Shown here one piece after another: positions 1 through 64,000 of a stretch of DNA of 64,000 nucleotides (positions within the stretch are counted from its first letter, which is position 1; each line of letters opens with the position of its first letter). A model generated the notes under the pieces. That model was not told the DNA's origin. It was given only the letters and a program-made list of their open reading frames with translations, and did not search any database. The translations under genes and the position numbers were made by a program. The stretch spans positions 124,001-188,000 of the forward strand of contig CALMVZ010000025.1 of the NCBI GenBank assembly GCA_937873155.1, given 5' to 3'. Source of the DNA: an uncultured Bacteroidota bacterium (lineage in GTDB: Bacteria; Bacteroidota; Bacteroidia; B-17B0; Aurantibacillaceae).

Positions 1-1
1 C

Positions 2-460
2 GGCTTGATGAATGATAACGGAGAACCATCAGTGATTGAATACAATTGCCGGATGGGAGATCCCGAAACAGAAGTTGTTATTCCAAGGATAAAAAGTGAT
101 TTCCTGGATCTGTTAGAGGGTGTTGCAAGTCAAACTCTCGACAAAAAAAGTTTCGAGACTGTAAATGAAACGGCAACAACTGTAGTTATTGTTTCGGGAG
201 GATATCCTGAAGATTATGAAAAAAATAAAATAGTGACAGGTATTGATGTGAACGAAGGCTCACACGTTTTCCATGCAGGAACAAAACAGGAAGGTGATAA
301 AGTGCTCACATCAGGCGGACGCGTATTTGCAGTTACTTCGTTCGGGAATTCGATCCAGGAAGCGGTAAATAAAAGTTTTAAGAATGCAGAGAAGATCACC
401 TTCGATAAAAAATACTACCGAAAAGATATTGGTAAGGACCTGATCAACTGGAAAGGCTAA
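2..460 (+). CDS. purD: Phosphoribosylamine-glycine ligase, C-terminal part (5' end outside window)
   Basis: This is the carboxy-terminal third of GAR synthetase, which joins glycine to phosphoribosylamine with ATP in purine synthesis. The frame is open to the window edge, so the gene starts upstream. The visible residues begin with GLM then the family signature IEYNCRMGDPETE, which holds ATP-grasp metal and ATP ligands. The small C-terminal domain follows (SGGYPEDYEKN, then a GTK...GRV stretch) and ends with the usual DLINWKG-like tail. It is read as partial because of the window boundary, with no sign of decay. purE lies elsewhere in this window (49698-50189), so the purine genes are not in one operon. 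Confidence 0.95.
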   Translation, partial: GLMNDNGEPSVIEYNCRMGDPETEVVIPRIKSDFLDLLEGVASQTLDKKSFETVNETATTVVIVSGGYPEDYEKNKIVTGIDVNEGSHVFHAGTKQEGDKVLTSGGRVFAVTSFGNSIQEAVNKSFKNAEKITFDKKYYRKDIGKDLINWKG

Positions 461-465
461 TCTCT

Positions 466-506
466 CGCAAAGACGCTAATGCGCACAGAAAAACTGCGTC
501 TCTGCG
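466..506. repeat. Imperfect inverted repeat CGCAAAGACGC / GCGTCTCTGCG
   Basis: Two 11-bp arms (466-476 and 496-506) pair with one mismatch in the gap after purD. A related stretch, GCGGTCTCTGCGAG, occurs at about 53362-53375 before slyD. The copies look like members of a dispersed short-palindrome family. There is no T-run, so it is not a clear terminator. Confidence 0.55.
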
Positions 507-616
507 GGCAAAATGCCGGTACACCTCAGATATTTAAAAGTTCATTCCCTTTCACAAAATTTTCATTCTTTTTTCTGTTTTTCATTTGGATAACTCGTGT
601 ACCTTAGTATTGTTAT

Positions 617-1462
617 ATGACTAACTATTACGAACTTTTAAAACTTCCCGAATCAATTACCCGTGAAGAGATCGAATTTGCATTTGAGCGTTTTAAAACA
701 GATTTAGGGAAATTTAGTCCGGGTATTCCATTAAGTGATGCGGAGTTAAGATCACGCCAACCAGAACTTTGGGATGCTTATGTTATTTTATTGGATCATG
801 CAAAAAGAATAGAATATGATGAAGCATTAGAGCGTGATAGGATTCATTTGGAGTATGAACGGAAAAATAAACTAATACAAAGCGAGGGTGAAAATAAAAG
901 TTCAAATAAAGCAAACTTTATATTTTTAATAATTGTTTCGGCGGTTTTTGGTTTGTATTTTTTAGTTGCGAAACTTCATGAAGAACCGTACATGCCTCCA
1001 AAATGGAGAACCCATTATATTACAAATGAGGTAAAGGTCCTGTTACCTGCACCTATTGATACTAATATAAATATTCTACCCCCATTCATGATGCATTACA
1101 TTAAAAGTAAAGCCTGTTGTAAATCAGAATTATCGGATGGATTTTCTGTGACAATAGCCAAATTTGAAACAATAGAACGTTTTAAGATCTCATTTAAAGA
1201 TGTTTCGTACATTGTGAATAATGATATGGGAAGCCATCTCGCCATTCAATATCCCGATTCAACAACATTTACAATGACAATTCATGACTATCGTGCATTT
1301 GTACGAAAAGGAAATTACGGATTTGAGGGATCGCTTCGTGCTTTCGAAAATTATTCTTTGGTAAAAGATAATTTTGCCATAAAGGTTATAGTTTCTTATG
1401 TGCCAGGAAATGAACTCCATAAAAAATACTCCGAAATTGTCTTTAATAGTTTAGTGCAATAA
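617..1462 (+). CDS. J-domain-like, single-pass membrane protein of unknown function
   Basis: The 281-residue product opens with a J-domain-like helical region (residues about 1-75, NYYELLKLPES...). The diagnostic HPD tripeptide between helices II and III is missing, so it is unlikely to stimulate Hsp70. A short charged linker follows, then one hydrophobic segment (about 95-115, FIFLIIVSAVFGLYFLVAKL). The remaining 165 residues should be extracytoplasmic and have no motif I recognise. It converges with the zinc-ribbon gene, with no spacer between the two stop codons (1462/1463). A second J-domain plus TM protein at 36130-37032 has an intact HPD, so the two may be diverged relatives. The function is unknown. 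Confidence 0.75.
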   Translation: MTNYYELLKLPESITREEIEFAFERFKTDLGKFSPGIPLSDAELRSRQPELWDAYVILLDHAKRIEYDEALERDRIHLEYERKNKLIQSEGENKSSNKANFIFLIIVSAVFGLYFLVAKLHEEPYMPPKWRTHYITNEVKVLLPAPIDTNINILPPFMMHYIKSKACCKSELSDGFSVTIAKFETIERFKISFKDVSYIVNNDMGSHLAIQYPDSTTFTMTIHDYRAFVRKGNYGFEGSLRAFENYSLVKDNFAIKVIVSYVPGNELHKKYSEIVFNSLVQ

Positions 1463-2746
1463 TTACTTCTCCGGACTATAACTCCAAAGCAATTTTCCGG
1501 TTTTCAGATCAAAGCAATGGGTCTTCCGTTTAGCTCCCCATAAACTAATGGTAAGGAAGTCTTCATTCGCTCTGTGTTCAAAAGATAAATTATCACTGTT
1601 ATTATTTTTTAATTCCTGTAAAATTTCATCGCTGTTCTTCCATTTAGTGTTACCGTTTTTGTCTACACACTCCAAATGCACTTTTGCTTTTTTAGAAAGA
1701 TCGTCAACATAAACAAATACCAATGCATCATTAGTACGCATAATGGCCTCAGCCTTAAAAAAAACACGGTCGTTCAGTTTTTTTAAAATGCGTATGTTAT
1801 AACTCCGGCTGTAAAAACTTTTATTCTTTTCAAATCCTTCAACCACTCCTTTATCCACTTTCAACTCGTCGCGGGTTTTATCATGCTTTCTTTGCATCAG
1901 GTACAATTGAGCTTGTTTCTCATCACTTAAATAAATTCTTAGATCTGTAATGGTATCTTTACGGTAAGAGTTGTCGTCTTTGTCTTTAGTTCTGATCAAT
2001 TCGGTTTCAGGATAATAAACGTAATCTTCACCTTTGTTCGTTGTAATATTGAAAGCCCTTTTATACCACATGAAGTCCGCTTTCGAAATTCCTGAATTCA
2101 GTTCAGTAAATTTTTTAGAGAGTGTTTCCTCATTCACGACAATATTGAAAGTATAAATATCAAATCCGATCAAACCGTTCTCTTGCGAACAATTGTAAGC
2201 GATATCGCCTAACTGAAAGAATTGATTGTTTAGTTTTTTACCGAAGTCAAATGATTCCGTCCAGGTCATTGTTTCAAAAACAGGTTTTGTAACAAGAACT
2301 GTTTTTGTTTTAGGATCGATAATTTCAATACTGTATTTCGCACTGTCTAATTTATTTCTGGTTTGAGATGAGATCTCCCAGATAACAGGCCCTTTACTCC
2401 CGACAAAACTTTGGTAAATAGTTAAGCTTGGTTTTTGCCATTCAGTAAATATCGATTCAACGCCTTCAGCAATTGCCGGATTGTTTTTGAAATTGATAAA
2501 AACAGCCACACCAACCCCTATCATTGAAATAGCTGCCATTACAATACTAAGTCCGCATCCTCTTTTAACCGGCTTCAGATCCGTTTTATCAAATGTAACT
2601 GTTGGTCTTTGCGGCTGAGGCTTCTTTAAATCCCCTTTTAGCTCGAAAGTACTCTGGCAATAATTACAACGGTACGAGCCATCCACTTGTTTGAAGGTGC
2701 TGTTGGCCCCGCAGGCCGGACATTGTATTTGTTTTACAGCACTCAT
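1463..2746 (-). CDS. Zinc-ribbon, single-pass membrane protein of unknown function
   Basis: This 427-residue protein starts with a zinc ribbon (CPACG at residues 9-13 and CNYC about 15 residues later). A proline/lysine linker follows, then one transmembrane segment (about 64-86). The large remainder is probably outside the cytoplasm. Its last 80 residues contain two stretches resembling beta-propeller or PQQ-type blades (VDKNGNTKWKN and LKTGKLLWSY). The ATG directly follows the TAA of tex (TAAATG), so the two are co-transcribed and probably translationally coupled. A cytoplasmic zinc ribbon tied to an outside sensor-like domain would suit a regulatory or sensing role, but that is inference. 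Confidence 0.75.
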   Translation of the reverse strand: MSAVKQIQCPACGANSTFKQVDGSYRCNYCQSTFELKGDLKKPQPQRPTVTFDKTDLKPVKRGCGLSIVMAAISMIGVGVAVFINFKNNPAIAEGVESIFTEWQKPSLTIYQSFVGSKGPVIWEISSQTRNKLDSAKYSIEIIDPKTKTVLVTKPVFETMTWTESFDFGKKLNNQFFQLGDIAYNCSQENGLIGFDIYTFNIVVNEETLSKKFTELNSGISKADFMWYKRAFNITTNKGEDYVYYPETELIRTKDKDDNSYRKDTITDLRIYLSDEKQAQLYLMQRKHDKTRDELKVDKGVVEGFEKNKSFYSRSYNIRILKKLNDRVFFKAEAIMRTNDALVFVYVDDLSKKAKVHLECVDKNGNTKWKNSDEILQELKNNNSDNLSFEHRANEDFLTISLWGAKRKTHCFDLKTGKLLWSYSPEK

Positions 2747-5002
2747 TTATTTTTTGAACTTACTTTTCAGCGCATTCAAAGCAGAAGCCATATCATTGGG
2801 ATCGTATTGCTCTTCTTTACTTTTTGAAACAGCTTTCTGCCCACTGCTTGCTGCCTTCACCATACCTTCACCTTTCATGGATAAAGCAATTCGTTTCCTT
2901 TTCACATCAACTTCAGTTACATTCACCCAAACCTTTTGACCAACCTTAACAATTGTATTCGGATCATCAACGAAAGTATCCGACAACTGTGAAATATGAA
3001 CTAATCCATCCTGGTGAACTCCTACATCAACAAAAGCGCCAAAGTTTGTCACGTTGGTTACGATGCCGGGTAAACGCATACCTTCACGAAGATCATTTAT
3101 TTCATGAACATTCTCATCAAAACTAAATACTTCAAATGATTTACGCGGATCACGTCCCGGTTTTTCTAATTCAGAAATAATATCTTTTAAAGTAGGGAGG
3201 CCAATTGTTTCTGTTACATAATCCTGTAATTTTATTTTCTTGCGGAGTTCTTTATCATTGATCAGATCGTCAATTCCGCAGTTCAGATCTTGCGCCATTT
3301 TTTCTACAATGTGATAGCTTTCCGGGTGCACAGCGCTTTTGTCGAGCGGATGAACCCCATCCCTGATCCGTAAAAATCCCGAACATTGTTCAAATACTTT
3401 TTCGCCCATACGCGGAACTTTTAAAAGTTCTTTCCGGGATTTGAAAGCGCCATTCTCATTACGATACGTTACAATGTTTCCTGCAAGTGTATCTCCAATT
3501 CCTGAAACATAGGCAAGCAATTGTTTAGAAGCAGTGTTCAACTCAACGCCAACACTGTTCACGCAGCTCATTACTACATCATCTAATTTGTTTTTTAAAG
3601 CATTCTGATCAACATCATGCTGGTATTGTCCAACCCCAATTGATTTCGCATCTACTTTCACTAATTCAGCCAGAGGATCAGCTAATCTTCTTCCAATTGA
3701 AACGGCTCCTCTTACAGTAAGATCTTTATCAGGAAACTCTTCTCTTGCTACTTCACTTGCCGAATAAACAGAAGCACCGGCTTCGCTAACTACAATCACT
3801 GAGATACTTTTTGGAAGCACATCAATATTACGAATGAACTGTTCAGTTTCCCTTGAAGCAGTTCCGTTACCAATAGCAATTGCTTCAATATTATGTTTCG
3901 CACAATAAGCAAGAACAATATTCTCTGCTTCAACAGTTCTTCGTTGAGGTTCATGAGGATAAATGACAGTTTCTTCCAATAATTTTCCCTGCGCATTTAA
4001 AGCAACAACTTTACAGCCTGATTTGAATCCGGGGTCAACTCCTAAAATATTTTTTTGACCTAATGGAGAAGCCAGCAATAACTCTCGTAAATTGTCAGCG
4101 AACACTTGTATAGCTTTTTCGTCGGCCTGCTGTTTGGTAAATAACCGGATCTCCGCTTCAATACTTGGTTGCAATAAACGTTTGTAGCCTTCTTCAATTG
4201 CTAATTTGATCTGCTCAGCGCATTCACCACGGCTTTTAATAAAGTACTTTTTCAGAATATCATGTGCGCTGTCTTCATCAACACTGATATCAATAATCAG
4301 GAAATCTTCTTTTTCCCCTCTGCGCATCGCTAACATACGGTGAGAAGGACAGGATGATAATTTCTCTTCCCATTCAAAATAATCTTCAAATTTCTCCCCG
4401 GCTTCTTCTTTACCTTTTATAACACGGCTTTTAATGATGGCGCTTGTTTTAAACAGCTGACGTAAACTTTCGCGTACGTTGGCTTCTTCACTTATCACTT
4501 CTGCAATGATATCACGCGCACCTTGTAAAGCGTCTTCAGGATTCTCAACTTCTTTCTCTTTATTAACGAATTGCAGAGCTTGAGAGAATACATCAGTTTC
4601 TTTTTGCTCTAAAATTAATTGTGCCAAAGGCTCTAAACCTTTTTCTTTAGCAATAGTGGCTTTCGTTCTGCGTTTTGGTTTGTATGGAAGATACAAGTCT
4701 TCTAAGCGGGATAGGGTCTCGGCACCTAAAATTTGTTCTTTTAATTCAGGAGTTAATTTGCCTTGTCCTTCAATAACTTTAAGAATGCTTTCACGGCGTT
4801 GTTCTAACTGACGTAAACGCTCGATTTCCGTTTTAATGGCAAGGATCTGAACTTCATCCAAACTCCCTGTCATTTCTTTTCGGTAACGTGAAATGAAAGG
4901 AACCGTTCCTCCTTCATCTAATAAGTCAACAGTTGCTTTAACCTGTTTAGTATCGATCTTAAGATCATCTGCAATTTTGAAAAATAATTTAGCTTCGCTC
5001 AT
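2747..5002 (-). CDS. tex: Tex-family RNA-binding transcription accessory protein
   Basis: The 751-residue protein is the normal length for Tex/YhgF. The order is a helical N-terminal domain, a YqgF/RuvC-like nuclease fold (VDPGFKSGCKVVALN, about 325-340), helix-hairpin-helix elements (YVSGIGDTLAGNIVTYR, then VPRMGEKVFEQC), and a C-terminal S1 RNA-binding domain (about 640-710, GIVTNVTNFGAFVDVGV). A lysine-rich tail ends the protein. Tex proteins bind nucleic acid and act in transcription elongation and RNA turnover. It is the first gene of an operon with the zinc-ribbon membrane protein. Confidence 0.93.
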   Translation of the reverse strand: MSEAKLFFKIADDLKIDTKQVKATVDLLDEGGTVPFISRYRKEMTGSLDEVQILAIKTEIERLRQLEQRRESILKVIEGQGKLTPELKEQILGAETLSRLEDLYLPYKPKRRTKATIAKEKGLEPLAQLILEQKETDVFSQALQFVNKEKEVENPEDALQGARDIIAEVISEEANVRESLRQLFKTSAIIKSRVIKGKEEAGEKFEDYFEWEEKLSSCPSHRMLAMRRGEKEDFLIIDISVDEDSAHDILKKYFIKSRGECAEQIKLAIEEGYKRLLQPSIEAEIRLFTKQQADEKAIQVFADNLRELLLASPLGQKNILGVDPGFKSGCKVVALNAQGKLLEETVIYPHEPQRRTVEAENIVLAYCAKHNIEAIAIGNGTASRETEQFIRNIDVLPKSISVIVVSEAGASVYSASEVAREEFPDKDLTVRGAVSIGRRLADPLAELVKVDAKSIGVGQYQHDVDQNALKNKLDDVVMSCVNSVGVELNTASKQLLAYVSGIGDTLAGNIVTYRNENGAFKSRKELLKVPRMGEKVFEQCSGFLRIRDGVHPLDKSAVHPESYHIVEKMAQDLNCGIDDLINDKELRKKIKLQDYVTETIGLPTLKDIISELEKPGRDPRKSFEVFSFDENVHEINDLREGMRLPGIVTNVTNFGAFVDVGVHQDGLVHISQLSDTFVDDPNTIVKVGQKVWVNVTEVDVKRKRIALSMKGEGMVKAASSGQKAVSKSKEEQYDPNDMASALNALKSKFKK

Positions 5003-5081
5003 GGTACATATTCTATGAGAGCAAATTTAAGAGTATAGATAAGAAGAGCTCCCCTTTTTTATCAACATTTTTGAAGGGCCG

Positions 5082-5165
5082 AAGAGACTTAAGGGATCTA
5101 AGGGACACAAGGGATGATGAATGTGATTTATGTCTTTTTAGTCTCTTTTGTCCCTTAAGTCTCTT
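5082..5165. repeat. Long inverted repeat, AAGAGACTTAAGGGA family
   Basis: Perfect 15-bp arms lie at 5082-5096 and 5151-5165. Further partial copies of the same words (AAGGGAC, AAGGGA, GTCTCTT) lie between them. Relatives of these words recur at 6301-6385 on the far side of the next gene. It fills most of the gap between tex and the secreted protein. Confidence 0.7.
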
Positions 5166-5173
5166 GAATCCCT

Positions 5174-6244
5174 CTAGTTGTAAGTGTGGATATTTTCTGA
5201 AGTTTTCCTGTTCTTATTGTCAAAACACTCAGAATGGGTCAATAGATTTTTCTCATTGTAGGAGAATATCATTTTGTATACGCGCTTCTTTTTTTTACCT
5301 GCAACATATTCGCTGCTCAGGATCTTGTGAAAGCTGCTGTAAATAACGGTACTTATACTGATAGGCTTTTCTTTTTTATCATACCACTTATAAACTGTTT
5401 CTTCGTTTCCATTCACAAGAGTGGTAGAGAATTCGCTTTTCAATTTATGTTTTATATCATCGTAAACCTGTTGTTTTATCATTCTTTCCTGCTTATCGAA
5501 AGTGTTAACGCGTAACTCTACTTCTCCTTTCGGATTGACAATACGGTTAGATTCAACCCTGTTACCATTCTCGTCTGCATTAACGTTCTTACAAACTTTC
5601 ATTTCTTTCACTTTTTTTTCATCGGTTCCTTTAGGATCGCAGGAGTAATTCCATATTTTTTTCAATTTACCTTTTCTGTATTCTTTCGCCTGCTTCATAT
5701 TATTTCCTTCGTACCACGTATATTCAACCGCTTTTTTTTCTTTGTTATTCTTATCATAAATGACCACGCGCGTGATGTAATTAGTATTCGGATCAAAATC
5801 CGTGTGTTGCTTGGAAACTGTTTCCCCCTTTGAATTTTTCTTGACAAGATCAGTGATCTTCTTTTTCGTATTCCGGATAATTTCATATTGCCGGACAGTT
5901 TTACCATTTTTATAGAAGGTATAACCTATCAACGCTGAATCTTTGAAATTATACTCATGTTTCTCCGACTTTTTATTCCTGGAGTTATATTCATAATAGG
6001 AGGTTAAAAAGCCTTTCTTGTCGTAGGCAAATGAGAAAGTATCAATTCTCTTTTTCTTTATTCCCTTCTTGTTGAACTGAGTAAGCGTTCTAATCATAGT
6101 ATTGTAATGATTAGCTGTTATTGAAGAATCCCATAACTGCTCTTTTGTGGGAATCTCATTGTAGAACTGGCCTAACCAGGGATAAGTTTGAGAGTTTGCT
6201 GCGGAAAGAATTATTGCAAAAAAGAATGTAAAAAAGTATTTCAT
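5174..6244 (-). CDS. Secreted lysine-rich repeat protein, unknown function
   Basis: The 356-residue protein begins with a typical signal peptide (MKYFFTFFFAIILSAANS). The mature part is very basic and made of loosely repeated strand-turn units such as FSFAYDKKGFLTSYYEYN and IFSYNEKNLLTHSECF. These resemble the RHS/YD or MORN-like wall-and-hairpin repeats of other exported Bacteroidota proteins. No catalytic motif is visible. The stop codon is only 8 bp from the AAGAGAC repeat. A related repeat stands between its start and the next upstream gene, so it is a single-gene unit framed by repeats. Confidence 0.65.
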   Translation of the reverse strand: MKYFFTFFFAIILSAANSQTYPWLGQFYNEIPTKEQLWDSSITANHYNTMIRTLTQFNKKGIKKKRIDTFSFAYDKKGFLTSYYEYNSRNKKSEKHEYNFKDSALIGYTFYKNGKTVRQYEIIRNTKKKITDLVKKNSKGETVSKQHTDFDPNTNYITRVVIYDKNNKEKKAVEYTWYEGNNMKQAKEYRKGKLKKIWNYSCDPKGTDEKKVKEMKVCKNVNADENGNRVESNRIVNPKGEVELRVNTFDKQERMIKQQVYDDIKHKLKSEFSTTLVNGNEETVYKWYDKKEKPISISTVIYSSFHKILSSEYVAGKKKKRVYKMIFSYNEKNLLTHSECFDNKNRKTSENIHTYN

Positions 6245-6300
6245 AATAGAAGCTTTATGAAATAACGGGGAATTTTAAAAAGGTTACAGGGGCGAGGGAA

Positions 6301-6385
6301 TTTTAAAGAGATTAAAAAGATAAAAGAGACAAATTATCCATTCTATTGTCTCTTAAATCTCTTCCGTTCCTTAAGTCTCTTCGGT
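6301..6385. repeat. Inverted and direct repeats of the AAGAGAC / GTCTCTT family
   Basis: Arms AAGAGACAA (6324-6332) and TTGTCTCTT (6346-6354) are perfect. They are followed by AAATCTCTT and CCTTAAGTCTCTTCGG, the latter shared with 5153-5165. The copies end 2 bp before the stop codon of the phosphatase gene at 6387. Confidence 0.6.
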
Positions 6386-6386
6386 C

Positions 6387-9300
6387 TTATAATCGAGTGC
6401 CAATAACCAAAATATCATCCACTTGTTCTAACGTCCCGCGCCAACCTTCAATGGTTTTATCAAGTAAAGCCCCTTGTGCTTCCATAGATAAATGCTGGTT
6501 GTCAAGCAATAATTGCTTGAATGTAGAATATTTTAATTTTTTTCCATTAGGTCCGCCAAACTGATCCGCAAAGCCGTCAGAGAAAATATATAAAGTATCA
6601 CCCTCTTGTAAGGGAATGCTATGGTTGGTGAATTTTTTATTCTCACCTGCTTTTAAATTTCCGATAGGGAATTTATCAGCTTTGTATTCTGTTAATTCAC
6701 CTTTCCTGATCAGCCACATCGGATTATATGCACCTGCATATTCCATCACATTCGTTTTGCGGTTGAATGAGCAAAGGGCAATATCCATTCCGTCTTTCAC
6801 GGCGTTATCTTCAATGTAAGATTGACGTAAAGTAGCACTAACGGTTTTATTTAATTCATTTAAAATGTCAGAAGGTTTTGTTAAACCTTGTTCGCCCACG
6901 ATCTGATCTAATTTGCTATGACCAACAATACTCATAAATGCACCGGGAACACCATGGCCCGTGCAATCAACGGCGGCAAATAACACCTGGTCTTTTTTAT
7001 CATCCAGCCAATAGAAATCACCACTTACAATATCTTTTGGTTTAAAAAGGACAAAAGTTTTCGGAAGGAATTTTCTCACGAATTCATCCGGCGGTAAAAT
7101 AGCATCCTGGATTCGCTTTGCGTAACGTATACTCGCCATGATGTCGTTATTCTTTTCATCGAGTTCAATATTTTTTTGTACAACTTCTGCAGTGCGTTCT
7201 TCAACTTTCTCCTCTAATATTTTATTTTCGCGAACTAAGGCCCTTTCGCGGATCTTGATATAAGAAATTACAATAGCACCCCCGATAACAATAACTGAAA
7301 CATAGAACCACCACGTTTTCCAAAAAGGCGGGGCAATGCCGAAATAGATTTCTTTTGGTTCTTTATTGCACACACCGGCAGTATTGCAGGCGATTAATTT
7401 AAAAGTATATTTTCCGTGCGGAAGATTAGGATAAGAAACGGAATTCAGTTTTGTAATATGCCAAGCCTCATCATATCCTTCTAATTTTACTTTATAAGTT
7501 ATTCCTTCAGGATTTGATAAGGAAATACCAATGAAATTAAACGCAAGTGAATTTTCTTTATACGATAAATTGATCTCTTGAGTAATTGGTGTTTCTTTTT
7601 GATTGATCCTGAAACCTGTAATGTGAAGTCTAGGTTCAGGAAGTAAATTATTATCAAGAGAAGAAGAATATTTAAAAACGCCATTTACTGTACCAAACCA
7701 GATGTTCTTTTGTCCATCTGTAAATACTGCTTTCGGTTTTGTTTCAATACTGGTAAAGCCATCGTTCTTCTGATATGAGAAGAATTGCTTTTTGTCCTGG
7801 TCAAACTTACTTAAGCCTTTATTCGTTCCTAACCAGACATTATTTTTTTCATCAACAGAAACCAAGGTCACAAAATCCGAAAGCAAACCATCACTGACTT
7901 TATATTTAATGAATTTAGAATTCTCATAAACAAAAGCACCGCCGCCTTCAGTTCCGATCCAGATCTTTCCATTCTTGTCTTCGGCGATTGAAGTAATGCT
8001 GCTATAAGTTAATCCCTGGTCTTTTCCTAAAACCGTGAATTTACCTCCTTCAATAGTAGTGATCCCTTTTTGTTTTGTCCCGATCCAAACTTTTCCTTTA
8101 CTGTCTTCAAAAACGCATGTCACATCATTATCACTTAAGCCGTCAATATTGCGAATACTTTTTACCGCACCTGAATTCAGGTCAAAAACCGTAATGCCAT
8201 CTGCTGAACCTATCCACAATTTATTGTGCTTGTCAACTAACAAACAACTTACATAAGGATAAACGTATTCAAACAATTGCGGGATAGCTGAGAATTTATT
8301 TGTGGCTGCATTATATTTTACAACTCGCCCGCCCCAAATGCCAATGTAAAGGTCGCCATTCTTATCTTTTACAATAGAACGCACATTACTCACCGGGCTT
8401 CCTTCTATCTGCGGAATGTTTTTAAATTTTTTGTCGGCAGTTTCCTTTGGATTATAAATGGTCAGTCCTTCATTAGTACCGAACCAGTAATTTGAATTGT
8501 TGTCCTGGCAAACAGCCCATACTTGCGAATTAACCAGGCCATCAGCTTTAGAATAGGAAATGAATTTCTCGCCTTTGAACACCTGTAATCCTTCTCCTAA
8601 AGTTCCGATTAAAATATTGCCTTCGTTATCTTCGGCAATGCTTTTAATTTTATTTACTGCTAATCCATTGTTTGTATTAAACACGATCGTGTTCTTTGTT
8701 TCAGTGTTGATCTTACATAAACCAACATTTAAAACAGATGCCCAAATATTATGTTTACTGTCCTTGAAAATAGTATAAACAAAATTATTCGTTACAGCAA
8801 AAGAAGTAACATAAAGGTGATGATCAAAGATCGGCTGGAATTGGTTGTTACTGTATTTGTAAATAACACCGTTGGATGTCCCTAAGATGACATTATCATT
8901 TTCGTCTAAGAGGAAAGATGTTATCTGGCCAAAAGGCATTCCTTCAGGACGGAAAAAGTCAAATTTACCTGAAGCAGCATCCATCCATTTAATACCGATA
9001 TCGGTTAAGAACCACATATTGCCACTCTTGTCTTGCTGTGAAGAAAGAACGTATTGGCTCAGGCCTTCCTGCGAAGTATAAGCTTTGTAATTCGCTTTAT
9101 CATTTAAATTTCCTTCCGGGTCGACAATTGCGATTGCCCCTGCTGCTGAACAGATCCAGATCTGTCCTTTTTTATCTTGTGATAAAGAGAATATCTTTTT
9201 GTTCTTCGGAAGTGTTTCACAAATGACCGGTTGGAATTTTCCGTTGCTGTATTTGGTTAATGATCCGTTCTCATGAGCTAGCCATAAATTATTTTTCTTG

Positions 9301-9566
9301 TCAACCAACAAACAAGCAACGTTGTTATCTGATAAACCATTTTCTGTAGTGAAATTGACAAAATTCCTTCCGTCGAATTTAGAGATACCGCTTTCACTCG
9401 CCAGCCAGAAATAACCTTCTTTGTCCTGTGCTATGGCGGATACGTTCGATTGTGCTAGTCCGTCCTGCACGCCATAATTGGTGAATGGATAGGTTTGTGC
9501 CTGAATTAAAAAAGGGAAGAGAAGTAATGCAAGGAATGATATAATTGTTTTGTAAACGTGTGTCAT
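6387..9566 (-). CDS. Exported two-component-regulator propeller protein with SpoIIE-type PP2C phosphatase domain
   Basis: The 1059-residue protein has a signal peptide, then about fourteen Reg_prop blades (repeats like EDKNGKIWIGTEGG). A Y_Y_Y domain follows (about 680-745, LPHGKYTFKLIACN), then one TM segment (about 752-772), a coiled coil, and a C-terminal SpoIIE/PP2C domain (about 838-1059). Metal-binding aspartates are visible in SGDFYW (850), AVDCTGHG (867), SDG (997) and VDDI (1050/1051). The likely role is to sense an outside ligand and dephosphorylate a cytoplasmic partner, such as an anti-anti-sigma factor, though no such partner is encoded in the window. The coiled-coil end, SIRYAKRIQDAILPP, is nearly repeated at the ends of the TPR proteins at 25496-28854. 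The ATG lies inside a CAGAATGAC sequence at the edge of a dispersed repeat. Confidence 0.9.
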   Translation of the reverse strand: MTHVYKTIISFLALLLFPFLIQAQTYPFTNYGVQDGLAQSNVSAIAQDKEGYFWLASESGISKFDGRNFVNFTTENGLSDNNVACLLVDKKNNLWLAHENGSLTKYSNGKFQPVICETLPKNKKIFSLSQDKKGQIWICSAAGAIAIVDPEGNLNDKANYKAYTSQEGLSQYVLSSQQDKSGNMWFLTDIGIKWMDAASGKFDFFRPEGMPFGQITSFLLDENDNVILGTSNGVIYKYSNNQFQPIFDHHLYVTSFAVTNNFVYTIFKDSKHNIWASVLNVGLCKINTETKNTIVFNTNNGLAVNKIKSIAEDNEGNILIGTLGEGLQVFKGEKFISYSKADGLVNSQVWAVCQDNNSNYWFGTNEGLTIYNPKETADKKFKNIPQIEGSPVSNVRSIVKDKNGDLYIGIWGGRVVKYNAATNKFSAIPQLFEYVYPYVSCLLVDKHNKLWIGSADGITVFDLNSGAVKSIRNIDGLSDNDVTCVFEDSKGKVWIGTKQKGITTIEGGKFTVLGKDQGLTYSSITSIAEDKNGKIWIGTEGGGAFVYENSKFIKYKVSDGLLSDFVTLVSVDEKNNVWLGTNKGLSKFDQDKKQFFSYQKNDGFTSIETKPKAVFTDGQKNIWFGTVNGVFKYSSSLDNNLLPEPRLHITGFRINQKETPITQEINLSYKENSLAFNFIGISLSNPEGITYKVKLEGYDEAWHITKLNSVSYPNLPHGKYTFKLIACNTAGVCNKEPKEIYFGIAPPFWKTWWFYVSVIVIGGAIVISYIKIRERALVRENKILEEKVEERTAEVVQKNIELDEKNNDIMASIRYAKRIQDAILPPDEFVRKFLPKTFVLFKPKDIVSGDFYWLDDKKDQVLFAAVDCTGHGVPGAFMSIVGHSKLDQIVGEQGLTKPSDILNELNKTVSATLRQSYIEDNAVKDGMDIALCSFNRKTNVMEYAGAYNPMWLIRKGELTEYKADKFPIGNLKAGENKKFTNHSIPLQEGDTLYIFSDGFADQFGGPNGKKLKYSTFKQLLLDNQHLSMEAQGALLDKTIEGWRGTLEQVDDILVIGTRL

Positions 9567-9597
9567 TCTGAGCTAGTTTATGCTGAGCTTGTCGAAG
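9564..9597. repeat. CTGAGCTTGTCGAAG repeat element overlapping a start codon
   Basis: CTGAGCTTGTCGAAG at 9583-9597, with a degenerate copy at 9568-9576, belongs to the dispersed family also seen at 14472-14613, 49592-49697 and, degenerate, near 54920. On the minus strand it reads CTTCGACAAGCTCAG and runs into CAGAATGAC, whose ATG is the start codon of the phosphatase gene. Confidence 0.7.
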
Positions 9598-9604
9598 TAA
9601 AGAA

Positions 9605-11947
9605 TTATTTTTTAATGAAAAAGAATGTTCCGCCTTCGTCCTCAAGATCTTTGATCTTACCGAATTTAGGCGCCTGGTTACCGGCTGCTGTAACTGCTGA
9701 AATGACTTTTTTAGCTATTTTATCAATAGAAATACACCCATCCGGATTATTTATAAGGGCTGAAGAAAACGTTTTTGTGAACTGGGAATTATCAGAGGCT
9801 AATTCATATCCTGCAGATGTGATCACCTGTGCTGATTTGGATTTTGTCAATTCCCAATTCTCACAACGTTGGTTCTCATCTGCACCTCTCATTGCTAATA
9901 AAAATGCCGGACCAGATTCACAAGCATCAGTTACAACTAATGTATGAAGTAATTTTCCGGAATACGATTGCATCCCGGCTTTCAGGTTATTGATCCCAAA
10001 GAAGCTGAACTCATCATCAGTCTTTGCATCAACAGGTACCCAATATCCTGTAGGGCTCACGAATTTTCCGTGGCCTGCGTACCAAATTACTAAAGATTGA
10101 ATGTTGCTGTTCTTAACATGGTCGCGTAATTCGATAGAGAAGAATTTCTCCATGTCGTATTTCGTCATGTCTTTTTTGTGAAGGATCTTTGTGATCTTAT
10201 ATCCTGCTAAAGCTGATTTCATCGCAAGAACATCCTTACCCGGACCTTCTAAACTAGCGAAGTTCTGGTATTTTCCATTTTCAATAAATACAACCCATGT
10301 ATTTCCCATCGGGTTAGCTGAAGCATCAGCGCCGCTGCGGTTCAAAGTGAATACCTGGACAGTTTCATTGCCATTCACATCTTTTACAGTTACGGTAATT
10401 TTGTTTTTATTTGCAATTGATATCTGAGAACTGAAAGTCGGATTTAGAGATGTAACAGAGAATGAAGCTAACACGCCATCGATACTTATAGATTCAATTA
10501 AGCTTTCATCTTTTATTTTTCCCTGTAAATAAATATCAGAAGCCATACTCTCTAAATAGATCTCGTTATCGAAAGAAGCGGCAGGAGCTTCAATAGTAAT
10601 GATCGGTTTATTCGCTTCTGTTTTCTCGATCTTTAAAACAAGATTAGTTGTGTTTTCATAAACGTCAGTTACTAATGCGACAACTTCAGTTGCTTTTTTC
10701 ATACCAAGAACTTTCACATAAAAATCAGGGTTTAATGAATCCTTGTTAAATTCTGCCTGTGTATTATTGATAGTGATCGATTTTATCTGTGACGCGTCTT
10801 TTATTTGTCCTTTGAAAACGATAGTGTCTTTATCAGCAATGATCTTCATCGAATTTTTATCAGGAACAGAAGGGGCTGTGATCGCTATTTCAGGCTTGTT
10901 AGCTTCACGGCTGAGATCAAAGATCTTTTTACGGTTCTCTTTTAAAATACCTTCTATCTTCGGATTACCCGCGCCTAGTTTTTCAACTTTGTTATAATCG
11001 GCAATTGCAGACCTGTAATTCAATGCGCCTTCGCTTGCCTGCGCGCGGGCCAGGTAAGCATCAATATCTTTATCGTTTAATTTAAGCGCCTGGGTATAAT
11101 CATTAACTGCATTTTGGAATTGTCCGAGTTTGTAATAGATGCTTCCTCTTAATTTGTGATTGAAAGCGGTTGGTGCTGCTAAAATAACTTTCGTGATATC
11201 ATTCAGGGCATTCTGATAATCCTTCTTCGCAACATACACCATACTGCGAGCCCAATATACATCATTGTTGTTTGCATCTTTAGTTAAAGCAGTTTCGCAA
11301 GTAGTTAAGGCGTCATTCGCTTTATTTAATTTGACCTGGCAAATTGCCAATCCTACATAAGCAGGAATGTATTTAGAATCGAAATATTTCGAGTTCTTGT
11401 ATTCTTTCTCAGCCTCAACATAATTATGAAGGCTATCGAACATTACCGCATGATGATAATAGTTCACTGCCGTTTTTTTAATATCAAGCGCATAATTGGT
11501 GACGGTTAGTCCGAAAGAATAATCCTGGATCGCATAAAGAGTTTTAATTTCAAGGTCGATAACTTCCTGGTACGCCTTATCTCGCTCTAATGCTTTTCTA
11601 AAAAAGCCATCTGCCTCCGTATATTTATTTTGATTAAATGATAACCGGCCGGCATTGTAGTACAATTCTTTTTCTTTTGGTGAGAAACCGATCAGTTTTT
11701 TATAATCTTCAACGGCTTCAGCTTTCATATTCTGTTTTTCATACAGAAGGGCGCGGGCAGTATAAGCTTTTTCCATAGCAGGGTCCATCTGGATAGCCTT
11801 GGAATAATTATCGATAGCATCTTTGATATTATTGGCCTGCTCGAACTTTTCAGCAGCAGAGAAATATTTTTTAGCGGTTTGAGAGAACCCTGAAACTGAA
11901 AAAAAAACGAACGCTAACAATAGCGACCAACACCTCATTTTTAACAT
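9605..11947 (-). CDS. Exported TPR protein with C-terminal caspase-like (C14) peptidase domain
   Basis: The 780-residue protein has a signal peptide (about 1-23) and TPR repeats (about 24-345, for example AEKAYTARALLYEKQ). Two similar beta-sandwich units follow (about 355-540, each with an IKDxSxIxSIxI motif), then a caspase-like domain (about 550-770). The catalytic His is in WYAGHG (H626) and the Cys in VVTDACESG (C676); both are intact, so it is probably active. Bacterial caspase-like peptidases usually cleave after basic residues or have regulatory roles, often in defence or cell-death circuits. A signal peptide makes this one extracytoplasmic. It is transcribed in the same direction as the phosphatase 39 bp downstream and may share its mRNA. 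Confidence 0.88.
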   Translation of the reverse strand: MLKMRCWSLLLAFVFFSVSGFSQTAKKYFSAAEKFEQANNIKDAIDNYSKAIQMDPAMEKAYTARALLYEKQNMKAEAVEDYKKLIGFSPKEKELYYNAGRLSFNQNKYTEADGFFRKALERDKAYQEVIDLEIKTLYAIQDYSFGLTVTNYALDIKKTAVNYYHHAVMFDSLHNYVEAEKEYKNSKYFDSKYIPAYVGLAICQVKLNKANDALTTCETALTKDANNNDVYWARSMVYVAKKDYQNALNDITKVILAAPTAFNHKLRGSIYYKLGQFQNAVNDYTQALKLNDKDIDAYLARAQASEGALNYRSAIADYNKVEKLGAGNPKIEGILKENRKKIFDLSREANKPEIAITAPSVPDKNSMKIIADKDTIVFKGQIKDASQIKSITINNTQAEFNKDSLNPDFYVKVLGMKKATEVVALVTDVYENTTNLVLKIEKTEANKPIITIEAPAASFDNEIYLESMASDIYLQGKIKDESLIESISIDGVLASFSVTSLNPTFSSQISIANKNKITVTVKDVNGNETVQVFTLNRSGADASANPMGNTWVVFIENGKYQNFASLEGPGKDVLAMKSALAGYKITKILHKKDMTKYDMEKFFSIELRDHVKNSNIQSLVIWYAGHGKFVSPTGYWVPVDAKTDDEFSFFGINNLKAGMQSYSGKLLHTLVVTDACESGPAFLLAMRGADENQRCENWELTKSKSAQVITSAGYELASDNSQFTKTFSSALINNPDGCISIDKIAKKVISAVTAAGNQAPKFGKIKDLEDEGGTFFFIKK

Positions 11948-11973
11948 CGTACTAAATAATTGATTCGACTAAC

Positions 11974-12006
11974 CAAAATTATAAAAATTATCGAGACAAA
12001 TAGCAA
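11974..12006 (-). promoter_or_regulatory. Bacteroidota-type promoter for the TPR-caspase gene
   Basis: On the minus strand TAATTTTG (11974-11981) matches the -7 box TAnnTTTG. A TTG at 12004-12006 lies 22 bp upstream, within the usual 17-23 bp. The leader to the ATG would be about 20 nt. Confidence 0.5.
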
Positions 12007-12091
12007 CTAAAAAGAGGCTTTTTTGAATAAAAAGGGCCGTTTTTGCAACCCGATCGGGAAGGGGGGCGTATAATCGAGAAACAATATCCTT

Positions 12092-12240
12092 ATGAAGACA
12101 AAAGTATTTTTTTTCATTGTATTGTTAGCTGCGTTTCTTGGACTTATTTAAAACCTCTGGCCATAAGCACCAAAACGTTAAAAAAGGCTGTCAAATACAT
12201 GCCGATTTCTGAAACCGCGAGCAGCTCGCGTGGAAATTAA
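12092..12240 (+). pseudogene. Possible small exported-peptide gene, frame broken after the signal peptide
   Basis: An ATG at 12092 gives a convincing signal-peptide core (MKTKVFFFIVLLAAFLGLI) that stops at 12151. The next frame then reads on (KPLAISTKTLKKAVKYM...) to a stop at 12240, directly before a hairpin with a T-run at 12243-12278. A one-base frameshift would join them into a peptide of about 50 residues. It may be a decayed small gene, a sequencing error, or chance. No homologue is recognised. Confidence 0.3.
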
Positions 12241-12242
12241 GT

Positions 12243-12278
12243 AAAGCCTCTTTTCTCTTAACGGGAATTTGAGGCTTT
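12243..12278. terminator. Intrinsic terminator, probably bidirectional
   Basis: Stem AAAGCCTC / GAGGCTTT with a 20-nt loop is followed by TTATTT on the plus strand and by a weaker TTTACTTAATTT on the minus strand. It directly follows the stop codon of gltX (minus). Confidence 0.7.
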
Positions 12279-13808
12279 TTATTTAAGGGAGACTAGAGCA
12301 GCTGAAATACGCTTAGTGCATTCTTCTTTACTCAATAAAGCCATCATATCGAATAATTGAGGTCCGCCTGCAACGCCTGTTAAAAGGACGCGGAGTAATT
12401 GCATGTCCATTTTACCAAATTCCGCTTGAGCATCTTCAAATGTTTTTTGAATAGCAGTATTGGTCCAATCTGATGAAGCGGTGAGTTTTTCATTCAGCTT
12501 TGTATATAATGGCTTTGAATTTTCGTTCCATTTCTTTTCGATCACTTTTGGATCAAAAGTAGTTGGTGCTGAAAAAAAGTAAGAGCCCAGGTCATAGAAT
12601 TCATTGATAAAATGTGCTTTCTCTTTTATCAACCTGCAAAATTCCATTACAAATACTTTATCTTTTTTAATGTTTTTTCCTTCTAAGATCGGCATCATAG
12701 CATCGGCTAATTCCGCATCAGAATATTTGCGAAGGTATTGCTGGTTGAACCATTTTGTTTTTTCAGGATCGAATTTAGCGCCTGATTTACTTACGCGCTC
12801 TAATGAAAATTCTTTCACTAACTCATCCAATGTATAAAGTTCCTGGTTACCTGCACCGTGCCATCCCAATAAAGCAAGCATATTCACAAATGCATCCGGG
12901 TAATAACCGGCTTCACGGTAACCTGAGAATTTTTCAGGCTTCTGAGTTTTTGTATCTAGTAATTCCCCATTCAACGGGAATACAGGAAATCCTAATCTGT
13001 CACCATCACGCTTACTTAATTTTCCATTTCCGTCAGGACGGAGTAATAAAGGCAAATGCGCGAACTGGGGCATTGAACTTTCCCATCCTAAGTAACGGTA
13101 CAACATCACATGTAAAGGAGCAGAAGGCAACCATTCCTCACCGCGGATCACATGCGTGATCTTCATGGTATAATCATCAACAATATTTGCTAAGTGATAC
13201 GTTGGCATTCCATCTGATTTGTACAATACTTTATCATCCATTTGCGCTGTATTCACCTGCACCCATCCACGGATAGCATCCTGGAAACGCACTTCTTCAT
13301 TGCGCGGTAATTTGATACGGATCACATAACTGTCACCGTTAGCAATTCTTTTTTTAGTTTCTTCTTCAGGAAGTACTAAAGAGTTTTTTAAGTTTTGTCT
13401 CGTGATCGCATTATAGGAAAAAGTTCCTTTTGCAGCTTTCATACGTTCGCGGATCTCATCTAATTCTTCGTTCGTATCAAAAGCATAATACGCAAATCCC
13501 GCTTTTATCAGCTGGTCTGCATATTGTCCGTACATAGCTTTACGCTCACTTTGTTTATATGGAGCATAAGGGCCATTTCCAAAACCAACACCTTCATTCG
13601 GTTCAATGCCGCACCATTTCAATGCTTCAATAATATATTCTTCCGCACCCGGCACAAAACGTTCCTGGTCGGTATCTTCAATTCTTAAAATAAAATCACC
13701 TCCGTGCTTTTTTGCAAACAGGTAATTATAAAGCGCGGTCCTTACTCCACCAATGTGAAGCGGGCCTGTGGGACTTGGGGCAAAACGTACTCTTACTCTT
13801 TTTTCCAT
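12279..13808 (-). CDS. gltX: Glutamyl-tRNA synthetase
   Basis: The class I synthetase charges tRNA-Glu with glutamate. From the ATG at 13808 the product is 509 residues, the normal bacterial length, and starts MEKRVRVRFAPSPTG. The longer open frame (to 13952) overlaps the divergent thioredoxin gene and its extra residues look non-coding, so this start is preferred. The HIGH motif appears as PLHIGGVRTALYNYL (about 14-28) and the KMSKS motif as KLSKRDGDRLG (about 262-272). The C-terminal anticodon-binding helical domain is complete. A terminator sits at its end. Confidence 0.96.
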   Translation of the reverse strand: MEKRVRVRFAPSPTGPLHIGGVRTALYNYLFAKKHGGDFILRIEDTDQERFVPGAEEYIIEALKWCGIEPNEGVGFGNGPYAPYKQSERKAMYGQYADQLIKAGFAYYAFDTNEELDEIRERMKAAKGTFSYNAITRQNLKNSLVLPEEETKKRIANGDSYVIRIKLPRNEEVRFQDAIRGWVQVNTAQMDDKVLYKSDGMPTYHLANIVDDYTMKITHVIRGEEWLPSAPLHVMLYRYLGWESSMPQFAHLPLLLRPDGNGKLSKRDGDRLGFPVFPLNGELLDTKTQKPEKFSGYREAGYYPDAFVNMLALLGWHGAGNQELYTLDELVKEFSLERVSKSGAKFDPEKTKWFNQQYLRKYSDAELADAMMPILEGKNIKKDKVFVMEFCRLIKEKAHFINEFYDLGSYFFSAPTTFDPKVIEKKWNENSKPLYTKLNEKLTASSDWTNTAIQKTFEDAQAEFGKMDMQLLRVLLTGVAGGPQLFDMMALLSKEECTKRISAALVSLK

Positions 13809-13825
13809 ATCGTTAAAAGGGAGAG

Positions 13826-13833
13826 CAAATATA
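13826..13833 (-). promoter_or_regulatory. -7 promoter element of gltX
   Basis: TATATTTG on the minus strand matches TAnnTTTG, about 18 nt before the gltX ATG. No clear TTG box lies at the right distance, so support is partial. Confidence 0.4.
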
Positions 13834-13876
13834 CAAAAATTAACATTTAGGGCTGGACTATTCGGAGCCAATGAAG

Positions 13877-13884
13877 TAAGTTTG
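13877..13884 (+). promoter_or_regulatory. -7 promoter element of the exported thioredoxin gene
   Basis: TAAGTTTG matches the TAnnTTTG box and ends only 3 nt before the ATG at 13888, which would give a leaderless or nearly leaderless mRNA. No good -33 box is visible. Confidence 0.35.
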
Positions 13885-13887
13885 TAT

Positions 13888-14418
13888 ATGGTAAAATCAC
13901 ACTCTTTTTCAAGAATAGCGGCTCTTGCAGCATTATTCTGTATTCTAAGCACAAATTTGTTTTCACAGGAAGCAAAAAAGGAAGCTTTGGAATGGCATAC
14001 TGACCTGATGAAAGTTCATGATCTTTCGGAAAAAACCAAGAAACCGATCTTCGCTTTTTTTACAGGAAGTGACTGGTGCGGCTGGTGCATTAAATTGCAA
14101 AACAATGTATTTTCGAAACCTGAATTCATCAGTTGGGCAAAGGAGAACGTTATTTTGTTAGAATTGGATTATCCTCGCGCTAAACAATTACCTCCGGCAT
14201 TAGCGGCACAAAACGCAAATATGCAGCAGGCATTTGGTGTTACAGGTTACCCGACTGTTTGGTTGTTTAAAACAGTTAAGAACGATAAAGAGAAGAAATT
14301 CACGATGGATTCTTATGGATCTTTAGGATATCCTGTTGGTGCAGAAATGGGAAGAGAGCAGGATAAATTTATTGAGGATGCAAACAAGATCCTCATTGAA
14401 AAAAAAGCTAAGAAGTAG
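13888..14418 (+). CDS. Exported thioredoxin-like protein
   Basis: The 176-residue protein has a signal peptide (MVKSHSFSRIAALAALFCIL...FSQ) and one thioredoxin fold with the redox motif WCGWC near residue 64 (SDWCGWCIKLQ). The cis-proline loop is GVTGYPTVWLF. The active site CGWC is the same as in domain 1 of the double thioredoxin at 43701-44711. It probably reduces or isomerises disulfides in the periplasm. The open frame extends upstream into the gltX 5' end, so the ATG at 13888 directly before the signal peptide is chosen. It is divergent from gltX. Confidence 0.88.
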   Translation: MVKSHSFSRIAALAALFCILSTNLFSQEAKKEALEWHTDLMKVHDLSEKTKKPIFAFFTGSDWCGWCIKLQNNVFSKPEFISWAKENVILLELDYPRAKQLPPALAAQNANMQQAFGVTGYPTVWLFKTVKNDKEKKFTMDSYGSLGYPVGAEMGREQDKFIEDANKILIEKKAKK

Positions 14419-14471
14419 TCTTCAATAAATTCCGTTTAAAATAATTCTTCGTGAATTTTTCAAAGGACAGA

Positions 14472-14613
14472 GTCATGTTGAGCTCGCCGAACCATTAAAG
14501 GTCTGCCTTAAAATTTGCGCTGAGCCTGACGAAGCGCGTGTACGAAACCACTTCGTCAGGCTCAGTGGTTATTTTTTTGAGCTCAATGTATGGTTCGGCA
14601 AGCTCACCATGAC
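14472..14613. repeat. Nested inverted repeats of the CTGAGCxTGxCGAAG family, with a terminator core
   Basis: The inner arms CTGAGCCTGACGAAG (14520-14534) and CTTCGTCAGGCTCAG (14551-14565) are perfect and followed by TGGTTATTTTTTT. The core should therefore terminate the thioredoxin transcript. Outer arms (about 14472-14496 and 14589-14613, GAACCAT...ATGGTTC) pair imperfectly. This and the next palindrome fill most of the gap between the thioredoxin and TonB receptor genes. Confidence 0.75.
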
Positions 14614-14673
14614 TTCGTGTTTCAAAAGCACATCAAAGTTTAATGTGAAATAAAAGTCTGTGCAAATCCGTGA

Positions 14674-14691
14674 TCCCGATAGCTGTCGGGA
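14674..14691. repeat. Dispersed 18-bp palindrome, variant copy (TCCCGATAGCTGTCGGGA)
   Basis: One-base variant of the perfect palindrome TCCCGATAGCTATCGGGA found at 37462-37479, 53917-53934 and 54016-54033. It ends 6 bp before the stop codon of the TonB receptor gene. Confidence 0.8.
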
Positions 14692-14697
14692 CTGCGG

Positions 14698-17160
14698 CTA
14701 GAAATCCACTCTTACGTAGAACAACGGTAAAAATCCTAATTGGTAATTTTTTATCAATGGATCTGCATTCGTATTAGCAGGATCCGGAGCATAGCTTAAT
14801 GCCAATACATTTTTCGCGCCCATTACATTCACAAGGTCGAAAGCAATTTCAACATGTGAATGCTTAGCGTTTATTTTATAAGCGATACGGATGTCTAAGC
14901 GATTGTATGGCGCGAATTGTAAAGAATTAATTTTATTCTCGTCAGGTACCACATCCATGATCGCATTACTTGCCGCTAAATTCACCGGTGAATAACGTTT
15001 ACCTCCGCCATAAGTGAATTTACCCGAGACGTTGATGCTGTTCTTCTTTTTCTTTCCAACACCGTATTCAACCCCGCCTAGTAAGTTCATCATGTAATTC
15101 CCGTTGAAATCTGTATCGTAAGTTTTGCCGTTGCTGCCCGTGTACTTACTATCGAACAGGCTTGCGCTGTACATAACAAAATAATGTTTGCTGAATAATT
15201 TCTCAACTGTAAATTCCAGGCCGTAATTATATCCGGTTCCGTAATTCTGCATATTATATAATGGGAAGAAACGGGTAAATGTAGCACCGCGATTGATCAA
15301 GGAAACACCAGATGGTTTTGCATATACAGGAATATTCCACAGATACTGATAATATAATTCAGTCCTGAATCTCAGGAAACGGGTCTTTTGAAGATCCCAA
15401 CCTAAAACAACATGATGCGCTTTACTGAAATCTAAATTCTTATTCGCCATCTCACGTTCTGTATTCGGCGTCATCACATCATTACGAACGACGCTGTCAG
15501 GAATAGCGAAATAAATATAAGTTGGCTGCATCTGGCTGTGCAATCCATAAGCTAAGCTTAAAGTTTGATTTTCCCTGAACTGGTAACGGATGTTTGCTCT
15601 GGGCTCTGCTGTCCATTTATTATTTAGTGTTAAGTACTGTGCGTTCAATCCTAAATTCGTACTCCATTTTTCACTGAAACGGTGTGTGAATGCAAAGTAA
15701 GGTTGGATCAGGTAGAAATCAGCTTTCGAGTTCAGGCGGCTCTTCCAGGGTTTTAATAAAATATCTCCGGGAATTGTATCGTAAAGTGAATTTATTTTTA
15801 CCCGGTCTGCATAATCCACCTGGATTCTGTTGGCGAAGAACCCGGTCTTAAAACTATTAGCAGCATTTACTTTGCGTTTAATATACCACGATAAAGTGGC
15901 TTTGTCTTCACGTTGCGTGTAATCTAAAATATGAGGCAGTACAGAATCAGGGACATAATTTGCATCACGTAAAATTAAATAATGATCTGAATTAATGTAT
16001 TGAGCACCATAAGCTAAAGTGGTTTTCATCAATGTACGTGAATCCAAAGAATAAGTATGATTCAACATGGCTACACCCATGTTAGTTGAGAAGTATTGAT
16101 CACGTGTCTGGTCGCCGTATAATTCACGTGGTTTTTCTCTCACTTTACTTAGCATGATGCTGATGGAACTTAAGCCACCGATGCCGCTGAAGCTAAATAC
16201 GCCTGCTTTTTTGGTTGGGAAATTAAATCTGAATCCGCCATCCTGGTATTCAGGAATTGCACTTGTACCAAAACTGATGGGGATTTTAAATGCTGAGAAC
16301 ATCGCCAGGGTGGAGTAGCGGTAAGTGATCAAATAACTGGCACCACTCTTTTTATTAAGCGGGCCTTCTAAAGCTAATTCAGTTCCCAAAATCCCTAATT
16401 GAAAGGTACGTTCGTGCTTTTCATTATTACCATTACGCATCTTCAGATCGAAGACACCACCTAATGCATTACTGTAATTCGCCGGGAAAGCTCCGGTATA
16501 AAATTCAGAGTTCGCTAAATATTTGTTGTTGATGATAGATTGTGGTCCGCCAGCAGAACCCGCAACTGCAAAGTGATTCGGGTTTGGGATATCCACTTCT
16601 TCCATGCGCCAAAGAATTCCTGAGGGCGAATTTCCGCGCACTACAATGTCATTTCTACTATCGTTTGTTCCGGATACACCGGCAAAGTTCTGCGCCATCC
16701 GTGCGGGATCATTCCGCGAGCCTGCATAACGTTCAGTTTCTTCTAAGCTGAATTGTTTCATGTTAGTCGCCTGCATATCGCCTATAACATCTTTACTGTT
16801 CTCTGCACTAACTTCTACCTCGGCCATTTCCACGAGCGATTCTTCCATTTCCAGGTCCAGGATCACTTCTTTTCCGCTCGTTACAATTATATCATTCGCA
16901 GGAACAGTATTGTATCCTAATAATGAAAAAACAAATTGCTGGCGGCCAACGGGGACATTCTTTAATTTATAAAAACCATTACCATCGGTAATTGCATTTA
17001 TTTTCTTTGAGGTATCATTTTTAAGTTTAACAACTACTCCGGGCAAACCAATGCCTGTTGCTTTATCGCTTACTTTACCTTTTACGTTCTGTAAATAGTT
17101 TTGTGAATAAAAGCAAACACTGCTGAAAGTGAATGCTAAAAGAAAAATGAGTTTTTTCAT
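14698..17160 (-). CDS. TonB-dependent outer-membrane receptor with carboxypeptidase-regulatory-like N-terminal domain
   Basis: The 820-residue protein has a signal peptide, a CarboxypepD_reg-like domain (about 24-110, GKVSDKATGIGLPGVVV), a plug domain (about 130-235, SRNDIVVRGNSPSG) and a long beta-barrel with many aromatic strand ends. It closes with YVRVDF, a normal outer-membrane-protein terminal strand. The substrate is unknown, and no SusD-like partner is adjacent. A 47-residue lipoprotein gene (17182-17325) lies 21 bp upstream on the same strand and shares a promoter, so the two probably work together. The TolC-type gene is upstream on the same strand. Confidence 0.9.
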   Translation of the reverse strand: MKKLIFLLAFTFSSVCFYSQNYLQNVKGKVSDKATGIGLPGVVVKLKNDTSKKINAITDGNGFYKLKNVPVGRQQFVFSLLGYNTVPANDIIVTSGKEVILDLEMEESLVEMAEVEVSAENSKDVIGDMQATNMKQFSLEETERYAGSRNDPARMAQNFAGVSGTNDSRNDIVVRGNSPSGILWRMEEVDIPNPNHFAVAGSAGGPQSIINNKYLANSEFYTGAFPANYSNALGGVFDLKMRNGNNEKHERTFQLGILGTELALEGPLNKKSGASYLITYRYSTLAMFSAFKIPISFGTSAIPEYQDGGFRFNFPTKKAGVFSFSGIGGLSSISIMLSKVREKPRELYGDQTRDQYFSTNMGVAMLNHTYSLDSRTLMKTTLAYGAQYINSDHYLILRDANYVPDSVLPHILDYTQREDKATLSWYIKRKVNAANSFKTGFFANRIQVDYADRVKINSLYDTIPGDILLKPWKSRLNSKADFYLIQPYFAFTHRFSEKWSTNLGLNAQYLTLNNKWTAEPRANIRYQFRENQTLSLAYGLHSQMQPTYIYFAIPDSVVRNDVMTPNTEREMANKNLDFSKAHHVVLGWDLQKTRFLRFRTELYYQYLWNIPVYAKPSGVSLINRGATFTRFFPLYNMQNYGTGYNYGLEFTVEKLFSKHYFVMYSASLFDSKYTGSNGKTYDTDFNGNYMMNLLGGVEYGVGKKKKNSINVSGKFTYGGGKRYSPVNLAASNAIMDVVPDENKINSLQFAPYNRLDIRIAYKINAKHSHVEIAFDLVNVMGAKNVLALSYAPDPANTNADPLIKNYQLGFLPLFYVRVDF

Positions 17161-17181
17161 CGGGATTAAAAATAAGAATTT

Positions 17182-17325
17182 TTAGAATGATTTTGTTATG
17201 GCCTGGCAAACATATTCCGGTTCGCCTTTGGAGGTTACTTTTGTTTTGCATTTATAAGACTGTTTGGTCTTTGTGCAGGAAGCTAAAAAAGTTATTGCTG
17301 TTAAAGAGAGAAGAATTGTTTTCAT
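17182..17325 (-). CDS. Small lipoprotein (47 aa), likely partner of the TonB receptor
   Basis: A minus-strand ORF from ATG at 17325 to TAA at 17182 encodes 47 residues. It starts with a lipoprotein signal (MKTILLSLTAITFLASC, lipobox FLASC with cysteine 17) and continues TKTKQSYKCKTKV...EYVCQAITKSF. The two further cysteines could form a disulfide. A promoter with both boxes lies 28 nt upstream, and the gene ends 21 bp before the TonB receptor ATG. The lipobox, promoter and spacing together make it a real gene. The function is unknown. Confidence 0.72.
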   Translation of the reverse strand: MKTILLSLTAITFLASCTKTKQSYKCKTKVTSKGEPEYVCQAITKSF

Positions 17326-17353
17326 TGGCTTGTGTGTAATTGTTTTATGCCAA

Positions 17354-17385
17354 CAAATGTATCGGATGAAAAAGTCACGGGTAAA
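17354..17385 (-). promoter_or_regulatory. Promoter of the lipoprotein/TonB receptor unit
   Basis: TACATTTG (17354-17361 on the minus strand) matches the -7 box. TTTA at 17382-17385, 20 bp upstream, is a near match to the -33 TTTG. Confidence 0.5.
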
Positions 17386-17549
17386 CGGATTAGCGACAAC
17401 CGTTTTTGAAAATTGGACAAATTCGCTTTTCAGTGATGGAAAACCCTTAAAAACGGCCCTGGATTATTGATTTCCGCAAAAGCTAAAGCCGGATTAAGGA
17501 ATATCGCAAATGGTAAAGTTTAAAAATGGTAAATGCTGAAAAAGAAAGA

Positions 17550-18950
17550 TCAGAAAGTAAGCGGTTTCCCCTGATAGAAGTCCAAAACTTTTAATTTGAA
17601 AAGGTAATCGAATTTAGCTTGCAATAAATTGCTTTGTGCAGTCACCAAACGTGTTTTTGCCTGGTTGAAATCGAAAGAGCTGATGACCCCGGCATTAAAT
17701 TTTTGCTGCGCGAAATTAAAGGATTGTTCTGATGCTTCCACCGATGATTTAGAAGAGGCATACCTGTTCAAAGCTGCCCTTGCATTAGCAAAAGCCTGTG
17801 CAATGTTTTTATAAAGATTTTGTTCAGCGAGGTCTTGTCCTAATTTAGCGTAAATAGTATTCAGCTTCGCGTTCTTAACTGAAGTAACGGTTTGCAATCC
17901 GTTAAACAACGGAACTGTTAATGTAACACCAATACTTTTATTCACGTTATTACTGAACTGATCACTAAAAGGCGTATCCTTAAAAATAGGATCTTGTCTC
18001 TCGTAAGTAAAAGGCACAGTTCCAATATAACCAAGCGTATCAGTAACATTATTAAAACCCACTACATCTTTCGCTAAACCCGAATAGCCGGTTCCTATAG
18101 ATCCGTTCAAACTAATAGTAGGACTAACGCGGCCTTTTGCAGCAAGCAAACTTTTTTCAGCCATCATGAAATTGTATTCAGCGCTTTTTATAGAAGGCTG
18201 CGTTTTTAAAGCGGTCTCATAAATATTCTGAACGCTATTACTTAACAGGTCTCCCGATTGAACTTCAACATCAGGCTTTGAAACATTGAAATTATTAAGT
18301 GAATCCAGGTTCATTAATTGTTTCAGTGTTAACATAGCGATCTGGTAATTATTATCAGCTGTTGTTACGTTCACTTCTTCCGTTGCTAATTGAGCTTTCA
18401 CATCGTAAACAGCGCTTTTAGCAAGTGTTCCGGCGCTTGCTAATTTTTCAGTTTGTTCAACCTGTTGTTTCGTAATATCGAATTGACTTTGTGCGATCTT
18501 TAATAATTCACTGCAGTAAATAACATTGATATATGCAGTAGCCACATTTAATGCGATGTCATTTCTCTGCTGTTTCACATTTTCCGAACCCGCCAAATAA
18601 GAATATTGGTTCGCTTTGATATTATTCCATTGCGATAAGCCTGACCATAAAACGACATTACTTGAAATATAAAAGTTCTGTGATAATACCTGTGTGTTCG
18701 CGAAAGTGTTAGTGTACCGGTCGATAGTTCTTCCGAAGTTATAAGTATGAGCCGCACCCGCATTCAAACTTGGTAAAATTCCCGCTTTTGTTTGGGTGTA
18801 ATTATTTTTGGTCATCTGGTTGCTTAACTCAGATTGTTGTAACATAATGTTATGCTTGAGAGCATAATCAACACATTGGGCCAGGTTCCATTCGTTTTGA
18901 GCCGGGCTGCCAATGGCAATAAATAGAAATGCTATTAAAAAGTTCTTCAT
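17550..18950 (-). CDS. TolC-family outer-membrane efflux channel
   Basis: The 466-residue protein has a short signal peptide (MKNFLIAFLFIAIGSPA) and the two long helical OEP repeats typical of TolC proteins. It has the opening motif WNLAQCVDYALKHN and repeats such as QVEQTEKLASAGTLAKS and SFNFAQQKFNAGVISSFDFNQAK. It should form the outer-membrane exit duct for an RND or ABC exporter. No adaptor or pump gene is present here, so the partner is encoded elsewhere. It is the expected length. Confidence 0.92.
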   Translation of the reverse strand: MKNFLIAFLFIAIGSPAQNEWNLAQCVDYALKHNIMLQQSELSNQMTKNNYTQTKAGILPSLNAGAAHTYNFGRTIDRYTNTFANTQVLSQNFYISSNVVLWSGLSQWNNIKANQYSYLAGSENVKQQRNDIALNVATAYINVIYCSELLKIAQSQFDITKQQVEQTEKLASAGTLAKSAVYDVKAQLATEEVNVTTADNNYQIAMLTLKQLMNLDSLNNFNVSKPDVEVQSGDLLSNSVQNIYETALKTQPSIKSAEYNFMMAEKSLLAAKGRVSPTISLNGSIGTGYSGLAKDVVGFNNVTDTLGYIGTVPFTYERQDPIFKDTPFSDQFSNNVNKSIGVTLTVPLFNGLQTVTSVKNAKLNTIYAKLGQDLAEQNLYKNIAQAFANARAALNRYASSKSSVEASEQSFNFAQQKFNAGVISSFDFNQAKTRLVTAQSNLLQAKFDYLFKLKVLDFYQGKPLTF

Positions 18951-19111
18951 CAGGGTTTAAAATTACCTAAAAAAACGGGGTTTTAGGGTTTATTGTGGCA
19001 AAGGGTGTATTCTTAGATGAGCGGTTTTTGGGCAGGATATTCAACTTTTATTGTTTACAAATAATGTAACCGGCTTCGCCCCCTCGCGTTATGCTTTGTT
19101 AAATTTGAAAC

Positions 19112-20872
19112 ATGCGCATTTTACCCCTTATTTTTGTCCTTATACCACTACTGATATTCCCTCAGTTAAAAAAAGAATATTACGATAACCAACAAACCCA
19201 ACTAAAAAGTGAGACCGATTACTACAGGGGTATGCCTCATGGCCCGCACTACGAATATTTTAAGAATGGGAAAGTGGCGCGCAAAGGGTATTACTACAGG
19301 GGAAAGGAAGACAGTACCTGGACATTTTATTTTGAAGATGGCGGTACAAAAGCAATAGAGCATTTCAACCGTGGCAGGAAGAATGGGATCAATACCTATT
19401 ATTATAAGAACGGAAAAGTTGCCCAGCGTACAAAATTCAAACTGGTAACTAAGAACAATATTACTTTTGATGTGGCGGATAGTACCTGGACCTCTTATCA
19501 CGAGAATGGAAAAATAAAAAGTTTAGAGAATTTTGAGAACGGAAAAAAAGAAGGGGATTGGACCTATTACCATGAGAATGGTCAGATCGAAAGTAAAGGA
19601 AAATTTCAAAATGATAAAAAAGAAGGAGAAGTAAACACTTTCTATGCCTCAGGCAAACCTGCAGCCAAACAATTTTATTGTGCCGGAGTTCCATGCGGAA
19701 AATGGCAGGAATATTACGAGAACGGCCAGAATAAATTCGAAAAAGAATATAAAGACAGCACCCTTTATTTATGGACCATGTGGGATGCTAAAGGAAAGAA
19801 AGTAGTTGCGAACGGAAACGGATACATCTCTGCGTATTATGATTCAGGATATATCAGGGCTTTGGGCCGTTATAAGAATGGATTGCAGGATAGTTTGTGG
19901 CGCTTTTTCCACCCGAATGGGGAATTGGATTATGAAGCGAATTACCGGGAAGGAATTTTGAACGGATATTATTCTTCCTATTATGTAAACCACCTTATAA
20001 AAAGTGAGGGCGGTTTCGTTAACGGGAAAAAGAATGGCCTCTGGAAATTCTATGATAAAGATGGAAAGATCGAGATGGAAGGAACTTTAAAAGATGGTTT
20101 GCAGGATGGCGGATGGATCTATTATTACAATAATGGTAAAAAAGAATCGGAAGGTAATTTTGCGAATGACAAACAAACAGGTACCTGGAATTATTATTAC
20201 AAAACAGGCGAAAAATGGAAACAAGGAGATTATGTAAATGGGATTAAATCGGGAACATGGACCACCTGGTTCGAGAACGGGAATAAATTACAGGAAGGTC
20301 CTTACGTGGATGGAAAAGAACACGGTTTATGGAAATCATGGTGGAGTAATGGAACCGAAAAAGACCAGGGTACTTTTACGCAAGGCCTTATTACAGGCCA
20401 ATGGGAAGGCTGGTATGCCAGCGGGAAATCAAATTACAAAGGCAAGTATAACGATAAAGGGAAAAAGGAAGGCGATTGGGAGTATTGGTTCGAGAACGGG
20501 ACCTTCCGTGAAAAATGCAGTTATGTGAACGGGATCAAACATGGTAATTATATCAGCTATTATGAAAAAGGCGGCTTCGTGGATACGGAGGGGAGATACA
20601 GTAAAGGCCACCAGAACGGCACCTGGAAATATTATTACGAAACAGGCGGGATCTTAAAAACGCAGAGTTTCAGCGATGGGCACCTGGATGGAAAATGTGA
20701 GACCTATTACCAGAATAATACCATACAGAGTGTAAGTAATTATAAAGTGGTTTCGGAAAAGCGGAAGGGCAAGCGCACCGTTCAAAGTGTGCCTGATGGA
20801 GACTGGATCTTTTACGATAAAAATGGTAAGGAGATTAGTCGAATCACGTATGATAATGGGGTCAGAAAATGA
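19112..20872 (+). CDS. Exported MORN-like (YwqK-type) repeat protein
   Basis: The 586-residue protein has a signal peptide (MRILPLIFVLIPLLIFPQ). The rest is about two dozen units of 22-24 residues with the pattern xxYYENGKxxxxGxYxNGKKxGxWxxY (for example YVNGIKSGTWTTWFENG and FVNGKKNGLWKFYDK). These are the MORN_2/YwqK repeats common in exported Bacteroidota proteins. They are often annotated as toxin-antitoxin antitoxin components, but nothing here supports that role. The repeat array is unbroken to the stop. The ATG is preceded at 4 nt by TAAATTTG, a possible -7 box. Confidence 0.85.
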   Translation: MRILPLIFVLIPLLIFPQLKKEYYDNQQTQLKSETDYYRGMPHGPHYEYFKNGKVARKGYYYRGKEDSTWTFYFEDGGTKAIEHFNRGRKNGINTYYYKNGKVAQRTKFKLVTKNNITFDVADSTWTSYHENGKIKSLENFENGKKEGDWTYYHENGQIESKGKFQNDKKEGEVNTFYASGKPAAKQFYCAGVPCGKWQEYYENGQNKFEKEYKDSTLYLWTMWDAKGKKVVANGNGYISAYYDSGYIRALGRYKNGLQDSLWRFFHPNGELDYEANYREGILNGYYSSYYVNHLIKSEGGFVNGKKNGLWKFYDKDGKIEMEGTLKDGLQDGGWIYYYNNGKKESEGNFANDKQTGTWNYYYKTGEKWKQGDYVNGIKSGTWTTWFENGNKLQEGPYVDGKEHGLWKSWWSNGTEKDQGTFTQGLITGQWEGWYASGKSNYKGKYNDKGKKEGDWEYWFENGTFREKCSYVNGIKHGNYISYYEKGGFVDTEGRYSKGHQNGTWKYYYETGGILKTQSFSDGHLDGKCETYYQNNTIQSVSNYKVVSEKRKGKRTVQSVPDGDWIFYDKNGKEISRITYDNGVRK

Positions 20873-20943
20873 ACAGGCTCAAGGGGATAAGTATAAATAC
20901 CTGGGTTCGGAACTAAAAAAATAATTTGTATATTTACCTTCAT

Positions 20944-21783
20944 ATGAGGAGCCCTAAACATTTTTTATATTTATTTCTTGCAAGTACTTCCTTAGTGGTT
21001 TTCAGCTTTTGCAAGGGCGAAAAACCTGACGAAACCACAGAAGATACTACCACCGGTTCAATAAACGTTATTGATAATAAACAGATCAGTGCTCAGAACG
21101 TATTTAATTCTATTCCTGCCCGTGCTGAAATTGTAAGACTTATAGGTGAATCGAAGATCGAATATGATCCAAGCTATTTGAACAATCCGGACGTAGCTTC
21201 AAAATATTCTTTAGAAAATTCACGTGCTTTGAACTTAGGAGCTTATGGTGCCGACTTAAGTGTAGCCGGAGCTTTTGATCAAACCCAGGAAAGTATGTTG
21301 TTCCTGAAGTGTGTAAATATCTTATCAAAGAATTTAGGAGTTAGTACAGCTTTCGATCAGCATATGATGGACAGGATGGAAGCTCACAAAGAGAACCGCG
21401 ATTCAACTTTAGAGATCATTGCGCAATCTTTCCGTAAGGCAGATGAATTCTTAAAAGAAAATGAAAGGCCCGGAACATCAGCTTTAATTTTGTGTGGTTC
21501 ATGGATCGAAGGAATGTATGTTTCTGTTCAGATCGCGCAAAGGATCAATTCAGAGAGCATCATCAAAACCATTTTAAAACAGGATGAATCATTAAAGCAC
21601 CTGATCAACATGGTGGAAGCTTCAAACGTTAGCGCTGATGCAAAATACGTGACCGATGGATTAAATGACCTGAAAGTTACTTTTGATGAAGCGGTGAAGA
21701 AAAAAACTTATACGCTGGAAACCATTAAGGACATCACCGACAAAACCAACGCGCTCCGTAAAAAGATAGTTGAAACGTATTAA
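20944..21783 (+). CDS. Lipoprotein of unknown function
   Basis: From the ATG at 20944 the product is 279 residues and starts with a probable lipoprotein signal ([23 protein letters not shown], cysteine about 23). An upstream in-frame ATG at 20926 adds only MYIYLH and spoils the signal peptide. The mature part is mostly helical and resembles conserved Bacteroidota hypotheticals with an [15 protein letters not shown]-type segment. The stop overlaps the hemE stop codon by 4 bp in convergent orientation. Confidence 0.75.
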
Positions 21784-22802
21784 GCTTTATACTGCTTAAT
21801 ATACTCTACAAAGAATTTTACTTTTTCCTTATCAATATCCGGGTATAATCCGTGTCCTAAATTTGCAATGTATTTTTGCGAACCAAAAGCATCCAGCATT
21901 TTTTTAGCTCCTTCAGCAATTGTTTTTTCATCAGCATAAAGCAAACACGGATCAGCATTGCCTTGCAAAGTTTTAGTGCCTGCCTGTTTCCGCGCTGTTG
22001 CAGGATCAATGGTCCAGTCCAAACCAATAGTGTTGCATTTTATTTTTGAGATCGCTTCAACGGCATAATGCGCATCCTTTGCAAAAACAGTAACAGGGGC
22101 AAGAGGTTGAACTGCATCACAAATTTTTGAAATGTATTTTAATGAGAATTCGTAGAACTGTTCAGGCGCCAGAACTCCCGCCCACGAATCAAATAGTTGT
22201 ATCATATCAGCGCCGCTCCTCACTTGTCCTTTTAAATAATTAATAGTGCTTTGGGTGATTTTTTCTAAAAGCAAATGTGCTGTTTCCGGCTGAGTGTATA
22301 AAAATTGTTTCGCTTTGCTGAATGTTTTACTGCCGCTGCCTTCAATCATATAAGCAAAGATCGTCCACGGCGCACCTGCGAAACCAATTAAAGGAACACG
22401 GTTATTTAAATTTTTCTTTGTCAGAGTTAAAGCTTCCATTACATAACACAGATCGTTCTCATCAGCAATATGTAATTTCTCTACATCATTTTTTGTTTTA
22501 ATTGTTCTTTCGAACCATGGGCCTTTAGCTTCTATCATTTCGTAAGGCAAACCCATTGCTTCAGGAATTACCAAAATATCAGAAAAGATAATAGCCGCAT
22601 CAACTCCTAAAATATCTACAGGCTGAATGGTAACTTCGCAAGCTAAGTCAGGACTCTTTACGAATTCAATAAAATTTTTAGCGCGGCTGCGTGTGGCACG
22701 GTACTCAGGTAATATGCGGCCGGCCTGGCGCATTAACCATACGGGTGTGCGTTCCACATATTCGCCTCTGGCTGCACGAAGTACTAAGTCATTTTGGAGC
22801 AT
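21780..22802 (-). CDS. hemE: Uroporphyrinogen decarboxylase
   Basis: The 340-residue enzyme makes coproporphyrinogen III from uroporphyrinogen III in haem synthesis. Signatures include [16 protein letters not shown] (substrate-contacting arginine), [14 protein letters not shown], and [16 protein letters not shown]. It is complete and of normal length. The open frame could start at TTG 22817, but ATG 22802 ([14 protein letters not shown]) fits the family. The remnant HEPN gene ends 11 bp upstream on the same strand, so hemE may be read from the MNT-HEPN promoter. Confidence 0.96.
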
Positions 22803-22813
22803 TTTATTTCGGA

Positions 22814-22957
22814 TCAATTAATATTTCCCGGAGGTATTCTTCCAAAAGAGGAAGTTCCATCCATCAGATCATCCTTTGTTTTTCCTGTACATACTTTCAA
22901 AACATAATTTACTTCATCAAAAATATGTTGCAAAAGTTCTTTGTTAGAGTGGTACAT
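22814..22957 (-). pseudogene. Truncated HEPN (DUF86/MNT-associated) toxin gene
   Basis: An ATG at 22957 opens a 47-residue frame starting MYHSNKELLQHIFDE and running VNYVLKVCTGKTKDDLMD, the first helices of DUF86-type HEPN proteins. A short unrelated tail ([12 protein letters not shown]) and a stop follow. The family is normally about 110 residues and carries the catalytic Rx4-6H motif near its end, which is missing here. The start overlaps the MNT gene by 14 bp, the usual MNT-HEPN arrangement. The missing part has been deleted up to the hemE leader. Confidence 0.7.
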
Positions 22958-23255
22958 CTTCAACCTCTTTTAAAATTTTAGGGCCTATATAAGGGCTCAT
23001 TCCATTACGCGTAATTAGTTCAACTTTCCTGCCCAGCAATTCTTCCATAAAATAAGCGAGGCCGATAAAATTTTTATAGGTTTCTTTTCCGGGTTCAAAA
23101 TCAACCAAAAGATCCACATCGCTTTCGTCTGTTTGCTTATTCCGGGAAAATGACCCAAAAAGCCCAAGTGTCTTTACCCCATATCTGCGAATTGCATCTT
23201 TGTTGGAAGAAATTATACCAAGCAAAGAATCTTTATTTAACACCTTAATTCCCAC
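22944..23255 (-). CDS. MNT-type minimal nucleotidyltransferase (antitoxin family)
   Basis: The 103-residue protein carries the Pol-beta/MNT motif GSFSRNKQTDESDVDLLVDF: GSFSR, then the two catalytic aspartates spaced as DVD. A conserved third strand (GRKVELITRNGMSP) follows. In MNT-HEPN pairs the nucleotidyltransferase adenylylates and silences the HEPN RNase. The start is read as GTG at 23255 (MGIKVLNKD). Its HEPN partner is truncated, so it is now an orphan antitoxin-like enzyme. Confidence 0.85.
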   Translation of the reverse strand: MGIKVLNKDSLLGIISSNKDAIRRYGVKTLGLFGSFSRNKQTDESDVDLLVDFEPGKETYKNFIGLAYFMEELLGRKVELITRNGMSPYIGPKILKEVEDVPL

Positions 23256-23354
23256 AGCGTAAAGATAAGGATTTTTAAGCTTATTATTCCTAAACCCATG
23301 CGCACTTGATTAAAATTTATTTATGAATGGTAGTATTTATTAGACGAGTGGCGC

Positions 23355-23384
23355 TTGCTTTTGTAGCCTTATATTCTATCTTTA
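23355..23384 (+). promoter_or_regulatory. Promoter of the M1 peptidase gene
   Basis: TTG (23355-23357), a 19-bp gap, then TATCTTTA (23377-23384), one mismatch from TAnnTTTG. The leader is about 15 nt. Confidence 0.45.
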
Positions 23385-23403
23385 TGAACCTACAAACCGA
23401 ATC

Positions 23404-25398
23404 ATGAAGAAACTATTATTACTGACCACTCTATTAGGATTTAATTCTTTATTTAGTCAAACTGAACGCACTCACGCCTGTGCTGTCGGCAAAATTGCAG
23501 CCTACGAAAAAATGTTGGCACATAACCAACGAGTTTCGGCTCCTACCGCGTGGATCTCTCACGAAAAAGCGTATGATGTAAAATGGGTTCATTTGAATTT
23601 AAATATTGAGCGCAATACAAAAGCTATGAGCGGAAGCGCACGCAGTGTTGCAACCGTGACAGCTTCAGCTATCGATACATTTGGTTGCGTTTTACACCAG
23701 GTAATGATAATTGATTCGGCCCGTGTAAATGGTGTATTGGCTACGGTATCGCGTAAAGACAGTATAGTAAAACTAAAAACTCCGGGACCAATTTTGAACG
23801 GCCAGACAGTTGATGCTATTATTTATTATCGCGGAACTCCCCCGGTTGGCGGTTCAGCTATCGGAAGTGGTTTCAGTAACGGCACGTCTGGTTCATGGGG
23901 AAATCAGTGTACCTGGAGTTTAAGCGAAGCTATTGCAGCATACCATTGGTGGCCATGTAAACAGATCTTAACTGATAAAATAGATTCCAGCTGGGTATTT
24001 GTGACAACTGATTCGGCAAATAAAGTCGGATCGAATGGAATTTTAAAAAATGTTGTCCTGTTAGGAAATAAAAAGCGCTACGAATGGAAAACAAGGATGA
24101 TGCAATCCTACTATATCATATCTGTAGCGGTTGCGAAATACAAAGAATATAATTTGTGGGCCAAGCCTTTGTATTTAGCCGGAGATTCGATCTGGATCCA
24201 AAATTATATTTATGATAATGCAATAAACAACACAGCGTTTAACGGTCAGAAAGCCGATCTGAATTTAATAAAGCCGCAAATGGAATTGCAGTGTAATTTG
24301 TTCGGTATGTATCCTTTCTATAAAGAAAAGTACGGCCATTGCATGGCGCCTTTCGGCGGAGGAATGGAACATCAAACGATGACCAGTCTCGGATTTTTTG
24401 ATTATTATTTAGATGCACATGAACTTGGTCACCAATGGTGGGGAGATAATGTAACTTGCAAGAGCTGGGGTGATATCTGGATCAATGAAGGTTTTGCATC
24501 TTACTCAGAACATGTAACCGCGCAATATTTAGATCCGGGTAATTTTATTCCGAATTTAAATAGCGCTCATACAAATGTAAAAAGCCAGCCGGGCGGAAGT
24601 GTTTATTTTACAGGTGCAGATACTATGAATGCAACACGTATTTTCAGCAGCCGCTTAACATACGATAAAGGCGGGGCAATTGTACGTACTTTACAATTTG
24701 AGGTAAATAATGATTCTGTCTGGTTCCCGATGTTACGTGGTTTCCAAAACACTTATAAAAACAGTACAGCATCAGCGATCGATTTTAAGAATTACGCACA
24801 AACATTCACCGGAATGAATTTTACACAATTCTTTAATCAGTGGTATTACGGACATGGTTTCCCTACTTTCAATGTAACCTGGAATTCAGGTCCGGGAAAA
24901 TTCTATTTGAAATCAGCACAAACAACGTCATCAGCTTCTTCGGTTCCTTTATTCATTACACCTATGGAGTATAAAGTATCCCGTACAAGTTTACCGGATA
25001 CGACTATCAGGGTTCAGCATAATGTGAACATTGAGAATTACGTTATCAATTTATTAGGGACTGTTACAAGCGTTACCGTTGATCCGAACCAATGGGTAAT
25101 TAATAATACGGTGGGGCCGACTAAAGATGTTACTTTAGGTTTACCTGAACAATACGCAACTGCTGCGGATATTTCGATCACGCCAAACCCAAACAACGGG
25201 TTATTTGAAATTAATTCAAGTAAAGACCTGGAAGGAAGGATCGAAATTTATGATGTGGCCGGAAAATTAGTTCACAAAGAAATTGCCAAGCAAAATAATA
25301 AGATCAATATCAGTGCTCACGCTTCCGGTGTTTATTCTGTAGTGATAAAAGATGAGAAGGGTGTGCAAATGAAGACTACAAAAGTTGTTAAAGAATAA
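23404..25398 (+). CDS. Secreted M1-family zinc aminopeptidase with T9SS type A sorting domain
   Basis: The 664-residue protein has a signal peptide (MKKLLLLTTLLGFNSLFS) and an M1 N-terminal beta domain. The catalytic domain has the GGMEHQ substrate loop and HELGHQWWGD, giving zinc ligands His339, His343 and Glu362 (NEGFASY) with catalytic Glu340. The last 80 residues are a Por secretion tail (ITPNPNNGLFEI ... GRIEIYDVAGKLV ... GVYSVVIKD). It should therefore be exported by Sec, carried across the outer membrane by T9SS and cleaved. The family removes N-terminal residues from peptides, so a nutritional role is likely. A strong terminator follows. Confidence 0.94.
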   Translation: MKKLLLLTTLLGFNSLFSQTERTHACAVGKIAAYEKMLAHNQRVSAPTAWISHEKAYDVKWVHLNLNIERNTKAMSGSARSVATVTASAIDTFGCVLHQVMIIDSARVNGVLATVSRKDSIVKLKTPGPILNGQTVDAIIYYRGTPPVGGSAIGSGFSNGTSGSWGNQCTWSLSEAIAAYHWWPCKQILTDKIDSSWVFVTTDSANKVGSNGILKNVVLLGNKKRYEWKTRMMQSYYIISVAVAKYKEYNLWAKPLYLAGDSIWIQNYIYDNAINNTAFNGQKADLNLIKPQMELQCNLFGMYPFYKEKYGHCMAPFGGGMEHQTMTSLGFFDYYLDAHELGHQWWGDNVTCKSWGDIWINEGFASYSEHVTAQYLDPGNFIPNLNSAHTNVKSQPGGSVYFTGADTMNATRIFSSRLTYDKGGAIVRTLQFEVNNDSVWFPMLRGFQNTYKNSTASAIDFKNYAQTFTGMNFTQFFNQWYYGHGFPTFNVTWNSGPGKFYLKSAQTTSSASSVPLFITPMEYKVSRTSLPDTTIRVQHNVNIENYVINLLGTVTSVTVDPNQWVINNTVGPTKDVTLGLPEQYATAADISITPNPNNGLFEINSSKDLEGRIEIYDVAGKLVHKEIAKQNNKINISAHASGVYSVVIKDEKGVQMKTTKVVKE

Positions 25399-25401
25399 AA
25401 T

Positions 25402-25431
25402 AAAAGGCTTCAGGGAATGAAGCCTTTTTTT
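25402..25431 (+). terminator. Intrinsic terminator after the M1 peptidase gene
   Basis: Stem AAAAGGCTTC / GAAGCCTTTT with a 7-nt loop and a run of eight or more T. Confidence 0.9.
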
Positions 25432-25495
25432 ATTCAAACGCTACTTTTTTAAAACAAAAAATTTTCTATCTTCACAAGGAAACCTGAAAGAACTT

Positions 25496-26986
25496 GTGAT
25501 CCATAGGCTCAAGAAAATATTCATTCTTCTTTTTGTAAGTTTTAACCTGTTCGGACAAAACACAGACTCACTCAAGCTTGCATTTAAAAATGCAAAGCAC
25601 GACACAACACGCTGCTATATTTTAGAGGCATTAATTGAAAATGAGACCAGCGACGAACTTTGGCAAAAATATGGTTGGGCCATTCTTAAAATTACCGATA
25701 AAGCTTTGGACTTAGATCCATCAGAAAAACTTAGAATAGCTTACACTGAATATAAAGCTTATGCACTTAATGTTATTGGACAGGTAGAAGCCAACCGCGG
25801 CAATATTAATAAAGCAATGGATCTTTATAAAGAGGGATTAAAATTGCAGGAAGAAGTTAATGATGATGCGGGTATCGCTGCATCTCTGAACAGCATTGGC
25901 TTTTTATATAACGACTTAGGTGATATTCCCAAAGCCCTGGAATGTTATCATAAAAGTTTGCGCATTGGTGAGAAGTTGAACGATAAAGGGGTTATCTCCA
26001 CTTTATTAAATAACATAGGGCTAATTTACCAGTCACAGTACGAAGGACCGAAGGCTCTTGAATATTTTACCAAGTGTTTAAAGATCTGCGAAGAGATCAA
26101 GGATGATGACGGGATCAAAACAGCGTTACTGAATATTGGCGGCGTTTATTATGACCTGAACGATATACCTAAAGCACTTGAGTATTATTACAAGAGTTCA
26201 GAGATCTGCAAAGCCATCAATGACATGGACGGAGTGGCAGCTGTTCTTAATAATATTGGAATGGTCCATTGGAAAAAAAATAATCTGAAGGAATCGGTAA
26301 ATTCTTTTCAGGAGGCTTTAAAGATACAGGAAGGCGTGAGTCAGAAGTCAGATATTTCAATAACATCGTGTAATATTGCTAATATTAAATTCCAGCAAGG
26401 TTTTACAGATGAGGCTTTACCTTATGCGCTAAAAAGTTATTCAATTGCAATCGCGATAGGCTACCCTGAACAGATAGGAAGTGCTGCAATGATCCTGAAA
26501 GATATTTATCATAAACAGAACAAACACAAAGAGGCTTTTGAAATGTACGAGTTGCAAATAAAAATGCGTGACAGTATCAATAATGAGGAAACGGAACGAT
26601 CAACTATTAAAAAACAGTTCCAGTATGCGTATGAAAAGCAAGCTGCACAGGACAGTGTTAAACATGCCGAAGCACAAAAAGTAACCAACGCCCAATTATT
26701 AGCGCAGGAAGCTGAATTTACCAAGGAGAAAACACAACGGGTGGTCTTGTATGGTGGTTTGGCATTATTACTTGCGGGAAGCGGTTTGGTATTTAACCGT
26801 TTCAGGTTAACGCAAAAGCAGAAACAGATTATTCAGCAGCAAAAAGAGCAGGTTGGTTTTGCTTACGATCAGCTGCATTCAAAGAATAAGGAAGTGATGG
26901 ATAGTATCAATTATGCATCGCGGATCCAGAATTCGTTGTTGCCGACTGAAAAATATATTTCAAAGATCCTGGATAAGAATAAATGA
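25496..26986 (+). CDS. Exported TPR protein with TM and coiled coil, ending at the SpoIIE-type linker (paralogue 1)
   Basis: The 496-residue protein starts at GTG 25496 with a signal-peptide-like segment (MIHRLKKIFILLFVSFNLFG). TPR repeats of the Rapsyn/LGN kind (NSIGFLYNDLGDIPKALECYHK) fill residues about 90-350. One TM segment (about 412-432) and a cytoplasmic coiled coil follow. It stops at SINYASRIQNSLLPTEKYISKIL, the linker that precedes the phosphatase domain in the propeller-SpoIIE protein at 6387-9566. The catalytic domain is absent. The next gene starts inside this stop codon (ATGA). Confidence 0.85.
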   Translation: MIHRLKKIFILLFVSFNLFGQNTDSLKLAFKNAKHDTTRCYILEALIENETSDELWQKYGWAILKITDKALDLDPSEKLRIAYTEYKAYALNVIGQVEANRGNINKAMDLYKEGLKLQEEVNDDAGIAASLNSIGFLYNDLGDIPKALECYHKSLRIGEKLNDKGVISTLLNNIGLIYQSQYEGPKALEYFTKCLKICEEIKDDDGIKTALLNIGGVYYDLNDIPKALEYYYKSSEICKAINDMDGVAAVLNNIGMVHWKKNNLKESVNSFQEALKIQEGVSQKSDISITSCNIANIKFQQGFTDEALPYALKSYSIAIAIGYPEQIGSAAMILKDIYHKQNKHKEAFEMYELQIKMRDSINNEETERSTIKKQFQYAYEKQAAQDSVKHAEAQKVTNAQLLAQEAEFTKEKTQRVVLYGGLALLLAGSGLVFNRFRLTQKQKQIIQQQKEQVGFAYDQLHSKNKEVMDSINYASRIQNSLLPTEKYISKILDKNK

Positions 26987-28854
26987 AAACGCGCCTCATA
27001 AATATGATAATCTTTCTGAGTGTCTTTGTACTCGCACGGGTTTCATATGCTCAGGATAAGACGGTTGATTCCTTAAAACTCGCTTTGAAGAACGCGAAAC
27101 ACGATACAAAACGCTGTGATATTTTAAATCAGTTAGCCGAATTAAGTGAAGATGAAAGCTTGCTTTATACTGAACAGCTTTTAACACTGGCACAAAAAAA
27201 TAGTTTAACCGCATCAAAGCAGGATAAACCTTTTTACCTGAGACATTGCGGGGATGCATTCGGGAATTTTGGAATGATCGCAAATGCTGAAGATAATGTG
27301 CCAAAAGCAATAGACTATTTTAATAAGAGTCTGAAGATCTATCAGCAGATCGATGATAAAGAAGGAATAGCGCTTACATTTAATAATCTTGGTTTTATGT
27401 ATCAGAGTTTGGGTGAGATGAATAAAGCGATCGGCTATTTTAAGAAGGGCTTAAGTTTTTCTGAAGCCATCGATGATAAACCCGGGTTGAGTAATCTATT
27501 AAACAACATCGGACTGCTTTACTTTTACCAGGGGGATCATAATAAAGCAATGGACTATTATGGAAAAAGTTTGAAGATACAGGAAGAGATCGGCTATAAA
27601 CCGGGAATGTGTGTCTCTTTAAATAACATAGCTGTTGTTTATGATAATCAAGGAGAGATACCTAAAGCCCTCGACAGCTATGAAAAATCTTTAAAGATCT
27701 GTGAAGAGATCGACAGTAAAGAAGATGCTGCTAATACATTAAGTAATGTAGCTGATATTTACGACAAGCAAGGAGACATCCCGAAAGCATTAGCTTATCA
27801 TCATAAGAGTTTAAAGATGAAGGAAGAATTAAAAGATAAAAGGGGAATTGCGAACTCCTTAAATTTCATTGGTCTTATTTATTTCAATCAGGGAGACGTT
27901 AGCAAAGCTTTAGAGTATTATAAAAAGAGTTTGAAGATCAGAGAGGCAATTCAGGATAAGATGGGGATTTCTGTTTCGTTGAATAATTTAGGTCAGATCT
28001 ACAGAAAGCAGAAGGATCTTCCCAAAGCTCTCGACTATTTTAACAGGAGTTTAAAAATAAAAGAAGAGATAGGCGATAAATCAGGATTTGCTTATGCGTT
28101 AGGAAATCTTGGTGTGATCTATGATGAGGATAAAAAAGATTTTAATAAAGCCATGGAATATTACACCCGGAGTTTGAAGCTAAGGGAAGAGATGAGTGAT
28201 AAGGAAGGAATTGCGCACTCTTCTTGCAATATTGCCAGTGCAATGTTCAGCATTGGCGAACTCGGAAAGGCTCTGGGCTATGCAGAAAAAAGTTTAAGAC
28301 TGGCGAAGGAATTAGGTTTTCCGGCAAGTATTAAACATGCGGCAACCATCCTGAAAAAAATATATACTAAGCAAAATAAATACAAAGAAGCTTTTGAGAT
28401 GTTTGACCTTGAAACGAAGATGCGTGACAGTATCAGCAACCAGGAAACAAAAAAAGCAGCAATTAAAAAACAATATGAGTATGCTTATGAAAAAAGAGCT
28501 GCACAGGATAGCGTAAGGAATGCCGAAGAAAAAAAGATAAAAGATGCGAAGTTGATAACACAAAGTTCGCAACTGGAGAAAGAGAAGACGCAGCGTTTTG
28601 CTTTGTATGGAGGTCTTGTGCTGGTTCTGTCGTTCGGCGGATTTGTATTCAACCGTTTTAGAGTTGCACAAAAGCAGAAAGTAATTATTGAATCGCAGAA
28701 AAGGGAAGTGGATGAAGCTTACGAAAAACTTCATGAAAAGAACAAACAGGTGATGGATAGCATAAATTACGCCCGCATGATACAAAGGTCTTTACTGCCG
28801 TCAGAAAAGTACATGACAAGAATTTTTAGTGAAAGCGGGAAAACTAAAACTTAA
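26983..28854 (+). CDS. Exported TPR protein with TM and coiled coil, ending at the SpoIIE-type linker (paralogue 2)
   Basis: The 623-residue protein is a longer copy of its upstream neighbour: signal peptide, about nine TPRs (NNLGFMYQSLGEMNKAIGYFKK type), a TM segment (about 540-560), a coiled coil and the end SINYARMIQRSLLPSEKYMTRIF. The ATG overlaps the upstream stop by 4 bp, so the pair is translationally coupled. Both share the sequence KNAKHDTxRCxIL after the signal peptide, which points to tandem duplication. No phosphatase or kinase domain follows in any frame of the 223-bp gap. A signalling adaptor that has lost its catalytic half is possible, or both may interact through the coiled coil with a full-length protein. 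Confidence 0.88.
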   Translation: MKTRLINMIIFLSVFVLARVSYAQDKTVDSLKLALKNAKHDTKRCDILNQLAELSEDESLLYTEQLLTLAQKNSLTASKQDKPFYLRHCGDAFGNFGMIANAEDNVPKAIDYFNKSLKIYQQIDDKEGIALTFNNLGFMYQSLGEMNKAIGYFKKGLSFSEAIDDKPGLSNLLNNIGLLYFYQGDHNKAMDYYGKSLKIQEEIGYKPGMCVSLNNIAVVYDNQGEIPKALDSYEKSLKICEEIDSKEDAANTLSNVADIYDKQGDIPKALAYHHKSLKMKEELKDKRGIANSLNFIGLIYFNQGDVSKALEYYKKSLKIREAIQDKMGISVSLNNLGQIYRKQKDLPKALDYFNRSLKIKEEIGDKSGFAYALGNLGVIYDEDKKDFNKAMEYYTRSLKLREEMSDKEGIAHSSCNIASAMFSIGELGKALGYAEKSLRLAKELGFPASIKHAATILKKIYTKQNKYKEAFEMFDLETKMRDSISNQETKKAAIKKQYEYAYEKRAAQDSVRNAEEKKIKDAKLITQSSQLEKEKTQRFALYGGLVLVLSFGGFVFNRFRVAQKQKVIIESQKREVDEAYEKLHEKNKQVMDSINYARMIQRSLLPSEKYMTRIFSESGKTKT

Positions 28855-28902
28855 TTCCTCCAATTGCGCTCTAATTCCGATTACTTTTTAAGTATTTTAT
28901 AA

Positions 28903-29058
28903 ATCCTGAAGGGATGAAATTATTATAGAAAAAGCACGAAACAAGCAAAATCCCGGAGGGATGACATTGCGTGTCTTACCATTCGGATATTTCACCCTTT
29001 CATGGTTTAATGTGTTTGAATAATTTGATCCCGGAATAATAACATCCCTTCGGGATTG
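28903..29058. repeat. ATCCCGAAGGGATG-type dispersed inverted repeats
   Basis: Related words ATCCTGAAGGGATGAAAT (28903-28920), AATCCCGGAGGGATGACATT (28950-28969) and, inverted, AACATCCCTTCGGGATT (29041-29057) fill the 223-bp gap between the TPR gene and aspS. They look like a REP-like family. No gene is seen in the gap. Confidence 0.65.
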
Positions 29059-29077
29059 TTTGTGAAAGCATTCGAAA

Positions 29078-30841
29078 TCAAATCTTAATTCCCAATTCCT
29101 TCAATTGCTCTTCGCTGATCGGACTTGGGCTTTCTATCATAAGATCTTTGCCCGAATTATTTTTAGGAAAAGCAATATAATCACGGATAGTATCTGCGCC
29201 GCCGAATAAGGAACACAAACGATCGAATCCAAACGCAATACCACCATGTGGAGGCGCGCCGAATTCAAACGCATTCATTAAGAATCCGAATTGATTTTGT
29301 GCTTCTTCAGCAGTAAAGCCCAATGTCTTGAACATTAAAGCCTGTAAATTTTTATCATGGATACGGATACTGCCGCCGCCAACCTCAACACCGTTAATGA
29401 CCATGTCGTAAGCATTTGCACGCACAGCTCCCGGATCAGAACTTAATAAAGAAATATCTTCAGGTTTTGGAGAAGTGAAAGGATGATGTTTCGCCACCCA
29501 ACGTCCACGAAGTGATTCTAATAAATTGGTATCACCTTCGTTCCATTCTAATAAAGGAAAATCAATTACCCACAGACAAGAGAATTTATTTTTATCGCGT
29601 AAGCCTAAACGGGTTCCCATCTCTAAACGTAATTCGCTTAAAGCTTTTCTTGTTTTATCTGCACCACCTGCCAACAATAACATTAAGTCGCCGGGTTGTG
29701 CATTAAATGCAGCGGCCCATTTTTTTAATTCTTCTTCGTTGTAAAATTTATCTACAGATGATTTAAGTGTTCCGTCTGAATTATAACGCGCATAAACCAA
29801 ACCTGTAGCGCCTATCTGCGGACGTTTTACAAATTCAGTTAATTCATCTAATTGCTTACGTGTATATTCAGCAGCCCCTTTCGCGCAAATACCAACAACG
29901 AGTTCTGCATCGTTGAATATTTTGAATTCTTTTCCTTTCACCACATCATTCAACTCCACGAATTTCATTTCGAAACGTGTATCCGGTTTATCGTTACCGT
30001 AAAATTTCATCGCATCGGCATAGGTCATGCGTGACATAACAGGAATTTCAATATCTTTTACTTTCCTGAACAAATATTTTACTAAACCTTCGAATGTATT
30101 TAAAATATCTTCCTGCTCAATGAAACTCATTTCGCAGTCTATTTGCGTGAACTCCGGTTGCCTGTCAGCACGCAGATCTTCATCACGGAAACATTTTACG
30201 ATCTGATAGTAACGGTCGAAACCTGCCACCATTAATAATTGCTTGAAGGTTTGCGGACTTTGCGGCAAAGCGTAAAAAGACCCTTGATTCATCCGGCTTG
30301 GCACAACGAAATCACGAGCGCCTTCCGGAGTAGATTTAATAAGAACAGGAGTTTCTACTTCAAGGAAATTTTGCTGGTCTAAATAATTCCTGGTTTCAAT
30401 TGCTAAGCGGTGACGTAATTCTAAACTTTTTCTTACAACACTTCTGCGGAGATCAAGGTAACGGTATTTCATGCGCAGTTCTTCGCCGCCATCCGTTTCA
30501 TCTTCGATGGTGAATGGGGGAGTAATAGCAGAATTTAAAACAGTGAAGTCGCTTACTTTAATTTCAATTTCACCGGTTGGATTATTTTTGTTCTTGCTTG
30601 AGCGTTCAATAACTGTTCCTTTAACCTGTAACACAAATTCCCGTCCAACACTTCCTGCTTTTGCGGCAAGATCTTTATTCCATTCCGGATTAAAAGTTAA
30701 TTGGGTTATACCATAGCGGTCGCGGAGGTCGATAAAAGTCATACCCCCTAAGTCACGGCTTTTTTGCACCCAACCGCATAATGTAACTTCTTTGTTTACA
30801 TCCGAAATCCTTAATTCCCCGCAGGTAACTGTTCTTAACAT
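29078..30841 (-). CDS. aspS: Aspartyl-tRNA synthetase
   Basis: The 587-residue class IIb synthetase charges tRNA-Asp. It has the N-terminal OB fold ([21 protein letters not shown]), motif 2 ([18 protein letters not shown]), the bacterial GAD insertion domain (about 290-420) and motif 3 ([10 protein letters not shown]). The length is right for the bacterial form, which has the insert. Whether it is discriminating or also charges tRNA-Asn cannot be told from this window; no gatCAB genes are present here. It is a single-gene unit. Confidence 0.96.
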
Positions 30842-30921
30842 AATTGAAAAGGTAAAAATACAAAAATATTGATAGAACTCTTTACAAGGATTGCGTCATC
30901 CTGCAAAATGCAGAAAAAAAA

Positions 30922-30958
30922 TCCCGTGGTTTGGCGAACTCACCATAACACCACGGGA
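30922..30958 (-). terminator. Intrinsic terminator of the 30985-31920 gene
   Basis: Arms TCCCGTGGT / ACCACGGGA with a 19-nt loop, followed on the minus strand by a run of T (complement of the A-run at 30914-30921). The loop contains GGCGAACTCACCA, close to the outer arm of the repeat at 14589-14613. Confidence 0.85.
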
Positions 30959-30984
30959 CAGGATCAGAACTAACTAAACTACAA

Positions 30985-31920
30985 CTAACTATTCTTTGTT
31001 TCGTTTTCGAAAATACTTTCGGTAATAGGCTGGCCATCGCGGAAAAATGCAACGCCGCCCCAATTGAACATTTTTTTATGATACACCCATGCCATCTGGT
31101 CGCGGACCAAAACACGTTGGATGATTATAACATTAAGGCCATGGATCACTTCTTCGGTAACTCCAACTTTGTATTTTGCCAATAAAGCTGTAATGCGCTG
31201 ATCAGTATTATTATTTACAACTAAAGCATCTTTCGCTAAAACTTTTGGTTGTGAAAGTGAAACAGGATTTACGGGAGCGGCATTTGCTTTTTTAGCGGCT
31301 GCTAATTCTTCTTCCATTTTTTTCAGGTTAGCTTTTTCTATTGCTAATTGTTCTTCACGTAATTTATTTTTCGCTGCCAGCTCAGCATCTTTTTTAATTT
31401 GCTCAGCCTGTAATTTTGCCAATAGAATTGCTTCTTTCTTCGCAATCTTTACATCTTCCACCTGCGCGAGCATATCCTTCATGTATTTTTTATCGAATTC
31501 GAAATTATCGATCTTCGGATTGAAGTAATATTTATTCATTGGTTTGTTGAACATAGAATAATCAACGCCGTCAACATATTCGAGTAATTCAAGATCAGCC
31601 ACCATAACTGAGAATTTTTTCTTCGCGCTCTCTGCAGGAACTCCCATAGTACTCACGGTAAAATATTTGTTCACGTAACCGGCTTTGCTGACTGTGATAA
31701 CAAATTCAGAGCCCATTGGTAAATACAATGCATAAGAGCCATTCAATGAAGTTGGAAAAGCAGTAAATGTTTTTCCATCACGCGTAACACTTACAACAGC
31801 GCCGCCCATGGCGATCTTTCTTTCGTCGGAAATTCTTCCGCCAAGATTTAATGTTTCACTTTGTGCGAATGCAGCTACGCTTATTAAAAGCAGGAATAAT
31901 ATTCTAAAAAATGTCTTCAT
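30985..31920 (-). CDS. Exported carboxypeptidase-regulatory-like protein with coiled coil
   Basis: The 311-residue protein has a signal peptide (MKTFFRILFLLLISVAAFAQ). A CarboxypepD_reg-like domain follows (about 25-95, GGRISDERKIAMGGAVVSV), then a region with YYFNPKIDNFEFDKKY, a charged coiled coil (about 165-225, lysine/alanine/glutamate rich) and a C-terminal beta stretch (VIHGLNVIIIQRVL, WVYHKKMFNWGG). Similar exported proteins are frequent in Bacteroidota. The function is not known. A terminator follows it, and a -7 box precedes it. Confidence 0.72.
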   Translation of the reverse strand: MKTFFRILFLLLISVAAFAQSETLNLGGRISDERKIAMGGAVVSVTRDGKTFTAFPTSLNGSYALYLPMGSEFVITVSKAGYVNKYFTVSTMGVPAESAKKKFSVMVADLELLEYVDGVDYSMFNKPMNKYYFNPKIDNFEFDKKYMKDMLAQVEDVKIAKKEAILLAKLQAEQIKKDAELAAKNKLREEQLAIEKANLKKMEEELAAAKKANAAPVNPVSLSQPKVLAKDALVVNNNTDQRITALLAKYKVGVTEEVIHGLNVIIIQRVLVRDQMAWVYHKKMFNWGGVAFFRDGQPITESIFENETKNS

Positions 31921-31931
31921 AAATTCAGGCG

Positions 31932-31939
31932 CAAAGGTA
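31932..31939 (-). promoter_or_regulatory. -7 promoter element of the 30985-31920 gene
   Basis: TACCTTTG on the minus strand is a perfect TAnnTTTG box, 11 nt before the ATG. No matching TTG box lies at 17-23 bp. Confidence 0.4.
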
Positions 31940-32040
31940 CTCTTCTTTTAGGAGTTTGCCTTACATTCAACGGCATTATTTAACAATTAATCGTTAATTA
32001 TTGTTGTTTTATCGAAGGAAGTGATGGTTTTATAAAAGAA

Positions 32041-32769
32041 TTATTCGGCAGTGTATTGACTTTCAGCCTGTTGCCAGTTTATCACATTCCACCAGCCAGC
32101 AATATAGTCGGCACGTTTGTTCTGGTACTTTAAATAATAGGCATGTTCCCAAACGTCTAAACATAAGATAGGTTTACCTTTATCGCTCACACAATCCATT
32201 AAAGGATTGTCTTGGTTTGAAGTGGTAACGATCTTTAATTTTCCTTTGGCCTCAATTAACCAGCACCATCCGCTTCCAAAAACTTTGGTCGCTTTTTCCG
32301 TGAATTCTTTTTTGAAGATCTCAAAAGTATTGAATTCAGCAATAATAGCATTCTCTAATTTTCCGGCTGGTAAATTAGCTTCACCTGTTGGATTTGCTTT
32401 CATTAATTGCCAGAATAAAGAATGGTTGTAATGCCCGCCGCCATTATTTCTTAATGCCGGATCAATTTTTGAAGCTTTGGAAAATAGTCCTTCAAAACTC
32501 TGATCACCATTATATGTTTCAAGCGCTTTATTTAATTTATCGACGTAAGCCTGGTGATGTTTTGTGTGATGTATCTGCATCGTTTGCTCATCAATAAATG
32601 GCTCTAATGCATTGTAAGCGTAAGGTAATTTCGGGAGAGAATATTTTCCGCCATCAGAAGTTAATTTATTAAGTGCGTTGATCTTTTCTTCACCAACTAA
32701 ATTAGTGGCGAGTCCTGCCAAACCAAGCAAAGCACTTTTTTTTAAAAAATCCCTGCGCTTGTTATCCAT
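32041..32769 (-). CDS. Tat-exported Fe/Mn superoxide dismutase
   Basis: The 242-residue enzyme converts superoxide to oxygen and peroxide. It begins with a twin-arginine signal (NKRRDFLKKSALLGLAGLA), so it should be folded in the cytoplasm and exported by Tat. The metal ligands are present: a histidine in MQIHHTKHHQAYV, one in GGGHYNHSLFW, and Asp/His in LDVWEHAYYLKY. The motifs GGGHxNHSLFW and TSNQDNPLM fit the Mn or cambialistic type. The ATG is 1 nt past the stop of the biotin-carrier gene, so the two form an operon. Confidence 0.93.
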   Translation of the reverse strand: MDNKRRDFLKKSALLGLAGLATNLVGEEKINALNKLTSDGGKYSLPKLPYAYNALEPFIDEQTMQIHHTKHHQAYVDKLNKALETYNGDQSFEGLFSKASKIDPALRNNGGGHYNHSLFWQLMKANPTGEANLPAGKLENAIIAEFNTFEIFKKEFTEKATKVFGSGWCWLIEAKGKLKIVTTSNQDNPLMDCVSDKGKPILCLDVWEHAYYLKYQNKRADYIAGWWNVINWQQAESQYTAE

Positions 32770-32770
32770 T

Positions 32771-33280
32771 TTAGAATTGAATTAATAATTGATTTTTTTC
32801 CACTGCAGTACCTTTTGTAGCAACTACTTTTTTTATTGTCCCATCTGTAGGTGATTTCAGAACATTCTCCATTTTCATAGCTTCCAGTACTAATAGAGAA
32901 TCTCCTTTTTTCACTTGTTGTCCTTCGCCGACTAAAATATTCAACACCATTCCGGGCATTGGCGCCTTAATATCATTGATCTTTTTCGCAGCGATATTAT
33001 CAAGGCCTAAATTATGAAGCAGCTCATCGTATTTGTCTTTAACGTCTAGCGTATATTTTTTGCCGTTCACTTTTACCACTAATTTCTTTTCGGCAGCATC
33101 CGCTTTCACAACTAAAATATTGTATGACTGATTATTTAAAAGCAAATGATATTCCTGGTTACCCGTATTTAAAATATCGGCTTCTACCTCTTTACCATTT
33201 AAAGTGCCTGATACTTTGCTGTTATTGAAGTTCAATTCGGTCTTAACCGTATTTTTACCGTTGATAGTAATGTTATACAT
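32771..33280 (-). CDS. Biotin carboxyl carrier-type protein
   Basis: The 169-residue protein ends in a biotinyl domain (about 98-169) with the lysine motif EAMKMEN and the flanking MPGMVLNILVGEGQQV. The N-terminal half is a beta-rich region like that of acyl-CoA carboxylase carrier subunits. It would carry carboxybiotin between biotin carboxylase and carboxyltransferase, probably for propionyl- or acetyl-CoA. Neither partner gene is nearby; the downstream gene is the superoxide dismutase. Confidence 0.88.
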   Translation of the reverse strand: MYNITINGKNTVKTELNFNNSKVSGTLNGKEVEADILNTGNQEYHLLLNNQSYNILVVKADAAEKKLVVKVNGKKYTLDVKDKYDELLHNLGLDNIAAKKINDIKAPMPGMVLNILVGEGQQVKKGDSLLVLEAMKMENVLKSPTDGTIKKVVATKGTAVEKNQLLIQF

Positions 33281-33287
33281 AGAGATT

Positions 33288-33295
33288 CAAATGTA
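33288..33295 (-). promoter_or_regulatory. -7 promoter element of the biotin-carrier/SOD operon
   Basis: TACATTTG on the minus strand matches TAnnTTTG, 7 nt before the ATG and just after a terminator that separates it from the gene upstream. Confidence 0.4.
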
Positions 33296-33311
33296 GCGAT
33301 TATAACCAATA

Positions 33312-33338
33312 AAAAGCCCCCTAAAAAAGGGGGCTTTT
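33312..33338 (-). terminator. Intrinsic terminator of the 33359-34168 gene
   Basis: Stem AAAAGCCCCC / GGGGGCTTTT with a 7-nt loop, followed on the minus strand by TTATTGG. The arms are nearly symmetric, so it could work in both directions. Confidence 0.88.
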
Positions 33339-33358
33339 AAATATGTAATAAAGACTTT

Positions 33359-34168
33359 TTATTTTTTAACGAATTCGCCCATTTTATTATCAAAGTTCAG
33401 GAAATAACCACCTTTAGGTAAGTTAGAGACATCCACTTTAGAACCGAATCCTTTTTTAACGATGTTACCGTATTGATCGTAGATCTCATACATGGTATCG
33501 ATCGGCTTATCACCTGACATAAAATTAATGTCTTTAGAAGCTTTTACCGGTGCGAAAGTGATCTCAGGAACATCAGAAAGAACCTCAACAGGCTTAGATA
33601 AACGTGGCTGGCCGCTATAATCTGTTTGGCGTACACGAACCTGGTTCTTACCGGAGTGCGGGCTTACTTTGAAAGTATAATCGTTTGTTGTTGGAGTGCC
33701 TTTACCGTCAGTTTCGCCAACTTTTACCCATTTGTTCCAACGGAATTGCTCGATTGCGAACGCTAATTTGCCGGTTTCTGATTTAGTTTGCCATTTAACA
33801 GTACCATCTTTTTCGAAAGACATGCTGATCACCTCGAAAGTACTTTTTGGCTTAAGGACCTCCGGATTTAAAACCTTTGGTTTACAATCTTCTTTATGCT
33901 TGATCTTGATCTCAACTTTATCACCAACAACAAGCTTATGTGGCTTAAAATCAATCTCAAAGGCGCTTGATGCGATCTCATCCGTGGCAATATTTCCATT
34001 TACCAATACCTCAGTAACACAAAAACCAACACCACCGCTTCCATACGGATTTTGAACGTATAAGTTTTTCCCCTGGTAGTTGCCTTCAAGTATAATTACC
34101 CCTCCTTGAGAATAGGCTTTAAAGCCCAAGAAACCGGTCAAAAGAAGGTATAGAAATATTTTTTTCAT
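33359..34168 (-). CDS. Secreted protein of unknown function with short C-terminal sorting-like end
   Basis: From the ATG at 34168 the product is 269 residues with a signal peptide (MKKIFLYLLLTGFLGFKAYS). The frame also opens at TTG 34174, which is less likely. The mature protein is beta-rich and has two cysteines (GVGFCVTEV and KEDCKPK). The end YEIYDQYGNIVKKGFG...LPKGGYFLNFDNK resembles a short T9SS type A tail (the IYDxxGxxV and LxxGxYxL patterns), but it is not clear enough to assign. It belongs to a type of secreted protein conserved in Bacteroidota. It is a single gene with its own terminator. Confidence 0.72.
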   Translation of the reverse strand: MKKIFLYLLLTGFLGFKAYSQGGVIILEGNYQGKNLYVQNPYGSGGVGFCVTEVLVNGNIATDEIASSAFEIDFKPHKLVVGDKVEIKIKHKEDCKPKVLNPEVLKPKSTFEVISMSFEKDGTVKWQTKSETGKLAFAIEQFRWNKWVKVGETDGKGTPTTNDYTFKVSPHSGKNQVRVRQTDYSGQPRLSKPVEVLSDVPEITFAPVKASKDINFMSGDKPIDTMYEIYDQYGNIVKKGFGSKVDVSNLPKGGYFLNFDNKMGEFVKK

Positions 34169-34273
34169 CGACAAATACTAAAAGAGTAGCCCATAAATGG
34201 CGTTGCAATATTAAAACGATATTTTAAAAAAACAAAATAAATTTTCAGAAAAAATTGGTCTATTTGCACAGAG

Positions 34274-34304
34274 TTGAAAAATGAGTTATATTTAAGTAGT
34301 TTTG
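34274..34304 (+). promoter_or_regulatory. Promoter of the oligopeptide-binding lipoprotein gene
   Basis: TTG (34274-34276), a 20-bp gap, then TAGTTTTG (34297-34304), a full TAnnTTTG match. The leader is about 15 nt. Confidence 0.6.
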
Positions 34305-34323
34305 CAGTGAATTTAAACATTTT

Positions 34324-36054
34324 ATGAATATTATATCAAAATACTGCTCTATTATTGCTTTAACGGCAGTTATTACGGCATGTGGTGGCGGAAAAGAGTC
34401 TGAAAAGGGTCAGCGTCCCGAAGGAAGCGGTGGTTCTATAAGAATAGTTGAGGTTAGCCCTCCAAAGAACCTATTTCCGCAGGCTATTACTACCCAAATA
34501 GAAGGCATGATCGCCGGTCAGATACATGAAGGTTTAGTGAGATTGAATCCGAAGACCCTGGAGCCCATTCCCGGTTTAGCAGAAAAATGGGAAGTTTCTG
34601 AAGATGGAAAGACCATTACTTTCCACTTAAGGAAAGGCGCTTATTTTCATAGTGGTGAAGATGGAAAACAAGGCAGCGAAGTTACTTCTGCAGACGTGAA
34701 ATTCACTTTTGAAATGCTAAGTTCTGACCGCATGACCAATATGCATTTCGCAACCGTTTGTAAAGACAGGATTGTTGGCGCGAATGAATATTTTGAAGCT
34801 ACAACAAAAGGACAAAAAGCCGAGTTGAAAGGTTTCAAAGTGATCGACAAACATACATTCAGCATCACTTTAAATAATGCATCTTCTATCTTCTTGCAGA
34901 TCTTGGCAAACCCGGTAACTTCTATCATCAGCGAAGAAGCTTATAAAAAACAATTCGAGAATTTAAGGACAGGCGCAGGCCCGTTCATTTACGATACAAA
35001 ATTAAGCACACCGAAACGCGTGGTGTTAATACGGAACGAAAATTATTATGGTAAAGATGATAAAGGAAATTCACTACCATATCTTGACAGTGTTATCATT
35101 GATATCGTTAATTCAACGGAAGACGGGTTAACTGCATTTAAAGAAGGACGTTGTGAATACGTTGGTTCTATTCCTTCAAATGCAGTAAGAAGTATTGTGG
35201 AAGAGAATATCAAAGATTTTGAGAATAACCCTCCTGCTTTTATTTTGGAACGTAGTTCTGAAATGATCAGCCAGTATTATGTTTTCAATATCAATAAACC
35301 ACCGTTCAATAACGTGAAAGTCCGCCAGGCATTCAACTATGCCATCGATCGCGATAAGATCATTGATAAAGTTCTGCAGGGACAAGCTTATGGCCCGGGA
35401 AGTTATGGTATCACACCTCCTACATTTGAAGCGTATAAAGTAGGTGATATCATAGGCTACAATTTTGATCCTGAAAAAGCGAAAAAATTATTGATGGAAG
35501 CAGGTTATCCGGGTGGCGTTGGTTTCCCTGAGATCTCTTTAATTGTGAATTCAGGTAATACACGTAACAACACGGTTGCCGCAGAAATTCAGCGCCACTT
35601 AAAGGAGAATTTAAATGTGAACATCACATTTGAATCATTGAGCAATAATGAAAAATACAGACTTCAGCATAAAGGGCTAGGACATATCTTCCGTGATGGC
35701 TGGATCGCTGATTATCCAAGTCCGGAATCCTTCTTATCTGTTTTTTATGGTGAGCCTGTTCCTGCAGATACTGCAAAAACATCTTATCCGAATACACAGC
35801 GTTACGTGAATAAGGAGTTTGATAAATATTATAAGATGGGACGTGATGCTAAATCGAAAGACAGCTCGTATGTGTATTTCATGAAAGCTGAGCAGATCAT
35901 GATGAACGATGCACCTATAATGGTGTTATGGTATGAAAGTAATTACCGTTTGATCAGCTCTAAGCTGAAGAACTTTGTGGTGAATCCTTTACGGTATTTT
36001 GATCTGACGAGAGTGATGATTGGCACGCCGGAGCCATTAGAAAAGAAGAAGTAA
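34324..36054 (+). CDS. ABC transporter substrate-binding lipoprotein (family 5, oligopeptide type)
   Basis: The 576-residue protein has a lipoprotein signal (cysteine about 20 in AVITACGGGK). The SBP_bac_5 fold follows: IHEGLVRLNPKTLEPIPGLAEKWEVSEDG near the start, then NVKVRQAFNYAIDRDKI and GHIFRDGWIADYPSPESFL. Such proteins capture peptides, nickel or sugars for an ABC importer. No permease or ATPase is adjacent, so the importer is encoded elsewhere. It is complete and has its own promoter and terminator. Confidence 0.92.
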   Translation: MNIISKYCSIIALTAVITACGGGKESEKGQRPEGSGGSIRIVEVSPPKNLFPQAITTQIEGMIAGQIHEGLVRLNPKTLEPIPGLAEKWEVSEDGKTITFHLRKGAYFHSGEDGKQGSEVTSADVKFTFEMLSSDRMTNMHFATVCKDRIVGANEYFEATTKGQKAELKGFKVIDKHTFSITLNNASSIFLQILANPVTSIISEEAYKKQFENLRTGAGPFIYDTKLSTPKRVVLIRNENYYGKDDKGNSLPYLDSVIIDIVNSTEDGLTAFKEGRCEYVGSIPSNAVRSIVEENIKDFENNPPAFILERSSEMISQYYVFNINKPPFNNVKVRQAFNYAIDRDKIIDKVLQGQAYGPGSYGITPPTFEAYKVGDIIGYNFDPEKAKKLLMEAGYPGGVGFPEISLIVNSGNTRNNTVAAEIQRHLKENLNVNITFESLSNNEKYRLQHKGLGHIFRDGWIADYPSPESFLSVFYGEPVPADTAKTSYPNTQRYVNKEFDKYYKMGRDAKSKDSSYVYFMKAEQIMMNDAPIMVLWYESNYRLISSKLKNFVVNPLRYFDLTRVMIGTPEPLEKKK

Positions 36055-36091
36055 CCCGTTGGCAAGCCCAGGGTGACAATTTAATTATGGG

Positions 36092-36121
36092 AAACCCTCC
36101 GCAAAAACGGAGGGTTTTTAA
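36092..36121 (+). terminator. Intrinsic terminator after the substrate-binding gene
   Basis: Stem AAACCCTCCG / CGGAGGGTTT with a 6-nt loop and a T-run. It stands 8 bp before the next ATG. Confidence 0.88.
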
Positions 36122-36129
36122 TTTAATAA

Positions 36130-37032
36130 ATGCAAAGCTATTACGATATATTAGGTGTCGCGCCAAATGCCAGTTCCCAACAGATAAAAGCTGCATTCAG
36201 GCGTTTGGCCAAATTATATCATCCGGATAAAAATCCCCAGGGAAAAGAACAGTTCGGGAAGATCCTGATCGCGTACGAAGTATTAACAGATACTTCCAGA
36301 AGATATCAGTATGACCTGAAATTGAAACACGGTAACACAGAGAATTTCAAAGAAAAAAAATCAGGACCTGCAAAACAAAAGGAGTGGAGTTTCAGTGATG
36401 AGGAAATGAAACGGCGGCAGTATTACAAGGAGCATTATAAGAAAGAGTACGAGCGTTATGCAAAGCATTCCCACGTTACCAAAAAAAATTATAACGAGTA
36501 TAAATATATTTTGTTTGCGGCGCCGCTTGCAGTTGGACTGCTGATGTTCGTGATGAATGCCACGGAACAAAATTCAGCCGAAGAAAGTAAAAAAACGGCG
36601 CTCGTTGAGCCTTTAAAAAAGGATGAATTAAAAATGACGGATGATCCGTTCACTGCTTATTTTAAGGATCCTGTTTTTGATACGGTTGCAAATGGAGCAA
36701 TGGTCATAAAAAATTTCAGCGGAAAAGATATGGTGGTGGCTATATATGATACAAAAGATAAATTCCTGAGAAGCGCTGTTATAAAGTCGGGTTTTTATAT
36801 TGAGGTTTCTCAGCTACCAAGCACTGAAATGAATGTAAAGATAGCCGCGGGCAATAACTGGAATAAACAAAAGGCACACAAGGGTTCTGATGCGATTGGC
36901 GGATTCAGCGATAATGAACTTTATTGCATTTTGAATACTAAAAATTCGAATGGTTTCATTACGATCAATGACGCAGCTCTAAATGACCTGGATAAAATTA
37001 CCGAGAAAGAATTCTTTGAGAAAAGAAAATAA
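36130..37032 (+). CDS. J-domain protein with single TM segment
   Basis: The 300-residue protein has a full J domain (residues about 2-65, [20 protein letters not shown] with the LYHPDKNP motif intact). A charged linker follows, then one TM segment (about 127-144), and an extracytoplasmic half of about 150 residues. The last part ([27 protein letters not shown]) is beta-rich. It should recruit cytoplasmic DnaK at the membrane. It converges with gldH, with only 1 bp between them. Confidence 0.85.
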
Positions 37033-37033
37033 A

Positions 37034-37519
37034 TTAATTCGTTTTTGATTTTTTGATCTCAAAACCAAAATCCATTATTAAAGGAAGAGGGTCTGTTCGC
37101 ATAGCTTGCTCAAAGGTAAAACTGTATTTTCCAGCTAAAGGAAAGCGTGTACTTTGTTTTAACGGAATTGTAATATCAAAAATATCTCCTGCACCGTTGC
37201 CCACCCATTCTCCTTTTTGATTCGCTAAAATGCATTCCAAAGTATCTAAAGTAACTTTACCGTCAGGATATTTTGTGGTCAGGAATAAATATAAATTACT
37301 GTAAGGATAAGCATCGGCATGACGTACCATTACACTGATATCGTGAAAAGAATTGGCATCGGTCATTTCAACATCAAAAGTCACTTTATTCTTTGCGAAC
37401 CATTCGTTGTTCTCAAAATTCTCGTATTTACTGAACACAACACTATTGCGGCAAGAGCTGATCCCGATAGCTATCGGGAGCAAAACAATAAAAAGCAGAG
37501 GCGCTGTGAGTACTCTCAT
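37034..37519 (-). CDS. gldH: Gliding motility lipoprotein GldH
   Basis: The 161-residue lipoprotein (lipobox GISSC) is a GldH family member. Motifs include KYENFENNEWFAKNKV and HADAYPYSNLYLFL, then LPLIMDFGFEIKK at the end. GldH is needed for gliding in Flavobacterium, but the gene is also conserved in non-gliding Bacteroidota. The signal peptide is unusual: the stretch LPIAIGI is encoded by a perfect copy of the 18-bp palindrome TCCCGATAGCTATCGGGA (37462-37479). The gene is 2 bp downstream of ricT and co-transcribed with it. Confidence 0.9.
   Translation of the reverse strand: MRVLTAPLLFIVLLPIAIGISSCRNSVVFSKYENFENNEWFAKNKVTFDVEMTDANSFHDISVMVRHADAYPYSNLYLFLTTKYPDGKVTLDTLECILANQKGEWVGNGAGDIFDITIPLKQSTRFPLAGKYSFTFEQAMRTDPLPLIMDFGFEIKKSKTN
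37462..37479. repeat. 18-bp palindrome TCCCGATAGCTATCGGGA inside gldH
   Basis: Perfect copy of the dispersed palindrome. It lies in the gldH coding sequence and encodes signal-peptide residues just before the lipobox cysteine. Confidence 0.85.
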
Positions 37520-37521
37520 TA

Positions 37522-38943
37522 CTAGTTATCTTTTGGTTTGTTGGGAGTGTTGTTCCCTTTATTGTGATTCGGTTTATTTTGTCCGCCGCCTTTGTTGTTC
37601 GGATTGTTGTTTGGTTTTTGATTAGGATTTGGCTTGCGGTTAGGATTATTCCCGCCTTTATTATTCGGGTTCGCTGATTTATTTTGTGGATTCTGATTTT
37701 TATTTTGGTTCTGATTCTTGTTTTGCTGATTCGGATTCTTATTCTGGCCAGCATTTTTGTTATTAGGATTTGGTCCTTTGTTACCGTGTTGTTTTTTGTG
37801 TTTATTCCTGTTCTGGTTCTTTTGTTTATCAAAGCGGGTTAAACTATCCTGCCCAACCACATTTTCAAAATCAGGTTGTTTCACTTCAGGTAAAGCACTT
37901 AATTCTTTGAACGCTGCAAGATCAGCAGGTTTTTCGCCTTTCTCGTTCATTGCTAAAACTTCTTTCACACGTTCAATGCTTAACGGAATAAAAACATCCG
38001 GCTCCGTTGTATACGACCACCAGATCAAACGTTTAAAAATATCTGTCTTTTGCAAGAAGGCATCGCCTTTTTGCGTGTGTAATCTTTTTCCGTCAATTTG
38101 CGGAAATTCTTTCAGCGCATCCTGGTAAGTATCCAATTCGTAATTCAAACAACATTTTAATTTTCCGCACTGTCCCGCTAATTTCATTGGGTTTAATGAT
38201 AATTGCTGGTAACGTGCTGCTGAAGTAGACACAGTCCTGAAATCAGTTAACCAGGTACTGCAACATAATTCCCTTCCGCAAGAGCCAATAGCTCCTAAAC
38301 GAGCGGCCTCCTGGCGTGCACCGATCTGCCGCATTTCAATTCTTACTTTGAATGCATCTGCCAGAACTTTTATCAGCTCACGGAAATCAACGCGTTCATC
38401 AGCGGTATAATAAAAAATAGCTTTCGATTTATCACCCTGGTATTCCACATCACTTAATTTCATTTGCAAACCTAATTGCAATGCGATAGTACGTGCTTTA
38501 TACATTGTAGCTACTTCAAGCGATTGCCCTTCGCGCCATTTATCAATATCCTGTTGTTTGGCTTTACGGTAAATTTTTTTGATCTCGTCACTGTCAAAAT
38601 TAACGCCTTTCTTTTTCATTTGCAGGCGGACCAATTCCCCTGTTAACGAAACGATGCCGATATCATGGCCAGGACTTGCTTCAACCGCGATCACATCACC
38701 CACATTTAAACCAAGTGCATTTACGTTCCTGAAAAAATCTTTTCTTGAATTCTTAAAACGCACCTCTACCATATCAAAAGGCTCTTGTCCGCCTGGCAGG
38801 CTCATATTGCCTAACCAATCAAATACATTCAGTTTATTACAACCGCCGCCTGTTCCGCACGAGCCATTATTGTTGCATCCGGCAGGTACTCCTGTGGATG
38901 TATTATGATTTCCTCTCCCTGTATTGCAATTTCCGCAACTCAT
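37522..38943 (-). CDS. ricT: PSP1/RicT-family protein with Asn-rich tail
   Basis: The 473-residue protein has a cysteine- and asparagine-rich start (MSCGNCNTGRGN...), then the PSP1 domain (about 50-300) with the conserved cysteine cluster CGRELCCSTW and GQCGKLKCCLNYE. In Bacillus, RicT (YaaT) is part of an Fe-S-containing complex that aids RNA processing. The role in Bacteroidota is not established. The last 105 residues are a low-complexity Asn/Lys/Gly/Pro/Gln tail, probably disordered. It leads an operon with gldH. Confidence 0.9.
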   Translation of the reverse strand: MSCGNCNTGRGNHNTSTGVPAGCNNNGSCGTGGGCNKLNVFDWLGNMSLPGGQEPFDMVEVRFKNSRKDFFRNVNALGLNVGDVIAVEASPGHDIGIVSLTGELVRLQMKKKGVNFDSDEIKKIYRKAKQQDIDKWREGQSLEVATMYKARTIALQLGLQMKLSDVEYQGDKSKAIFYYTADERVDFRELIKVLADAFKVRIEMRQIGARQEAARLGAIGSCGRELCCSTWLTDFRTVSTSAARYQQLSLNPMKLAGQCGKLKCCLNYELDTYQDALKEFPQIDGKRLHTQKGDAFLQKTDIFKRLIWWSYTTEPDVFIPLSIERVKEVLAMNEKGEKPADLAAFKELSALPEVKQPDFENVVGQDSLTRFDKQKNQNRNKHKKQHGNKGPNPNNKNAGQNKNPNQQNKNQNQNKNQNPQNKSANPNNKGGNNPNRKPNPNQKPNNNPNNKGGGQNKPNHNKGNNTPNKPKDN

Positions 38944-39080
38944 TATCTTCCTTGTTTTTCGAACCTTAAAAATACGTCAATTTAACGGGTTTTCAAATGG
39001 TTTTAGGTTAATTATTAAGAGCGGATTGTTGAAGCATTTTTAAAAAAGAAAGCTTCAAATTCCTTAACTTCATAGTCGCA

Positions 39081-39683
39081 ATGAAAAAGATATTTTTTAT
39101 ACTCAGTGTTTTTGCATTAGTAAGTTGTGGTAAAGAGGAAGATGTTACCGCAGAATGCAATGAACCTTATCATGAAATAAGCTCGCCGGATCTGTTAAAT
39201 GGAAAATTGGCACCGGGAACATATTGGATCTATTTGGATTCAATCGGGATGACCACCGATAGTACAGTTGTTACAAGTGTGTCTGAAGGAAAAGTTGGCG
39301 TTTGTGAAGAGTTTCATGCTTATGGTTATAACATGACAACTTACCCGGCGCTTTTATCATCTAATGTCGCGATCTATTATACAGGTATTGAAAAAAACAC
39401 CGGTGGAATGCCAAACAGCGGTATCAAAATTTATACTGATTTTAATTATCCCGACAGTTCGGCTGCTTTTAACGTTAGCCGTTTGGATTCATGTTTCATT
39501 TACGACCGTTATTACAAGCGTGTAGAAAAAGTTACAGTTGAAAAAGATCCATCCAATCCCGGAAAAACAAAATCGGTGTATTGGTTCAATTCTGATTTTG
39601 GGATTCTCCGTCATGATAAATACAACGCCGGTAATGTTTTGGTTTGGAAAAAATTATTGAAGCGTAAAAATATTGTCAGATAA
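39081..39683 (+). CDS. Lipoprotein of unknown function
   Basis: The 200-residue product has a lipoprotein signal (MKKIFFILSVFALVSCGKEED, cysteine 16). The rest is beta-rich, with the segment APGTYWIYLDSIGMTTDSTVVTS and a late KSVYWFNSDFGILRHDKY. No family is recognised. The EVE-domain gene begins 10 bp downstream and may be co-transcribed. Confidence 0.7.
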   Translation: MKKIFFILSVFALVSCGKEEDVTAECNEPYHEISSPDLLNGKLAPGTYWIYLDSIGMTTDSTVVTSVSEGKVGVCEEFHAYGYNMTTYPALLSSNVAIYYTGIEKNTGGMPNSGIKIYTDFNYPDSSAAFNVSRLDSCFIYDRYYKRVEKVTVEKDPSNPGKTKSVYWFNSDFGILRHDKYNAGNVLVWKKLLKRKNIVR

Positions 39684-39693
39684 ACCCCCTTCA

Positions 39694-40101
39694 ATGAATT
39701 ACTGGCTTATCAAATCTGAACCTGACGCTTACAGTTGGGAGCAACTCAAAAAAGATAAAAAAACAGCGTGGACAGGCGTTAGAAATTACGCTGCAAGGAA
39801 CAACCTGAAGGCCATGAAAAAAGGCGACCTGTGTTTTTTTTATCACAGTAATGAAGGGAAACACATTGTGGGAATCGCAAAAGTGGCGAAGGAATTTTAC
39901 CAGGATCCTACAACAAAAGAAGACGCCTGGGTGTGTGTGGATGTTGAACCATTCCTGCAATTAAAAAAACCGGTTGAATTGGCTGAACTGAAAAAAGACA
40001 AACTTTTGAAAGACATGCAATTCGTAAAGATCGGACGCCTTTCAGTTAGTGTAGTGAAGAAAGAAGAATTTGATAAGGTGTGTTTGTTGGGAGGCCTTTA
40101 A
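39694..40101 (+). CDS. EVE-domain protein
   Basis: From the ATG at 39694 the product is 135 residues and is entirely an EVE domain (MNYWLIKSEPDAYSW ... WTGVRNYAARNNLKAMKKGDLCFFYHS). The longer TTG start (39673) runs into the upstream gene and is rejected. EVE domains belong to the PUA-like superfamily and bind modified bases in DNA or RNA. Standalone proteins of this kind are widespread housekeeping genes of unknown target. Confidence 0.9.
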   Translation: MNYWLIKSEPDAYSWEQLKKDKKTAWTGVRNYAARNNLKAMKKGDLCFFYHSNEGKHIVGIAKVAKEFYQDPTTKEDAWVCVDVEPFLQLKKPVELAELKKDKLLKDMQFVKIGRLSVSVVKKEEFDKVCLLGGL

Positions 40102-40245
40102 CTGTTTCGGGTTTGGAGTTTCGTGTTGATATTAGCAATAGCATCTCAGGTACAAATAAAAAGCAAATAACTTCTTTGAAAAGTCTTGTAATTGTATTTT
40201 GGCAGCTTTCGTTTGGTTAAAGGTTAGATCGAAAACGAAATAAAA

Positions 40246-40270
40246 AAAGCCGCTCTTTACAGGCAGCTTT
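40246..40270 (-). terminator. Intrinsic terminator of the OmpR-type regulator gene
   Basis: Stem AAAGCxGC / GCxGCTTT (one mismatch) with a short loop, followed on the minus strand by a T-run (complement of the A-run at 40242-40248). Confidence 0.7.
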
Positions 40271-40291
40271 CTTAATTGATTTATTTTCTTC

Positions 40292-40993
40292 TTATGAGTT
40301 CACGAGTAACTTAAATCCTTTACCGTGAATATTGATGATCTCAACTTTCGAATCGTCTTTTAAATATTTGCGCAATTTAGCAATGTAAACATCCATACTC
40401 CGGCCATTGAAATAATTATCATCATGCCAGATCGTTTTCAAAGCAAAGTTCCTGTCTAACACATCATTTTTGTGTACACATAATAAACGCAGCAACTGAC
40501 TTTCTTTAGTCGTTAACTTTTGTTCAACTGCATCATGAAACAAGATCTGTTTTTCAGAATTGAACTGGTATTTACCAATGTTGAATGTTGATTCATCGGT
40601 ATCCTGGGAACGATTCTTATTACTGCGGCGTAATACAGCATTGATACGAACCATTAATTCTTCCATGCTGAATGGTTTTGTGATGTAATCATCACCGCCG
40701 GCATTAAAGCCTTCAATAGTATCCTCCTTCATGCTTTTCGCAGTTAAGAAGATAATAGGAACGTTCTTATCGTTTAAACGGATCTCTTTAGCAAGCGTAA
40801 TACCATCTTTATGCGGCATCATCACATCTAATAATAACAGATCAAAGGTGCCTTTGCAGAAGGCGTCATATCCCTTATTGCCATCATCAGCGAGTTTCGT
40901 TTCAAACCCCTTGGCATTCAGGTATTCCTCTAAGAGGGTTCCTAAACTCGGGTCGTCTTCTACCAATAGTACTCTGGTCTTTACAGCTTCCAT
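40292..40993 (-). CDS. OmpR-family response regulator
   Basis: From the ATG at 40993 (MEAVKTRVLLVEDDPSLG) the product is 233 residues. The receiver domain has acidic residues EDD near the start, the phosphoryl aspartate in LLLLDVMMPHKDG, and K in FLTAKS. The winged-helix DNA-binding domain fills about 130-233 (LTTKESQLLRLLCVHKND, RSMDVYIAKLRKYLKDD). It sits 65 bp downstream of the histidine kinase on the same strand and is its likely partner. The pair resembles the RprX/RprY type. Targets are unknown. Confidence 0.92.
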   Translation of the reverse strand: MEAVKTRVLLVEDDPSLGTLLEEYLNAKGFETKLADDGNKGYDAFCKGTFDLLLLDVMMPHKDGITLAKEIRLNDKNVPIIFLTAKSMKEDTIEGFNAGGDDYITKPFSMEELMVRINAVLRRSNKNRSQDTDESTFNIGKYQFNSEKQILFHDAVEQKLTTKESQLLRLLCVHKNDVLDRNFALKTIWHDDNYFNGRSMDVYIAKLRKYLKDDSKVEIINIHGKGFKLLVNS

Positions 40994-41058
40994 AATTGTT
41001 AATTTTAACAATAAAGTTAATACATATATCGGGCCAAAAAAAGGCCTTTTAACAATTA

Positions 41059-42594
41059 TTAGGTATTGGGGTGGAGAGGAAGGATAACTGTAAAAGTGCT
41101 GCCTTTGCCCACTTCAGAGTTCACGCTGATTTCGCCTCCGTGCTTATTTACAACGGCTTGCACGTACGATAATCCAAGACCGAAGCCTTTTACATTATGT
41201 ACATTTCCGGTTGGCACGCGGTAGAACTTATCAAATATCTTACGCTGGTTCTCTTTACTGATGCCGATCCCGTTATCCCGGATGATGATCTCAAGTCCGT
41301 TCTCGGCATCGTGCGTGGTAATATTTATTTCGGGATTTTCTTTAGAATATTTAATTGCGTTATCGATCAGGTTGAAAATAATATTCGTTAAGTGAACCCT
41401 GTCAGCTTTTAAATGCGTTTTGCTTGCATTCAGATTTGTTGTTAATCTTCCGTGACGTTGTTCAACTAATAAGTTAGTGCTGTTGATCGCAGTATTTATG
41501 ATCTCATGCACATCAAGATCATTTAATTTTAGTTTGAATTCGCCTTTATCTAAGATCGCAGTTTGTAAAATACTTTCTACCAAAACACTCAAGCGTTTGT
41601 TCTCGTCTTTTATCATCTTTAAAAAGCGGGCTTGCTTTTCAGGAGTTGTAGTAACGGTCTGATCACCTAACATTTCAGAAGCGAGTGAGATAGTACTGAT
41701 AGGTGTTTTGAATTCATGTGTCATGTTACTGATGAAATCGTTCTTGATGGCGCCCAATTTTTTCTGACGGAGAATAGTGAAGATGAAATAATAGAAAGAG
41801 AAGATCAATATCAGCATAACGAGCCCTGATACAATTAACATCGACCACATGGTTTGTAGAAGGTATTTATTCTGATGCGGGAAATGAACCGTCAAATATT
41901 CAGGTTTAATAAAAATATTTTTTGGAGAAAGGTTGACGTTGTAGACCGTTCCTAATGAATCTTTGCCTAATTCAGCTTCGCTCAGGTTAGTTGTTTTTAA
42001 ACTGCCGGGGTGTTGTGAAGAAATGTAATAGTGGTATTTTGTATCAATGTCTTGATTTTGTAATTCTTTTCTGAGCGTTGAATCTAAAAGTATAGTATCT
42101 ATTTTGGGTTTGTAATTAGAATAAACATTAACCTCTTCCATTTCATCGTAAAGATCATTGTATATTTCTTCTTTGTGTTTTAATAATTCGTCGCGCGCGT
42201 TCTCAATTTGTTTAATTGTATCTGCTGTACGACCGGCAAAATGGTAAGGAAAATCCTCATTGAACTGAACGGAATCATTTTTCGAAAATTCTTTTTGCGA
42301 ATAAACGCTGGTTGATACCCCTCCCGAATCTTTACTTAACACAGAATATTCCCGGATAACATCACCTTGTACAATCCCCTGTGTGCGCTTCTTATATTTT
42401 TTAGATAATTTATCAGCTAAAGCAGTTTTTTCAAGTTTAGCGGCCGTATTATTCAAAGCAGCATAAACACGCAGTTTAAATTGTTCGTTCTTCAGTTCCC
42501 AGTCGTTCATGATCCAATACGCCTGGATGCCGATCAGCGCCAAAAAAGCTAAAGCCACTACAACTGATATAACACTGAAATTTTGCTTATTCAC
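41059..42594 (-). CDS. Sensor histidine kinase
   Basis: The 511-residue kinase (GTG start at 42594, VNKQNFSVISVVVALAF) has TM1 (about 8-27), a periplasmic sensor region of about 215 residues, TM2 (about 255-278), then HisKA with H293 in MTHEFKTPISTI. The HATPase domain follows, with N box NLIDNAIKYSKE, DNGIGIS, and GFGLGLSY. The frame can be read from TTG 42672, but that stretch contains the terminator of the upstream gene (42630-42657), so it is not taken. The regulator gene follows. Confidence 0.9.
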   Translation of the reverse strand: MNKQNFSVISVVVALAFLALIGIQAYWIMNDWELKNEQFKLRVYAALNNTAAKLEKTALADKLSKKYKKRTQGIVQGDVIREYSVLSKDSGGVSTSVYSQKEFSKNDSVQFNEDFPYHFAGRTADTIKQIENARDELLKHKEEIYNDLYDEMEEVNVYSNYKPKIDTILLDSTLRKELQNQDIDTKYHYYISSQHPGSLKTTNLSEAELGKDSLGTVYNVNLSPKNIFIKPEYLTVHFPHQNKYLLQTMWSMLIVSGLVMLILIFSFYYFIFTILRQKKLGAIKNDFISNMTHEFKTPISTISLASEMLGDQTVTTTPEKQARFLKMIKDENKRLSVLVESILQTAILDKGEFKLKLNDLDVHEIINTAINSTNLLVEQRHGRLTTNLNASKTHLKADRVHLTNIIFNLIDNAIKYSKENPEINITTHDAENGLEIIIRDNGIGISKENQRKIFDKFYRVPTGNVHNVKGFGLGLSYVQAVVNKHGGEISVNSEVGKGSTFTVILPLHPNT

Positions 42595-42629
42595 AGAACA
42601 AAGATAGTATTTTGACCGGTGTAAAATAA

Positions 42630-42657
42630 AATACCCTTCCCGCAAGGAAAGGGTATT
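42630..42657 (-). terminator. Intrinsic terminator of the T9SS cargo gene
   Basis: Stem AATACCCTT / AAGGGTATT with a 10-nt loop, followed on the minus strand by TTATTTTAC. It separates the cargo gene from the sensor kinase. Confidence 0.82.
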
Positions 42658-42700
42658 AACTAAAATTGTCAAATCTTGACGCCTTCGGTCGTATTTTAGA

Positions 42701-43657
42701 TTATTTCGTAATGAAGAATCGTTCTGTAAAGATCTTATCGCCTGAGGTAACTCTTACAAAATAGGTTCCTGCAGGTAATGTGTTCAGATCTAATTTAACT
42801 TTTTCATTACGGATCGCTTCTTTGTTCTCAGTTAAAACAGTAGCTCCTAAAATATTTACCACTTCAATTTTCGAGAAGTTCACTTTTTTAGTGTCTAAAA
42901 ACACAACACCATCATTACTTGGATTAGGATAGATCCTGATCATTGAATTCAGATCCTGAGTAAATTCATTAACGCCTGAAGCGCCATTAACTGTTCCGCT
43001 GAAGCGAACAGTATCAATACGGAAAGTACCGGCAGTGTTTTCAGCGTTATAAGGATACCATCTGAAAGTATATGGTGTTGTTTGATTAGTAAAATTCGGG
43101 CCGCTTAAGTTAACTGTTGAACCAGGCTCTTGTTTGCCACCAGTTACCGTATAGCTGTCTAATGCCCAAAAGAACACATTCGTTGCTTGGACATTAATGT
43201 TTGTATTACCTGAAACCATCGCAGGTAAATTAGCGCCATAAGAATCTTTATTGCTTCTTACCACCCATGTACGTGGACCTGTACTTGAACGCGACATATT
43301 GAACATAATTGAATTTAAAGTTACGGAAGAACTATTTGGGGTAATAGTTACTTCATAATACTTCGAGGGATTAATGGCAGCGGTATATGTTGAATAATTA
43401 TCGTTACCGGTAATAACACCAACATCCCATCCTGAAAAAGCGAACACGCCGTTTGCTGAAGTGCCGGTTGGCGTTCCTACTGCCATGAACGAACCAAATG
43501 TTACTCCGGCGGCAGTCGGAGGAGGAGTAGGATCAGTCGTTCCGGTATTGGCTGTGCCAGACATCACCGAACTAAAGTCGTACATAACGTTGAACGATTG
43601 CGAAAAACCGTTAAGACCTAAAAATAAAATGCTTGCTGATAGTAAATGTTTGATCAT
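42701..43657 (-). CDS. Secreted protein with T9SS type A sorting domain
   Basis: From the ATG at 43657 the product is 318 residues with a signal peptide (MIKHLLSASILFLGLNGFS). The mature part is a beta-sandwich-like domain (SVTLNSIMFNMSRSSTGPRTW). It ends in a Por secretion tail (MIRIYPNPSNDGVVFL ... FSKIEVVNILGATVL ... AGTYFVRVTSGDK...FFITK). It would cross the outer membrane through T9SS. No catalytic residues are evident. The longer frame to 43888 runs over the divergent thioredoxin start and lacks signal-peptide character. Confidence 0.87.
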   Translation of the reverse strand: MIKHLLSASILFLGLNGFSQSFNVMYDFSSVMSGTANTGTTDPTPPPTAAGVTFGSFMAVGTPTGTSANGVFAFSGWDVGVITGNDNYSTYTAAINPSKYYEVTITPNSSSVTLNSIMFNMSRSSTGPRTWVVRSNKDSYGANLPAMVSGNTNINVQATNVFFWALDSYTVTGGKQEPGSTVNLSGPNFTNQTTPYTFRWYPYNAENTAGTFRIDTVRFSGTVNGASGVNEFTQDLNSMIRIYPNPSNDGVVFLDTKKVNFSKIEVVNILGATVLTENKEAIRNEKVKLDLNTLPAGTYFVRVTSGDKIFTERFFITK

Positions 43658-43677
43658 ATTAATTAATTTTATAGTCG

Positions 43678-43685
43678 CAAAGCTA
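43678..43685 (-). promoter_or_regulatory. -7 promoter element of the T9SS cargo gene
   Basis: TAGCTTTG on the minus strand matches TAnnTTTG with a leader of about 15 nt. It lies in the 43-bp space shared with the divergent thioredoxin gene. Confidence 0.45.
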
Positions 43686-43700
43686 CGAAATTTAAAGAGA

Positions 43701-44711
43701 ATGAGGGTTACGTTATTGTTAATATTTATTGGTGTTACATTAACATTTAAGGCACAGAACGAGAGCGGTTTAGTGAATTGGTTAACCTTCAAAGAAGCGC
43801 AGGAAAAAAATAAAACTTTACCTAAACCGTTTTTAATTGACCTATATACCGACTGGTGCGGCTGGTGCAAGCATATGATGAAGACCACTTATTCCAATCC
43901 AGGGCTCTCAGCTTATATCAACCAGAATTTTTATCCCATAAAATTCAATGCAGAAACTAAAGACACTATTGAGTATAATGGCCAAAAGTATTTTCCAACT
44001 TCAAAGGAACCTAAAACACCTCATCAGTTAGCTGCTAAATTCTTAGGAACAAGTTTCACGTATCCATCTACAATGTTCGTGGCGAATAATTTCGAGTTCA
44101 ATTTACTCTCGCAGGGGTACCTCGATGAAAAGAAGATCGAACCAATTCTCATTTTTACAGTCGAGAATGGTTATCGTACTACACAGTTCGAAGATTTTAA
44201 TGACCGTTTTACCAAAACTTTTTATGATACTGTATTTGTGAAGCAACAGATAAAGACCTATTCGATAAACGAAGCAATGGCTCTTTCGAAAAAGAAACCA
44301 AAAAAAATGCTGGTGAATATAAATGCTGATTTTTGTAACACATGCAAAGTGCAAACCAAAACCACTTTTGTTGACACAAGTTTAGCGTCTTACATCGAAA
44401 AGAATTTTTACCTCGTAAATTTTAATGCTGAAAGTACAGATACCATTGTTTTCAAGGATAAAAAGTATTTCAAGGAGGTCATCAACGGGTATCCTTTACA
44501 CACTTTTGCGATGCAGGCGACCAATGGAAGATTAATGTTCCCGACAATAGCGATCTTAGATGAGAAGATGGAAACGCTGGAAGCATTAAATATGTATCAG
44601 CATCCAAAGAATTTAAAGCCGGTTCTTGTTTATTTTGGAAGCGATCAGTACAAAACAAAAAAGTGGCCCGATTTTATCGCAGAATATTTTAAACCGAAAG
44701 CAAAAAAATGA
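43701..44711 (+). CDS. Exported double-thioredoxin-fold protein
   Basis: From the ATG at 43701 the product is 336 residues with a signal peptide (MRVTLLLIFIGVTLTFKA). Two thioredoxin-like domains follow. The first (about 25-150) has the active site YTDWCGWCKHM. The second (about 185-315) has ADFCNTCKVQT. Both have a matching later segment with a cis-proline-like loop (SFTYPSTMF and LMFPTIAIL). The repeat suggests internal duplication. It may pass electrons or shuffle disulfides outside the cytoplasm. The next gene overlaps the stop (ATGA), so the pair is coupled. Confidence 0.86.
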   Translation: MRVTLLLIFIGVTLTFKAQNESGLVNWLTFKEAQEKNKTLPKPFLIDLYTDWCGWCKHMMKTTYSNPGLSAYINQNFYPIKFNAETKDTIEYNGQKYFPTSKEPKTPHQLAAKFLGTSFTYPSTMFVANNFEFNLLSQGYLDEKKIEPILIFTVENGYRTTQFEDFNDRFTKTFYDTVFVKQQIKTYSINEAMALSKKKPKKMLVNINADFCNTCKVQTKTTFVDTSLASYIEKNFYLVNFNAESTDTIVFKDKKYFKEVINGYPLHTFAMQATNGRLMFPTIAILDEKMETLEALNMYQHPKNLKPVLVYFGSDQYKTKKWPDFIAEYFKPKAKK

Positions 44712-45673
44712 TGACCGCGAATAAAATTAATTACATCAACATCGGACTCATGATCGTGTCCTGTATCGTCGCGTTCTTTATTCCTTTCGAATTATTTTTG
44801 TTTTCCTATGGTGTGTTAGGTCCCTTGCATTATCTGACGGAGATAGGATGGCTTCATAAGAAAAATTATTTCACTAAAGGCAAATACGATTTTGTTTTCC
44901 TGACGATCGCTTGCGTTATACTTTTCTATTATACGTTCTATCCTTCAAAAGATCATTTGATAGTTGCAGATCTTATCGCCTTCTCTTTTTTCATTTCTAT
45001 AGTTTTTGTTTTTATAAAAGACATGCTATACAGGATCGTCTTAACTGTTTTAACTGTTCTCGTAGTAGGTGTATTGAATAACTTCAGTGATTACTTTATC
45101 TGGGTAGGTATCTTTCTCCCAACGATCATCCATGTATTTATTTTCACATGGTTGTTCATGTTATACGGTGTGATGAAAGAAAGATCATTCTCCGGATTTT
45201 TATCTATTATAGTTCTGATCATTTGCGCCGCCTCTTTTTTCATTATCCAGCCAAGCGGATTGAATTATAATGTAACGCCGATCGTACGTGATAATTATAA
45301 GATGTTCAATCTTCTTAATTTTAACCTGATCCATCTCTTTCATATGGATTCATTAACCCAGATCACGGATATATTCGAACGTAATTCCGGTTTTGTGATC
45401 ATGCGTTTAGTGGCCTTTGCTTACACGTATCATTACCTGAATTGGTTCTCTAAAACCTCAGTTATCAAATGGCACCAGGTTCCTAAAAAAGTTTTAATTA
45501 CTACAATTGTTTTGTGGATCGGTTCAGTGGCGGTTTATATGTACGATTACAATATCGGTGTAAGAGCACTTTTCTTTTTAAGTTTCCTGCATGTATTCCT
45601 TGAGTTCCCTTTGAACTTTACAACAGTGACAGGAATAGGAAAAGAACTAATGTCGTTTGGAAAAGCGAAATGA
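44708..45673 (+). CDS. Polytopic membrane protein with conserved-looking histidines, unknown function
   Basis: The 321-residue protein has about nine hydrophobic helices (roughly 10-38, 64-80, 86-108, 110-130, 132-158, 166-185, 228-248, 262-282 and 290-310). Histidines sit at or in the membrane: GPLHYLTEIGWLHKK, PTIIHVFIFTW, AYTYHYLNWF, IKWHQ and SFLHVFLEFP. That spread resembles integral-membrane metal enzymes such as the Brp/Blh carotene-cleaving family, but no exact family signature is seen. The gene is translationally coupled to the double-thioredoxin gene and ends 1 bp before the convergent TenI-like gene. Confidence 0.72.
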   Translation: MMTANKINYINIGLMIVSCIVAFFIPFELFLFSYGVLGPLHYLTEIGWLHKKNYFTKGKYDFVFLTIACVILFYYTFYPSKDHLIVADLIAFSFFISIVFVFIKDMLYRIVLTVLTVLVVGVLNNFSDYFIWVGIFLPTIIHVFIFTWLFMLYGVMKERSFSGFLSIIVLIICAASFFIIQPSGLNYNVTPIVRDNYKMFNLLNFNLIHLFHMDSLTQITDIFERNSGFVIMRLVAFAYTYHYLNWFSKTSVIKWHQVPKKVLITTIVLWIGSVAVYMYDYNIGVRALFFLSFLHVFLEFPLNFTTVTGIGKELMSFGKAK

Positions 45674-45674
45674 T

Positions 45675-46307
45675 CTAATCAATAACAACGCCTCTTTTTT
45701 TAGCGTCCTCAACTATCTCAATAAAACGTTTGAAAGGATCGTCTGATTTCCAGATCTGGCTGTTAAGCCCAACGCCCCTGAAACCATATTTAAAAGATTT
45801 TTCAATGGTTACTTCATTGATCCCTCCGCGCGCGATGAATTGTTTCTTCGAGGATTTTATCATCGTATTAATGCCTTGCTCATAAAAACCGCTATAGAAT
45901 TCGTTCGTGATGTTGTTGTAAATGGTCCCTATCAGGTAATAATCAAAAGGAAGTTCTTCTTCATTATAAACTTCCGATAATTTGTGATACGAACGCGTCA
46001 GAAGAACTTTTTTTCCGCTCGCTTTTAATTTTCTCAGGAACCACCATTTTTTGAATTTGCGGGCCAGGTGAACTTCTGTCCAATGAATTCCTTTCAGATC
46101 ATATTTAAAAATAAGATCATGGTGAGAGTGAATGATAATGCGTTTATGAAAAGCAGTTGGAATGGCATCAATATAAGCAGCCATATGTTTGGTGGCGAAA
46201 GTTGGTTTACGTAAATGCAATGTAGTTAATCCTGCCTCAAAAAGCTTCGTGATCAATTCCGGTTCATGTTCGTCTTTTTTCGATGAGGTTATTAAAACTA
46301 ATTCCAT
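45675..46307 (-). CDS. Thiamine phosphate synthase/TenI-like protein
   Basis: The 210-residue TIM-barrel protein resembles ThiE/TenI: LHLRKPTF near the start, IIIHSHHDLIFKYDLKGIHWTE, then LIGTIYNN and a phosphate-binding ARGGINE followed by GFRGVGLNS. ThiE joins the pyrimidine and thiazole halves of thiamine, while TenI-like proteins aromatise the thiazole. It lies 3 bp downstream of the GGGPS gene, away from other thi genes, so the reaction is not certain. Confidence 0.82.
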   Translation of the reverse strand: MELVLITSSKKDEHEPELITKLFEAGLTTLHLRKPTFATKHMAAYIDAIPTAFHKRIIIHSHHDLIFKYDLKGIHWTEVHLARKFKKWWFLRKLKASGKKVLLTRSYHKLSEVYNEEELPFDYYLIGTIYNNITNEFYSGFYEQGINTMIKSSKKQFIARGGINEVTIEKSFKYGFRGVGLNSQIWKSDDPFKRFIEIVEDAKKRGVVID

Positions 46308-46310
46308 TTA

Positions 46311-47018
46311 TTAAAATGCTTTTTCTATTTCCGACAATAAATATAGGTTTTTTTCCAGAGCATTACCAACTACCACAAAATTTGCACCTGCTTTTATAGC
46401 TGATCGTGCTTTTGCGGCAGAATCAATCCCGCCGCCAACAAATAATGGTATTTTAATACTACGTTTTACTGAACTGATGATATTACTTTTTACCTGGGTT
46501 TTTGCACCGCTGCCTGCCTCAAGATAAATGGCTTTCAATCCTAATAATTCTCCCGCAATGGCTGTGTCTGAAATTAATTTAGTTTTAGAAGAGGAAAGTG
46601 CTTTTGTCCCGGTTACTTTTTGAGTTGTTGAGGTTCTGTCACCATCCACTAAAATATAACCAACAGGTAAAGTCTTTAATTTATTTTTTCTGATCGCATC
46701 AACTGCTTTTACATGTTTGCCAATCAGGAATTCAGGGTTTCTTCCTGAAATTAAACTCAGTAATAAAAGCCCATCTGCATTCTTACAAATTTGTTTTTCG
46801 TTTCCGGGAAATATAAGAACAGGTTTTTTACTTCTCTTTTTTATTTGTGCGACAACAGAACTGATGTTATTTTTTTTGAGTTCGCTTCCGCCCACAAGAA
46901 AAAAGGCAACTTTACTTTTTGCAGCCAGATCAATTAATTTCGTGTTGAATTTGTCGGGATCAACCAATACAACCAATTGCGCTTTTTTATTTGAGGTTAT
47001 AATTTTACCTAAGCTCAT
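46311..47018 (-). CDS. Geranylgeranylglyceryl/heptaprenylglyceryl phosphate synthase (PcrB-like)
   Basis: The 235-residue TIM barrel joins a polyprenyl diphosphate to glycerol 1-phosphate. Diagnostic motifs are VVLVDPDKFN, FFLVGGSELKK, LIFPGNEKQ and the phosphate-binding PLFVGGGIDSAAKA. The family is archaeal in origin but is known in Bacteroidota. Glycerol-1-phosphate dehydrogenase is not in the window. The ATG overlaps the PPTase 3' end by 14 bp, so the PPTase, GGGPS and TenI-like genes form one operon. Confidence 0.92.
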   Translation of the reverse strand: MSLGKIITSNKKAQLVVLVDPDKFNTKLIDLAAKSKVAFFLVGGSELKKNNISSVVAQIKKRSKKPVLIFPGNEKQICKNADGLLLLSLISGRNPEFLIGKHVKAVDAIRKNKLKTLPVGYILVDGDRTSTTQKVTGTKALSSSKTKLISDTAIAGELLGLKAIYLEAGSGAKTQVKSNIISSVKRSIKIPLFVGGGIDSAAKARSAIKAGANFVVVGNALEKNLYLLSEIEKAF

Positions 47019-47586
47019 TTAAAATGTAAACTAACATGTAATCTTCCAGTTTCTCGTAATGCAAATTAAATTTTTTCCTGAAACTCTCTAAATTTATTTC
47101 TCCAACTAAAGTGCCGGCTGTTTCTAATTGAAAAGGATGCACGAACAAATGTTTTGCAAATTCAACTTCTTTCAAACCGTAAACTTTATACAAGGTTTCT
47201 TTAGCTGCCCAATAAATGATCAGTTTTTCAACGTTATCTTTGGCTTCATCTGATTCTGTCTTCGATAAAAATTTGTCTTTGATCTTTGAAACCTTATCGC
47301 GTATCAATTCAACATCAACGCCGGTATCATCTTTTATATTACAAATGATCACGAGTTTATCATGGGAATGTGAGATGGAAATATGGCACCCTTCCGAATT
47401 AAGCAGTGGCTTTCCTTCCGAATTATACTGCAGATCAACCGTTTTGTTAAAGAGTTTTTCAAGCAGGAAAACAGTAGCATTCTTCTCTAATTCCCGTTTC
47501 CCTGTAAATCCCGTAAATGCCGAATAATCAGGTAGGTGCAGCAGCCCTAATCGTATATTTTCGTTTATTTCCCGTATTAAAAACAA
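47005..47586 (-). CDS. 4'-phosphopantetheinyl transferase superfamily protein
   Basis: The 193-residue enzyme attaches phosphopantetheine to carrier proteins. It has the Sfp-type motifs GVDVELIRDK (magnesium ligands D and E) and IIYWAAKETLYKVYG. The upstream SISHSHD corresponds to the SxSHS element. The start is read as TTG 47586 (MFLIREINENIRLG) because no in-frame ATG is close. It heads the operon with GGGPS and is divergent from ahcY. Confidence 0.9.
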   Translation of the reverse strand: MFLIREINENIRLGLLHLPDYSAFTGFTGKRELEKNATVFLLEKLFNKTVDLQYNSEGKPLLNSEGCHISISHSHDKLVIICNIKDDTGVDVELIRDKVSKIKDKFLSKTESDEAKDNVEKLIIYWAAKETLYKVYGLKEVEFAKHLFVHPFQLETAGTLVGEINLESFRKKFNLHYEKLEDYMLVYILNELR

Positions 47587-47598
47587 GAGTGTTATTTA

Positions 47599-47630
47599 TT
47601 TGAGTGTTACAAACTTATGGCTTATCTTTG
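47599..47630 (+). promoter_or_regulatory. Promoter of ahcY
   Basis: TTTG (47599-47602), a 20-bp gap, then TATCTTTG (47623-47630), a full TAnnTTTG match. The leader is about 30 nt and contains AAAAAAGAGAAAA just before the ATG. Confidence 0.65.
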
Positions 47631-47664
47631 TAATCCCTAAAAATTAAATTAAAAAAGAGAAAAT

Positions 47665-48984
47665 ATGCCAACTATGACCGCTACCAAGTACATTCCACAC
47701 AAAGTTAAAGATATGTCTTTAGCAGAGTGGGGACGCAAAGAAATTAAATTAGCTGAAGAAGAAATGCCGGGTTTAATGGCATTACGTAAAGAATACGGCG
47801 CATCTAAGCCATTAAAAGGTGCGAGAATTGCAGGATGTTTACACATGACCATCCAAACAGCAGTTCTAATTGAAACTTTAAAAGAATTAGGAGCCGAAGT
47901 TACCTGGAGCTCTTGTAATATCTTCTCTACACAAGATCACGCTGCTGCTGCAATTGCCGCTGCGGGTATACAGGTTTATGCATGGAAAGGTATGAATGCT
48001 GAAGAGTTTGACTGGTGTATCGAGCAAACATTATGGTTCGGGGAAGACCGTAAACCATTGAACATGATCTTAGATGACGGTGGTGACTTAACTAACATGG
48101 TATTTGATAAATATCCTGAATTAGCAGCAGGCATCAAAGGTTTATCAGAAGAAACTACAACAGGTGTTCATCGTTTGTATGAGCGCATGAAGAACGGAAC
48201 TTTATTGTTACCGGCTATCAACGTTAACGATTCAGTTACCAAATCTAAATTCGATAATAAATATGGTTGCCGTGAATCATTAGTAGATGCGATCCGTCGT
48301 GCTACTGATATTATGATGGCAGGTAAAATTGCTGTGGTTGCAGGTTATGGTGATGTTGGAAAAGGTTCTGCACAATCATTATCATCGCAAGGTGTTCGTG
48401 TTATAGTAACTGAGATCGATCCTATTTGTGCTTTACAAGCTGCAATGGATGGTTACCAGGTTATGAAAATGGATAATGCTGCGAAGATCGCTGACATCTT
48501 AGTAACCACAACCGGAAATAAAGATATTATCGTTGGCCGTCACTTCGAATCAATGAAGCATGGTGCTATCGTTTGTAACATCGGTCACTTCGATACTGAA
48601 ATTGATATGGCTTGGTTAAATAAAAATTATGGTAATACGAAGGATACTATCAAACCACAGGTTGATCAGTATACTATCAAAGGAAAGAACATTATCGTGT
48701 TAGCTGAAGGCCGTTTAGTGAACTTAGGTTGTGCTACAGGCCACCCGAGTTTTGTTATGAGTAATTCATTCACTAACCAAACTCTGGCGCAATTAGAATT
48801 ATGGACCAACACTGCAGCTTACGAGAAGAAAGTTTATGTGTTACCAAAAATTTTAGATGAGAAAGTTGCGCGTTTACACTTAGGTAAAATTGGTGTTGAA
48901 TTAGATGTATTGAACCAGGAACAAGCTGATTATATCGGAGTAAAAGTTGAAGGTCCTTTCAAATCGGATCAATACCGTTACTAA
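47665..48984 (+). CDS. ahcY: Adenosylhomocysteinase
   Basis: The 439-residue enzyme splits S-adenosylhomocysteine into homocysteine and adenosine with bound NAD, clearing the by-product of methylation. Motifs include [17 protein letters not shown], the NAD-binding [16 protein letters not shown], and [11 protein letters not shown]. The C-terminal end is SDQYRY, the family terminus that closes the NAD site. It is the expected length. It stands alone with its own promoter and terminator. Confidence 0.97.
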
Positions 48985-49001
48985 TAAGTTCTTAATATTT
49001 A

Positions 49002-49035
49002 AAAGTCCGGACAGTAATGTTCGGACTTTTTTATT
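49002..49035 (+). terminator. Intrinsic terminator after ahcY
   Basis: Arms AAAGTCCG / CGGACTTT (extended by AC/GT across one mismatch) are followed by a T-run. Confidence 0.88.
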
Positions 49036-49073
49036 GTAAATAATTATTTAATATTGTAGAAAATAAAACCCCA

Positions 49074-49577
49074 ATGAAAAAAGTAATACTATCTGCACTT
49101 GTTGTTTTGGGATTGACCCTTACATCTTGCGGCCCGACACAAAAAGATGCTTTAAAGTACAACGATGAGGTTGTTGCGATCCAAAAAGCATTAACTCCTG
49201 TTCACGAAGCATTTATCGATCAGTTGGATGGTCATAATATAGATTCATTAAAATGGGCACACAGTAATTTTTCAGCAAATGCAAAATCATCATTAGAAGC
49301 CGCAGAAAAAATGGGTCCATTCGCGGATAAACGTGAATATCTTGATGCAGCGATCGCTTATTTTAAAGTGGTGAAAGGTTTAGCCGATAACGAAGGAAAA
49401 AGTATGGTGGAGATCATGAGCAAAGATTCAACACAAATGACAGAAGCAGATGTTGATAAGATCAACCAGCTTGCCGAAAAATTCGACACGGAATACGAAA
49501 AAACTTTAGGAGATGTTCAGAGAGCACAGGAAGCTTTTGCTAAAGAGTGGAAATTTGACCTGATAGATAAACAATAA
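49074..49577 (+). CDS. Lipoprotein of unknown function
   Basis: The 167-residue product has a lipoprotein signal (MKKVILSALVVLGLTLTSCG, cysteine 19). The mature part is almost all alpha-helical, with segments like DALKYNDEVVAIQKAL and AAIAYFKVVKGLAD. This resembles the LIC11966-type helical surface lipoproteins, though I cannot confirm the family. It has its own terminator within the repeat bracket at 49592-49697. Confidence 0.75.
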   Translation: MKKVILSALVVLGLTLTSCGPTQKDALKYNDEVVAIQKALTPVHEAFIDQLDGHNIDSLKWAHSNFSANAKSSLEAAEKMGPFADKREYLDAAIAYFKVVKGLADNEGKSMVEIMSKDSTQMTEADVDKINQLAEKFDTEYEKTLGDVQRAQEAFAKEWKFDLIDKQ

Positions 49578-49591
49578 TTTTTAAACGTACC

Positions 49592-49697
49592 CTTCGACAA
49601 GCTCAGGGGCCGGCATTTTAAAAGCATTGTAGAAATACAGCGCTTTTTTATTTTTATGTGATGTTTTCAGAAAAAACGGTAGCTGAGCTTGTCGAAG
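49592..49697. repeat. Perfect CTTCGACAAGCTCAG inverted repeat enclosing a terminator
   Basis: Arms at 49592-49606 and 49683-49697 are perfect 15-bp inverted copies. The right arm ends on the base next to the purE stop codon (49698-49700). An intrinsic terminator lies between them. Confidence 0.85.
49620..49649 (+). terminator. Intrinsic terminator after the 49074-49577 lipoprotein gene
   Basis: Outer stem AAAAGC / GCTTTT with an inner GTA / TAC pairing is followed by TTATTTTTAT. Confidence 0.75.
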
Positions 49698-50189
49698 CTA
49701 CTTCTTAATATCATCAGAAGATTTATTCACTTTCTCTTTCAGTTCATCTTTAAATACCGCAAGTTTATTTAAAACCTCTCTGTTGTGCGAACCGATAATT
49801 TGTACTGCTAAAATCCCTGCGTTTTGCGCAGCGTTAACTGCAACCGTTGCAACAGGAACGCCATTTGGCATTTGAACTATTGATAATAAAGAATCCCAGC
49901 CATCAATACTATTACTGCTTTTTACAGGAACACCAATCACAGGAAGAGGAGTCAACGAAGCAACCATTCCCGGTAAATGTGCGGCACCACCTGCACCGGC
50001 AATAATAACTTTTAATCCGCGGTCAACAGCAGATTTTGCGTAATCGAACATTTTATCCGGAGTGCGGTGCGCAGATACAATATCGATCTCGTAAGGGATA
50101 TTGAATTTTTGTAAAATTTCGGCAGCAGCATTCATGATCGAAAGATCACTTTGACTGCCCATTATAATTCCGACTTGTGGTGTGCTCAT
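49698..50189 (-). CDS. purE: N5-carboxyaminoimidazole ribonucleotide mutase
   Basis: The 163-residue enzyme moves the carboxyl of N5-CAIR to give CAIR in purine synthesis. Signatures are [10 protein letters not shown] (phosphate loop), SAHRTPDKM and [11 protein letters not shown]. It is the class I length and complete. It is not next to purK. The ATG is only 4 nt from a TACCTTTG box, suggesting a leaderless or near-leaderless mRNA. The stop abuts a dispersed repeat. Confidence 0.96.
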
Positions 50190-50193
50190 GTTA

Positions 50194-50201
50194 CAAAGGT
50201 A
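50194..50201 (-). promoter_or_regulatory. -7 promoter element of purE
   Basis: TACCTTTG on the minus strand is a full TAnnTTTG match ending 4 nt before the ATG, so the start of transcription should fall at or near the A of the ATG. Confidence 0.45.
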
Positions 50202-50258
50202 CTAAATAATTTCCCGCTCAAATGAATCCCTTCAGGAAAGGGATGACTATGTCAAAAA

Positions 50259-50699
50259 CTACTTTTTCTCCAGCTTCTTATGAATTTCCGGGGTTGCCAT
50301 TAAAGATGCGGAACCATACCATTCGGTTAGCTCAACAACGAACACGCCGGCTTTTATTGCAGGATCGGTCAGCGTTAATTCTTCCGCTTCTTTTATAGTA
50401 GCCACATTAAAAATATAGATCCCGCGATATTGCCTGTCATTTTTCATGAATGGCCCTGCAACAGCCAATTTTCCTTCATCTGCTAAACGGCCAATGTTTT
50501 TCATGTGTCCTGCAAACAGACTGTCTTTTTTTGCTTTGTCAGTTATATTAGCAGGACCTGTTTTCAAAATACAGAACACATATTTTTTCATACCTCTTTC
50601 ATCAGCACCTAATTTTTTTGCTAAGATGGAATCGTAGGTAGCTTTTTGTGCGAAAGTTGAAAAGCTTATGAACACAAGTAGTAAAAACAGTTTTTTCAT
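50259..50699 (-). CDS. Exported YCII-like protein
   Basis: The 146-residue protein has a signal peptide (MKKLFLLLVFISFSTFA) and a YCII ferredoxin-like domain (about 38-130). Motifs are YVFCILKTGP, HMKNIGRLADEGKLAVAGPF and the central GIYIFNVATIKEAEEL. Most YCII proteins are cytoplasmic, so export is less usual. The start codon overlaps the stop of the glycosyltransferase by 4 bp. Confidence 0.82.
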   Translation of the reverse strand: MKKLFLLLVFISFSTFAQKATYDSILAKKLGADERGMKKYVFCILKTGPANITDKAKKDSLFAGHMKNIGRLADEGKLAVAGPFMKNDRQYRGIYIFNVATIKEAEELTLTDPAIKAGVFVVELTEWYGSASLMATPEIHKKLEKK

Positions 50700-51679
50700 A
50701 GTTTAAATGTAGATATTTTATTTTGTGGTAAATATTCTGTTCCAAATTTCTTTTTCCAGTACTCCGCTAAATATTCCTGTTCTGTTTGTCCCGGAGTAGG
50801 GATCAATATGAGTTCTTTCTTTCCTAATAAATGCATATCCATTAAAGTGCTGTAACCGCTTCTGCAAATTATTTTTTTAGAAGAGAGGATCAATTTTTTC
50901 AATTCTTCTTTCGTAGGAAGATCAAACGCTTCAACAGTATCCAACTTTAAACCCGAAACCCGAAACCCGAAACCGCGGACAAGTGCAATTCTCTTGGAAG
51001 ATTTAGTCGTTAACTTTAATAATTCTTTTTCTAATTCGGTCCGGGTTGGTTCAGGACCGGATAATAAGATCAAATAATCGTATTTATCTTTTTCTGCAGC
51101 AGTAATAACATCTGCTAATCTGCTTAGCGGACCAATGTATTTTACGTTTTTATCAATGTGTGTTCCGTGAGATAATTCACCGGCCAAACTTTCAGCCTCA
51201 TTCTCAAAATCAGGCACCCACACTTCATTAAAATTCGAAATGTAGTTTTGGTTGATCTTATTTCCCAATCCACCAAATACAGGAGCTTTCAAAAAAAGTT
51301 GATGTGTAATGAATACGGAATGAATTTTATCTGAATGCAAACCGAAACGATTATCACTTACAATAACATCAACTTTATTTTCAGTAATGATCTTTTCTGA
51401 TAATTTGTTCTCCTCTGCGATGATCCGTGAGATCCGTGGACTACTTAATCCAAGCTTGATCCATAGCGGAAGAACCTTTGAATATTTAATATTGTAAGCC
51501 GGCAGATCGATCTTTTTAAGCTCCGGAAACTCCTCGTCAAAGATCAATTTTGTAAGAGGCGTAACCCCTAAAATAACGGTATTGTTTTTTAGCAATTGTT
51601 TAATGATTGGCACACTGCGCGTTGCGTGTCCTAGGCCCCAGTCAAGTGCTCCGTAAAATATGGTTTTCCCATTAAACAA
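50696..51679 (-). CDS. Glycosyltransferase, MurG/family 28-like
   Basis: The 327-residue protein has a GT-B layout. The N-terminal half has YGALDWGLGHATR, like the GxGH loop that binds acceptor and phosphate. The C-terminal half has a donor-binding segment (ICRSGYSTLMDMHLLGKKELILIPTPGQTEQEYLA) typical of UDP-sugar enzymes. The start is read as TTG 51679, because no in-frame ATG precedes the conserved GLGH loop. An AAACCCG heptamer run at 50949-50975 encodes the insertion GFGFRVSG. The acceptor is unknown. Confidence 0.8.
   Translation of the reverse strand: MFNGKTIFYGALDWGLGHATRSVPIIKQLLKNNTVILGVTPLTKLIFDEEFPELKKIDLPAYNIKYSKVLPLWIKLGLSSPRISRIIAEENKLSEKIITENKVDVIVSDNRFGLHSDKIHSVFITHQLFLKAPVFGGLGNKINQNYISNFNEVWVPDFENEAESLAGELSHGTHIDKNVKYIGPLSRLADVITAAEKDKYDYLILLSGPEPTRTELEKELLKLTTKSSKRIALVRGFGFRVSGLKLDTVEAFDLPTKEELKKLILSSKKIICRSGYSTLMDMHLLGKKELILIPTPGQTEQEYLAEYWKKKFGTEYLPQNKISTFKL
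50949..50975. repeat. AAACCCG heptanucleotide tandem repeat (3 full units plus a partial)
   Basis: Three perfect AAACCCG units and a partial fourth lie inside the glycosyltransferase gene (coding strand CGGGTTT). The unit length is not a multiple of three. A similar TTTCGGGTTTGG is seen at about 40106-40117. Confidence 0.8.
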
Positions 51680-51776
51680 TAGAGTAAAAATACAACAAAA
51701 CCCCTATATAGAATCTTTGAATTTTAAATATTAAATCCTTGAATTATTCACTACATTTACGCTCCTTTTATTTATT

Positions 51777-53300
51777 ATGGAAAAAGTATTAAAAACACTC
51801 GGATTAAAAGAAACTAACGATGGCTGTTCAACCGGGCAAAACTGGTTCTCGAATGGTGAAGTTATTGAATCTTATAGTCCTGTTGATGGAAAGCTAATTG
51901 GTAAGGTTAAAACTGCAACTAAAGCTGATTATGATAAATTAATTAAAACTGCGTCAGAAGCATTTATATATTGGCGAAATATCCCTGCGCCAAAGCGCGG
52001 AGAATATGTTCGTCAGTTCGGCGATAAATTACGTGCTAAAAAACAAGAACTCGGACAACTCGTTTCTTACGAAATGGGAAAATCCCTGCAAGAAGGTTTA
52101 GGAGAAGTACAGGAGATGATCGATATCTGTGATTTCGCAGTTGGTCTTTCGCGGCAATTGTATGGTTTAACTATGCACAGCGAACGTCCTTCACACCGTA
52201 TGTATGAACAATGGCATCCGATGGGAATTGTTGGTATCATCAGCGCATTTAATTTCCCTGTTGCTGTTTGGAGTTGGAATACAGCTTTAGCGTGGATCTG
52301 CGGAAATGTGTGTTTGTGGAAACCATCTGAAAAAACACCTTTGTGTTCTGTTGCTTGTCAAAACATCTGGAACGAAGTAGCAAAAGAAAATAATTTACCT
52401 GAAGGTATTTGCTGTTTAATAAACGGTGATGCAAAAGTTGGTGAATACATGACAGCCGATACACGTGTTCCGTTAGTAAGTGCAACAGGTTCTACCCGAA
52501 TGGGAAAACAAATTGGTGTTAAGGTTGCAGAACGTTTCGGACGCTCTTTATTAGAGTTAGGTGGAAACAATTCAATTATAGTTACACCTGATGCTGACCA
52601 GGAAATTGCAATTACCGCAGCAGTATTCGGTGCGGTTGGTACGGCAGGACAACGTTGCACAACCACACGCCGTTTAATTATTCACGAAAGCATTTACGAT
52701 AAATTCAAAGAGCGTTTGGTTAAAGCGTACGGACAATTAAAAATCGGGAATCCATTGGATGAAGCCAATCATGTCGGGCCGTTGATCGATAAAGATGCGG
52801 TGAAAAGTTACATGAGCGCTTTAGAACGCGTAATTGCTGAAGGCGGAAAGATCATTGTTCCCGGTGGTGTTTTGGAAGGTAAAGGTTATGAAAGCGGTTG
52901 TTATGTAAAACCCGCTATCGCTGAAGCAAAAAATGAATTTGAAATTGTGCAGCACGAGACATTTGCACCGGTATTATACATCATGAAATATAAAACATTG
53001 GATGAAGCGATCGCTATGCAAAACGGAGTTCCCCAAGGCTTATCTTCTTCCATCATGACAGTAAATATGCGTGAGGCAGAACAATTCTTATCGGCCAATG
53101 GAAGTGATTGCGGGATCGCAAACGTCAATATCGGAACTTCAGGAGCGGAAATTGGCGGAGCATTTGGTGGCGAAAAAGAAACTGGCGGCGGGCGTGAAAG
53201 CGGATCTGACAGTTGGAAAGCATACATGCGCCGTCAGACAAATACTATTAATTACAGTAACAAATTACCTTTGGCACAAGGCATAAAATTCACAATTTAA
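51777..53300 (+). CDS. Aldehyde dehydrogenase of the ALDH7 (alpha-aminoadipic semialdehyde) type
   Basis: The 507-residue protein has the NAD-dependent ALDH fold. It has the catalytic cysteine in [13 protein letters not shown] and the general-base glutamate in [12 protein letters not shown]. Motifs [25 protein letters not shown] and [19 protein letters not shown] match the ALDH7 subgroup, which oxidises alpha-aminoadipic semialdehyde in lysine breakdown. No other lysine-degradation gene is present in the window, so the substrate is inferred from the family. It has the expected length. Confidence 0.93.
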
Positions 53301-53302
53301 TC

Positions 53303-53330
53303 AATGAAGCAGAGCAAAACACGCTTCATT
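53303..53330 (+). terminator. Hairpin after the aldehyde dehydrogenase gene
   Basis: Arms AATGAAGC / GCTTCATT are perfect, 3 bp after the stop. There is no long T-run, so termination would be weak. The same 8-bp arms recur at 55801-55818. Confidence 0.45.
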
Positions 53331-53397
53331 ATAAACATAATAATAACCATTCTCAACGCGGCTCTGCGGTCTCTGCGAGAAATAAAAACAAGACAAA

Positions 53398-53910
53398 ATG
53401 AAAATAGCAGAAGACAAAGCAGTATCAGTTAATTATTATTTAACTGCACACAAAGATGGCGGACCTGAAGAATTAGTTGAACAAACCAGCGTAGAACACC
53501 CATTTGTTTTTTTATTCGGGTATGGACAATTATTACCTGATTTTGAAGCAAATTTAGCAGGTAAACAAAAAGGCGATAAATTCGATTTCAGGATTGAAGC
53601 CGCAAAAGGTTATGGTTTGGTAGAAAAAGATTACGTAGTAAAAGTAAATAAGGAGGCGTTTATTGTTGACGGAAAATTTGACGACGCGCGCGTTAAACAA
53701 GGAGAAGATATCGCTATGCATGATCAGGATGGAAACCAGTTAATTGGTAAAGTTCTTGAAATTGCAGAAGCACACGTAACGATGGATTTCAATCATCCTT
53801 TAGCAGGACATGATCTTCATTTTGTTGGTGAAGTATTAGAAGTTCGTGATGCTACAGCAGAGGAATTAGATCACGGACATGTTCATGGTCCACACGGGCA
53901 TCATCACTAG
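53398..53910 (+). CDS. slyD: SlyD-type FKBP peptidyl-prolyl isomerase
   Basis: The 170-residue protein has an FKBP domain with a chaperone (IF) insert, as in SlyD: SVNYYLTAHKDGGPEE, then FLFGYGQLLPDFEANLAGKQKGD. The tail is histidine-rich (LDHGHVHGPHGHHH) and should bind nickel or zinc. SlyD helps fold proteins and supplies metal, but no hydrogenase genes occur in the window. A terminator follows after one copy of the palindromic repeat. Confidence 0.9.
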   Translation: MKIAEDKAVSVNYYLTAHKDGGPEELVEQTSVEHPFVFLFGYGQLLPDFEANLAGKQKGDKFDFRIEAAKGYGLVEKDYVVKVNKEAFIVDGKFDDARVKQGEDIAMHDQDGNQLIGKVLEIAEAHVTMDFNHPLAGHDLHFVGEVLEVRDATAEELDHGHVHGPHGHHH

Positions 53911-53916
53911 CCACAG

Positions 53917-53934
53917 TCCCGATAGCTATCGGGA
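53917..53934. repeat. 18-bp palindrome TCCCGATAGCTATCGGGA
   Basis: Perfect copy 6 bp after the slyD stop codon. Confidence 0.85.
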
Positions 53935-53952
53935 TCCCAGATTAACACGGAT

Positions 53953-53987
53953 AAAGTCCCTGCTAAGTTTTTGGCGGGACTTTTTTT
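53953..53987 (+). terminator. Intrinsic terminator after slyD
   Basis: Arms AAAGTCCC / GGGACTTT, with GC / GC extending the stem over one mismatch, are followed by a run of seven T. Confidence 0.88.
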
Positions 53988-54015
53988 GTTGTAAGTAATC
54001 CACGAAAATATGTGT

Positions 54016-54033
54016 TCCCGATAGCTATCGGGA
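54016..54033. repeat. 18-bp palindrome TCCCGATAGCTATCGGGA
   Basis: Perfect copy, 82 bp from the one at 53917-53934, in the same 539-bp gap. Confidence 0.85.
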
Positions 54034-54041
54034 CCGAGGCT

Positions 54042-54092
54042 AAAAAAAAGAAGCCATCAATATGAACATCCCCGCGAATCATATTGATGGCT
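54042..54092 (-). terminator. Strong orphan intrinsic terminator on the minus strand
   Basis: Perfect 14-bp arms AGCCATCAATATGA (54052-54065) and TCATATTGATGGCT (54079-54092) are followed on the minus strand by TCTTTTTTTT. On the plus strand only CTATTT follows. It therefore ends a minus-strand transcript, yet no annotated minus-strand gene precedes it. Confidence 0.82.
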
Positions 54093-54162
54093 CTATTTAA
54101 GGTTTAGTGTATAAACTAAACAAAAACCCTTAGCAAAGAACGTAAGGTAAATTTACAGCGGT

Positions 54163-54309
54163 TTAAGCGGCTAAAAACACCCGCTTTACAACTGGCGGGT
54201 TTTTCTTTATAAGTGGTTCTTGTCCGGTTGGACTCAGGTAGGATCTAATATCTTGGTACAGCCCGTCGGGATTGTCCGATTTTTTACCGGGTTTCGGAAA
54301 TTCTTTCAT
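54163..54309 (-). CDS. Candidate small protein (48 aa)
   Basis: An ATG at 54309 opens a minus-strand frame of 48 residues (MKEFPKPGKKSDN ... LYQDIRSYLSPTG ... PPVVKRVFLAA) that stops at 54163. It is soluble-looking and charged, with no cysteine or TM segment. The strong minus-strand terminator at 54042-54092 lies about 70 bp downstream, which supports transcription on this strand. A second hairpin (54179-54200) lies inside the 3' end of the frame, so an RNA instead of a protein is also possible. No TAnnTTTG promoter is evident and no family is recognised. Confidence 0.4.
   Translation of the reverse strand: MKEFPKPGKKSDNPDGLYQDIRSYLSPTGQEPLIKKNPPVVKRVFLAA
54179..54206. terminator. Hairpin ACCCGC / GCGGGT with T-runs on both sides
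   Basis: Arms at 54179-54184 and 54195-54200 are followed on the plus strand by TTTTCTTTAT and on the minus strand by GTTTTTAG. It overlaps the 3' end of the candidate 48-aa ORF. It may be a second terminator or part of an RNA. Confidence 0.45.
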
Positions 54310-54345
54310 TAAAAAGCAGGAATTCAAGTCGTTTTGGCGTAAAAA

Positions 54346-54376
54346 TTTGTTAAAAATCGGCTTGGAATAGCCTTTG
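54346..54376 (+). promoter_or_regulatory. Possible promoter of hsp20
   Basis: TTTG (54346-54349), an 18-bp gap, then TAGCCTTTG (54368-54376), which fits the -7 box with one extra base. The 5' leader would be about 65 nt, ending in an A-rich region before the ATG. No CIRCE-like repeat is seen. Confidence 0.3.
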
Positions 54377-54449
54377 ATGAATCTATGCCAGAGTATCTGC
54401 AGGTCCTTTAAAAAGGAAAAATAAGTTTAACTAATAAAACTATAAAATT

Positions 54450-54908
54450 ATGACACTAGTAAAATTCAGGAATGGTAACAGTTTTAATAATATGTTCCCT
54501 TCCAATAACAGATTAGAACTTCCGAATTTTTTCAACGATGTATTCAATCAGTTGATGAATGAAGATGAAAAAGTGACCTGGATGCCAGCAATAAATATTA
54601 TGGAACGTGAGAACGATTACAAGATTGATCTGGCAGTACCGGGTATGGACAAGAAGGATTTTAATATTGAAGTGGAGAACGATCTTTTAGTGATCACCGG
54701 AGAGCGTAAGGAAGAAAAGACCGGGGAAAAAGATAAAGTGACCAAGCGCGAATTCCATTACGGATCGTTCAAACGTTCATTCACATTACCGGAAACAGCG
54801 GATGCTGAAAAAATTAATGCGAACTATAATAACGGGGTGTTAACTCTTAGCATCGCGAAAAAGGAAGAAGCAAAACAAAAAGCGAAAAGACAAATTAGTG
54901 TTGAGTAG
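54450..54908 (+). CDS. Hsp20/alpha-crystallin small heat-shock protein
   Basis: The 152-residue protein has a short N-terminal arm and an alpha-crystallin domain (about 45-140), with VTWMPAINIMERENDYKIDLAVPGMDKKDF and the hallmark NGVLTLSIAKKEE. It holds unfolding proteins during stress. The length is typical. It stands alone between a long gap and the convergent LytTR gene. Confidence 0.93.
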   Translation: MTLVKFRNGNSFNNMFPSNNRLELPNFFNDVFNQLMNEDEKVTWMPAINIMERENDYKIDLAVPGMDKKDFNIEVENDLLVITGERKEEKTGEKDKVTKREFHYGSFKRSFTLPETADAEKINANYNNGVLTLSIAKKEEAKQKAKRQISVE

Positions 54909-55013
54909 TTAGCTTAAGGGTGCCCTTGGCAGGCTCAGGATGGCGAATGGTTTAGGTTTAAAGGTTGACCGTCATTTTGGATTTGTCAAGGGTTTTTTAG
55001 GAGCAAAGAGAGA

Positions 55014-55763
55014 TCAGACTTTGTTAAGACGCTCCATAAACGCATCTTTTTTACGACGGGAAATTTCTATTTGTGTTCCATCGCTCATCACCGCGTAGCC
55101 GCCATCTTGTTTTAAATAACGCGTTACATGATTCATATTAATTAAATGCTGATGATGAACACGGATGAATTCATTCTCGGGTAAAAGATCTTCATAATGT
55201 TTTAAACTGGCAGAGACCATTAATTTTTTTCCGCCTGCTAAATAAAAGTGGGTGTAACTTGCATCAGCTTCACAGCGGATGATATCTTTAATATTCACGA
55301 TCTCATAAGCATTTCCGGTCGGTAAAGTAATTTTTTGATAAGTATCATCCGCTTTTTTCAAATGCTGAATTAAAAATTGCAGATTCTCCATGGTTGGAGC
55401 TACATTACTTTTATCCGAAACTTTATTAACTGCTAATTTTAATTCATCAATATCAAGCGGCTTCAATAAATAATCACAGGCGCTGTATTTGATCGCTTTC
55501 AATGCGTGTTTATCAGTTGCAGTTGTGAAAATAATTTCGAATTTTTTATCCTGGACTTGCTCTAAAAGATCAAAACCTGTTCCGTCAGGCATTTGTATAT
55601 CTAAAAAGATAAGATCCGGCTTCAATGAGTTGATCATCTCAACTCCTTCGTGTACATTTTTAGCGCTGCCCATTAATTGAAGGGAAGGGCAGTTCTGTTG
55701 AACCAACATAGCCAGCATCTCGCGGCTTTTTTGTTCGTCTTCTATAATTAATGCTTTTATCAT
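55014..55763 (-). CDS. LytTR-family response regulator
   Basis: The 249-residue protein has a receiver domain (MIKALIIEDEQKSREML, phospho-aspartate in LIFLDIQMPDGTG, K in SACDYLLKPLD). A C-terminal LytTR DNA-binding domain follows (about 145-249, IRCEADASYTHFYLAGGKKL, RVHHQHLINMNHVTRYL). It is 56 bp downstream of the propeller kinase on the same strand and should be its partner. Targets are unknown. Confidence 0.93.
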   Translation of the reverse strand: MIKALIIEDEQKSREMLAMLVQQNCPSLQLMGSAKNVHEGVEMINSLKPDLIFLDIQMPDGTGFDLLEQVQDKKFEIIFTTATDKHALKAIKYSACDYLLKPLDIDELKLAVNKVSDKSNVAPTMENLQFLIQHLKKADDTYQKITLPTGNAYEIVNIKDIIRCEADASYTHFYLAGGKKLMVSASLKHYEDLLPENEFIRVHHQHLINMNHVTRYLKQDGGYAVMSDGTQIEISRRKKDAFMERLNKV

Positions 55764-55800
55764 AATTTTATTTTTAATATTTGATCACTTTATTTTTAAT

Positions 55801-55818
55801 AATGAAGCGTGCTTCATT
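55801..55818. repeat. Perfect hairpin AATGAAGC-GT-GCTTCATT between kinase and regulator genes
   Basis: Arms at 55801-55808 and 55811-55818, in the 56-bp space after the kinase stop. They are the same 8-bp arms as at 53303-53330. There is no T-run on the minus strand, so a partial attenuator or an mRNA stabiliser is possible. Confidence 0.55.
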
Positions 55819-55819
55819 G

Positions 55820-58777
55820 CTAATTAAAATGCGGAATGTATATTTCAACCATCGTGCCATTAGAATTACCATTTCCATCCGTAAGATCAGTAACCGAAAC
55901 ACTCAGGTCCGATTTATTGATGTCATTTAAAATTCTCACTCTTTCGCTTGTAATTTTCATACCTAGTGATTTGTGTGCGTTGCTTGGTGTCGTTCGTTTT
56001 ATCTCTCCCGATTTTGCACGGCCGATGCCATCATCAGTAATTCTACACACAATGTAATTGTTTTTTATAAAGATATCAATTTTTAAATGGCCTTTTGTTT
56101 CTTTTGGATTTAAGCCGTGAAGGATGGCGTTCTCAATATACGGTTGCATCAACATTGGCGGGATCTCGTCGTAATCACCATCCACTGTCTTATCTACATT
56201 GATACTGTAATCAAATTTTCCGTCGAAGCGCATGGATTCTAATTCAAGGTACAGATTTAAAGATTCAATATCCTCATTCACCGTCACCATTGCTTTTTCT
56301 GAATTACTTAAAATTATACGGATCAGTTTAGCAAACTTATTTAAATATTTAGCTGCCTCATTACTCTTACTATTCAGAATATAATGCTGAATAGAATTTA
56401 AAGAGTTGAACACAAAGTGCGGATTCATTTGGGCGCGTAATGCTTTTAACTCCACTTTCGAGATCTCCACTTTCCTGTCGAACTCCGCTTTTTCTTTTTT
56501 ACGGATGTTGTTTACGCGGACCCGGAAAACTGTCATGATCAACGCTATCGATAATCCTGTTATCGTAGTATAGAACCACCATGTTTTGAAGTACGGTGTT
56601 TTAATTTCGAACTCAAAAGAAACTGCCTCTGAATTCCAAATACCTTCACTGTTACAACTTTTTACTTTGAAAGTATATTTTCCGGGAGGAAGGTTGGCGT
56701 ATTTACTATAATCCTCAGAACTCGGTTCCGACCATTTTGTTTCTAAACCTTCAAGCGTTTTTATATAGCGGACCTTATCGGGATTGGTCAATGAAATCCC
56801 TCTGTAATAGAATGTAAGGCTATTGTAATTATAAGGCAGAACAACGCCGTTAGCCAGAGCAGTATCTGCATTTTGTAATTTAATTGAAGTGATGAACGTT
56901 CTCGACTCTAATTTATTTTCTTTAAAAGCATTTGGCTGATATCTTACAATTCCGCCAACAGTTCCGAACCAAAGCGTACTGTCCTTATCTTCCCAAATGC
57001 CATATGAATTACATTCCACGCCGCTAAATCCTTCTGCTTTTCCGAAACTGTTCAGGTCAATTGTTTTTGATGAGCGGTATTTTTGTAGATCTAGTTTATT
57101 GATCCCCTGATTTGTTCCGATCCATATAGCATTTTCATTATCTACAAACTTCAGGGAGTAAATGAATTCTGAATTCAGGCCGTCTTTTTCTGTGATCAAT
57201 TCCTGGGTATTATTCTTTTGATCATACATCCACAATCCGGAGAGTGTAGCTGCGTAAATGATATTGTTCTTGTCGCACAACAAGGTGAAGAATGAAGTTG
57301 GCTTTATGTTTAAAGTATTATTCTGGTACACGAAAGTATTATTTTCAAACTTGTAAAGGCCTTCGTTAGAAGTTCCCGCCCAAAGATTTCCATTGTTATC
57401 TTCAACCATTGCGGTTACGCCCCATTCTTGTCTTAATTCCGGTAATGCATAATAAGTTGGTATATAAGTGCCGTTGATTTTTTTGAAAGCCGCAACGCCT
57501 TCTTTACCGCCGATCCAGATCGTATTTTTTTTATCTTTGTAAATACAACTTAACGGCGGAACTAATTTCAATCCTTTATCTATTGTGAAATTTTTGAAAC
57601 TTCCGTTCTTGTACCACGAGATACCTTTACTGGTACAGAACCATATCGTTCCATCATCGTTTTCGAATCCAACCAAACAGTAATTATCAGCCAATCCGTC
57701 TTTTTCACTAAGCATATTGAAGAAGCCTTGCGAGTACTTAAAAACGCCTGTTTCTGTACAGAACCACAGATCATTCTTTTTATCACGGAAGATCTGGAAC
57801 ACCATGGCATTCGCGATCCCTCCATTCTTAAAACTTGAGAAGGCATTATCGCGGTAACGGAATAAGCCGGTGTGAGTACCCAGCCATAAATTCCCTTCTG
57901 TATCTTTTGTGATGCATCGGATGCGATTTGAATTATTTTCATTGTAAATGTTGTAGAATGAAAATTCTTTCCCGTTGAATTTCAGTAAACCGCTGGATGA
58001 ACCTACCCAAACACTATTTGCATTTTTACAATATATAGAACTGATGTTCTCATCGATCAAACCATTTTCCTGACGTAAATTGTAAGGTTTATCGCCTATA
58101 GTTTTAATAATTGAAAACCCTTTGATAGAACCTACGAGCAACGAGCCTTCATCACCGCAAGTCGATAAACAATTAATGTTATTACTCGCAAGCCCGTCCT
58201 GCTTCTTAATTTCCTTATTTTTTAAATTGTAATAGTACAGGCCATTATCTGTTCCAATACACAAAACATCGCCAAGCGAGCTTAAACTCTTAACATTATT
58301 TTTTGGGAATTCAGTGATGAGTGAAAATTTTCCTTTGGCAAGACAATATAATCCTTTTGAAGTTCCGATGTAAACACCATCATTCCTCCTGTAATACAAA
58401 GCATTGATCGTATTCTCACTTAACCCGTTCTTTGTACTGAAATTCTTGACTATTCTTTTATCGCGGAGTAAACTTAGACCTTCAACGGTTCCTGCATAAA
58501 TGGTTCCTGAATCATCTTCACAGATCGCATTCACATAATGGTTTAGTAATCCGTTCTTGGTAGAATAATTTGTAAAATCCTTTCCATCGAAACAACTTAA
58601 ACCGCCATAACCACCACTCCACAAATACCCTTTACTGTCCTGGAAAATGCAATACACCTGAACAAAAGGCAAACCACTTTCAACCGAATAATTTTTAAAG
58701 TGATATTGCTGCGCTTTTAAGAAAGAACCAACCCATAAAAGAAAGATCAGCGAATATCTGAAGATAGGATGGTACAT
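55820..58777 (-). CDS. Exported propeller histidine kinase (LytS-type, PF06580-like)
   Basis: The 985-residue protein has a signal peptide (about 1-22), about twelve to fourteen Reg_prop blades (CEDDSGTIYAGTVEGLSLL type) and a Y_Y_Y domain (LPPGKYTFKVKSCN). One TM segment (WWFYTTITGLSIALIMTVF) and a coiled coil follow, then a His_kinase domain with the histidine in MNPHFVFNSLNSIQHYIL (H787). The ATP-binding region is MLMQPYIENAILHGLNPK followed by a DDGIGR motif. It should sense a ligand outside and phosphorylate the LytTR regulator downstream. The architecture resembles the phosphatase at 6387-9566 up to the TM region, so the two share a sensory design. Confidence 0.92.
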   Translation of the reverse strand: MYHPIFRYSLIFLLWVGSFLKAQQYHFKNYSVESGLPFVQVYCIFQDSKGYLWSGGYGGLSCFDGKDFTNYSTKNGLLNHYVNAICEDDSGTIYAGTVEGLSLLRDKRIVKNFSTKNGLSENTINALYYRRNDGVYIGTSKGLYCLAKGKFSLITEFPKNNVKSLSSLGDVLCIGTDNGLYYYNLKNKEIKKQDGLASNNINCLSTCGDEGSLLVGSIKGFSIIKTIGDKPYNLRQENGLIDENISSIYCKNANSVWVGSSSGLLKFNGKEFSFYNIYNENNSNRIRCITKDTEGNLWLGTHTGLFRYRDNAFSSFKNGGIANAMVFQIFRDKKNDLWFCTETGVFKYSQGFFNMLSEKDGLADNYCLVGFENDDGTIWFCTSKGISWYKNGSFKNFTIDKGLKLVPPLSCIYKDKKNTIWIGGKEGVAAFKKINGTYIPTYYALPELRQEWGVTAMVEDNNGNLWAGTSNEGLYKFENNTFVYQNNTLNIKPTSFFTLLCDKNNIIYAATLSGLWMYDQKNNTQELITEKDGLNSEFIYSLKFVDNENAIWIGTNQGINKLDLQKYRSSKTIDLNSFGKAEGFSGVECNSYGIWEDKDSTLWFGTVGGIVRYQPNAFKENKLESRTFITSIKLQNADTALANGVVLPYNYNSLTFYYRGISLTNPDKVRYIKTLEGLETKWSEPSSEDYSKYANLPPGKYTFKVKSCNSEGIWNSEAVSFEFEIKTPYFKTWWFYTTITGLSIALIMTVFRVRVNNIRKKEKAEFDRKVEISKVELKALRAQMNPHFVFNSLNSIQHYILNSKSNEAAKYLNKFAKLIRIILSNSEKAMVTVNEDIESLNLYLELESMRFDGKFDYSINVDKTVDGDYDEIPPMLMQPYIENAILHGLNPKETKGHLKIDIFIKNNYIVCRITDDGIGRAKSGEIKRTTPSNAHKSLGMKITSERVRILNDINKSDLSVSVTDLTDGNGNSNGTMVEIYIPHFN

Positions 58778-58785
58778 ATATAGTC

Positions 58786-58835
58786 GGTAGTTGGTAGTTG
58801 GTAGTTCGGAGAAGTAACTTACATCTGCGAACTAC
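58786..58835. repeat. GGTAGTT tandem heptamers with an inverted pair GTAGTTCG / CGAACTAC
   Basis: Three GGTAGTT units (58786-58806) are followed by perfect 8-bp arms at 58801-58808 and 58828-58835. This lies 8 bp upstream of the kinase ATG, so it sits in its leader or promoter. Confidence 0.75.
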
Positions 58836-59034
58836 GAACTGTCAACTGTTTTACTTCTTTAAAAATAGGGTTTTAAATACAAAAGCAAAAGCACATTGCA
58901 TAAATGGCAGGCTTTATCTTTTAAATGGTTCCGCTTTCTGCCATACCTGGTAGTTTTTTAAGGGTGCGGATCGTAAAAATGTCAGGTCGGTTAAAAAAAG
59001 CCAATTTACTGGTAATCAAACCCCTTTTTCCCTA

Positions 59035-59062
59035 TTGGAATACCCTTTTTTTGTTACCTTTG
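59035..59062 (+). promoter_or_regulatory. Promoter of secA
   Basis: TTG (59035-59037), a 17-bp gap, then TACCTTTG (59055-59062), a full TAnnTTTG match. The leader is about 20 nt, without a strong Shine-Dalgarno. Confidence 0.65.
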
Positions 59063-59088
59063 GTAGCCTGTAAAATCAGGGTAAAATT

Positions 59089-62000
59089 ATGTTCGACTTT
59101 CTTAAAAAAGTATTTGGTACTAAGTCTGAAAAAGATGTGAAAGACATTGAGCCGATGGTTGACGAAATAAATGAAATTTTCGCAACATTAGCTAATATCA
59201 GCAACGATGAGTTAAGAGCCAGATCACAAAAATTAAAACAAAAAATTCAGGATCATATCCAAGAAGAGCGCGCTAAGATCGATGGCATTAATGCCGAAAT
59301 TGCAGCAAAGCCGGATATGGATGTTAATACCAAAGAAGAATTATATAAGGAAATTGACGCGATAGAAGTTGAGATCACAAAACACATCGAAGAAGTTTTA
59401 AATGAAATTCTGCCCGAAGCATTCGCGATCTTAAAAGAAACCGCACGCCGTTTCAAAGAGAATAAAGAATTGGAAGTTACAGTTTCTGATTACGATACCA
59501 ATTTCGCAAAGACCTTAAAACATATTGAGATCCGCGGCGGAAAAGCCTATTGGAAAAATAGCTGGACCGCAGCAGGCGCTGAAATTACTTGGGACATGGT
59601 CCATTACGATGTGCAGTTGATCGGTGGTATTGTATTGCACCAGGGAAAAATTTCAGAGATGGCAACCGGTGAGGGTAAAACTTTAGTTTCTACTTTACCT
59701 GTTTTTTTAAATGCTTTGGCAGGAAGAGGTGTTCACTTAGTAACGGTAAACAATTATCTTGCAAAACGTGACAGTGAGTGGAATGCACCATTATTCCAAT
59801 TTCATGGTTTAACTGTGGATTGTATTGATAAACACGAACCCAATACAGAAGAGCGTCGTCAGGCATATTTATGTGACATCACTTACGGAACCAATAACGA
59901 ATTTGGTTTTGATTATTTACGTGATAATATGGCACGTGGCGTTGATGAGTTAGTGCAGCGCAAACACAATTTCGCTATAGTTGATGAGGTCGATTCAGTT
60001 TTAATTGATGATGCCCGTACACCGTTGATCATTTCCGGGCCAACTCCGCAAGGTGATAAACACGAGTTCAACGATTTTAAACCAAGGATCGAGAAATTAG
60101 TTAATGCACAAAAACAATACGTGTTAACTTGCCTGACGGATGCAAAAAAATTATACGCTGAAGGAAAAGAAAAAGAAGCCGGTATCCCATTGTTACGTGC
60201 TTACCGAGGTTTACCAAAGAATACAGCTTTAATTAAATTCTTAAGTGAGCAAGGTGTAAGAGCCTTATTGCAGAAAACGGAGAATCATTACATGCAGGAC
60301 CAAAACAAGGAAATGCATAAGATCGACCAGGAATTATATTTTGTGGTGGATGAAAAACATAATTCAGTTGATCTTTGTGAAAAAGGAATTGACCTGATCA
60401 CTACAAGTGCTGATGATAGTAAATTCTTCGTTATTCCAAATGTTGGTGATGAGATCGCTGATATTGAAAAAAATATTACAGATCCAAAAGAAAAATTAGT
60501 TGCTAAGGAAGCGGTAATGCGTGAATTCAGTGTGAAGAGCGAGCGTATTCACACTGTGAATCAATTATTGAAAGCTTACACTGTTTTCGAAAAAGACGTT
60601 GAGTACGTAATTGATGGCGGACAAATTAAAATTGTTGATGAGCAAACCGGCCGTATAATGGAAGGCCGTCGGTACAGTGATGGGTTACACCAGGCTATTG
60701 AGGCGAAAGAAAACGTGAAGATCGAAGCCGCAACCCAAACATACGCTACAATTACTTTACAGAATTATTTCCGTATGTATAATAAGCTTGCCGGCATGAC
60801 CGGTACTGCGGAGACGGAAGCTCAAGAGTTCTGGGATATTTACAAATTGGATGTAGTTGTAATTCCAACCAATAAACCAATTTCCCGTAAGGATGAACAG
60901 GATTTTGTTTATAAAACTAAACGTGAGAAATACAATGCAGTAATTGAAGAAGCTGCAAAACTAGTAGCTGCAGGCCGCCCGGTTCTTATCGGTACAACTT
61001 CAGTCGAGATCTCCGAATTATTAAGCCGTACTTTAAAATTGCGTGGTATTAAACACAATGTGTTAAACGCGAAACTTCATCAGAAGGAAGCAGAAATTGT
61101 TGCAGAAGCGGGTAAAGCAGGAACTGTAACCATCGCTACTAACATGGCAGGTCGTGGTACAGATATTAAACTTGGTCCCGGAGTAAAAGATGCGGGTGGT
61201 TTAGCGATCATCGGTACAGAACGCCACGAGAGCAGGCGTGTCGACCGTCAGTTACGTGGTCGTGCAGGTCGTCAGGGTGATCCGGGTTCTTCCCAGTTCT
61301 TCGTATCTCTTGAAGATAACTTAATGCGTTTATTCGGCAGCGAGCGTATCGCTTCGTTAATGGATAGGATGGGATTGCAGGAAGGCGAAGTGATCCAGCA
61401 CAGCATGATCACCAAATCTATCGAACGCGCGCAAAAGAAAGTGGAAGAGAATCACTTCGGTACACGTAAGCGCTTGATCGAGTATGATGATGTAATGAAT
61501 GCGCAGCGTGATGTAATCTACAAACGTCGCCGTAATGCATTGTATGGAGAAAGATTAAGTATTGACATCGCCAACATGTTGTATGAAGTTTCTGAGAACA
61601 TTGTTGCAGAATATCATTCAATACGCGATTACGAAGGATTTACGTTGGAGTGTATTAAGAATTTTGGTGTAGAAAGCCCGGTTAACGAAAAAGAATTCAA
61701 TTCGAGTAATGAGGATGAAGTAACGAATAAATTATTTGAAGCCTCACAAAAGCAATACGCAGAAAAAGTAGCAACTATTTGCGAAACGGTTTTCCCGACA
61801 GTGCGTGATGTATATACTAATCCGAACAATCAATACGAGAACATTGTAACGCCATTCACGGATGGTATACGTGGTTTACAGATCATGGCTAATTTGAAAA
61901 AAGCTTATGATACCAAAGGCCGTGAGATGATGTTAGCGTTCGAGAAAACAGTTGTATTAGCAATGATCGACGATTCATGGAAAGAACATTTACGTGAATT

Positions 62001-62376
62001 GGATGACTTGAAACAAGCCGTGCAGAACGCTTCATTAGAACAAAAAGATCCTTTAGTAATTTATAAATTAGAATCATTTAATTTATTCCGTGATATGATC
62101 GGAAGAACAAGCAAGAATATTGTTTCATTCTTAATGAAAGGCGGATTACCTGTTGAAGACAACAAACAACAAATTCAGCAAGCTAAATTCACGCAAGAAC
62201 AACCTAAACAAAAGAAGGAAAAATTAACGGAGACACGTGACGAGAACGAGATCCTGGAGCAAAAAGAGCAGCAGAAAGTAAAACAACAGCCTGTTCGTGT
62301 AGAGCAGAAGATCGGACGGAACGATCCATGTCCTTGCGGAAGCGGTAAGAAATACAAGAACTGTCACGGACAGTAA
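59089..62376 (+). CDS. secA: Preprotein translocase ATPase SecA
   Basis: The 1095-residue motor drives unfolded proteins through SecYEG. Motifs include the Walker A loop TGEGKT (residues 194-198), [18 protein letters not shown] (DEVD box), [29 protein letters not shown] and [17 protein letters not shown]. The C-terminus is the zinc-binding SEC-C motif ([14 protein letters not shown]), which binds SecB or phospholipid. It is longer than the E. coli form, as in other Bacteroidota, mainly through N-terminal and linker insertions. lnt follows by 8 bp in a probable operon. Confidence 0.97.
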
Positions 62377-62384
62377 TTTATAAT

Positions 62385-63986
62385 ATGCTTAGCAGAGCAT
62401 CTGATTTTTTACTTGTTTTATTAAGCGGATTTCTCATTGGAATATCTTGGTTCAGTCCGCTTACACTTTTAATTTTTATAGGATTTGTCCCCTTACTTCT
62501 TGCGGTAAATAATATTCATAATTCTGAGTCGCGTAAAAAAGGGTTAAAGATCTGGGGACTGACTTACATCGCATTTTTCGTTTGGAATGTAGTTTCCACC
62601 TGGTGGGTTTACAATGCTTCATTGGAAGGGGCAATTCTGGCAATTGTTTGTAATGCCCTTTTACACAGCTGGATGTTCATGATCTGGTACAGAACAGAGA
62701 AACGTATTTTCGGCACTTTAAGATTTTGGTTGCTAATTCCAATATGGCTGGCATACGAATATCTGCATCACACCTGGGAATTGACCTGGCCTTGGTTAAC
62801 ACTTGGAAATAATTTTGCCTCGACAAGTAATTTTGTGCAGTGGTATGAATTCACCGGAACAGGCGGCGGAAGTTTATGGGTGTTGTTGGTGAATATTCTG
62901 TTATTAAAAATTGTTCTGTCAGGGAAGAAAAACTTTAAAACTTATCTCAAACCATTAGCTATAATCATCGTTCCGATTTTAATTTCGTATTTTATCTTAG
63001 CGGTTAGGACCATTACACCTGAAAAAAAAATAAATGTTACCGTCATCCAACCAAATATTGATCCTTACAATGAAAAATTCGACTCACCATTCACACAGCA
63101 ATTGAATAAACTTCATGCTCAATTATTGCAGTTTAAGTTGAATAAGGAAACGCAACTGGTAGTATATCCGGAAACTTTCGTGATTTCGGAGGATGGTTTT
63201 GATGTAGATGAACAGCAAAGTAAGAATTCTCCTGAAGTAAATAATGTTATTACTTTAACAAAAGTTCATTTTCCCAAAGCATCGATATTAACAGGCGCAA
63301 ATACCTCACATGATTTTTCCGCAAATGAAAAAATATCTGTGACAGCAAGAAAGTATAGTAATGCGGATAAATATTTTGATTCATACAATACCGCAATGTA
63401 TATTGATACTGTCAGGAATTTTACGTTCTACCACAAATCAAAATTAGTTCCCGGCGTAGAGCGTATGCCGTATCCCGGTTTTTTCAAATACTTTGAGAAG
63501 TATGCCATTGCTTTAGGAGGAACGAGTGGAAGTCTGGCTACACAAAAAGAAAGAACTGTTTTTGAAGATAAGGTTTACGGAATAAAAGTAGCGCCTTGTA
63601 TTTGTTACGAAAGTGTTTATGGTGATTTTATGACGGAATATATTAGAAAAGGGGCGGAGGTTATTTGCATCACCACAAACGATGGCTGGTGGGGAAATAC
63701 ACCCGGTCACAAGCAACATTTGAATTATGCCAAATTAAGAGCTATAGAGACACGAAAACAAATTATCCGCTGTGCAAATACCGGGATCAGTTGTTTTATT
63801 GACGAGTTCGGAAATATATCTCAGCCTCAACCTTATTGGGAATTTGGTGTTATCAATAGCGAAGTGAATTTAAATTCTGTTAAGACTTTCTTTGTGAGAT
63901 TTGGCGATCTGATCTCTTATATTTCGGTTGGATTGACCTTAATTATTCTGCTCTGGGCGCAGGTGGCAAGATATAAAAAAGCTTAA
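62385..63986 (+). CDS. lnt: Apolipoprotein N-acyltransferase
   Basis: The 533-residue enzyme adds the third acyl chain to the N-terminal cysteine of lipoproteins. The first half has six to seven TM segments (about 8-200). The second half is a nitrilase-like domain with the catalytic Glu in VVYPETFV, Lys in FYHKSKLVPGVE and Cys in APCICYESVYG. One more TM segment ends it. The stop is at 63986. It would mature the lipoproteins encoded elsewhere in the window. The gap to secA is 8 bp. Confidence 0.95.
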   Translation: MLSRASDFLLVLLSGFLIGISWFSPLTLLIFIGFVPLLLAVNNIHNSESRKKGLKIWGLTYIAFFVWNVVSTWWVYNASLEGAILAIVCNALLHSWMFMIWYRTEKRIFGTLRFWLLIPIWLAYEYLHHTWELTWPWLTLGNNFASTSNFVQWYEFTGTGGGSLWVLLVNILLLKIVLSGKKNFKTYLKPLAIIIVPILISYFILAVRTITPEKKINVTVIQPNIDPYNEKFDSPFTQQLNKLHAQLLQFKLNKETQLVVYPETFVISEDGFDVDEQQSKNSPEVNNVITLTKVHFPKASILTGANTSHDFSANEKISVTARKYSNADKYFDSYNTAMYIDTVRNFTFYHKSKLVPGVERMPYPGFFKYFEKYAIALGGTSGSLATQKERTVFEDKVYGIKVAPCICYESVYGDFMTEYIRKGAEVICITTNDGWWGNTPGHKQHLNYAKLRAIETRKQIIRCANTGISCFIDEFGNISQPQPYWEFGVINSEVNLNSVKTFFVRFGDLISYISVGLTLIILLWAQVARYKKA

Positions 63987-64000
63987 TCTGGAAGATTTTC

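Follow-up and report, generated by a model that had tools for sequence, protein, structure and literature searches.

To our knowledge, the PPM signalling phosphatases known from bacteria either carry the sensor and the catalyst in one chain or have a dedicated activating partner. In the usual one-chain form, the order is a sensor, a crossing coiled coil, two helices and the catalytic domain. The dimer of SiaA is built by helices 1, 2 and 3 (PMC7647112), while crossing linkers that dimerise PPM domains are an established control element in RsbU and a proposed one in its relatives (PMC12143880). We consider it probable, at roughly 70%, that the pair of proteins described below are sensory subunits of a split SiaA/SpoIIE PPM phosphatase, in which about 37 sensors share one catalytic subunit. 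The catalytic half is not a new fold or a new chemistry, being a SpoIIE/SiaA-type PPM. As far as the literature shows, the new element is the split itself, with its many-to-one ratio of sensors to enzyme; in our literature searches, we came across no account of either tail-only SpoIIE sensors or the stand-alone PPM.

The window, i.e., the whole analysed stretch of 64,000 nucleotides from an uncultured Bacteroidota bacterium, carries the two sensor genes on its plus strand. According to the ORF list, Pfam and the sequence, sensor 1 (25496-26986, 496 aa) and sensor 2 (26983-28854, 623 aa) both run from TPR repeats through a TM segment and a coiled coil to a linker tail and a stop codon. The TM segments are predictions read from the sequence, located at 26741-26796 (the hydrophobic stretch VVLYGGLALLLAGSGLVFN) and 28600-28652, respectively. 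Both ORFs are intact, with a GTG start in sensor 1 and an ATG start in sensor 2, and they overlap, as the preliminary description of this DNA had it, the overlap being 4 bp. A profile of 36 paralogues places the C-terminal tail module of sensor 1 at 26849-26983 (coiled coil plus SINYASRIQNSLLPTEKYISKILDKNK); the same profile and the SiaA profile place that of sensor 2 at 28705-28851 (SINYARMIQRSLLPSEKYMTRIFSESGKTKT), and in each case a stop codon follows directly. TPR repeats are the sole Pfam domains of the two proteins. The SpoIIE/PPM catalytic domain PF07228 gave no Pfam match in either of them, and the window sensors are not members of this phosphatase family. HisKA and HATPase domains likewise had no Pfam match in the two sensors, nor are they on the list of families compiled for the 36 short proteins discussed below; similarity to FimS is confined to the TPR part.

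A full-length protein for comparison is encoded on the minus strand of the same window (6387-9566). In agreement with what had been noted earlier, it carries a phosphatase domain behind the same linker: Pfam places SpoIIE at residues 858-1056, and Pfam, the SiaA profile and AlphaFold together delineate a propeller, Y_Y_Y, the linker and the SpoIIE/PPM phosphatase in one chain. Nothing of this sort follows the sensor pair. Position 28854 is succeeded by a gap of 223 bp and then by aspS (29078-30841, minus strand), so that there is no phosphatase downstream of sensor 2; readthrough or frameshifting into a PPM domain was rejected on account of the same convergent gene. Pfam, the ORFs and aspS thus bear out the initial claim that both proteins end in the linker preceding a SpoIIE domain. 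In two relatives (G002 and G004), syntenic counterparts of the pair also adjoin aspS, and both genes are short there too. An assembly error at 28854 and a phosphatase domain in all close homologues, which had been named as possible objections, are both contradicted by these counterparts. In the gap behind the pair, TCCCGNAGGGATG occurs three times, once with a mismatch (28904-29055); the element has five matches across the window against 0.12 expected and is probably an intergenic repeat.

The C-terminal 160 residues were then used to search the complete 4.85 Mb genome, and the loci at the resulting 79 places were read. About half of them continue into a SpoIIE domain, while 36 end 25-35 residues past the start of the motif, most commonly after 28 residues. 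Another intact short protein was found at C11:159 kb, bringing the family to about 37 in this genome. The preliminary description was therefore right that the two short proteins are real, but they are two of about 37. Its suggestion of two independent losses, or of one duplicated and truncated ancestor, does not hold, as the short form is a genome-wide family with many kinds of sensor that is represented in at least eight families of the class. The common tail module reads DSIxYAKRIQxSLLPTEKYIxKxLxxLKK-stop. All 36 short proteins share its S, I, Y, A, I and Q without exception, the Y of EKY is kept in 34 of them, and the final residues are basic. A full-length alignment of the 36 proteins contains six invariant columns, every one inside the tail, as are four of the five near-invariant ones. 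Since this ending is common to 36 proteins of one genome with six invariant residues, it is not due to chance. The sensor parts are of different types: TPR repeats in 31 of the 36, 7TMR-DISM in two, a propeller with Y_Y_Y in one, and others unlike these in the rest. Sitting on such diverse sensors, the tail is an independent module.

The positions past the proline are variable in full-length proteins and lead into LPxSFVLYKPKDIVSGDFYW. Some full-length linkers (of the TSExYxK type) resemble the short tail as far as the last helix and, judging by this resemblance, might have been the source of the short form. The score of a first profile (A1) alone failed to split the two groups, some full-length linkers scoring equally high, and the separation was done by combining a tail-only profile (A2) with inspection of the loci. 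The preliminary description had proposed collecting homologues to look for conserved shorter forms, and these do exist: the motif-bearing ORFs read in fetched public loci comprised 139 short and 42 full-length ones, although the loci overlap and these are not counts of distinct genes. Five consecutive short sensors form an array at C13:17690-24802 of the genome under study and at public locus L145, where the array terminates in a stand-alone PPM. In L143 (3-2648) and L170 (2771-5722), the frame of a short tail stays open and continues into the TPR sensor that follows, which looks like tandem short genes joined through the loss of a stop codon. At C2:14018-14161 and C2:76856-77032, there are decayed short-sensor remnants with an intact tail and a broken upstream part, which point to gene turnover within the family.

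What the short proteins lack is found elsewhere in the genome, outside the window. Among its 41 SpoIIE genes (about 40 of them full-length), only one encodes fewer than 400 aa, namely, a stand-alone PPM of 237 aa. It begins at KNFFILYKPKDIVSGDFYY, where the short proteins stop; it matches PF07228 (E = 5.7e-21), and its catalytic aspartates are all kept (GDFY, ADCTGHG, DGMD, DGFADQ and VDD). Stand-alone frames have 236-277 aa and occur once per genome. In a tree of 30 stand-alone PPMs and 70 full-length PPM domains, the former make up one clade (SH-aLRT 98) requiring one change, which on this tree indicates a single origin of the gene.

Operon linkage between the two kinds of gene is frequent. 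In seven public loci and the genome under study, the stand-alone PPM gene (about 236 aa, with the N-terminus METxTETKNFFILYKPKDIVSGDFYY) lies 4-35 bp behind a short gene. Overall, a short gene is its direct neighbour in 15 of 28 genomes (gap of at most about 140 bp), against an expectation that we ourselves estimate at about 2%; in the other 13, the two are not adjacent. At C10:537320-540234 of the genome under study, an rsmI-like methyltransferase gene is followed first by a short sensor and then by the stand-alone PPM. In G004 and G003 (loci L200 and L202), the sensor is missing and the PPM directly follows the methyltransferase gene; therefore, it is an autonomous gene and not the broken end of its neighbour, and to judge from this gene order, it can apparently be expressed without a neighbouring sensor. 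At public locus L247 (2236-3692), a PPM-bearing frame and the stand-alone PPM gene lie on either side of a 39-aa frame that consists of the tail alone.

Among 21 relatives, only G000-G005 and G019 have the stand-alone gene, and these are also the sole relatives whose best tail match is a short protein. In 345 genomes of the class, the gene was found in 23, with 22 complete single copies and one fragment at a contig end (G328). A tail search of the same genomes (E <= 1e-8) returned these 23 and four others (G018, G111, G205 and G229), which were rejected as additional short-tail genomes, their matches being full-length. Thus, short proteins occur in 23/23 genomes with the stand-alone gene and in 0/322 without it. 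The exact p of about 2e-36 is taken before allowing for relatedness and overstates independence, the genomes being kin; the short-protein counts are lower bounds, as divergent forms may escape the tail search and the one in G213 nearly did. Families f1 and f21 each hold both states. In a sample of 395 genomes of the phylum, the stand-alone gene was matched only in the genome under study (E <= 1e-92), and the system therefore looks confined to part of the class. A tail search of public collections returned hundreds of stretches, nearly all from Bacteroidota MAGs. One locus in a record titled Candidatus Saccharibacteria (L181) contains a Bacteroidota-type SpoIIE gene and is probably a misbinned contig.

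It is against this distribution that the first alternative has to be weighed, namely, that the common coiled coil brings short sensors and full-length SpoIIE proteins together, the short ones being inhibitory or co-sensing subunits of heterodimers. The coiled coil and the SIxYAxRIQ motif are indeed nearly identical in short and full-length proteins, and crossing linkers are known to dimerise PPM phosphatases (PMC12143880). However, G006, G007 and G011, with 50, 59 and 61 SpoIIE matches, have neither the stand-alone gene nor a verified short protein, and genus mates with 50-59 full-length SpoIIE proteins are among the genomes devoid of the short form. The short proteins track the stand-alone PPM instead, and only 4/36 short genes have a SpoIIE gene nearby, which in one case is the stand-alone PPM itself. 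Because short proteins are missing from genomes that are rich in SpoIIE but lack the stand-alone PPM, we disfavour a partnership with full-length SpoIIE and consider it unlikely. Of the roles that the preliminary description had envisaged, a linker with a function of its own, a sensory role and the formation of complexes with a partner are all supported, but the partner indicated is the single-copy PPM outside the window and not a full-length SpoIIE protein.

The two pieces fit SiaA without overlap. On the NCBIfam SiaA profile (NF038263), residues 570-612 of sensor 2 match positions 391-433 and the stand-alone PPM matches 437-656, so that jointly they cover the C-terminal part of the profile; the one-chain protein of the window matches 384-656. 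The respective scores are 22.9, 126 and 209 bits against a curated cut-off of 700, which makes all three SiaA-related by profile score and not equivalogs. In the AlphaFold model of the stand-alone PPM (pLDDT 85), the PPM fold is complete and N-terminal helices are absent. In the one-chain protein, the model (pLDDT 88) has a long helix at 2-53, a short one at 57-63 and the first strand at 67. The one-chain relative is thus predicted to have two helices ahead of the PPM, and the tails conserve them. For both proteins, the closest solved fold is the PP2C domain of SiaA (6k4e). By our reading, drawn from the residue numbering of the SiaA paper plus an alignment, helices 1 and 2 of SiaA would be homologous to the sensor tail.

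A second alternative keeps the two proteins in one pathway without contact: the tails would homodimerise and recruit another effector, not the stand-alone PPM. In its favour, the stand-alone gene lies far from short genes in some cases, and its interaction with the tail is one that we infer. Nevertheless, the tail and the stand-alone PPM are complementary parts of one known protein, SiaA, and the boundary between them coincides with that between dimerisation helices and catalytic core, which leaves this alternative quite improbable. As for the short proteins being functionless recent truncations or decaying paralogues of full-length phosphatases, the two remnants on C2 are of that kind, but 36 intact proteins with a sharply conserved end, the equally short syntenic orthologues of the window pair and the spread over at least eight families make this hardly credible, recent truncation being refuted by the conservation of the short form.

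We therefore return to the split phosphatase. Its chain would be cut between the two helices and the first catalytic strand, each of the approximately 37 sensors ending with the helices YAKRIQxSLL and PTEKYIxKxLxxLKK, and the single-copy gene elsewhere in the genome supplying the bare catalytic domain. A sensor dimer would offer both helices in trans from its cytoplasmic end, and by docking on them the stand-alone PPM may enter the dimeric arrangement that controls catalysis, being switched either on or off. In this manner, different sensors would address one common enzyme. We somewhat favour the further idea of a sensory hub: dozens of sensors, some in the membrane and others soluble, but all with a common 30-residue tail, would compete for, or co-assemble with, one trans-acting PPM.

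Candidate substrates are present in the same genome. SiaC-type proteins (PF09345) gave five matches, three of them directly beside full-length SpoIIE genes (C10:184990-185340, C38:3515-3895 and C2:26526-26870), and this adjacency suggests that SiaC-like phosphoproteins are substrates of the phosphatase network. One RsbW-like kinase and STAS matches were also found. Judging from this gene content, the stand-alone PPM likely acts on SiaC-type or STAS phosphoproteins, opposite the RsbW-like kinase.

If true, the many-to-one split would be a new wiring for serine/threonine signalling, and hundreds of proteins annotated merely as TPR proteins would gain a function. The separation of tail and enzyme in nature would also be a test of the coiled-coil linker plus two helices as a portable PPM control element, and the sensory hub would be the phosphatase counterpart of the chemoreceptor-CheA arrangement.

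Finally, we would like to compare this system with those already described. Closest is SiaA of the Pseudomonas aeruginosa SiaABCD threonine-phosphorylation pathway (PDB 6k4e), which has the same helix-helix-PPM order, is the best profile and fold match, dimerises via the tail-equivalent helices and has counterparts of its substrate SiaC among our candidates. However, SiaA is one chain with one sensor, whereas here, the catalytic core is a protein apart from the sensors with their helices, and many sensors correspond to one core. The likeness to RsbU, RsbP and RssB lies in the crossing coiled-coil linker that dimerises PPM domains. RssB of E. coli further illustrates how a derivative without activity can survive in an adaptor role; yet RssB still has part of the PPM fold and contacts its client directly, while nothing of that fold is left in the short sensors, and there is a separate active PPM besides. 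No partial or degenerate PPM domain of the RssB type was found in the short chains, which end before the first PPM strand. RsbX, the stand-alone PPM of Bacillus, is a single-domain PPM of the same fold (3w40 is among the structure matches). We know of no dedicated sensor family of RsbX that ends in its missing helices. The logic of many variable sensors with one conserved signalling end and a common output is familiar from the RsbR paralogues of the stressosome and from chemoreceptors sharing CheA. These are unrelated in sequence to our sensors, and their output is a STAS/kinase complex or a histidine kinase, whereas here it would be a phosphatase.
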